DNA from: Chloroflexota bacterium
GTDB lineage: Bacteria > Chloroflexota > Dehalococcoidia > UBA6926
Length of the DNA stretch: 32,549 bases
Reading direction: 5' to 3'
NCBI GenBank assembly: GCA_026713485.1
Contig: JAPOOK010000005.1
Coordinates: 1-32,549 of the forward strand
Shown here: in pieces, positions 1-32,549 of the stretch
Numbering within the stretch: position 1 is the stretch's first letter
How the letters are laid out: the number at the start of each line of letters is the position of its first letter
The notes under the pieces: generated by a model
Databases searched by the model: none
What the model was told of the DNA's origin: nothing
What the model saw: the letters and a program-made list of their open reading frames with translations, nothing else
Made by a program: the position numbers and the translations under genes

Positions 1-237
1 CGGGGAAGCGAAGAGGCGGGCAGGGCGCTCATCATCGCGACCGCAGACCGCGACGACCCCACAGAGTTCGACGGCGCGGTGCAGGCCACGCGCTCGTGGC
101 TAGTGAGTATGCACTTCCTTGAGGCGGGGCGTCTGCTGGTTGCCGGAGTGGTGCGCCCCAACGACGTGCTGGACAAGTCTGATGCCTTGGCAGAGGCGTA
201 TGAACTTGGAGCGAGGCTGGTCCGTGGCGAGAGCTAA
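1..237 (+). CDS. NAD(P)H-dependent FMN reductase / flavodoxin-fold protein, C-terminal part
   Basis: An open frame enters at base 1 and stops at TAA 235-237, giving 78 residues of a C-terminus. The end, with an LIIATADRDDPTEFDGAVQA stretch followed by LLVAGVVRPNDV and AEAYELGARL, resembles the C-terminal part of flavodoxin-fold NAD(P)H-dependent FMN reductases, in which a hydrophobic strand plus 'TADRDD' sits near the flavin and the last helix reads like EAYELGRRL. These enzymes reduce flavin with NAD(P)H in the cytoplasm. The start and the flavin phosphate loop lie outside the window, so the family call rests only on this tail. The stop overlaps the likely start of the next gene, so the two are probably co-transcribed. 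Confidence 0.55.
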   Translation, partial: RGSEEAGRALIIATADRDDPTEFDGAVQATRSWLVSMHFLEAGRLLVAGVVRPNDVLDKSDALAEAYELGARLVRGES

Positions 238-931
238 AGGGCGGGGGCGGCGGGGGAATAAGCCGCTGAGTCTGCCGGAACTCTATGACCGCCTCTTTGC
301 CGAATATGGCGAACAGCATTGGTGGCCGGGCGAGACGCCATTCGAAGTTATGGTCGGCGCGATCCTGACGCAGAACACGGCGTGGACAAACGTGGAGAAG
401 GCGATCTCTGCGCTGCGGGAGGCCGATGTACTGAACCCGAAGGCGCTGCGGACTCGGCCACTAGAAGACATTGCCGCACTGATTCGCCCGTCCGGGTATT
501 TCAACGCCAAGGCCCTTAAACTCCGAGCGCTCGGAGTTTATCTTGCCAGCTATGACGATGACATCGACAAAGTGTTCGCCTCCAAACCTCTCGACGAACT
601 GCGAGAGGAGTTGCTGACTCTCCACGGGGTTGGTCCGGAGACGGCGGATTCAATGCTGCTCTACGCCGGAAACTTGCCGTCCTTCGTCATCGACGCCTAC
701 ACCATCCGCGTGCTGAGTCGGCTGGGAATCATCGACCCGGACAGTAAGCCAAAATATGAGGACGTACGCGCCCGCTTCCAGGAGTCTCTACCTACGGACG
801 TGCAGCTGTTCAATGAGTACCATGCGCTGTTCGTGGCGCATGGCAAGGACGTGTGTAAGTCTCGAAAGCCGCTCTGTTCCGAATGCGTGCTGGTAGCGTA
901 CTGCCCGGTAGGTAGCAGCGTTACGGCTTAG
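224..931 (+). CDS. Endonuclease III-related DNA glycosylase (HhH-GPD, 4Fe-4S)
   Basis: Base-excision-repair glycosylase of the HhH-GPD superfamily, closest in feel to the endonuclease III-related group (COG2231, which includes H. pylori MagIII 3-methyladenine glycosylase). Visible are ILTQNTAW (about 47-54), the helix-hairpin-helix LHGVGPETAD (about 133-142), the catalytic aspartate in VIDAYT (D157), and a C-terminal cluster Cys211-x6-Cys218-x2-Cys221-x5-Cys227, the standard 4Fe-4S spacing. The Nth lysine in the hairpin is replaced by Glu139, so a monofunctional glycosylase without lyase activity is more likely than a true Nth. GTG 224 is chosen because GAGG lies 7 nt upstream and it overlaps the previous stop by only 14 nt; ATG 200 is an alternative. 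The frame is open back to 119, but that would overlap the flavin reductase by more than 100 nt. Confidence 0.85.
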   Translation: MARAKGRGRRGNKPLSLPELYDRLFAEYGEQHWWPGETPFEVMVGAILTQNTAWTNVEKAISALREADVLNPKALRTRPLEDIAALIRPSGYFNAKALKLRALGVYLASYDDDIDKVFASKPLDELREELLTLHGVGPETADSMLLYAGNLPSFVIDAYTIRVLSRLGIIDPDSKPKYEDVRARFQESLPTDVQLFNEYHALFVAHGKDVCKSRKPLCSECVLVAYCPVGSSVTA

Positions 932-984
932 GTTTGCGTTTCGGGGATTAGGGGTTCCCGCGAAAGCGGAAATAACGGAGCGGA
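931..984. other. Convergent intergenic spacer with short repeat and GNRA-type hairpin
   Basis: This spacer separates the glycosylase from the convergent hflC. Bases 931-952 match 19 of 22 positions with 24369-24390. CCGC-GAAA-GCGG at 958-969 could form a 4-bp hairpin with a GNRA loop, but there is no T-run, so I do not call a terminator. Confidence 0.3.
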
Positions 985-1899
985 TTAGTCAGTGCGGCGT
1001 TCGTCACCGATTGGGTAAACGTCCGTCAGGAACTGATAAAAGTCCGAATCGAGCGGAACAACAAGGGTTGTGCCTTCGTCGAGGGAAACTTCATATGCTT
1101 CAAGAGTTCTGACGAAGTTGTAGAATTCGCGGTCGGTGTCAATGGCTCGCCCCTGGATTCCGATGGCTTCCGCTTCACCCTCACCGCGAATGGTCTGTGC
1201 GCGCTCATTGGCCTCCGCGAGAATCTGGGAGCGCTGCAGATCGGCTTCAGCCTCAATCTTGGCCCTCTCCTCTTCACCTTCGGCGCGGAAGCGGTTGGCG
1301 ATTCGTGTTCGCTCTGAGCGCATGCGGTCGTAGACGCTGCTGGCAACCTCCGGCGGGAAGTCTGCTCCGACGATGCGCACATCTACAACGGACATGCCAA
1401 ATTCTTGTGCCTTGATGTTGCTGCGCTCTGTGACGTTGCGCATGAGCGACTCACGGTTATCTCGGATGACTTCAATCTGATCGTTCGTGGCGACTTCCTC
1501 GCGGATTTCAGAGGAGATGATAGCCTCCAACCTGCCGCGAGCGCCTAACTCAGTGCGGACGACCTCGAAGAACTGCCGGGCGTTAATGATGCGGTAACGG
1601 GCGTAGGAGTCGATGATGAGAGCCTTCTTCTCGGCGGTGAGGAATTCGGACGGCTCCGAGTCAAACCGCAGCAGGCGCTTTTCTATCCGGTGTACAGACT
1701 CAATGAACGGCGTCTTGAAACGGAGGCCGGGTTCGGTGGCCTCACGTCGATACTCTCCGAGGCGGGTAATGATGACCTGTTCAGTCTCGTCGACGACATA
1801 CACGCTCTGACTGAGAACAATAAGGAGGGCGCCGCCCACCAAGACGAGGGCAATAGTGACCAGTCGCTGTATGTTCGGGCGTGCGGCGGGCTGCTGCAT
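985..1899 (-). CDS. hflC: HflC, SPFH-domain membrane protease modulator
   Basis: HflC pairs with HflK in a membrane-anchored complex that in E. coli encloses FtsH and tunes its proteolysis. The 304-residue protein has one N-terminal membrane anchor (about 12-32), then a Band 7/SPFH domain with the 'V-x-ETEQVIITRLG' start, 'PGLRFKTPFIESV' and the 'DSYARYRI' region. After it comes a long Ala/Glu-rich coiled coil (about 180-245, IANRFRAEGEEERAKIEAEA and following) and the C-terminal 'SDFYQFL'-type tail seen in HflC. Length is typical of the family. It starts 2 nt after the hflK stop, so translation is probably coupled. The ATG at 1897-1899 fits the anchor position. Confidence 0.93.
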   Translation of the reverse strand: MQQPAARPNIQRLVTIALVLVGGALLIVLSQSVYVVDETEQVIITRLGEYRREATEPGLRFKTPFIESVHRIEKRLLRFDSEPSEFLTAEKKALIIDSYARYRIINARQFFEVVRTELGARGRLEAIISSEIREEVATNDQIEVIRDNRESLMRNVTERSNIKAQEFGMSVVDVRIVGADFPPEVASSVYDRMRSERTRIANRFRAEGEEERAKIEAEADLQRSQILAEANERAQTIRGEGEAEAIGIQGRAIDTDREFYNFVRTLEAYEVSLDEGTTLVVPLDSDFYQFLTDVYPIGDERRTD

Positions 1900-1901
1900 G
1901 A

Positions 1902-3023
1902 CTAGGCCCCCGTCGTTCCCTGGTCGGTCAGCGGCAGGAACGGCAGAACGTTGGCGCCGATTTCATCGTCGACGACGATAACTTCGACCCTCGGGAGGAT
2001 ACGCTCCATCATTTCGATATAGAGGCGGCGACGTGTTGCTTCGGGGTGATTGCGGAACTCTCGCAGTCGCTCAAGGAACCGACTGGCACTACCTGTTGCC
2101 TCACGTACGCGCTCCACTTTGAAAGCTTCGGCAGCCTGAACGACGCGAGCGGCCTCACCTCGTGCTCTGGGAACAATGTCTTCCCGATACGCCTCACCTT
2201 CATTGATGAATCGGGCGCGGTCCTCGCGGGCGCTGATGACGTCCTTGAACGATTCCTGTACTTCGTCGGGCGGCTGTACGTCCTGCAACTGCACGTTAAT
2301 GACCATGATTCCGGTGCCATAGTCATCCAGCAGCCGCTGCAAGAGCTGTTGCGTTTCAACTTGAACGACTTCCTTGCCGGTTGTCAGCACATCATCAATG
2401 GGTCGCTGCCCCACGACCTGCCTGAGTGCTGAGGCCGTGGCGTCTCGCAGTGTATCCCCGTCGGGGCGTCCACCCTCAGACGGATCCTTGACATTGAAGA
2501 GGAATGCGCCGGCGTCACGGATACGGTATTGGACAACCAACTGAGCATCGACAAGGTTCTCGTCGCCGGTGATCATGCGTGACTCGGCAGACCTCTGAAC
2601 CGAGCCCTCACCGGAACCTATCTCTCCGACACTTCGGAATCCAAGTTCCATGCTCTGGACGCGCTGAATGCTCAACACGTCCTGGCGCTCCACAGGCCAG
2701 GGAACATGCCAGTGGAGTCCCTCAGTCTGCTGATTACCATTCCAGTTACCGAAAGTTCGGACGATGGCAACTTCTCCGGGGTTGACGATGTAGATACCGG
2801 AGCCAAGCCACACGAGGACGATGACTGCAAGAAGAATTCCGCCGATGCGGCCGATAGGCATAGCAGGGCGCTGTCCGTCTCCATCCGCAGCAGGGCGTCT
2901 TGGGGGACCCTGGCTGTCGCCTGAGCCGCCACCCCTCAATCGGTTGATCAGGTCACGAATTGGGCGCAAAAGCTCATCAAGCTCGCTCTCACCCTCTCTG
3001 CGGGGTTGTCGCTGATAGCCCAT
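1902..3023 (-). CDS. hflK: HflK, SPFH-domain membrane protease modulator
   Basis: Partner of HflC in the HflKC complex around the FtsH protease. The protein has a Gly/Pro/Arg-rich cytoplasmic N-terminus (GGGSGDSQGPPRR), one transmembrane helix (about IGGILLAVIVLVWLGSGIYIV), then an SPFH domain starting 'VNPGEVAIVRTFG', with 'GLHWHVPWPVE' and 'MITGDENLVDAQLVVQYRI', which is diagnostic HflK text. An Ala/Glu-rich helix follows (RARGEAARVVQAAEAFK). It precedes hflC by 2 nt in a two-gene operon. I use ATG 3023; an in-frame GTG at 3041 is also possible, and neither has a clear ribosome binding site. A TATAAT lying inside a large dyad about 60-75 nt upstream is the likely promoter. Confidence 0.93.
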   Translation of the reverse strand: MGYQRQPRREGESELDELLRPIRDLINRLRGGGSGDSQGPPRRPAADGDGQRPAMPIGRIGGILLAVIVLVWLGSGIYIVNPGEVAIVRTFGNWNGNQQTEGLHWHVPWPVERQDVLSIQRVQSMELGFRSVGEIGSGEGSVQRSAESRMITGDENLVDAQLVVQYRIRDAGAFLFNVKDPSEGGRPDGDTLRDATASALRQVVGQRPIDDVLTTGKEVVQVETQQLLQRLLDDYGTGIMVINVQLQDVQPPDEVQESFKDVISAREDRARFINEGEAYREDIVPRARGEAARVVQAAEAFKVERVREATGSASRFLERLREFRNHPEATRRRLYIEMMERILPRVEVIVVDDEIGANVLPFLPLTDQGTTGA

Positions 3024-3084
3024 GACGCGTGGTAACCGCACTAGAGGGTACGTCCCGCGCTTGCCGAGAAAAACAAAGTGAACA

Positions 3085-3124
3085 CTTTCACGCTCCCATT
3101 ATAAGCAGATTGGGAGCGTGAAAG
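3085..3124 (-). promoter_or_regulatory. 14-bp perfect dyad enclosing the hflKC -10 box
   Basis: The arms 3085-3098 (CTTTCACGCTCCCA) and 3111-3124 are perfect inverted repeats separated by 12 bases. On the minus strand TATAAT occupies 3103-3098, at the junction of spacer and arm, with a weak CTTTCA 15 nt upstream in the distal arm. This is the obvious promoter position for hflKC, so the dyad would straddle its -10 as an operator. The same sequence could form a stem-loop terminating the upstream leftward oxidoreductase gene (stop at 3171); a T-rich but not contiguous tract follows. Both roles are compatible. Confidence 0.6.
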
Positions 3125-3170
3125 GGGAGATTGCACGCCTTGAAGATCCTGCTTCTTGAAGGATTTGAGG

Positions 3171-5327
<2,157 letters not shown>

Positions 5328-5377
5328 TGTGCCGCCCCTCCCGCCCAGTTTCGGCTGTTCCGGTCGCCGTTCGGGGA

Positions 5378-5386
5378 AGTATAGCA
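5378..5386 (-). promoter_or_regulatory. Extended -10 promoter of the membrane oxidoreductase gene
   Basis: The minus strand reads TGC-TATACT (5386-5378), an extended -10, with no convincing -35 above it. A start near 5371 would leave a leader of about 44 nt before the GTG at 5327, enough for its ribosome binding site. This also argues against the upstream GTG at 5387. Confidence 0.55.
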
Positions 5387-5422
5387 CGGGGTAGGGGAAT
5401 TCCGGGTTGGAAACCGCCGTTC

Positions 5423-5440
5423 ACGTGGTGCCCGCCACGT
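5423..5440. promoter_or_regulatory. Candidate operator dyad between divergent EMO and etfBA promoters
   Basis: ACGTGG (5423-5428) and CCACGT (5435-5440) form a perfect 6-bp inverted repeat with a 6-nt spacer. It lies 9 bases upstream of the etfB -35 box and about 37 bases upstream of the EMO extended -10, so one bound factor could affect both directions. No regulator is encoded nearby. Confidence 0.4.
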
Positions 5441-5449
5441 TTGTGCAAT

Positions 5450-5479
5450 TTGACACTATTCAACGCAGAATGCTATACA
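5450..5479 (+). promoter_or_regulatory. etfBA promoter, TTGACA-18-TATACA with TGC extension
   Basis: TTGACA at 5450-5455, an 18-nt spacer and TATACA at 5474-5479, preceded directly by TGC, give a strong housekeeping-type promoter. A start near 5486 would leave a leader of about 53 nt before the etfB ATG at 5539. Confidence 0.75.
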
Positions 5480-5538
5480 TTTATTGCCTCCAGATGCTGG
5501 GGGCGTTCCCATGTAAGAAGGGTTTTTTGGGGGTATGA

Positions 5539-6330
5539 ATGCGCATCATCGTTACCGTTAAACAGGTGCCTGATCCGGAGGCGCCGCAAAGCTCATTTAC
5601 GGCGGATCGGGCGGCCAAGAGAGTGGCCGTTGCGTCAAGCGTGCCGGCGGCCGTGAGCGACTATGACAACTATGCGACGGAGGCGGCGCTTCGCATCAAG
5701 GACGCCGATACCGACTCAACAGTCAGCGTCGTAAGTCTCGGAGAGAGTCACGTGCTGGACGTGATCAAGCGGCCGCTTGCGATGGGCGCAGATGATCTTT
5801 TCCTGGTGCAGGACCCTGATCTGCCGAATGGCGATCCGGTAACTGTTGCTGCGGCGCTTGCGGCAGCTATTCGCAAGATTGGCGATTTCGATTTGATTCT
5901 CTCCGGCAGGCAGTCTTCCGACCTTGACCAGGGAATTGTGGCGACTGCTCTGGCAGCGATCCTCGATATTCCCGTTCTCACAAACGCGATTGCAATTGAG
6001 GCCAGCGGGGATGAAGTGCAGATTGCCCGCATCGTTGATGACGGCATCGACACGGTGGCGGCGCGACTGCCCGCACTGGTTACGGTGTCCAACGAGCTCG
6101 GTCAGCCCCGGTACGCGACGATGCGCGGCATCATGGCGGCCCGCCGAGTAGATCCAACGGTGTGGGGCAAGGGAGACCTTGAGGCGATGGACGCGGCCGA
6201 TCCGTTCACGCAGGTCGTTGACCTGTTCGCGCCTGAGAAGTCATCCAACGTCGAGATGATTGAGGGCGAGACACCGGCTGAGGCGGCCAAGGCGTTGGCG
6301 CTGCGATTGCGTGAAGAGCGCCTGATTTAG
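5539..6330 (+). CDS. etfB: Electron transfer flavoprotein beta subunit
   Basis: EtfB binds AMP and, with EtfA, forms the soluble shuttle that takes electrons from acyl-CoA and related dehydrogenases. The 263-residue length is typical. It opens with the classic 'MRIIVTVKQVPDP', carries 'SDYDNYATEAALRI', the nucleotide region 'LILSGRQSSDLDQGIVA' (family: D-x-x-x-GQ/D-T-G type) and 'VSNELGQPRYATMRGIMAARR', equivalent to the recognition-loop segment of the family. ATG 5539 has a G-rich stretch (5529-5533) just upstream. It is followed by etfA after a 54-nt gap with its own ribosome binding site. The position of the gene divergent from a membrane quinone reductase suggests a dehydrogenase-to-quinone route rather than flavin bifurcation, which sequence alone does not settle. 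Confidence 0.95.
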   Translation: MRIIVTVKQVPDPEAPQSSFTADRAAKRVAVASSVPAAVSDYDNYATEAALRIKDADTDSTVSVVSLGESHVLDVIKRPLAMGADDLFLVQDPDLPNGDPVTVAAALAAAIRKIGDFDLILSGRQSSDLDQGIVATALAAILDIPVLTNAIAIEASGDEVQIARIVDDGIDTVAARLPALVTVSNELGQPRYATMRGIMAARRVDPTVWGKGDLEAMDAADPFTQVVDLFAPEKSSNVEMIEGETPAEAAKALALRLREERLI

Positions 6331-6384
6331 ACCGGCCCAAGACAGAGATAATTCCGAATCACGGAACGAGAAGGAGAACAACAA

Positions 6385-7383
6385 ATGGCCGGTGAGAACG
6401 GCATTCTGATAGTTGCGGAGACGGGCGCTGACGGCTCATTGAGCTCAATCACGAACGAGTTGATGTCGGCGGCGCAAGGTCTGGCGGCGGACTTGGGCGA
6501 GCCGATTTCGGCTGCGCTCATCGGGAACGGCGTGGGAGACCGGGCGCAGGACATCATCAATCTGGGTGCGGATACCGTTTACCAGGTGGACGGCGACCAA
6601 TTCGCCAGCTACCTGAACGAGACATACACCCCGGCAGTCATTGCCATCGCGCAGCAGGCGAACCCGCGCATCATCCTGATTGGCCACACGCCGAACGGGC
6701 GTGATCTTGGGCCGTATCTCGCGGTACGCCTACAGACAGGTATCGCGTCTGACACGTCCGGGTTGAGCATCGCAGACGGTCAACTGCAAGCAGCGCGATC
6801 CGTAGCGGGCGGCCTGTTCCGACAGGTTGTTTCGTTCCCGAAGATGCCGGCCATTGCGACGGTTCACATGAAGGCGTATGACGGCGCGGAGCCGCAGAGC
6901 GGTCGCTCCGGCAACGTGGTCAATGTTGACGTTGGCCTGGACGCTTCGTCCGTGCGCTCCCGGTTCGTCAAGCACGCGGACGCGCAGATTGAGGGCATCC
7001 GTCTTGAGGACGCGACGATCGTTGTGACCGGCGGGCGTGGCATGGGTGATGAGGCCGGTTTCAACGAACTCTACAAGCTCCAGGCATTGCTGCCGCAGGC
7101 CGCGGTTGGCGCGACACGCGCGGCGACGGACTCCGGTTTCTGTGAGCAAGATCTGATGATTGGCATCACGGGGCGCGTTGTCTCCCCGGATGTCTACATC
7201 GCGATTGCATTGTCCGGCGCGAGCCAGCACATGGCGGGCTGCTCCGGCTCCAAGAACATCGTGGCAATCAACCGCGATCCTGAGGCGAATATCTTCAGTG
7301 AGTCGCGCTTCGGTGTCGTTGGGGACTACAAGCAGGTTCTGCCGGCGCTCATCGAAGAAGTTCAGAAGCTGATGCAGGGCTAA
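6385..7383 (+). CDS. etfA: Electron transfer flavoprotein alpha subunit
   Basis: EtfA carries the electron-transferring FAD. The N-terminal domain opens '[14 protein letters not shown]'. The C-terminal FAD domain is well kept: VTGGRGMG, then [41 protein letters not shown], and the FAD-contacting 'NRDPEANIF' and '[12 protein letters not shown]', matching the family one for one. At 332 residues it is full length. AGAAGGAG sits 9-10 nt before the ATG. It is the last gene of the etfBA operon, with a strong stem-loop 25 nt after the stop. No ferredoxin-like N-terminal extension, as found in some bifurcating EtfA proteins, is present. Confidence 0.96.
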
Positions 7384-7408
7384 ACGGCCCATCGTTTCGT
7401 TACGACGA

Positions 7409-7442
7409 AAAATCGGGGCGGCTGAAGAGCCGCCCCGATTTT
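7409..7442. terminator. Bidirectional terminator between etfA and the EF-G-like gene
   Basis: A perfect 15-bp stem (7409-7423 with 7428-7442) and a GAAG loop sit between convergent genes. The arms begin and end in A/T tracts, so the hairpin gives a U-run in both directions. It is the strongest terminator in the window. Confidence 0.92.
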
Positions 7443-7466
7443 CGTTTTGCTGGTCTTGTGAGAGTG

Positions 7467-9521
7467 CTAGCTCTCTGCGCTGCCGTCGATGATCTTTTGG
7501 GCAAGGTGCTGCGGCACCTCCTCGTAGTGAGAGAAGCGCATGGTGTATGAGGCGCGGCCCTGTGTCATGGAGCGGAGCTCGGTTGAGTAGCGGAGCACTT
7601 CAGACATCGGCGCCTCAGCCTGCACCGTGGTGACCTCGTTCTCTGTCGTCATGCCCTGCACGTGGGCGCGCTTGGAGTTGAGGTTGCCAATCACATCACC
7701 GGTGAAGTCGTCCGGAGTAATTACTTCCAGCGTCATGACGGGCTCAAGGAGGACGGGCTGCGCCTGCTGGATGCCCTGCTTGAGGGCAGTGGACGCGGCG
7801 ATCTTGAATGCCATTTCCGATGAATCGACAGCATGGAAACTGCCGTCCACGAGCACGGCGCGCACATCGACGATCGGGAAATGAGCGACCGCCCCCTCCG
7901 GCAGCGTTTCACGGATGCCCTTCTCGACGGCGGGGATGAAATTCTTGGGTACAGAGCCGCCGACGACCTTCTCGCCGAACTCAAAACCGTCGCCGCGACT
8001 AAGCGGTTCCAACTGAAGAACAACGTGGCCGTACTGACCATGGCCACCGGTTTGCTTCTTATGCTTGTATTCGGCACGCGTTGAGACACGGATCGTCTCA
8101 CGGTAGGGCACCTTGGGGGTGCCGGTCTCCACTTCCACGCCGAACTTTCGGGCCAACTTCTGAACGGCAACATCGATGTGGGAATCGCCGAGGCCGGAGA
8201 CGATGATTTCATGCGTGTCGCTCTCGCGGGTCATCGTGAGGCTTGGGTCCTCCTCGAGCAGCCGCGCGAGGGCAGGGCCCATCTTGTCCTGGTCCGCCTT
8301 GGTCTTGGCCTCGACGGCCACGCTGAAGATCGGCTCCGGGAACTGGATGGCTGGGAGAACGATGCCTGCTTCACGCGTTGACAGCGTGTCGCCGGTGCGT
8401 GTTACGCCGAGCTTGGCGACCGCGCCGATGTCTCCCGGGGCGAGGCTGTCCGCGTTGGCATGATCTTTGCCAATGGGAATGATGATCTGCGCGATGCGCT
8501 CCTGCTCATTGTGGGCGGTGTTCCAGGCGTGGCTGTTGGTTTGCATGGCGCCGGATTGCACGCGGAAGTAGGACAGCTTACCAACGAACGGGTCCGCCGT
8601 GGTCTTGAAGATGAGGGCCGCGAGCGCGCCGTCCGAGTCCGGGGTGATTGTCGCCTCTTCGCCGGAAGCAGTCTGGGCAGAAGGTGCGTCCACATCCGCA
8701 GGGCTCGGCGCCAGGTTTGCCAAGACATTCAGCAGGGCATCCGTGCCCGCGCCTGCCTGGCCCGACGCCGCGAGCACCGGGAAGACATCGCCCGACGTGA
8801 CACCTGCCCGAAGGGCGGCAAGCAATTCCTCGTCCGTGATGTCCTCCCCCTCCAGGTACTTGGTGGCGAGGTCATCATCCGCTTCCGCCGCGGCCTCAAT
8901 GACCTGCTCTCGGTAGGAGTCGATGTCGACGCCCATGTCGTCCGTCACGTCCGATTCCGTGCCGTCCTCCAAGTACGCCTTTTTGTGTAGCACATCGACC
9001 ACGCCGCGGAACGAATCACCCGCGCCGACGGAAACGATGGCGGGAGCGCAGCCGTTTCCGTAACGATTGCGAAGCATCGACAACATGGCGTCATAGTCTG
9101 CGTTCTCGCGGTCCATCTTGCCGAGGACGATCAGGCGGGCGAGGCCGCGCTCTGATGCTCTCCTCCATGCGGCGTCCGTGCCGACCTGCGGGCCGGTGGA
9201 TGCGTCGATTGCGATGAGGGCTGAATCCGCGACAAGCAAGCCGCTGAGCATCTCGCCAATGAAGTCCATATAGCCGGGCGTGTCGAGGATGTTGAGCTTC
9301 TTGCCGGCCCATTCAACGGGCAGGACGGAGAGGTTGACGGATCCGCCGCGGCGCTCCTCTTCGGGTTCGAAGTCGGAGGCCGTGGTGCCGTCCTCGATCT
9401 TCCCCATTCGACTCAGCGCGCCAGACCGAAACAGCAGGCGCTCCGCGAGCGTTGTCTTGCCGTCCCCGTTGTGTCCCAGGAGCACGATATTGCGAATGTC
9501 GGATGTCGAGTAGTTCTGCAT
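7467..9521 (-). CDS. EF-G-like translation GTPase (EF-G2 type paralogue)
   Basis: Cytoplasmic GTPase related to elongation factor G. Visible are the P-loop [10 protein letters not shown] (near residue 17), the switch 2 DTPGYMDF, and a C-terminal domain IV/V ([35 protein letters not shown], then [24 protein letters not shown]-like text and a [15 protein letters not shown] ending) that is typical of EF-G. Two G-domain motifs differ: switch 1 reads ERRGGSVN rather than ERGITI, and the guanine motif is GKMD in place of NKMD. Such changes are common in EF-G2-like paralogues rather than the essential fusA product, and the gene stands alone, away from ribosomal protein genes. GGGGGGAGGAGA precedes the ATG. 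Role in the cell is unknown for this group. Confidence 0.85.
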   Translation of the reverse strand: [684 protein letters not shown]

Positions 9522-9576
9522 TCTCCTCCCCCCAACTGCCGGTCTGCCTGGCGGCGACCGGGTGATTTATCGAACC

Positions 9577-9605
9577 ATTCTACGGCAGGGCGCGCAGTGT
9601 CTCAA
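9577..9605 (-). promoter_or_regulatory. Promoter of the EF-G-like gene, TTGAGA-17-TAGAAT
   Basis: On the minus strand TTGAGA (9605-9600), a 17-nt spacer and TAGAAT (9582-9577) give a near-consensus promoter about 56 nt upstream of the ATG at 9521. Its -35 lies next to the oppositely directed TATACT at 9617-9622, so the two divergent promoters nearly touch. Confidence 0.65.
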
Positions 9606-9616
9606 TGCGCCGCGCC

Positions 9617-9622
9617 TATACT
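9617..9622 (+). promoter_or_regulatory. TATACT -10 box 6 nt before the lipoprotein ATG (leaderless candidate)
   Basis: TATACT ends 6 nt before ATG 9629, the distance at which transcription would begin at or near the A of the ATG. No ribosome binding site precedes this ATG. The -35 region is weak. The same arrangement occurs at 26763-26768. Confidence 0.45.
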
Positions 9623-9628
9623 GGCCAC

Positions 9629-10864
9629 ATGGGTCCCGTTCGCGCGTTGCCCCTCCGAATAGCAATTCTCGCTGCGGCGGTTCTTGGGGCGTTGATGGCG
9701 CTGCCAGGGTGCGTCGCGCCCGCGGGGGACATCATTGCCGGAGTCCGGGCGTCCGCAGCGCATGACAGCTTCAACATCGCGGTGTGGGAGCTGCGTCATG
9801 CCTCAGACATCGTTGCGGCGCTCAACACACCTCCCGAGAATCCGGACGCCATCGACGAGTATTTCGAGATGACTGCACGACTCCGTGAGGTGACGGGCAG
9901 GGCAGAGTGGCTGTTGGCAAACCGTCCTGCCGATGATCCCGAACTGCTTGAGGCGTTGGAACAAGAGGAAACTATCGAACGCGACCTTGAGGATATTCGG
10001 GCGCGGGCGACGCTGGCTCTGCGCGGGCTGACGATGAACACGATGCGAGAGGCAGGTCTGGTCTCGGATCCGCCCGTGCTGGGCGACATAGTCTTTCCTC
10101 CGGTTTCGTTCGTGATGGAAAATTTGCCGCGGGTGGTGATTGTGTCGCCGCGCGACCGAATCACATTGATGGAATCGGTGCCGTTACGGCCGGACATCTC
10201 GACGGAAGAGATTCGCCGACTGGAACAAGCGCTGTCAGATAGAGGGCTCTCGGCGCTTGTCGTGAACATCGGTGGGATGGGAACGTATCCGGCGCTGGTC
10301 AAGGCAACGTCCACGCGTGAATTCACCGTTCGGACGATTCTGCATGAATGGGTCCATCACTATCTATTCTTCCATCCGCTGGGGCAACGTTATGCAGCGG
10401 GCGGGGATATGACAACAATCAATGAGACGGTGGCGAACATGGTGGCGGCGGAGACGGGGGCGTTGGCCCTGGATCAGCCGCCGCCGGTGTTCCGTGTGCC
10501 GGAGCCGCCCACGGAGACGCATCGCGATCCGGGTGTGTTTGAGTTTGGGGCGTACATGAGGGAGACGCGCGTGGAGGCTGAGCGACTGCTTGCGAACGGT
10601 TTAGTCGATGAGGCGGAGACCTACATGGAGGAGCGGCGCGTCCACTTGAATGAGATGCACGGTTATGCGATTCGGAAGATCAACCAGGCGTATTTCGCGT
10701 TTCATGGGAGCTACGCGGACTCGCCGGCAGGAGGAACAGTCAGCCCGATTTATGGGCAGCTGATCGAGGTGCGGAATCAGGCGGGGTCTGTGGCCGAGTT
10801 TCTGAGGACAGTCCGTGAGATCAAGAGCCCTGCAGACCTGGAGCAGTTAGCGGGGGCTGGGTAG
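9629..10864 (+). CDS. Putative zinc-metallopeptidase lipoprotein (HExxH...NExxA)
   Basis: I do not recognise a named family member, but the layout is clear. Residues 1-28 are a lipoprotein signal peptide with a basic start, a hydrophobic core and the lipobox ALPGC (Cys28). A predicted helical middle with several charged segments follows. A zinc-site motif HEWVH (His239, Glu240, His243) is followed 22 residues later by NETVANMVAAE (Glu266), the HExxH + NExxA arrangement of gluzincin-type peptidases such as COG4324 aminopeptidases. A surface-anchored peptidase is the best guess; substrate is unknown. ATG 9629 is chosen over an upstream in-frame start at 9605 because the upstream codon overlaps divergent promoter elements and adds residues before the signal peptide. 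The 3' end overlaps the convergent ribbon-helix-helix gene by 18 nt. Confidence 0.65.
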   Translation: MGPVRALPLRIAILAAAVLGALMALPGCVAPAGDIIAGVRASAAHDSFNIAVWELRHASDIVAALNTPPENPDAIDEYFEMTARLREVTGRAEWLLANRPADDPELLEALEQEETIERDLEDIRARATLALRGLTMNTMREAGLVSDPPVLGDIVFPPVSFVMENLPRVVIVSPRDRITLMESVPLRPDISTEEIRRLEQALSDRGLSALVVNIGGMGTYPALVKATSTREFTVRTILHEWVHHYLFFHPLGQRYAAGGDMTTINETVANMVAAETGALALDQPPPVFRVPEPPTETHRDPGVFEFGAYMRETRVEAERLLANGLVDEAETYMEERRVHLNEMHGYAIRKINQAYFAFHGSYADSPAGGTVSPIYGQLIEVRNQAGSVAEFLRTVREIKSPADLEQLAGAG

Positions 10865-11221
10865 GGTGAACGTTGGGTCATCCTCGAAGATGCTCCTTCT
10901 TTCGATGAGGCGACCGCGAAGGTATTCGCGAACAATCTCGTAGAGCAAAGTGCTGCATGGCATGTTCTTTTCCTCCGCAAGGTGACGCGCGGTCTTCATG
11001 TCCGAGTCCGAGAGGCGCAAGCTAACCCGGTGGTGTCTCCGAAGTGCGTTTCGTGCCGCCATCCGGGCTGCTTTCGATTGCTCGTCTGCGTCGCGACTAG
11101 GGACCATCTCGCCTTTCTCGAAGGCCGCCATTATCTCCCGCTCTTCTTCGTCAAGGCCATCCATGATGGTCTGCCATTCCTCTTCGGTGTAGCGTTCCTG
11201 GCCCGGTTTGGATTCGCTCAT
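10847..11221 (-). CDS. CopG/BrnA-like ribbon-helix-helix DNA-binding protein
   Basis: A 124-residue protein whose C-terminal part (RVSLRLSDSDMKTARHLAEEK then STLLYEIVREYLRGRL) looks like a CopG-type ribbon-helix-helix: a short strand with alternating Arg/Ser/Leu, then two helices. The acidic N-terminus (YTEEEWQTIMDGLDEEEREIMAAFEKGE) resembles the toxin-neutralising tail of CopG_antitoxin or BrnA-like antitoxins. No toxin gene lies beside it: its upstream neighbour is a cupredoxin and it is convergent with the peptidase gene, overlapping it by 18 nt. It may therefore be a lone regulator. ATG 11221 has AGGAGG 7-8 nt upstream, which settles the start against an in-frame codon at 11278. Confidence 0.6.
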   Translation of the reverse strand: MSESKPGQERYTEEEWQTIMDGLDEEEREIMAAFEKGEMVPSRDADEQSKAARMAARNALRRHHRVSLRLSDSDMKTARHLAEEKNMPCSTLLYEIVREYLRGRLIERRSIFEDDPTFTLPSPR

Positions 11222-11285
11222 CGTATTCGCCTCCTGCCGTGCTACGCGCCCATCGTCTCTGAATGACGGGCAATTCAAATGGAAA

Positions 11286-11314
11286 GTCCCCGCGGCGATG
11301 AGCGCCGCGGGGAC
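11286..11314 (-). terminator. Terminator of the cupredoxin gene
   Basis: A 12-bp perfect GC-rich stem (11286-11297 with 11303-11314) and a 5-nt loop, followed on the minus strand by TTTCCATTT. It lies about 50 nt past the cupredoxin stop and before the ribbon-helix-helix gene, which therefore probably has its own promoter. Confidence 0.8.
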
Positions 11315-11365
11315 CGGTTTTCTTGAGGTTTCGGGCGCTTGTGCCCGAGAGTCTTTGTATCCGGT

Positions 11366-11866
11366 TTACGTGACGGTGAACTCGCTCCACATGCCGAGCT
11401 GGTAGTGGGTGGCCACGTTGCAGAGAAGCATGTACTCGCCTGCGTCGAGGTTCACGGTAAGCTCGTCCGAGCCGTCTGCAGGTAGGTCGGCCTCAAGCAG
11501 GCTGCCGAGAACCGTGCCGACTCCGTCGACCATGTTGCCGCTCTCAGAGATTAGACCGGCCTCTGTGGGCAGGTCAGTGAGGTCTGCGGCCATGCCGGCC
11601 TCATTGAGCTTGACGACCTTGAACTCATGCGCGATCAGGCCCACGTTCGAGACATCGAACGTCACCGAGCCCGTGGCAATCGACCCTGGGGAGGCAACCA
11701 TGGTGTATGTGCCGCCCTGGTCATCCATTGAAATTGCGACCGTATTGCTGCTGCCGCTTGATCCGCCCCCGTCATCGCCATTGCCGCCGTTGCCTCCACA
11801 GGCAATCACTCCAAGTGAGCCAACGATAAACAGAAGACCAACAAGATAAACAAGAGACCTGCGCAT
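11366..11866 (-). CDS. Cupredoxin-like (plastocyanin-fold) lipoprotein
   Basis: Predicted extracytoplasmic blue-copper electron carrier. Residues 1-22 form a signal peptide ending in the lipobox VIAC (Cys23), followed by a Gly/Ser linker (24-40). The cupredoxin domain shows the expected type 1 copper ligands: His80 (in LIAHEFKVV) and, near the C-terminus, Cys149-x4-His154-x4-Met159 in LLCNVATHYQLGMW. The 166-residue length suits a single domain. It is divergent from a heme farnesyltransferase gene, consistent with an aerobic respiratory chain, although the redox partner cannot be named. A perfect hairpin terminator follows. The ATG at 11866 has only a weak ribosome binding site and lies about 13 nt after a predicted transcription start. 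Confidence 0.82.
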   Translation of the reverse strand: MRRSLVYLVGLLFIVGSLGVIACGGNGGNGDDGGGSSGSSNTVAISMDDQGGTYTMVASPGSIATGSVTFDVSNVGLIAHEFKVVKLNEAGMAADLTDLPTEAGLISESGNMVDGVGTVLGSLLEADLPADGSDELTVNLDAGEYMLLCNVATHYQLGMWSEFTVT

Positions 11867-11885
11867 GTCTTTAGGAATCCCCCTT

Positions 11886-11914
11886 TTGATACGTGCTTTA
11901 GTGCGTATTGTCAG
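11886..11914 (-). promoter_or_regulatory. Candidate promoter of the cupredoxin gene, CTGACA-17-TATCAA
   Basis: On the minus strand CTGACA (11914-11909) and TATCAA (11891-11886) are separated by 17 nt. Just upstream, AAATGT-ATC-ACATTT (11921-11935) is a short perfect dyad that could be an activator or repressor site. Confidence 0.4.
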
Positions 11915-12009
11915 CTTGTTAAATGTATCACATTTGAATACGGACAGGGCGTGTGAGGAACGCGTTCAGGCTGCTTTATCGAGGGACGGGCATAGCGTAG
12001 GATGAATTG

Positions 12010-12906
12010 ATGCTGATCAATCAGTCTGTCTCAGGGTCGGCGCTGCGGGCGAGCGGACTCGCGTATTGGGAACTGCTCAAGCCGCGCGTAACGATCCTCC
12101 TGACGTTCCTGGGCGCCGCCGCCGCCGTCATCGCTTCAGGTGCAGATCCGGCGCAGTCGGGCAGGGTGGCGTTGATTACATTGGCCGTCTTCCTTGGGAG
12201 CGGCGGGTCGAACGGGCTGACAAATTATCTTGATAGGGCGCTCGATGCGCGTATGTACCGGACGCGCGGACGGAGCATCCCGAGTGGCCGCATCGTTTCG
12301 GCGGAACGCGGCCTGTACTGGTCGGCCGGGTGGGTGCTGGCAGGAGTCATGCTAGCGTTCCTGGTGCATCCGCTGGCGGCGCTGGCGGGGGCGACGGGCA
12401 CGCTCGCGGCAATATCGTTCCGCAAGACGGAGGCGACGCATTTTTTGGGCGGCGTCTCGAGCGCTGCGCCGGTGGCGGCAGGTTGGTTGGCGATGGACCC
12501 ATCGTTAAGCCCGACAATCGGACTGTTGGGCGCATTCGTCGGCGTGTGGGTGATCCATCACGTGTGGGCGATTATGTTGTTCTATCGGTCGGATTATCTG
12601 CAGGCGGGAGTAGATATCTTTCCGCTTCGGTCAGCATGGCGGAGCGCACGGCCGCTGTTCCTATCGTTGGCTGTATTGCTGGTTGTTTTAGTGGCGGCGA
12701 TGGGCTTCGTGGCGGAACAGGGCATCGTGTACTGGGTGATGGCGGGCGGATTCGCGCTCTACAACATCTGGGGGACGATGCAGCTGGAGCAGGAGTCCCT
12801 TAGTCCCGCCGTTCAACGCCGCCGCTTCAAGACGGCATCGTACAGTTTGCTGTGCGGCGTGTTCACGGCCTTGTTGGTCACGACTGTGTTGACCGCAGTA
12901 CAGTGA
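12010..12906 (+). CDS. ctaB: Protoheme IX farnesyltransferase-like UbiA prenyltransferase (CtaB/CyoE)
   Basis: Integral membrane prenyltransferase that would convert heme b to heme O by adding a farnesyl group, needed for heme-copper oxidases. The first aspartate-rich motif is NYLDRALDARMYRTRGRSIPSGR (N72, D75, D79 start it), matching CyoE text. The second is HHVWAIMLFYRSDYLQAG near residues 185-202, also CyoE-like. About seven to nine hydrophobic helices are present, and 299 residues is normal. The family's 'KR-x-x-P-N...GGAAGAxPP' stretch is altered here (FRKTEATHFLGGVSSAAPV), so a different UbiA-family substrate is possible. The ATG at 12010 is preferred to a TTG one codon upstream; TAGGAT lies 6 nt before it and there is no clear ribosome binding site. 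Confidence 0.78.
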   Translation: MLINQSVSGSALRASGLAYWELLKPRVTILLTFLGAAAAVIASGADPAQSGRVALITLAVFLGSGGSNGLTNYLDRALDARMYRTRGRSIPSGRIVSAERGLYWSAGWVLAGVMLAFLVHPLAALAGATGTLAAISFRKTEATHFLGGVSSAAPVAAGWLAMDPSLSPTIGLLGAFVGVWVIHHVWAIMLFYRSDYLQAGVDIFPLRSAWRSARPLFLSLAVLLVVLVAAMGFVAEQGIVYWVMAGGFALYNIWGTMQLEQESLSPAVQRRRFKTASYSLLCGVFTALLVTTVLTAVQ

Positions 12907-12937
12907 GCCTCACCTCTTAACCGATCTTCGGAATCGC

Positions 12938-14173
12938 ATGACAACGTCCACTCCGTATTTCCGTGTGACGAGCCCGGGCGAATCCCTCGTGCCGGGTCCG
13001 CGAACCGGTGTCCTCATCACGCCTCATGGTGAGATTCAGACACCTGCTTTCCTGCCCGTGGCCACGCAAGGCAGTGTGAAGGCATTGTCTCCGTCTGACG
13101 TGGTCTCGTTGGGCGGACAGGTGGTGATCTGCAACGCGTATCACCTTGCTCTCAGGCCGGGCGTGGACTTGATTGAACAGGCGGGCGGGCTGCACGGGTT
13201 CATGGGATGGGATCGACCTATCGCGACCGACTCCGGCGGCTTCCAGATGACTTCGCTGGCCCACCGACTTCGTATCTCAGACGAGGCGGTTACGTTTCTT
13301 TCCCACATCGACGGGACTCAGTTCCACCTGTCACCGGAATCCGCAGTGGCGCTGCAGGAACGGTTGGGCGCGGACATGATCATGTGTCTCGATCAGCCGC
13401 TGAATTACGGCGTTGATAGGGACGGGGTTGAGCGCGCATTGGTTCGCACGCATCTGTGGGCGGAACGTTCAGCGCGCGCGCACCGCCCGGAAATGGGACT
13501 GCTGTACGGCATCGCGCAGGGCGGAACAGAAGCGGATCTTCGGGAAGAGTCATCACGGTTTATCGCCGCGCTTGACGGGACGCAGGGAATAGCGATCGGC
13601 GGTTTGAGCCTCGGTGAGCCGAAGGATGTGATGTGGGAAATGGTGGACGTTTCCATGCCGCTGCTGCCGGTGCACAAGCCACGACACCTGTTGGGTGTGG
13701 GTTCCCCGGAGGACATCGTTGAAGGCGTTGCGCGGGGCATCGACACGTTCGACTGCGCGCTGCCGACACGAGTGGCGAGGAACGGGGCATTGTACACGCC
13801 GCAAGGTCGGGTGGATATCCTGAACGCGCGGTACATGAAGGATCTGGGGCCGGTGATGGAGGCCTGCGACTGCGAGACCTGCGGGACACACTCCGCGGCG
13901 TATCTTCAGCATCTGTTCAAGGCGAAAGAGTTACTCGCGTATCGGCTGGCGAGCATCCACAATCTGCGATTCATTCATCGCCTGTTTGATGACGCGCGAT
14001 CTGCCATCACAGCAGGGACATATGAGCAGTTCAGGCGGGATTTCCACGCCGCATACGCGCCTAGTGACGCTGCGGCGCGGGAGGAGCAGCGCGGCCTGTG
14101 GCTGCGTTCACAACAGGCGCGCGAACAGGCGAATCTGCCTGACGAATGGGAGTCGGATCCGGGGCTGGACTAG
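12938..14173 (+). CDS. tgt: tRNA-guanine transglycosylase
   Basis: Exchanges guanine-34 of GUN-anticodon tRNAs for a 7-deazaguanine base in queuosine synthesis or salvage. Core motifs are present: TDSGGF (Asp98), SHIDGT, IGGLSLGE, the nucleophile Asp272 in DTFDCALPTR, and a zinc site Cys310-x-Cys312-x2-Cys315 with His341, the family spacing. The base-binding loop that reads D-E-C in most bacterial enzymes is Asp152-Gln-Pro here, so the Cys that contacts the preQ1 side is lost. At 411 residues it is slightly long, with a charged C-terminal tail. It starts 31 nt after the farnesyltransferase stop and is probably co-transcribed. No other queuosine gene is in the window. Confidence 0.92.
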   Translation: MTTSTPYFRVTSPGESLVPGPRTGVLITPHGEIQTPAFLPVATQGSVKALSPSDVVSLGGQVVICNAYHLALRPGVDLIEQAGGLHGFMGWDRPIATDSGGFQMTSLAHRLRISDEAVTFLSHIDGTQFHLSPESAVALQERLGADMIMCLDQPLNYGVDRDGVERALVRTHLWAERSARAHRPEMGLLYGIAQGGTEADLREESSRFIAALDGTQGIAIGGLSLGEPKDVMWEMVDVSMPLLPVHKPRHLLGVGSPEDIVEGVARGIDTFDCALPTRVARNGALYTPQGRVDILNARYMKDLGPVMEACDCETCGTHSAAYLQHLFKAKELLAYRLASIHNLRFIHRLFDDARSAITAGTYEQFRRDFHAAYAPSDAAAREEQRGLWLRSQQAREQANLPDEWESDPGLD

Positions 14174-14193
14174 ATGTGGCGGGATAGTGGAGG

Positions 14194-14469
14194 TTAGCCG
14201 CCGGCGACGGCGGGGACAATGCTAACCTCGTCGCCCTCATTGAGGGGCGTTTCGAGGCCGCTGAGGAACCGGACATCCTCGCCGTTCACGTAGATATTGA
14301 CGAACCGGTGGAGTTCCCCCTCGTCGTTGAAGAGGCGCTCTTTGATTCCGGGGAAGCGCTCATTGAGGATCGCGAGCGCGCCATCAAGCCGATCACTGCT
14401 GGCTTCAATCTCATCGACGCCATCCGTCACGCGCCTCAGGGGCGTGGGAATCTTGACTGTGACCGACAT
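14194..14469 (-). CDS. MoaD/ThiS-family sulfur carrier protein
   Basis: Small ubiquitin-fold protein of 91 residues ending in the required -GG, the site that is adenylated and converted to a thiocarboxylate. 'IPTPLRRVTDGVDEIE' and 'VNIYVNGEDVRFLSGLETPLNEGDEVSIVPAVAGG' (read in two parts) fit MoaD and related small archaeal-type modifiers. It could donate sulfur to molybdopterin (moaA and moaC are 7 kb away) or to an amino-acid pathway, since it follows thrC and a NIL protein in the same direction. No E1-like activating gene (moeB/thiF) is nearby. ATG 14469 is preceded by AAGGAG; a TTG at 14475 is a possible alternative. A -10 TATAGT upstream suggests it also has its own promoter. Confidence 0.85.
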   Translation of the reverse strand: MSVTVKIPTPLRRVTDGVDEIEASSDRLDGALAILNERFPGIKERLFNDEGELHRFVNIYVNGEDVRFLSGLETPLNEGDEVSIVPAVAGG

Positions 14470-14548
14470 AGACAACTGGCTCCTTTGATCTTGTTTGTGT
14501 GTTCTCTTTGCGAGAGTGGACTTGCCACGTACGCATGGCGTTTCTATA

Positions 14549-14578
14549 ACTATAGCGGAACGGCTGAGGCGTTGGCAG
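14549..14578 (-). promoter_or_regulatory. Candidate promoter of the MoaD-like gene, CTGCCA-18-TATAGT
   Basis: On the minus strand CTGCCA (14578-14573) and TATAGT (14554-14549) are separated by 18 nt. They lie directly after the NIL gene stop and about 80 nt before the MoaD-like ATG, in an otherwise empty 100-nt gap. Confidence 0.45.
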
Positions 14579-14821
14579 TCAGCCCTCGATGACGTCCCCG
14601 GGGACGGGGTCGACGCGGACGCCCTTTGACGTCACCCAACTTATGCCGCGGTCGACTTCATCCTGAGCGCCTTCGAGTTCCAGGACGACCCAGCCCTGGT
14701 CCTCTTCCACGTTGGCGCGGCGGATGTTTGTGACCAATTCAAATTCGCGTCCCAGAGACCAGATGATGGGCTCCTGGATGAGCTCCGATGCAAACGTGAA
14801 CCGAACCCGAACCTTGGCCAT
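14579..14821 (-). CDS. NIL-domain protein
   Basis: An 80-residue protein that consists of a single NIL domain, the ACT-like fold (Pfam NIL) also found at the C-terminus of methionine ABC transporter ATPases (MetN). Typical text is VRFTFASELIQEPIIWSLGR at the start, then 'FELVTNIRRANVEEDQGW' and 'VVLELEG', with the final helix and strand 'VDRGISWVTSKGVRVDPVP'. Stand-alone NIL proteins often neighbour sulfur amino-acid genes and probably sense or bind a sulfur metabolite; this is family context, not shown here. GGGGG 5 nt before ATG 14821 fixes the start over the upstream ATG at 14833. It follows thrC by 57 nt and precedes the MoaD-like gene. Confidence 0.85.
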   Translation of the reverse strand: MAKVRVRFTFASELIQEPIIWSLGREFELVTNIRRANVEEDQGWVVLELEGAQDEVDRGISWVTSKGVRVDPVPGDVIEG

Positions 14822-14878
14822 GATTACCCCCATAAACCCCTGTTATTCCGGTTTGACGTCGAATCAGGCGGGATGCGG

Positions 14879-16108
14879 TTAGGCATCCTCGGCCTTGATG
14901 GCGTCTTCGAAGTCGCGCAACGAGGCATTGATATTGACGGTCTGCGCCACGTCCTGAACCGCCTCCTGCGTCTTGAGGCCGTTGCCGGTGATATAGGCGA
15001 CGGTCACCTCATCCTTCCCGATGAGGCCTTTGGCAGCCAGCTTGCGGAGGACGCCAATGGTGACACCACCGGCAGTCTCGGCAAAGATGCCCTCTGTCTG
15101 GGCGAGGAGCTTCATGGAATCGACGATCTCCTCGTCATTGACGGCGTGACCAGTGCCTTCGCTGTCCTCGATAACCTTGAGGGCGTAATAGCCGTCGGCG
15201 GGGTTGCCGATGGCGAGCGACTTGGCAACGGTATCGGGCCGGACAGGACGAATGTCCTTGATGCCGGCATCGTAGGCGGACACGATGGGCGATGAGCCTT
15301 CCGCCTGGGCGATGTGCATCTTCGTGTTCGGCTTGCTGATTATGCCGATGTCGTGGAGCTCGTTGAGGCCCTTCCAGATCTTGGTGAACATGGAGCCGGA
15401 AGCGGCAGGAACGATGGCATGATCAGGCGCCCGCCAGCCGAGTTGCTCCGCGGCCTCGTAACCCAGCGTCTTGGAGCCCTCCGAATAGTAGGGGCGCACG
15501 TTGATGTTGACGAACGCCCAGCCGTAACGATCCGCGATCTCCGAGCAAAGTCGGTTCACATCGTCGTAGCTGCCGTTGACGGCGACCAGGGTAGGGCCGT
15601 AGATGGCCGCGCCTACAACCTTGCCGAGTTCGAGATCGGCAGGGATGAAGACGTAGCACCTGATGCCGGCACGGGCCGCGTGAGCGGCAACGGAACCGGC
15701 GAGGTTGCCTGTGGAGGCGCATGCAAGAGTGTCGAAGCCAAAATCACGGGCGGCGGTGGCGGCAACTGAAACGACGCGATCCTTGAAGGAATAGGTCGGG
15801 TTGACGCAGTCGTTCTTGAGATAGAGTTCGTTCAGCCCAAGGGCCTTGCCGAGCCGATCCGCCTTGATTAGAGGCGTGAGGCCGGCGTTGATGTCGACAC
15901 GATTCTCCGGATCGGCGGGCAGGAGTTCAGCGTACCGCCACATGGAGGGGGGGCCGTTCTTGATGGACTCACGGGACATGACGCGGGCGATGGCGTCGTA
16001 GTCGTACTGAACCTCGAGCGGTCCGAAACAGAAGTCACAGACGTTGACGGGCAGGAGCTCGGATTCTCGCGAGCACTCCTTGCATCTGAGCGCTGTCGTG
16101 TAGGGCAT
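14879..16108 (-). CDS. thrC: Threonine synthase (PLP-dependent, with N-terminal zinc ribbon)
   Basis: Converts O-phosphohomoserine to threonine with PLP. An N-terminal CxxC pair (Cys9, Cys12 and Cys24, Cys27) forms a zinc ribbon, as in many bacterial threonine synthases of this clade. The PLP lysine is Lys109 in NPTYSFKDR, the phosphate-binding loop is in ACASTGNLAGSVAAHAA, and the C-terminal part has ETAGGVTIGVLRKL with TGNGLKT. Length 409 is normal. GAGGG sits about 9 nt before the ATG and an extended -10 TGC-TACAAT about 65 nt upstream. The downstream NIL and MoaD/ThiS-type genes are unusual for plain threonine synthesis, so related beta-replacement chemistry (homocysteine or cysteine formation from a thiocarboxylate) should be kept in mind. 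Confidence 0.92.
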   Translation of the reverse strand: MPYTTALRCKECSRESELLPVNVCDFCFGPLEVQYDYDAIARVMSRESIKNGPPSMWRYAELLPADPENRVDINAGLTPLIKADRLGKALGLNELYLKNDCVNPTYSFKDRVVSVAATAARDFGFDTLACASTGNLAGSVAAHAARAGIRCYVFIPADLELGKVVGAAIYGPTLVAVNGSYDDVNRLCSEIADRYGWAFVNINVRPYYSEGSKTLGYEAAEQLGWRAPDHAIVPAASGSMFTKIWKGLNELHDIGIISKPNTKMHIAQAEGSSPIVSAYDAGIKDIRPVRPDTVAKSLAIGNPADGYYALKVIEDSEGTGHAVNDEEIVDSMKLLAQTEGIFAETAGGVTIGVLRKLAAKGLIGKDEVTVAYITGNGLKTQEAVQDVAQTVNINASLRDFEDAIKAEDA

Positions 16109-16172
16109 TCAGTTTTCCCTCAAGTCTGTATGGACACGCCGGCCTGCGAATTAGAGACGGCCCGACTGAACT

Positions 16173-16181
16173 ATTGTAGCA
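16173..16181 (-). promoter_or_regulatory. Extended -10 promoter of thrC, TGC-TACAAT
   Basis: The minus strand reads TGCTACAAT (16181-16173) with no obvious -35. A start near 16166 would leave a leader of about 58 nt. The rest of the 143-base gap (16109-16251) holds nothing else that I recognise. Confidence 0.55.
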
Positions 16182-16251
16182 AGGGGAAGGTAGGGTGGGG
16201 TGTCGCTAGCGCGGTGGTGAGGCGAGTACACGCCGCTCACATCAATGCGAA

Positions 16252-17010
16252 TCAGAATGTTCTGACGTCGTCGTCGAACCACTTCATGAGCAGAGTGTTT
16301 AGCGAACCGTCGTCTTTCATTTCTCCGATTGCGTTGTCCAGCTTGTCACGAAGTTCGTTGTCGTCTTCTCGCAGCCCGATTCCGATGCCCACGTCAAGGA
16401 ACACTGACGGCCCTACGGTAGCCAGTTCCCCTCCGTTCTGCCTGACGATCTCATGGGCGAATTCTTCGTCGAACATCGCGGCATCGACCTCGCCATCCAA
16501 GACGGCTTCAATGATCTCCTCTACGGAATCGAATTCGACCAGTTCAACACCGGCTCCCGACAGGTAGTCAGAGTGGACCGTCTGCACGAAGGCAGCGACA
16601 GTGCCGTTTACCACCTCATCAGTCGCGCCGCTCAGGGCAACGTAGAGTGACGGAGCAGGCGGGAAGTACGGCTGTGTGAAATCGATGATCTCGTCGCGCT
16701 CATCCGTGATACTCATGCCAGCCATGATGGTGTCGTACTGGTCGTCCAGGAGATTCGGAATGATCGTCTCCCAATCGTTGGTGACCCAGGTGCATTGGAG
16801 GTCGGCGCGGCGGCATAGCTCGTCGCCGAGTTCTCGTTCGAATCCGTCTACTTCACCTGCATCGTTGACAAAACTGAAGGGAGGATAAGCGCCTTCGGTT
16901 CCCATCCGGACGGTCTCTTCTTCCCCGTCACAGGCCACGGCAGCGACCGCTATGAGAGTGAGTACGCCTATGATCAACGCCGTAAGAGCCAGTCGATTTA
17001 GACGTGCCAT
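16252..17010 (-). CDS. Polar amino-acid-type solute-binding lipoprotein (SBP family 3), orphan
   Basis: Extracytoplasmic ligand-binding protein of the ABC uptake type. The signal peptide (1-26) ends in a lipobox AAVAC (Cys27). The SBP_bac_3 fold is recognisable from TEGAYPPFSFVNDAGEVDGF, then NDWETIIPNLLDDQYDTIMAG and MSITDERDEIIDFTQPYF, all standard motif text. At 252 residues it is full length. No permease or ATPase gene is adjacent, so the ligand route is unknown; orphan binding proteins may feed a distant transporter or act as sensors. ATG 17010 gives a natural signal peptide; ATG 17025 is possible. Neither has a strong ribosome binding site, and the upstream terminator leaves almost no room for a promoter. 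Confidence 0.85.
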   Translation of the reverse strand: MARLNRLALTALIIGVLTLIAVAAVACDGEEETVRMGTEGAYPPFSFVNDAGEVDGFERELGDELCRRADLQCTWVTNDWETIIPNLLDDQYDTIMAGMSITDERDEIIDFTQPYFPPAPSLYVALSGATDEVVNGTVAAFVQTVHSDYLSGAGVELVEFDSVEEIIEAVLDGEVDAAMFDEEFAHEIVRQNGGELATVGPSVFLDVGIGIGLREDDNELRDKLDNAIGEMKDDGSLNTLLMKWFDDDVRTF

Positions 17011-17033
17011 GTTGCTAATCACCATGTCAAAAG

Positions 17034-17068
17034 AAAAGGGGAGGCCTGTGCAACAGGCCTCCCCTTTT
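17034..17068 (-). terminator. Terminator of the enoyl-CoA hydratase gene
   Basis: A perfect 16-bp stem (17034-17049 with 17053-17068) with a 3-nt loop, followed on the minus strand by TTTTCTTTT. It begins about 26 nt past the hydratase stop and ends about 9 nt before the earliest start of the binding-protein gene. Confidence 0.92.
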
Positions 17069-17093
17069 TGAGCTGCGTTTCGTTGTGGCGAAA

Positions 17094-17942
17094 CTACCGA
17101 TTCTGCCAGTTGGGCGCTCGCTTCTCTGCGAAGGCGAGCGGGCCCTCCTTGGAGTCCTCGGAGCCGCCGACGATGCGGTTGACCCAGCCGCTGAACTGGT
17201 AATGCTCGTCGATGAACAGGTTGCGCCAGAACTGCGCGGTGGCCTTGACGCCCTGTACGGCGATCGGCGCGTTCTCTGCAATCATCTTGGCAATCTCAAC
17301 GGCGCGGGGCAGGAGCTGGTCAGGCTCGACAACCTCGTGAACGAGGCCGATGCGCAGGCACTCCGCCGGCGAGATGCGATCCGCCGTCAGGCCGATGTAC
17401 ATGGCCTCACCGACGGGAACGAGTCGCGGCATAAGGTGCATGCCGGAGCCGGGCATGATTCCTCGCTTCACCTCGAACAGGCCCATGTAGGCTTCCGTGG
17501 AGATGATGCGAATGTCACAGTCAATTGCGCGCTCAGTGCCGCCGCCAACCGCGAGGCCGTTGATGGCCGCGATGAAGGGCTTGGGCGAGCGGGCGAACTG
17601 GAAGAGGGAGCCCGTGGGGCCGACTCCGCCGCCGCCGGAGATCTGGAACAGGCGGCGCGCCCGCTCCTCTGCGTCGATCTCGCCTTTGTCGTAGGCCTCA
17701 TTGACCTCAGCGGTTCGCGTGTTGCGATCGGACATTTCGCGCAGGTCTGCGCCCGCGGAGAATGCGCGGCCGTTTCCGGTCACGATACCGACCCACATGT
17801 TGCGGTCGTTATTGAAATCATGGAGCGCAATCTGCAGCTCCTCGTTCATGCTTCCGCCCATGGCATTCAGCCGGTCAGGGCGATTCATGGTGAATGTCGC
17901 GTAGTGTTCCGCGTCATTCTTCTCATACAACAGTTCAGGCAT
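17094..17942 (-). CDS. Enoyl-CoA hydratase/isomerase family protein
   Basis: Crotonase-fold enzyme that would hydrate a trans-2-enoyl-CoA in beta-oxidation or a related pathway. The oxyanion-hole segment is GRAFSAGADL (59-68). Both catalytic glutamates of true hydratases are kept: Glu137 (GGGTERAIDCDIRI) and Glu157 (LFEVKRGIMPGSG). At 282 residues it is slightly longer than average because of a charged insert after residue 70. The ATG at 17942 has GGGAGGGA 6 nt upstream, which sets the start against an in-frame codon at 17960. A TTGACA-18-TAGTCT promoter is visible upstream. Together with etfBA and the membrane oxidoreductase it would fit fatty-acid or aromatic acyl-CoA oxidation; the substrate cannot be read from sequence. 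Confidence 0.9.
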   Translation of the reverse strand: MPELLYEKNDAEHYATFTMNRPDRLNAMGGSMNEELQIALHDFNNDRNMWVGIVTGNGRAFSAGADLREMSDRNTRTAEVNEAYDKGEIDAEERARRLFQISGGGGVGPTGSLFQFARSPKPFIAAINGLAVGGGTERAIDCDIRIISTEAYMGLFEVKRGIMPGSGMHLMPRLVPVGEAMYIGLTADRISPAECLRIGLVHEVVEPDQLLPRAVEIAKMIAENAPIAVQGVKATAQFWRNLFIDEHYQFSGWVNRIVGGSEDSKEGPLAFAEKRAPNWQNR

Positions 17943-17987
17943 TTGCTTCCCTCCCACCATGTGGATAGTGCTGCTTAAGGCGGACTA

Positions 17988-18017
17988 AGACTACGTTTCT
18001 GGCAGGTTTGATGTCAA
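17988..18017 (-). promoter_or_regulatory. Promoter of the enoyl-CoA hydratase gene, TTGACA-18-TAGTCT
   Basis: On the minus strand TTGACA (18017-18012) and TAGTCT (17993-17988) are 18 nt apart. The -35 abuts the left 36-bp direct repeat at 18018, and with it forms the dyad GTCAA-G-TTGAC (18013-18023). Confidence 0.6.
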
Positions 18018-18053
18018 GTTGACGGCGTGGGGGCGGGATAGAGTGGCTTTGAC
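18018..18053 (+). repeat. 36-bp direct repeat, left copy
   Basis: Matches 19209-19244 at 34 of 36 positions, with similarity ending abruptly on both sides. It begins GTTGACGGCGTGGG and ends GGCTTTGAC. The two copies bracket the RCC1-repeat lipoprotein gene. Confidence 0.9.
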
Positions 18054-18056
18054 GAA

Positions 18057-19085
18057 TCAGGGCACGCTAGGGACGTCGACCTGGCCGTAATCATTCTGTC
18101 CTTTGCAGATGACGGAGCCATTTTCACGGACTCCACACACGTGAGTTACCCCAACACTTACCGACCTGAATGTGCCTTCGAGGAAATCACCCTGGAATTC
18201 CTGCCAAACGAAAGTTCCGTTGTCCAATTCGGCCATGATAGGAGGCAGTTCACTCCTACCCCGGACAGGTGTAGCAACCGGCGGCTCATCCCTATATCCG
18301 TAGGAGGGTTCGAAACCCCAGCATCTCACTGTTTGATCCTCTAGCAAGCCGCAATCCGGGCTGCCGCCGCTGATCGAGGCAAACTTTGTTGTTGACAGCA
18401 TGGGTGGGTTGGTTCCCCAAACCCCCCAGCATGTAGCCATTCCCTCTTCGGTCAAGACGCAACCGTGTTGTGCTCCTAGGCTGACTTCACGATATCTGCC
18501 TTTCGGCTGCGCCGAATTGAGGAACCTCTCGCTACCCCAGCAAGTCAGCGCGCCCTCGTCCGTGATTCCGCAGGCGTTGTTCCAAGCTGCAGCAATAGAT
18601 TGAAAGACTCCTTCCGGAGGCTCAGATTGTCCAAGCCCATTGGCACCCCAGCATTGAACTGCGCCCTCATACGTCACACCGCAAGAGTGGAACAATCCCA
18701 CAACGACAGACTTGAATCTACCTTCTGGCGGTGAGGATTGCCCATGTTCGTTGTCTCCCCAACAGACAGCAGAGTTGGCAGCATTCAGCCCGCAAGTATG
18801 GTGCCTACCCGAACTGATGGACGTAAATGTGTCCTCTGGTGGCACTGATTGCCCGTGGGAGTTGAGCCCCCAACAGACGGCTGATCCATCCTGTAGGACT
18901 CCACAAGTATGGTACCAACCGGCGCTCGCCGAATCGAAGGCTGAGGGAACCTCGGTAACGCTTACGGTTGCCGGAGAACAGGCGCTCAGGATGAAGCTCA
19001 GTGCAATGGCAACTGCAATTAGCGCCGACGCCAAGACACGCTGCGCCCAGGGCGTAGCAGGGGCTGCTTCAATGTGGCCGACCAT
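18057..19085 (-). CDS. RCC1/BNR-like repeat lipoprotein
   Basis: A 342-residue secreted protein made of about seven beta-propeller-like repeats of roughly 37 residues. Each is built around 'HTCGVLQDGSAVCWGLNSHGQ' spacing: a CG pair, a xGxxxCWG stretch, then GQ and a PPEGxF turn, as in RCC1/BNR-type regulator-like repeats. The N-terminus has a hydrophobic signal segment (about 18-33) and lipobox LSAC (Cys36), so it is anchored outside the membrane. Cysteine pairs in each repeat suggest disulfides or metal-free stapling. GC is about 10 points lower than in its neighbours by a rough count. It lies between 36-bp direct repeats, which suggests insertion. GAGG precedes the ATG. Role unknown; similar bacterial proteins are usually surface or adhesion-type, which is only family-level inference. 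Confidence 0.85.
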   Translation of the reverse strand: MVGHIEAAPATPWAQRVLASALIAVAIALSFILSACSPATVSVTEVPSAFDSASAGWYHTCGVLQDGSAVCWGLNSHGQSVPPEDTFTSISSGRHHTCGLNAANSAVCWGDNEHGQSSPPEGRFKSVVVGLFHSCGVTYEGAVQCWGANGLGQSEPPEGVFQSIAAAWNNACGITDEGALTCWGSERFLNSAQPKGRYREVSLGAQHGCVLTEEGMATCWGVWGTNPPMLSTTKFASISGGSPDCGLLEDQTVRCWGFEPSYGYRDEPPVATPVRGRSELPPIMAELDNGTFVWQEFQGDFLEGTFRSVSVGVTHVCGVRENGSVICKGQNDYGQVDVPSVP

Positions 19086-19208
19086 TTCTTACATTACCTC
19101 TTTCGAAGACTGTCGAGCGCGATGCTTGTCGACCATGTGTGACTCCATTACATGGAATCGGGCGAATCGCAGCTCAATTCAGCGCATCCTACTTTTCTGG
19201 GTGCGTGT

Positions 19209-19244
19209 GTTGACAGCGTGGGGGCGGGATAGAGTGACTTTGAC
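19209..19244 (+). repeat. 36-bp direct repeat, right copy
   Basis: Second copy of the 18018-18053 repeat, differing only at two G/A positions. Its last bases supply most of the -35 of the FBP aldolase/phosphatase promoter. The 123 bases between it and the RCC1 ATG hold only a small dyad TCCAT-TAC-ATGGA (19144-19156). Confidence 0.9.
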
Positions 19245-19269
19245 ATGATTCGCGCGTGACTGGTAGGGT
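19240..19269 (+). promoter_or_regulatory. Candidate promoter of the FBP aldolase/phosphatase gene
   Basis: TTGACA (19240-19245), an 18-nt spacer and TAGGGT (19264-19269). A start near 19276 gives a leader of about 115 nt that opens with a hairpin, GGGCTT-GGCT-AAGCCC (19274-19289). The long leader may be regulatory; no riboswitch class is recognised. Confidence 0.45.
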
Positions 19270-19390
19270 GAGTCGGGCTTGGCTAAGCCCTTTAAGTGGG
19301 GGTATTACATCGTTCCGCAGCGGGTACTGCTTGTATGAGAGGCGGCGCCTTGCGCAGGGAACAGTCACGAAAACAGGGGGGAATAAAACC

Positions 19391-20527
19391 ATGCGCATGA
19401 CACTTTCAGCCATCAAAGCGGATGTAGGCTCAATCGGCGGCCACACAAGGCCGACGGACGAGATGTTGGACAGAGTGCGTTCGGACGTGCAGTCCGCCAT
19501 TGATCGAGGACTGCTCATCGATGGCTACGTGTTCCACGTGGGCGATGACATCGCCATCATCATGTCCCACACGCGGGGCAAGGACGACACAGAGATTCAC
19601 CAATTTGCATGGGACAGCTTCCTGGCGGCGACGGCCATTGCGCAGGAGTACGGGCTGTATGGCGCAGGTCAGGACCTGTTGGTGGACGCGCCCTCCGGGA
19701 ATGTGCGTGGGGCAGGGCCGGGCGTGGCCGAGGTGGAGTTCGAGCACGATCCTGTGACGACCAACAACGCGCGCTCTGCGGAGTCGTTCATGATCTTCGC
19801 GGCAGACAAATGCGGGCCGGGCGCGTACAACCTGCCGCTGTTCCTCGGGTTTGCCGACCCGATGTATTGCGCGGGGCTCATGTTGCCGCGCATGATCCAG
19901 GGCTTTGATTTCAACATCATCGATATGAACAACACCGGTGGCGACAGCATCCTGACACTTCATGCGCCGGAAGACTACTACCAGCTCACTGTGCTGCTGC
20001 GCGACAACGAGCGTTTCGGCATCGAGAGCATCTCGTCGCGTTCTTATGACGGGCAGGATGCAGTGTCTGTTTCCGCACAGCGTCTTCACAACATTGCCGG
20101 CACGTACACAGGCAAGGATGACCCCATCGCCATCGTGCGGAACCAGGGCATATTCCCCGCGCCGGAGGAGGTCCTTTCGACGTTCACGAAGGCGCACTAC
20201 ATTGGCGGCGACGCTCGCGGCTCACACAACATGCCGCTGATGCCGGTGCCAATGAACACGCCGGTGACCGGGCCGTATTGCCTGCCGATTGTTGAGTCGC
20301 TTGGCTTCTCAATGAACGCTGCGGGCAAGTTCTCGGCCAACTATGTCGATTTCTTCGACAATCCTGCGTGGGACCTGGTGCGGAACAAGGCACAGGAAAA
20401 GGCGCTGTACATGCGGGACCAGGGCTGGTCCGGTCCTGCGATGCTGCCGTACACCGAGCTGGAGTACGGCGGTTTCCGCGACATCGTGACAGGCCTCGAG
20501 GAGCGCTTCGCTTACAAGGCCGAGTAG
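19391..20527 (+). CDS. fbp: Fructose-1,6-bisphosphate aldolase/phosphatase (class V FBPase)
   Basis: Bifunctional gluconeogenic enzyme of the archaeal type: it condenses triose phosphates to fructose 1,6-bisphosphate and then hydrolyses it to fructose 6-phosphate. The 379-residue protein begins MTLSAIKADVGSIGGH, the family opening with metal-binding Asp11 and His18. The switching active-site text YTGKDDPIAIVRNQG carries Tyr239, the Schiff-base Lys242 and metal ligands Asp243/Asp244. EFEHDP, DMNNTGGD and MPVPMNTPVTGPYC are further family segments. The ATG at 19391 has a GGGGGG ribosome site 8-10 nt upstream and the true family N-terminus; the frame stays open to 19256 but the extra residues are not family-like. 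It is a single gene between a repeat cassette and the moa genes. Confidence 0.95.
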   Translation: MRMTLSAIKADVGSIGGHTRPTDEMLDRVRSDVQSAIDRGLLIDGYVFHVGDDIAIIMSHTRGKDDTEIHQFAWDSFLAATAIAQEYGLYGAGQDLLVDAPSGNVRGAGPGVAEVEFEHDPVTTNNARSAESFMIFAADKCGPGAYNLPLFLGFADPMYCAGLMLPRMIQGFDFNIIDMNNTGGDSILTLHAPEDYYQLTVLLRDNERFGIESISSRSYDGQDAVSVSAQRLHNIAGTYTGKDDPIAIVRNQGIFPAPEEVLSTFTKAHYIGGDARGSHNMPLMPVPMNTPVTGPYCLPIVESLGFSMNAAGKFSANYVDFFDNPAWDLVRNKAQEKALYMRDQGWSGPAMLPYTELEYGGFRDIVTGLEERFAYKAE

Positions 20528-20530
20528 TTT

Positions 20531-20690
20531 TCTCGGTTCGCGATTAGCGTCGGTTGGCCTGAGTAGTCCGACTTCCGCGTTCTGGCGCCGCAAGCGATTA
20601 TGCTTTTCCGGATTTCCGGTTCGCGATCAGCGTTGGTGGGTCTGAGTAGTTCGGCTTCCGCGTTCCGGCGCCGCAAGCGCTTGCACATCC
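20531..20690 (+). repeat. Tandem copies R1 and R2 of an intergenic repeat (83-bp period)
   Basis: R1 (about 20531-20603) and R2 (about 20614-20690) start with GGTTCGCGAT at 20535 and 20618, continue through CTGAGTAGT and share GCGCCGCAAGCG. Each ends in an imperfect dyad around GGCGCC. A diverged third copy lies at 31023-31073. The repeats fill most of the 204-base gap between FBP aldolase/phosphatase and rdgB. Confidence 0.8.
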
Positions 20691-20731
20691 GCAGTCTGCC
20701 GCTTTTGCGATGATGAGGACTTAGGCTGCCT

Positions 20732-21355
20732 ATGAAACTTTTTGTTGGCACGGGGAATCCCGGGAAGGTGCGGGAGTTCCGTGAGTTGCTGGACGGACTG
20801 CCCGTTGAGCTGGTGACGCCAAGAGATATCAACCTCGATATCGAAGTGGAGGAGACTGGCGACACACTGGAAGAGAACGCGCTGATCAAGGCGCAGGCGT
20901 ATGCCAACGCGGGCGGATTGTTGACGCTCGCAGACGATTCCGGACTGTTTGTGGAGGCGCTGGGCGGCGCGCCCGGTGTAATCAGCGCGAGATACGGCGC
21001 TCCCGATGCCAGGACGGACGAGGACCGCGTGAACCTCTTGCTGCGCAACCTGGCGGACGTGCCGGAGGTGGAGCGTAATGCCGCGTTTCGGTGCGTTATT
21101 GTTATCGCCGAGCCGGGCGTGGATACCGTTCACATGGCGAAGGGAGAGCTGCGGGGTATAATTGGAAAATCTCCGAGGGGGACGAACGGGTTCGGATACG
21201 ATCCGATATTCGTCGTGCCGGAGTATGGGAAGACGGTAGCCGAATTGGACTCAGACACAAAGAACGCACTCAGTCACCGTGGCCGGGCGGCGCGCGCCGC
21301 TCGGGAGATCATCGCCGACATGTCCGCTACGGCGGAGGGAAACACCCGAGCATGA
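20732..21355 (+). CDS. rdgB: XTP/dITP diphosphatase (RdgB/HAM1)
   Basis: House-cleaning nucleotide pyrophosphatase that removes XTP, dITP and similar non-canonical purines. The family opening FVGTGNPGKVREF is present, then TLEENALIKAQAY, the metal site ADDSGLFVEALGG, ARYGAP, and the C-terminal GFGYDPIFVVPEYGKTVAEL and SHRGRA. Length 207 is normal. Its stop overlaps the start of moaA (ATGA, 21352-21355), so the genes are translationally coupled, which is an unusual pairing. No strong ribosome site is present before the ATG; TAGGCT lies 4 nt before it, so a leaderless or near-leaderless transcript is possible. Confidence 0.95.
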   Translation: MKLFVGTGNPGKVREFRELLDGLPVELVTPRDINLDIEVEETGDTLEENALIKAQAYANAGGLLTLADDSGLFVEALGGAPGVISARYGAPDARTDEDRVNLLLRNLADVPEVERNAAFRCVIVIAEPGVDTVHMAKGELRGIIGKSPRGTNGFGYDPIFVVPEYGKTVAELDSDTKNALSHRGRAARAAREIIADMSATAEGNTRA

Positions 21356-22392
21356 CCGTCGCCGCTCCGATAAGCGTCAAGGACGTGTTTGGTCGCCTGC
21401 TGCAAGACCTCCGCATCTCAGTAACGGATCGGTGCAATTTCCGTTGCTCGTACTGCATGCCGGCTGAGATTTTCGGTGAGCGGTACGAATTCCTGCCGCG
21501 CGATCAGATCCTGACCTTTGAGGAGATAGAGCGTCTGACGCGCATCTTTGCCGGTCTCGGCGTGACCAAGATTCGCGTGACGGGCGGGGAGCCACTTCTT
21601 CGCAAGGATTTGCCCGAACTGATTCGGATGCTCGCGGCGGTTGACGGCATCGAAGACCTATCTCTTACAACCAACGGATACTTGCTGCCGCCCATGGCCA
21701 GGGAGCTGCGAGAGGCGGGACTGCGCCGCGTCACCATCAGCCTGGACAGCCTGGACGATGAAACGTTCAAGCAGATGAACGGGCGAGGGTTCGGCGTTGA
21801 CCGGGTGCTGGAGGCCATCGAGGCGGCAGAAGATGCCGGCCTTGGGCCGATCAAGATCAACAGCGTTGTGCAGCGGGGTGTGAACGACGACTTCGTCACA
21901 GACCTCGCCAAGTACTTCAAGGGCACGGACAAGATTGTCCGGTTCATCGAATACATGGACGTCGGCACCATCAACGGCTGGAAACTGGAAGAGGTGGTGC
22001 CGAGCAGAGAACTTGCGGCGCGCATCAATGCCGAGAGCCCCATCATTCCGATTGACCGGAACTACAAGAGCGAGACATCGGCGCGCTATGCGTACGCGGA
22101 CGGCACCGGGGAGATTGGGTTTATCTCATCCGTCTCCGAGCCGTTCTGCGATGACTGCACCCGCGCTCGCCTCTCTACGGACGGCAAGCTCTATACCTGC
22201 CTGTTCACAGGGGACGGACACGATCTGCGAGAGGGACTACGCTCGGGCGCGACCGATGATGAGATCCAGGAGCTGATTACCGGAGTCTGGGAAAAGCGGA
22301 CGGATCGGTACTCTGAGGAGCGCACAAGTGAAACCACCGCGCTAGGCGGCAAGAAGCCGGAGCGGGTGGAGATGTATCACATCGGCGGGTAG
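21352..22392 (+). CDS. moaA: GTP 3',8-cyclase MoaA
   Basis: Radical-SAM enzyme for the first step of molybdopterin synthesis, forming 3',8-cH2GTP from GTP. The N-terminal cluster is Cys28-x3-Cys32-x2-Cys35 (CNFRCSYC), followed by TGGEPLLR and LTTNGYLL. The C-terminal 4Fe-4S site has Cys266-x2-Cys269 and Cys283 (CDDCTRARLS...YTCLF). The last two residues are the conserved GG needed for activity. Length 346 is typical. ATG 21352 overlaps the rdgB stop by 4 nt; the frame stays open much further upstream but inside rdgB, so that part is not real. moaC follows after 24 nt. Confidence 0.97.
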   Translation: MTVAAPISVKDVFGRLLQDLRISVTDRCNFRCSYCMPAEIFGERYEFLPRDQILTFEEIERLTRIFAGLGVTKIRVTGGEPLLRKDLPELIRMLAAVDGIEDLSLTTNGYLLPPMARELREAGLRRVTISLDSLDDETFKQMNGRGFGVDRVLEAIEAAEDAGLGPIKINSVVQRGVNDDFVTDLAKYFKGTDKIVRFIEYMDVGTINGWKLEEVVPSRELAARINAESPIIPIDRNYKSETSARYAYADGTGEIGFISSVSEPFCDDCTRARLSTDGKLYTCLFTGDGHDLREGLRSGATDDEIQELITGVWEKRTDRYSEERTSETTALGGKKPERVEMYHIGG

Positions 22393-22416
22393 GCGAGGCC
22401 GCAGCCGACAAATCCG

Positions 22417-22914
22417 ATGGCTGACCAGGAGAACCCCGGGAAACTGTCCCACGTCGATTCGACGTCGGGGCCGCGCATGGTCGATGTTGGCGATAAGGAC
22501 GTAACGCGGCGGGAGGCAGTGGCGCGGGGCAGGGTGGTTATGGCACCCGAAACGCTGACAGCCATCCGCGAACAAGCCACGCCCAAGGGTGATGTGCTTT
22601 CAGTGGCACAGTTGGCCGGTGTAATGGCCGCCAAGCGCACCTCTGAATTGATTCCGCTGTGTCATCCGCTGCCGCTGTCTTTTGTGGGCGTTGAGCTGAC
22701 GCCGGGAGAGGACGGTGCAAGCGTCGAGATCGAGGCTACCGTGCGGACGACAGGTCAGACAGGGGCCGAGATGGAGGCGTTGACGGCGGTCAGTGTTGCC
22801 GGCCTCACGGTCTATGACATGTGCAAGGCCATCGACCGCGCTATGCAAGTTGAGGCCGTACGGCTGGTATCCAAGTCCGGCGGCCAGAGCGGGGACCTGC
22901 GGCTGGAGGAGTAG
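22417..22914 (+). CDS. moaC: Cyclic pyranopterin monophosphate synthase MoaC
   Basis: Converts the MoaA product to cyclic pyranopterin monophosphate. Family motifs are intact: [30 protein letters not shown], the active-site run [43 protein letters not shown], and '[12 protein letters not shown]' near the end (given here as separate short stretches of the same protein). Length 165 is normal. It is the last gene of rdgB-moaA-moaC, meeting a convergent small gene 4 nt after its stop, with no terminator visible. The remaining molybdopterin genes (moaE, moeA, mobA) are not in the window; a MoaD-like gene is at 14194-14469. Confidence 0.96.
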
Positions 22915-22918
22915 GGAA

Positions 22919-23134
22919 TCAGCCCGCTTTGATGCTGCGCAGAGGCAGGTCCGCGGTTTCGAGCGTGGCCAAATCAAGGCGCTCAGACGCGTGGTCGATA
23001 TCGAAACCGACAACGCCGCCGTCGGCGTCAAGATCGACGTTCAGCCCCTGAGTGACTTCTATCGTCTCCGCGCCCGGCCTAGTCTTGAACTCCACGTAGA
23101 GGCTGTCGGTCTCCGGGTAGTAATGAAGTTTCAT
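22919..23134 (-). CDS. DUF2283 protein
   Basis: A 71-residue protein with the DUF2283 pattern: MKLHYYPETDSLYVEFK, then an ETIEVTQGLNVDLDADGGVVGFDI stretch (strand, turn, strand) and a short C-terminal helix-strand. Proteins of this family are small beta-rich and occur beside DUF4258-type genes. Here the start overlaps the stop of such a gene by 4 nt (ATGA at 23131-23134), so the two are translated together. A toxin-antitoxin pair is a possible role but is inference. The gene is convergent with moaC, 4 nt away. Confidence 0.8.
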   Translation of the reverse strand: MKLHYYPETDSLYVEFKTRPGAETIEVTQGLNVDLDADGGVVGFDIDHASERLDLATLETADLPLRSIKAG

Positions 23135-23385
23135 TCGTGATCCTCCTTCCGAAAGCCCCGATCAAAGAATGCGTTATGAATAGTTTCGCCGTCTTCCAAG
23201 GTTACCACTCGCAAGTAGCGAGGACGGGATTCACCGGGAGCAGTAACTTCCCCCCAGAAGCGCAGCCGTCCGTCGGCTTGATGCTCCTGATGGATTGGCG
23301 ATGCGATGACCTGAGCGCACCATTCCAACTCGATATAGGGCCGCTTCCGACGAACCTGCTCCTCAAAATAGCGAGTTGTCTTCAT
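23131..23385 (-). CDS. DUF4258-like small protein, partner of DUF2283
   Basis: An 84-residue basic protein: RYFEEQVRRKRPYIELEWC at the start, then RLRFWGEVTAPG, RYLRVVTLEDGETIHNAFFDRGF at the end. The strand-strand pattern and its coupling to a DUF2283 gene resemble DUF4258-type proteins, which have been proposed as RelE-like toxins. Catalytic residues of a known toxin cannot be picked out with confidence. Its stop overlaps the DUF2283 start. The start ATG 23385 has no strong ribosome site. I am fairly sure it is a gene, less sure about the family name. Confidence 0.55.
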   Translation of the reverse strand: MKTTRYFEEQVRRKRPYIELEWCAQVIASPIHQEHQADGRLRFWGEVTAPGESRPRYLRVVTLEDGETIHNAFFDRGFRKEDHE

Positions 23386-23471
23386 GTGCCATTGTCTTGA
23401 TTACTCTGGGGCTTACAAGAGCCCTCGTATCGTTTCCTGATCGCACAGGCTTTCGAGGGGAAGCTGGAATT

Positions 23472-24353
23472 CTAGTCCTGGCTGCCGAGTAGGAAGCGGC
23501 GGGCGATGTTGGCGGTTTCGTCCGGGACCTGCATGTAGATTGCGTGACCGACGTCCGACATGACGAGGAACTCGCCGTGGGGCAGCGCCTCAGCGAGCGG
23601 CCTCTGGTGTGACTCCAGCAGGTTGTTCTCCTCTGCCACGACGATGAGGATGGGCATGGTCAGGCGATCGACGCCGTCAATGAGCATAAATTCGTCAGTC
23701 GCCATTTCATCCACGTTGTAGGAATTGACGCTCCATGCTGCCTCAGCACGTCCGTCAGGATGGACGATAGTCTCCTCGTTCAGCACATCGTCAAGCGCCT
23801 CCTGTGTCCACACGCTTGTCATGCTGTTGGATTCAAGTCGGCGCTTGAGATCATCGAGAGAAACCCAGCTGTTGCGTCGGCCCGGGCCGGGCTTTTCTGT
23901 AAGGCCTTCATTGAGGATGTTGACACGCACCCAGTGGGCGGGACCCTCCGGCACCGGCTCCACCATCACCATGCCGAGAACGCGATCCGGGTGATTTGTG
24001 GCATAGAGGCCGCTGATTGCGCCGCCGTAGGAGTGGGACATGATGTAGTGGGGCGGCAGGTCAAGCTCCTCAACGATGCCGGCCAGGTCCTGAGCACCCT
24101 CGGCGGCGCGGTAGCCGGTTGTCGGCGCGTCCGATTCACCATGGCCACGTGTGTCCAGCGCGATGACACGGAAGTCGTTGCGGAGACGCCGCGCGACTGC
24201 GTTCCAGCTGCGGCCAGTGCGCCGCCCGCCGTGGACGAGCAGCAGCGGAGTTTTGTCGCCGCCCCAGTCGAGGGCGTGGAACGTCACGCCGTCGACGTTG
24301 ACGAACAGGCTCGTGCGCCCTTCGGATTGTTCGCGTGTAATGACGTCAGCCAC
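23472..24353 (-). CDS. Alpha/beta hydrolase
   Basis: A 293-residue single-domain alpha/beta-hydrolase. Visible are the oxyanion-region HGGRRTGRSW (41-50), ALDTRGHGESD (65-75), the nucleophile elbow SHSYGGA (Ser108, where the common G-x-S-x-G begins with Ser) and the late catalytic His270 in DVGHAIYMQVPDE. The acid is probably in VVAEENNLL. The substrate cannot be deduced. GTG 24353 is used because GGAGG sits 5 nt upstream. The next leftward gene is 86 bases away; this gap, 23386-23471, has no recognised feature. Confidence 0.88.
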   Translation of the reverse strand: MADVITREQSEGRTSLFVNVDGVTFHALDWGGDKTPLLLVHGGRRTGRSWNAVARRLRNDFRVIALDTRGHGESDAPTTGYRAAEGAQDLAGIVEELDLPPHYIMSHSYGGAISGLYATNHPDRVLGMVMVEPVPEGPAHWVRVNILNEGLTEKPGPGRRNSWVSLDDLKRRLESNSMTSVWTQEALDDVLNEETIVHPDGRAEAAWSVNSYNVDEMATDEFMLIDGVDRLTMPILIVVAEENNLLESHQRPLAEALPHGEFLVMSDVGHAIYMQVPDETANIARRFLLGSQD

Positions 24354-24398
24354 AGGACCTCCAGATTTGGTTTGCGTGTCTCGGATTAGGACAAGGGA

Positions 24399-24926
24399 TC
24401 AGGCGGGGTACCATTGACGACTTTCCAGCATCCCTTTGAGATAGGCCATCTCGCCCGCGTGCATCGAGCAGTCGTGCATAACGCTGACGAGACGGACACC
24501 AACGGTCGGCATGGGGTCCCACCGCGGCTCGTTCAGGACGCGGTCGAGCGCCTCCGGTGTGATGGTCTTAAGATACTCCTGCGTACGGACGTAAACGGCA
24601 TCGTAGTAGTCGATGATGACGGACGCTTCGGGCGACTGAAAGGCGCGGACCTCGTCCATGGATTGGCCGACACCGTTATTCTCCGGGTCCGGCGGCATGT
24701 TGAATCGTTCATGCCATCCCTCTTCTATCCAGGCCTGTTCGCGCCCGGAGAGGCCACAGATCTGGTGATCCTGTACCCGGGTCAGATGCCAGGCGTTCCA
24801 TCCAAGGGGGTTCGAATTCTCGTCCGGCTGCTTCATCAACTGCTCGACGGTCAGCCCCTCGATGCACCTTGCGAGCAAGCCACGCACGCGCCCAAAGTGA
24901 TCGATTGCCATTTCTCCGATGTTCAT
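24399..24926 (-). CDS. DinB-family protein (putative metal-dependent enzyme)
   Basis: A 175-residue helical-bundle protein of the DinB/YfiT superfamily. The three expected metal-binding histidines are in place: NAWHLTRVQDH near residue 46 (His in NAWHL) and HDCSMHAGEMAYLKGML near the C-terminus (HDCSMH). Members bind zinc or nickel and include thiol-dependent transferases, but many have no known role. GAGAGGGCGG lies directly before the ATG. The neighbouring thyX is in the same direction with a 39-nt gap, so they may be co-transcribed; no functional link is obvious. A short repeat (24369-24390) lies in the gap after the gene. Confidence 0.8.
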   Translation of the reverse strand: MNIGEMAIDHFGRVRGLLARCIEGLTVEQLMKQPDENSNPLGWNAWHLTRVQDHQICGLSGREQAWIEEGWHERFNMPPDPENNGVGQSMDEVRAFQSPEASVIIDYYDAVYVRTQEYLKTITPEALDRVLNEPRWDPMPTVGVRLVSVMHDCSMHAGEMAYLKGMLESRQWYPA

Positions 24927-24965
24927 CCGCCCTCTCCGTGTCTCATGCGTTTTGGTCGTTGCGGC

Positions 24966-25751
24966 TCAGACCTTTTGGTGCTGTGTCGTGTACCAAGGCA
25001 GGCCGTTGACCATTTCGATTTTGTAGTCGGAAAAGAGAACCGGATACCGATCCTGGACAAGTTCGCCGATCCTCGCGAATACAACACGGATTTCCTCCTC
25101 GGAACTGGGGTCCGTGCGTGCCTCCAGGATATGGCGTAGGGCGCGGATATTGGTGCTCCAGCCGATGCTCGTTGAGACACCGATGGGCGCGATTCGACGC
25201 ATGGCTGAAGTGATCTCCTTCTTGCGTGAGAACTGTGCGCCGTCCTCATCCAGCTGGTAGTGCTCGGCCATCATCTTCTGCAGTTCTTCCAGCTTCTGGA
25301 AGGTATCAACGAAGACCTCCATGATGTGCTCATCCTCACGCACGGCGGAGGGCGCCCACATGCCAAGGTCATCCAGACGGACGAATCGCAGGCTCTCTTG
25401 GGAGATGGCGGTGCCGGCGCGGTGTCGGACCAACTCATGCGTGAAGACGCGGCTGACGCCGGTGATGGCGAAATTCAGGACGCTGTGTTCCAGAACGGAG
25501 CCGTGACCGGTGGCGATGATGTTCTTGAGGTGGGCGGCGTTATTTGGGCGGACACGGGTGACGTTTGGGTTGAGGCCGGGCTCAAATGAGCGGTAGCAAA
25601 GGCGTCCCATAAATTCGGCGAGGCCTTCGACGTCTGTGGCGGCGTCCGTCGACCAATTTGGTGCGCCGATGTGTTCCAGGTAGGCCGTCAGCCCCTCGGG
25701 AATAATCCTGGTTTCTCCGACCAGAAAAACGTGCGGCTCAACGCCGTGCAT
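24966..25751 (-). CDS. thyX: FAD-dependent thymidylate synthase ThyX
   Basis: Makes dTMP from dUMP using FAD, NADPH and methylenetetrahydrofolate. The signature region is THELVRHRAGTAISQESLRF (Arg109-His110-Arg111 ... Ser120), with eight residues between RHR and Ser rather than the textbook seven. GHGSVLEHSVLNF (82-94) matches the FAD/dUMP contact segment, and the SIGWSTNIRALRHILEAR run is the C-terminal substrate site. At 261 residues it is a normal length. ATG 25751 is chosen because GGGAGGGA precedes it, and because the in-frame GTG at 25793 overlaps the predicted transcription start. No thyA is present nearby. Confidence 0.94.
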   Translation of the reverse strand: MHGVEPHVFLVGETRIIPEGLTAYLEHIGAPNWSTDAATDVEGLAEFMGRLCYRSFEPGLNPNVTRVRPNNAAHLKNIIATGHGSVLEHSVLNFAITGVSRVFTHELVRHRAGTAISQESLRFVRLDDLGMWAPSAVREDEHIMEVFVDTFQKLEELQKMMAEHYQLDEDGAQFSRKKEITSAMRRIAPIGVSTSIGWSTNIRALRHILEARTDPSSEEEIRVVFARIGELVQDRYPVLFSDYKIEMVNGLPWYTTQHQKV

Positions 25752-25796
25752 GTGCCTGTCCCTCCCCCCGATTCGCGGCTCGCAGCCCGCCACTCA

Positions 25797-25805
25797 AATG
25801 TAGCA
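25797..25805 (-). promoter_or_regulatory. Extended -10 promoter of thyX, TGC-TACATT
   Basis: The minus strand reads TGCTACATT (25805-25797), about 45 nt upstream of ATG 25751, with no clear -35. It resembles the thrC and oxidoreductase promoters. The rest of the 163-base gap to 25914 holds nothing else recognised. Confidence 0.5.
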
Positions 25806-25914
25806 CGGGTGGGCGATATGGGTAGGGTGGGGGCGGTGGAATCTTTACCGTCGTCATACATGACCTTAACGGTGATTTAACGCTGATAGTCTGATACTCT
25901 GGCAGAGTGGTTAT

Positions 25915-26667
25915 GTGGAATATGAATATCGTACTTCTACCGTGGACGATCCAAGGGCGATAAGGGCAGTCGCTCACCGGGGCGCGAAGGCACTCGCTCC
26001 CGAGAATTCTATTCTTGCTTTCACCACAGCCGCCGAACTTGGCGTTGCTGCCATTGAGACCGATGTCCGCCTGAGCGCGGACGGGCTGCCCGCAATCATT
26101 CACGATCCAACATTGGCGCGGACGCACGGGCATAAGGCTCACGTTGCTGGTGCGACGATGGCGGAATTGCAGTCGCTGGGCGTGCCGTCCCTCTCCACGA
26201 TGCTGGACATCTTTGCTGCTGACTTCGATGTGATTATCGACCTCAAGGAAAAGAGCACCAGGCTCGCGGAATCCGTGGGTCGGGCAGTTGCGGTGTCCGG
26301 CCGAGCCGCCCGGTGTTTCGTGACGGGATCAGACCTAAATCTGCTGCGGCGGGCGCAGGCGCTTGCCGAAGGACTGCGGCTTAGCTGGACCATCGGAGCG
26401 CGTCACGAAACGTTGACGCCTGCAGCGGTGGTTGAGGCATCCGTTGTAGGAGTGTCGGAACTGGCGGTCCAAGCGTCCGAGGTGAGCGCGGAATTGGTGG
26501 CGCAGGCCGGGTCGCTGGGCATCGATGTTCGCGCATACGGAATCAGGTCACCGTTGGGCGCGCAGGAGCTGGTTGCTCTTGGCTGCCGGACGCTGACACT
26601 GGATGACCCGCGCTGGGTGATGATGCCGAGGCAATTGGCTCTTCCGCTGGTTTCGGCTGCCACGTAG
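25915..26667 (+). CDS. Glycerophosphodiester phosphodiesterase family protein
   Basis: TIM-barrel phosphodiesterase of the GDPD family. Catalytic and metal residues are present: His21 (AVAHRG), Glu30 (APENS), Glu48 and Asp50 (IETDVRLSADGLP) and His63 (IIHDPTLARTHG), the standard order. Later barrel segments are less conserved, and at 250 residues it is a compact member. It has no signal peptide, so a cytoplasmic role in phospholipid-derived diester turnover is likely. The start is GTG 25915, without a good ribosome binding site. It is followed after 108 nt by an ABC transporter gene pair, with two weak hairpins in between. Confidence 0.9.
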   Translation: MEYEYRTSTVDDPRAIRAVAHRGAKALAPENSILAFTTAAELGVAAIETDVRLSADGLPAIIHDPTLARTHGHKAHVAGATMAELQSLGVPSLSTMLDIFAADFDVIIDLKEKSTRLAESVGRAVAVSGRAARCFVTGSDLNLLRRAQALAEGLRLSWTIGARHETLTPAAVVEASVVGVSELAVQASEVSAELVAQAGSLGIDVRAYGIRSPLGAQELVALGCRTLTLDDPRWVMMPRQLALPLVSAAT

Positions 26668-26762
26668 AGACGACCCCGTCACCCCCGAAGCAAGTACGGG
26701 GCAAACTCTAACCCTCTCCTCCAAGGAGGAGGAAATTCTCAGAAACTCTTGGGCGCGGCGCA
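26668..26762 (+). other. Intergenic region with two GC-rich hairpins
   Basis: CCCCG (26683-26687) pairs with CGGGG (26697-26701) across 9 nt, and CTCCTCC-AA-GGAGGAG around 26714-26729 can form a second stem. Neither is followed by a T-run. They may be a repeat family or weak terminators of the GDPD gene. Confidence 0.3.
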
Positions 26763-26768
26763 TATACT
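26763..26768 (+). promoter_or_regulatory. TATACT -10 box 7 nt before the ABC ATPase ATG (leaderless candidate)
   Basis: TATACT ends 7 nt before ATG 26776, with no ribosome site between. The context GCGCATATACTGACC resembles GCGCCTATACTGGCC at 9613-9626. Confidence 0.45.
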
Positions 26769-26775
26769 GACCGTG

Positions 26776-27717
26776 ATGGTTGGTGTTCGGGATTCCCGGT
26801 TCGATTCTGTTAGTGCCGGCGCGCCGGCGTTGGAGGCACGTCAACTGCGGAAGCAGTTCGGCGGCAGAGACGTCGTGAATGGTGTCTCTCTGCACGTCAA
26901 CAGCGGCGAGGTTGTTGGCTTGGTTGGGCCCAACGGCGCGGGCAAGACTACTACGATTCGCATGATGCTCGGCATTCTTGCGCCCGATGAGGGTGAGGCA
27001 CGAGCCCTGGGCGGTCCGCTCACCGCGGAGACACAGGAACGCATCGGCTATCTCCCGGAGGAACGGGGGCTGTATGAGGGACTCAAGCTAACTGTCGTCC
27101 TGTCGTACCTGGGGCAACTCAAGGGATTGAGTCGACGTGAATCCGCGATACGCGCGGAAGAGATGCTGAATGCCGTCGGTATGTTGGAGCACGCTCACAA
27201 GAAGGTGCGTGAGTTGAGCCGCGGGATGACGCAGCTTGTTCAGTTCGGGGCGACCCTGCTGCACAGGCCGGACATTCTCGTTCTGGATGAACCGTTCTCC
27301 GGGCTCGATCCCGTCAATTCACGGCGTATGAAGGAGCTTGTGCTGCAGGAAAAGCAACGAGGCGCGGCAATCATCTTCTCCACCCACCAGATGACGGATG
27401 TCGAGGAACTTTCGGACCGAGTGTTGATGATTGATGGCGGGGAGGTGGCGCTGGAAGGCGTGCCATCTGAGCTGCGACGGCGGTATCGGGGCGACACAAT
27501 CCGCGTCGAATCGCCCGATGAGTTGCCGAAGAGCATCAGCGGAGTAGGGGACATCGAACGCTCCGCGGAGGCCGTCACGATGCGTCTCCTGGAAGGAGCG
27601 ACGGCGGAACAGGTGCTCAAAGAACTACTGGATGCCGGGGTGCGGATCGAGCGGTTTGAGGTGGCGCTGCCGACGCTGGAGGAGATCTTCATACGGGAAG
27701 TGCTAGGGCGGGAATGA
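26776..27717 (+). CDS. ABC transporter ATPase (NatA-type exporter)
   Basis: Cytoplasmic ATPase that drives the permease encoded next. Walker A GPNGAGKTT (51-59), Q-loop region RIGYLPEERGLYEG (89-102), a signature reading LSRGM (147-151) instead of LSGGQ, Walker B ILVLDEP (167-173) and the switch-His in IIFSTHQM are present. The C-terminal extension (about 230-313) is the accessory domain seen in ABC-2 exporters of the NatA/CcmA type. ATG 26776 is preferred: TATACT lies 7 nt upstream, so the mRNA may be leaderless; GTG 26773 and upstream in-frame codons are alternatives. The permease starts 36 nt after the stop. Confidence 0.9.
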   Translation: MVGVRDSRFDSVSAGAPALEARQLRKQFGGRDVVNGVSLHVNSGEVVGLVGPNGAGKTTTIRMMLGILAPDEGEARALGGPLTAETQERIGYLPEERGLYEGLKLTVVLSYLGQLKGLSRRESAIRAEEMLNAVGMLEHAHKKVRELSRGMTQLVQFGATLLHRPDILVLDEPFSGLDPVNSRRMKELVLQEKQRGAAIIFSTHQMTDVEELSDRVLMIDGGEVALEGVPSELRRRYRGDTIRVESPDELPKSISGVGDIERSAEAVTMRLLEGATAEQVLKELLDAGVRIERFEVALPTLEEIFIREVLGRE

Positions 27718-27753
27718 CGGAGGTGGCGAAGTGCAGGGGCGGAGGGACGGCGC

Positions 27754-28989
27754 GTGAATAAGGCCCTCATTGTTGCTCGGCATGAGTTGACGACCATGCT
27801 GTCGCGGACAGGTTTCCTGGTTATGACGGCGCTTGTGCCCATCGCCATGCTCTTGCTCGTGGGCGGTATCGGAGCATATGTCTTCTTCACGTCCGGCGAG
27901 GACGACGCGCCGGAGTCGCGAACGGTTGGGTATGTCGATACTGCGGACATCATTACCGGCTATGAGCAATTGGGGATAACGACATTTAGGCCTTACGCGA
28001 ATGAGACTGTTGCTCGGTCGGCTGTGGCCGCGGGTGACGTAGATGCGGCCTATGTCATCCTGCCAACCTATCTGCAGACTGGCACAGTGCGTGAGATAAC
28101 ACAGAGCGGAGGCGGACTGGGGCTGCAGACCGGAGGCAGCAGGTCCGCCTTTCGTGATTTTCTGCGCGCAAATCTTGTAGCGGACCTGGGGGACGATAAT
28201 CGCGCAGGGCGCGTGATTGCTCCGGCGTTCTTCGTGACTGTAGAGATTGACGCCGGTGGTCAGACGGCCGAGGACTCGTTCGATCCCGCAACGCTCATCT
28301 TCTTCATGGCGATGGCGTTCGCCATCATCTTTTCCATACTCACGATAACGGGCTACCTTCTCCAGGGTTTGAACGAGGAGAAGGAAAACCGCGTGATGGA
28401 GATACTGCTCTCTACGGTCAGTCCGGACCAGCTGATGCTGGGCAAGCTGCTGGGGCTGGGCGTGGCGGGCATGATTCAAATAGGCGTGTGGATGGGTTCA
28501 GCAGTTGGCCTCCTGTTTGGGGCGTCGATCTTCGTGGACGATATTCCCGTGCTGGGGCTTCCCTCGCTGCCGCTCATCCTTGTGGCGTTTGCCTACTTCC
28601 TGCTTGGCTACGCGTTTTTCGCGGCGCTGATGGCAGCGTTGGGCGCAGTCACAACGTCACAGCGAGAATCGCAGCAGCTGACGGTCATCGTCATTCTCCC
28701 TGCCGTCGCCCCGTTCTGGTTCTCGTTTTCAATCATCGACGACGCGGGCGGGTTGCTGCCGCAGATCATGACGTACATCCCGTTCACTGCGCCCACCATG
28801 TCATTGGCGCGGTTGGCACTTGATGCCATGGGGCCGCTGGAGATTGCCGCGAGCCTGATCGCGCTGACGTTTTCAGTATTCGTGGCAGTGAAGCTCGCGC
28901 AGCGTCTCTTCCGAAGCTACCTGCTTGTCTACGGACACCGGCCGCCGCTTGTGCAGTTGTTGAAAACCGCGGTGACGGGACGCCTGTAG
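27754..28989 (+). CDS. ABC-2 type permease (NatB-like)
   Basis: Integral membrane partner of the preceding ATPase. Residues about 18-48 form the first helix, followed by a long extracytoplasmic region (about 50-180) and five further helices with ILTITGYLLQGLNEEKENRVMEILLSTVSPDQLMLGKL (read in parts), the classic ABC-2/NatB coupling segment. GGAGGGA lies before GTG 27754. The 411-residue length is typical. NatAB exports sodium in Bacillus, but many related pairs export other compounds and nothing here fixes the substrate. The stop is 7 nt from a convergent membrane-protein gene, with no terminator seen. Confidence 0.9.
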   Translation: MNKALIVARHELTTMLSRTGFLVMTALVPIAMLLLVGGIGAYVFFTSGEDDAPESRTVGYVDTADIITGYEQLGITTFRPYANETVARSAVAAGDVDAAYVILPTYLQTGTVREITQSGGGLGLQTGGSRSAFRDFLRANLVADLGDDNRAGRVIAPAFFVTVEIDAGGQTAEDSFDPATLIFFMAMAFAIIFSILTITGYLLQGLNEEKENRVMEILLSTVSPDQLMLGKLLGLGVAGMIQIGVWMGSAVGLLFGASIFVDDIPVLGLPSLPLILVAFAYFLLGYAFFAALMAALGAVTTSQRESQQLTVIVILPAVAPFWFSFSIIDDAGGLLPQIMTYIPFTAPTMSLARLALDAMGPLEIAASLIALTFSVFVAVKLAQRLFRSYLLVYGHRPPLVQLLKTAVTGRL

Positions 28990-28996
28990 TGGCGCG

Positions 28997-29425
28997 TTAT
29001 TGCTGGCCGCCGCTCCGCAGCAGGCGCTCGCCGATGATCAGGCCAAGAACCACATATATGGCGTCCACCAGCGGAAAGTAGATGGTGTGCGATAGGGCGG
29101 CGTCGCCTGTCTCACTACTCGTGTCCAACAGCCAGAAGTACTGCCAGAAAAACAGCATCAACAGTACGACGGAGCCGTAGAAGAGGCCGTTGGCGATGGC
29201 ACAAGTGTAGTTGTCGGTGTTCTGAGGGTCGAGCTTCCACCGATAGAGGAAGGTCAGCACGACCATGAGGATGGCGCCGAGGGCCATGAAGTAGTTGAGA
29301 ATCGTCCAGATTGGGTAGTCGGGCGAGCCGTCGTGGATGAGCGGCGTGATCATGAACAGCAGGGCTACGGCTATTGCCGTCAGCAGGAGATACGCTCCGA
29401 AGAGGCGGCTGAGTATCTGTGCCAT
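28997..29425 (-). CDS. Small four-helix membrane protein of unknown function
   Basis: A 142-residue protein with four clear hydrophobic segments: YLLLTAIAVALLFMITPLI near the N-terminus, then ILNYFMALGAILMVVLTFLY, GLFYGSVVLLMLFFWQYFWLL and FPLVDAIYVVLGLIIGERLL. The first loop contains charged DGSPDYP. No catalytic motif is visible and I do not recognise the family. AGGAAGGAG 6-7 nt upstream fixes the start at ATG 29425. It is convergent with the ABC permease gene and divergent from the DUF2236 region. Confidence 0.7.
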   Translation of the reverse strand: MAQILSRLFGAYLLLTAIAVALLFMITPLIHDGSPDYPIWTILNYFMALGAILMVVLTFLYRWKLDPQNTDNYTCAIANGLFYGSVVLLMLFFWQYFWLLDTSSETGDAALSHTIYFPLVDAIYVVLGLIIGERLLRSGGQQ

Positions 29426-29506
29426 CGTTTGCTCCTTCCTCAATCTCGCACGACCTACATTTCAGTCTTCAGCGTACTCCAATGACTGCGACAAGACCGT
29501 GGCCTC

Positions 29507-29512
29507 TATAAT
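29507..29512 (+). promoter_or_regulatory. TATAAT box upstream of the DUF2236 remnant
   Basis: A perfect TATAAT at 29507-29512 lies 102 nt upstream of the remnant's GGTTCCCACC. The two intact DUF2236 genes have equivalent boxes at 98 and 100 nt. A start codon at 29511 overlaps this box, so if it is used the remnant would begin later. Confidence 0.4.
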
Positions 29513-29762
29513 GGATGCATCAATCGAGCAAGATAACTGTTCGTCAAAGAGTATGACTTCCGAACTCTCGCGAGAGGATGACCCTGCCGGATCACCGCCT
29601 GATGTACCGGTTCCCACCGAGTACATCGAAGGCCATAAAAGCACCACGCCGAGGCGAACCACCTTGTCCGCAGGCTTCGTAGATACCCCTGATCGAGTAA
29701 ATTTCACGCCTACGCTGCTGAAGCTGTGTCGAAGCTCGCTGTTCGTAGGGGTGTACAATTGA
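29511..29762 (+). pseudogene. Decayed N-terminal fragment of a DUF2236 gene
   Basis: An 83-residue open frame contains VPVPTEYIEGH, followed by a short stretch and VDTPDRVNF. These match VPTDYIEGY and LDNPPDWVNF of the intact downstream paralogue, but the roughly 75 residues between them are reduced to about 24. The DNA over the first motif is 25 of 29 identical to 31290-31318. After VNF the frame runs out at TGA 29760-29762, immediately before the next gene's -10 box. It is best read as a truncated and internally deleted third copy. Base composition is lower in GC than neighbouring genes. It fills most of the 359-base gap between flanking genes. Confidence 0.5.
29754..29759 (+). promoter_or_regulatory. 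TACAAT box upstream of the first intact DUF2236 gene
   Basis: TACAAT at 29754-29759, about 26 nt before GTG 29785 and 98 nt before the ATAATCCCAACC that corresponds to the conserved start motif. The -35 is weak. Confidence 0.4.
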
Positions 29763-29784
29763 TGCTAATCCCCCCACAGAGTTA

Positions 29785-31014
29785 GTGAGCAACTGCATGC
29801 AGTCTCGACCCCAGGATCGCGAAACCCATTCAGCTGTGGCGTCTGATTTGATAATCCCAACCGACTACGGGGCGGGCTACGAGTATGCCCGTCTTGTCGA
29901 TAAAGAGACTGCGGACAATTACATCGCCCACACTCATATCGGCGACCCGGTCATGGATGCGGTGGTGGAAGAATTGGCGTCGCTGACGCGGTCCCAGGCC
30001 CACCGGTTCATCAAGGCCGGTATGGATGAAAACTACGAGGAGCTACGGGAAGCGCCGCAATTGTTGCGGAACTTCTTCTCCGATGCGCCTCAGCCTGACC
30101 CCGAGTGGCTGGATTTTGACGCTTTCGGCCCGGGAATCCGTGCCTTTCAGAGGAATGCGGTTGCAATCCTCTCGGCCTTCGTGGCCGGCGTGCTCATAGA
30201 CGGCTTCTCGACGCTCATCAGTAAGTCCTTCGTTCAGACCGGGCGCATATTCGACAACGGCGTCTGGCGGCTCAAGCAGAACAACCGGCATCAAGTGGAG
30301 ATATTTCTTCCCGGCGGGCTGGAGAGGTATGGCGACGGGTGGAAACTATCAGTCCGCATCCGGTTTGTGCATGCCCAGATTCGGCGACTGCTTGCGGAGT
30401 CCGCGGAGTGGGAGGAGGACGCCTGGGGCGTGCCGCTAAGCGCAGCGCACCTGGGCTATTCCGTCTCGTGTTTCGCCGCTCGCGCTGTCAAACATTCGGA
30501 GTCGCTGGGGGCACGTTACACCGAAGAAGAGCGTGCCAGTTTCCACGATGTCTGGCGCTATTCCGGCTATCTCATGGGCATCCCTGAATCCATCCTCTTC
30601 ACCAATGAGAGTGAAGCACTGCGGCTGTATCGGATGGGCTCAATTATCGAACCTCCACCTACGATGGATGCGATCGTCATGACGAATGCGCTGATCAACT
30701 CTGCTCCGCTGGTCGCGGGTATTACGGACAGGGAGGAGCGGGCGAAGCTGGTGGAAGGTGTCATCTACCCCGTTTCCCGGGCACTCGTCGGAAACGAACT
30801 GGCCGACAAATTGAACTTTCCAAGGGGGAGACTACCCTTCCCTCTGTTCTGGTACAAGCTGAATCAGCGAATAGAGGCACTGAAAGGGCGGTTCCTGAAG
30901 AGCGCGAGAGGCGCGAATTTTGCGACCCTTCTCGCGGCATCGGCGTACACTGACGCCGGGCTGACATATTGGCTGCCCGACCACGTGCATGCTGAACGCT
31001 CCAGCGATTGGTAA
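29785..31014 (+). CDS. DUF2236 (oxygenase MpaB-like) protein, first tandem copy
   Basis: A 409-residue DUF2236-family protein, the group that includes MpaB-type ER oxygenases and the latex-clearing protein Lcp heme oxygenases. The N-terminus carries IPTDYGAGYEYARL, then NYIAHTHIGDP and FLPGGLERYGDGWKLSVRIRFVHAQIRRLL (in parts), which includes the conserved His of VHAQ that is the heme ligand in Lcp. The Trp-rich DAWGVPLSAAHLGYS and VWRYSGYLMGIPESILF follow, and the C-terminus is YWLPDHVHAERSSDW. It is clearly paralogous to the next gene. No signal peptide is visible. GTG 29785 is used; ATG 29797 is possible. Oxygenase activity is inferred from the family only. Confidence 0.85.
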   Translation: MSNCMQSRPQDRETHSAVASDLIIPTDYGAGYEYARLVDKETADNYIAHTHIGDPVMDAVVEELASLTRSQAHRFIKAGMDENYEELREAPQLLRNFFSDAPQPDPEWLDFDAFGPGIRAFQRNAVAILSAFVAGVLIDGFSTLISKSFVQTGRIFDNGVWRLKQNNRHQVEIFLPGGLERYGDGWKLSVRIRFVHAQIRRLLAESAEWEEDAWGVPLSAAHLGYSVSCFAARAVKHSESLGARYTEEERASFHDVWRYSGYLMGIPESILFTNESEALRLYRMGSIIEPPPTMDAIVMTNALINSAPLVAGITDREERAKLVEGVIYPVSRALVGNELADKLNFPRGRLPFPLFWYKLNQRIEALKGRFLKSARGANFATLLAASAYTDAGLTYWLPDHVHAERSSDW

Positions 31015-31022
31015 TTCTCTAA

Positions 31023-31073
31023 GTTCGCGATCACTGTTGGGTGGCTTTTCCGGGTTGTTGCCGCGTTCCGGCG
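31023..31073 (+). repeat. Diverged third copy (R3) of the intergenic repeat
   Basis: GTTCGCGATCA (31023-31033) and CCGCGTTCCGGCG (31061-31073) match R2, with almost the same spacing between them (38 against 39 nt). Like R1/R2 it begins just after a stop codon. The remaining gap to 31236 holds the promoter of the next gene. Confidence 0.65.
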
Positions 31074-31167
31074 TCATCTCCGCAATCCCTTCGCCGACCC
31101 GTAGGGGAGCACGTTTCCCCGTTAGGCCTTCCGGCAATACAGATCGTCGATATGCCGGAGATGTTTC

Positions 31168-31195
31168 TTGCGTTGTAGCAGATGCCCCTTATAAT
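31168..31195 (+). promoter_or_regulatory. Promoter of the second intact DUF2236 gene, TTGCGT-16-TATAAT
   Basis: TTGCGT (31168-31173), a 16-nt spacer and TATAAT (31190-31195), about 42 nt before GTG 31237 and 100 nt before GGTTCCCACC. Confidence 0.6.
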
Positions 31196-31236
31196 GATTT
31201 CGACAGTAGCTGGACCGCTGACCCCCCAAGGTATGT

Positions 31237-32460
31237 GTGGCAGTTGGTCCCCCATTTTGGGGTGACATCATTGGTTCGTTGGATCTGACGGTTCCCACCG
31301 ATTACATCGAGGGATATGCGCTTGCCCGCAAGGCCAATCAGGCCGTTGCAGACAATTATATTGCCCACCATCTGATCGCTGATCCGGAGGCCGACGCAGT
31401 AATTGCGGAGCTCGGCGACATGGATCACGCGCAATCCGCCATGCTCATTCGAGCGGCGATGGATGATCCGGACGGCAGTGTTCTCAGGGATTCTCCCGCG
31501 AGCCTGCAACGTCTGGTTGGCGGGCTGGACAATCCGCCGGATTGGGTGAATTTCGATGAGTTCATGCCGGGATCACGCATGTTCCTGCGCAATGCGCGTG
31601 TCATCCTCGCGGCGTTCGTGGGTGGAACGCTCGTCGAAGGCTTCACTACAAACATCAGTAAATCGTTCTTCATCACCGGCCGGGTTCGTGACCAGGGCGT
31701 GCGGCGCCTGATGCAAAACAATCGGCACATGCTGGAGTCTTTTCTGCCGGGAGGGCTAGAGCGCACCGGCGACGGTCTCAAGTTGAGCATGCGCTTGCGA
31801 TTGGTTCATGCGCAGGTCCGCAAGCTCCTGCTGGAATCCGATGAGTGGGATACGGAGGCGTGGGGTGTTCCGCTGAGTTCAGCGCATCTGGGGATGGCGA
31901 TTGCGGGATTCTCCGCTCGTCTTCTCCATCACATGAAACGGCTGGGAGCGAAGTATACCGATGAGGAGAAGCGGAGCTTCATGGCCGTGTGGCGCTACAC
32001 AGGCTACATCATGGGCATTCCGGAGACCATCCTGTTCCCGAATGAAGAGGATGCCTTGGAGTTGTATCGAATAGGCGTGATGTGTGAGCCCAGCCCCAGC
32101 TTGGAGGGAGTCGTCATGGCCCACGCCCTAATCAATTCCGCCCCTCTGGTCGTCGGTATCGAGGACCCGAAGGAGCGGCAGAGGCTGGCCAGCTACGTCT
32201 TTCGAATTTCCCGCGCCGTGATCGGACCGGACATGGCCGACAGGCTCCGTTATCCGAGGACGCCGGTTCTCGGTGTTCTTCCATTCTTCAGATTCCAGGC
32301 CCGCTACCACAATTTCCTGTCACGGTGGTTCCCACGACTTACCAAACAGAACAATTTCTCGCAATTCACCGGCCTGCTGGATGTCGCGACGGTTGCGGAA
32401 ACGGAGATTCACTACAACATGCCGGATCACGTCTACTCAGAGAACTCAAGCCCCTGGTAA
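31237..32460 (+). CDS. DUF2236 (oxygenase MpaB-like) protein, second tandem copy
   Basis: A 407-residue paralogue of the preceding gene, similar along its full length (roughly half the residues). Matching blocks are VPTDYIEGYALARKA, NYIAHHLIADPEADAV, ISKSFFITGRVRDQGVRRL, the VHAQVRKLL segment with His191, EAWGVPLSSAHLGMAI, WRYTGYIMGIPETILFPNE and the C-terminal MPDHVYSENSSPW. In the Lcp family the equivalent His binds heme b; whether this protein is a heme oxygenase or another DUF2236 subtype is open. GTG 31237 has AAGG 6-7 nt upstream. It has its own TATAAT promoter, so it is not simply co-transcribed with the first copy. Confidence 0.87.
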   Translation: MAVGPPFWGDIIGSLDLTVPTDYIEGYALARKANQAVADNYIAHHLIADPEADAVIAELGDMDHAQSAMLIRAAMDDPDGSVLRDSPASLQRLVGGLDNPPDWVNFDEFMPGSRMFLRNARVILAAFVGGTLVEGFTTNISKSFFITGRVRDQGVRRLMQNNRHMLESFLPGGLERTGDGLKLSMRLRLVHAQVRKLLLESDEWDTEAWGVPLSSAHLGMAIAGFSARLLHHMKRLGAKYTDEEKRSFMAVWRYTGYIMGIPETILFPNEEDALELYRIGVMCEPSPSLEGVVMAHALINSAPLVVGIEDPKERQRLASYVFRISRAVIGPDMADRLRYPRTPVLGVLPFFRFQARYHNFLSRWFPRLTKQNNFSQFTGLLDVATVAETEIHYNMPDHVYSENSSPW

Positions 32461-32549
32461 GGAGCAGTCAGGCAAGTGAAGTAGACGCAGCGGTGGCGGC
32501 GAGATTCCCGCTGCGGACGGCCGACTCCATAGTGGCCGGCCACCCCGTC
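32461..32549. other. Terminal intergenic stretch
   Basis: The last 89 bases contain GCAGCGG...CCGCTGC, a 7-bp stem around 32489-32516, without a T-run. No gene start is visible before the window ends. Confidence 0.25.

Follow-up and report, generated by a model that had tools for sequence, protein, structure and literature searches.

An RCC1-repeat lipoprotein gene inserted between two divergent promoters of a Dehalococcoidia genome with duplication of the 36-bp promoter spacer

Restriction-modification (RM) genes of bacteria are described as inserting with long and variable target duplications, on the order of 100 bp (PMC3874152, PMC1643837, PMC3031569). In the accounts drawn on here, the long target duplication (Nobusato et al. 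2000, Gene 259:99; Furuta et al. 2010) first came to light when two Helicobacter strains were compared, and RM cargo appears as a frequent association and not as a definition of the process. The Helicobacter pylori insertions, as far as these accounts go, place a single gene or a gene pair between conserved neighbours, within a long direct target duplication of variable length and with no transposase, the empty site being present in a close relative. Related observations come from plants: on either side of transposed Arabidopsis genes there are direct repeats with homology to the target site (PMC2869330).

The locus described here belongs to a Dehalococcoidia metagenome-assembled genome (MAG) of 1.91 Mb in 72 contigs (G000), which we take to be of sponge origin from the isolate names of its congeners and general knowledge. 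The window, that is, the whole stretch of DNA analysed (32,549 nucleotides), was compared with the congeners SB0661_bin_39 (G002) and Plut_88869 (G001) and with a member of the sister genus (G004), with one genome per species in the comparison. The features around the insertion are the following:

17094..17960, minus strand: enoyl-CoA hydratase/isomerase gene, left neighbour (Pfam ECH_1; orthologues in G001, G002 and G004)
17988..18017, minus strand: hydratase promoter TTGACA-N18-TAGTCT, adjoining copy 1, kept in G001 and G002
18018..18053, plus strand: copy 1 of the target duplication, hydratase side, GTTGACGGCGTGGGGGCGGGATAGAGTGGCTTTGAC, 34/36 identical to copy 2; left flank collinear with the G002 empty site
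18054..19208, no strand: inserted segment of 1,155 bp, missing from all relatives searched, G001 and G002 among them; a precise gap in G002
18057..19085, minus strand: RCC1-repeat lipoprotein gene, 342 aa (Pfam RCC1_2 and translation; PDB relatives including BLIP-II and ACR4)
19086..19208, minus strand: 5' flank that the insert brings along with the RCC1 gene (delimited by comparison with G002)
19209..19244, plus strand: copy 2 of the target duplication, fbp side, GTTGACAGCGTGGGGGCGGGATAGAGTGACTTTGAC; right flank collinear with the G002 empty site, last five bases forming part of the fbp -35 box
19240..19269, plus strand: fbp promoter TTGACA-N18-TAGGGT, with the -35 box straddling the right end of copy 2, kept in G001 and G002
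19391..20527, plus strand: fructose-1,6-bisphosphate aldolase/phosphatase (fbp) gene, right neighbour (Pfam FBPase_3; orthologues in G001, G002 and G004)

The direct repeat pair (18018-18053 and 19209-19244) has a spacing of 1,191 bp, and both its coordinates and its 34/36 identity are exactly those given by a first-pass annotation of this DNA. A degenerate form of the repeat matches the window twice, at the two copies, and none of 100 shuffles. With up to three mismatches, these are also the two matches in the entire 1.91-Mb, 72-contig genome, and a pattern search at the same tolerance shows the 36-mer to be absent from 59 related genomes; the exact repeat has no match in viral contigs. A dispersed element is thereby ruled out, and with it the prospect, raised by the annotation as an argument against its own reading, of a 36-mer widespread in places without RCC1 genes. 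The repeat was also considered as a pair of functional promoters, which was rejected because the hexamers inside the 36 bp are not kept in G002 and the true promoters lie at the repeat edges.

The decisive comparison is with G002, in which the DNA from the hydratase gene to fbp is uninterrupted, lacks the RCC1 gene and holds one homologue of the 36-bp unit, GTTGACGGCGTATCGGCGCGGCGCGTCCGCTTTGAC. On the left this homologue is flanked as copy 1 is (ATGTCAA) and on the right as copy 2 is (ATGGTTTGCGCGTGACTGATAGGGTGAA), with collinearity on both sides. In G004 the hydratase and fbp genes are likewise divergent neighbours, separated by about 0.3 kb, and the RCC1 gene is absent. The first-pass annotation had read the locus as a cassette that inserted and duplicated the 36 bp, had asked for a relative with a single copy and no RCC1 gene, and had held that an arrangement fixed in all relatives would speak against it; G002 supplies the empty site, so that the arrangement is not fixed and the proposed insertion is borne out. 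The collinearity of both flanks also bears on the possibility that the assembly joined an unrelated contig, which is conceivable for a metagenome assembly in 72 contigs. Both joins would have needed an identical 36-bp site, the two copies are not identical (two differing positions), and assembly words are usually longer than 36 bp, all of which makes such an artefact highly improbable.

The order of events can be read from the repeats themselves. Copies 1 and 2 differ from each other at 2 of 36 positions, against 12/36 (copy 1) and 14/36 (copy 2) relative to the G002 orthologue (Fisher p 0.006 versus the orthologous 36-mer; p 0.02 versus flanking intergenic DNA), so the duplication is younger than the split from G002. 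Had the RCC1 gene and its repeats been ancestral to the genus, recombination between the 36-bp repeats in G002 would have removed the gene with one repeat and left precisely the single-copy site seen there. Nevertheless, copies that are 34/36 alike and only 22-24/36 identical to G002 are the opposite of what an old duplication would give, unless gene conversion intervened; G004 is also without the gene and G001 has a different gene in the gap. Ancestral presence followed by loss is therefore considered unlikely. The annotation's other reading, that the RCC1 gene can be lost by recombination between its repeats, may also hold for the window genome.

The duplicated unit is bordered by the neighbouring promoters. 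A scan of the whole window for the consensus TTGACA-N17-19-TAnnnT returned two promoters only, those of the hydratase gene and fbp, whose 18-bp spacers are preserved in three species (the window genome, G001 and G002). The 36-bp unit starts at the base beside the hydratase -35 box, and its last base is the fifth of the fbp -35 box, meaning that it corresponds to the space between the two divergent promoters, both of which survive the insertion. The insertion is tolerated because duplication of the spacer leaves the promoters of both neighbours intact. The RCC1 gene has in turn retained its own 5' flank.

Other differences from the congeners were observed in the window. Between fbp and Ham1 (20534-20682) there is a 66-bp tandem duplication, 88% identical and with an 83-bp period, which is absent from G002 and G001. 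In addition, about 0.55 kb of DNA that both congeners lack (22915-23469) forms a second insertion, with two small overlapping ORFs on the minus strand, the downstream one coding for a DUF2283 protein; the pair is possibly toxin-antitoxin-like, and no long direct repeat is present at the ends of this insertion.

The RCC1 gene is the sole ORF of the 1,155-bp insert and is intact. Its stop codon lies 3 bp from copy 1, and 123 bp of 5' flank separate its start codon from copy 2. This flank presumably holds the promoter of the gene, with promoter scans finding no consensus promoter in 19086..19208. The product matches Pfam RCC1_2 above the curated cut-off (E 9e-47, 156 bits versus a cut-off of 22, six repeats) and shows about seven repeats of ~37 aa with paired cysteines, preceded by a signal peptide and a lipobox (LSAC), both judged by eye from the translation. 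The annotation's claim of a lower GC content holds for the gene itself (56.5%), with the contrast overstated: most neighbours are at 60-63% and not at 67-70%, and the solute-binding gene at 16252-17025 has 55.9%. The difference is clearer in GC3, which is 0.57 for the RCC1 gene versus 0.66-0.81 for the neighbours, most of them lying at 0.71-0.81.

By sequence, the relatives of solved structure are the BLIP-II inhibitor and the plant proteins ACR4 and UVR8. The likeness to BLIP-II, to bacterial RCC1-repeat proteins and to RCC1/RLD proteins lies in the RCC1_2 repeats (GxxHTCxL..G.V.CWG.N..GQ), which cover most of the window protein. BLIP-II differs in being a secreted beta-lactamase inhibitor, whereas the window protein has a lipobox, and beta-lactamase inhibition is unsupported for it. 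A single-sequence structure model (pLDDT 40.6) was too poor to judge a seven-bladed beta-propeller fold. Its sequence makes an extracytoplasmic beta-propeller lipoprotein the probable product, one of the type termed eukaryotic-like proteins in sponge symbionts. Sponge-symbiont Chloroflexi have been reported with eukaryotic-like repeat proteins of the ankyrin, TPR and LRR types, RCC1 not being mentioned (PMC6306507). By analogy, a role of the RCC1 protein at the cell surface in host contact is plausible.

The distribution of RCC1 relatives in the class is patchy (41 of 393 genomes), the best being 45-50% identical over parts. A DNA search of 60 relatives with the insert matched the insert itself and a 38-bp stretch on contig C71 of the window genome; the latter belongs to an unrelated ORF, where it codes for part of a transmembrane segment, and the match is probably due to chance. 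A viral or plasmid origin of the cargo was rejected, as the gene has no match in IMG/VR and its phage and plasmid matches are distant (25-31%). G002 has an RCC1-repeat gene elsewhere, on its contig C25 (C25:10067-10879; L073 4067-4880), about 50-58% identical to the window gene, with repeats lying in two reading frames, so it may be frameshifted or misassembled. Movement of the window gene from a locus of this type was discarded, the identity being about 50%.

The sharp ends, the single gene, the precise duplication and the empty site would also suit a non-autonomous mobile element whose movement depends on a transposase or tyrosine recombinase acting in trans, with a 36-bp site that the enzyme makes or uses. 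A Pfam search found no transposase in the insert, as the first-pass annotation had stated, and its ends have no terminal inverted repeats above shuffles. Neither the insert nor the repeat pair recurs elsewhere in the genome, so that neither the ends nor the copy number expected of a transposon or MITE-like element is found; moreover, nothing similar occurs in viral contigs, and the event in G001, described below, has a much longer duplication. We consider an element of this kind improbable. A comparably low probability is given to a circular molecule, bearing the RCC1 gene together with one 36-bp copy, that integrated at the homologous spacer through a single crossover and could excise and reinsert there. 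Such integration would give an identical product and has been proposed for transposed plant genes (PMC2869330). It presupposes, however, a gene already joined to the target-specific sequence, and would explain strain-to-strain spread but not the first insertion; in addition, 36 bp is short for homologous recombination.

The same gap is occupied differently in G001, where another gene lies between the hydratase gene (contig C132) and fbp (contig C211). This gene runs in the fbp direction and codes for an NPPF-type DNA methylase with a weak Eco57I match:

L196 4065-5238 (C132) and L105 1-1934 (C211): methylase locus of G001

The gene is split over the two contigs, C132 holding its first 318 codons and C211 its last 585. 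In G002 a single continuous 981-aa gene aligns with both fragments, 66 codons being missing at the contig gap, which argues strongly that C132 and C211 join through the methylase gene. The methylase is flanked by a direct duplication of ~133 bp of the fbp promoter/leader (C132 from 4076 and L105 from 1768; identity 126/140, the homology fading beyond about 133 bp). The RCC1 and methylase events have the gap and the type of product in common, but not the cargo, its orientation, the length of the duplication or the exact cut points. The methylase insertion appears to be a second, independent event of the type that brought in the RCC1 gene.

These features place the locus among insertions with long target duplication, a known type of event, here in a new lineage and with a new cargo. 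Direct duplications longer than those of transposons flank the inserted DNA on both sides (36 bp in the window, ~133 bp in G001), the target is present in single copy without the insert in G002, the duplication length varies, and neither transposase nor terminal inverted repeats are found. The variable repeat lengths, the lack of terminal inverted repeats and transposase, and the different cargo argue against a dedicated transposon. The first-pass annotation had supposed a passenger or an unknown mechanism; its observation that a transposase is missing stands, although the literature does offer a precedent. With the Helicobacter pylori RM insertions, as described, the locus shares the conserved neighbours, the long duplication, the empty site and the variable length, and in G001 the cargo is also a methylase. 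It differs from them in the RCC1 lipoprotein cargo, which is not the usual RM cargo (the G001 gene being a weak Eco57I-like methylase), in a duplication of 36 bp versus the order of 100 bp (PMC3874152), and in the Dehalococcoidia MAG host. The Arabidopsis genes resemble it in having target-derived direct repeats around a moved non-transposon gene, and differ in being plant nuclear genes for which the insertion of circles from tandem arrays was the proposed mechanism (PMC2869330).

No other gene cassette of this kind was found in 312 kb of sampled stretches of the window genome, which indicates that the process is not frequent there. What the survey did turn up was limited to a CRISPR array, paralogous genes, repeats within large genes and one REP-like pair. 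The CRISPR array, on contig C7 (L214 1-5221), has twelve 36-bp repeats and 30-bp spacers and is accompanied by Cas2, Cas1 and a 1,041-aa Cas9. On C18 (L225 2008-4725) there is a tandem gene duplication of ~1.6 kb, with pieces that are about 85-90% identical. C17 (L224 207-650) holds a REP-like palindromic element (CCCGTCATTCCGGCGAAGGCCGGAATCC) in two copies, and a similar element follows fbp in G002.

The equality between the length of the duplication and that of the CRISPR repeat raises the question of off-target integration by the type II Cas1-Cas2 of this genome, with two cuts one repeat length (36 bp) apart and capture of a whole gene. Among the seven relatives searched, the window genome alone has Cas1 and a CRISPR array (36-bp repeats, 30-bp spacers), Cas1 not being found in the six related genomes, and type II-A Cas1-Cas2 has off-target integration sites that resemble the leader-repeat junction (PMC6895254). 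Copy 1 begins with GTTG, like the CRISPR repeat, and matches it at 16/36 positions, in the top 2% of sampled 36-mers. Yet this is a weak match, spotted in hindsight, and copy 2 reaches only 14/36. Normal inserts of the enzyme are spacers of ~30 bp, about 40 times shorter than the 1,155 bp inserted here, and G001, in which no Cas1 was found, has the same type of event with ~133 bp. The 36-bp length fits a CRISPR integration product, while the insert size and the 14-16/36 similarity do not, and this origin seems very unlikely.

The reading that we consider likely as a whole is that the RCC1 stretch was inserted after the split from G002, with duplication of the spacer, through an illegitimate join made during replication or repair. 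As the comparison with G002 shows, the 1,155-bp stretch entered the 36-bp spacer between the divergent promoters, the entire spacer being duplicated in the process. Most likely, a replication- or repair-based join pasted in the foreign gene and copying resumed upstream of the point at which it had left. Template switching could have done this, as could a widely staggered break that was filled in and closed around captured DNA. The relatives in the class, no closer than the partial matches noted above (45-50%), include no donor of the RCC1 gene against which microhomology at the junctions could be read. Ku was not found in the seven genomes searched (MAGs 69-94% complete; Bacillus subtilis as positive control), which disfavours canonical end joining and weakens the break-filling version of the proposed join.

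The empty site and the dated duplication indicate that single genes enter the genomes of uncultured, presumably sponge-associated Dehalococcoidia by long target duplication, without a mobile element. A process known mainly from the RM genes of Helicobacter is thereby extended to a gene for a probable surface protein. Two of the three species have what appear to be independent insertions in this one gap between divergent promoters, which makes it a candidate site for studying how such insertions originate and why they are tolerated.
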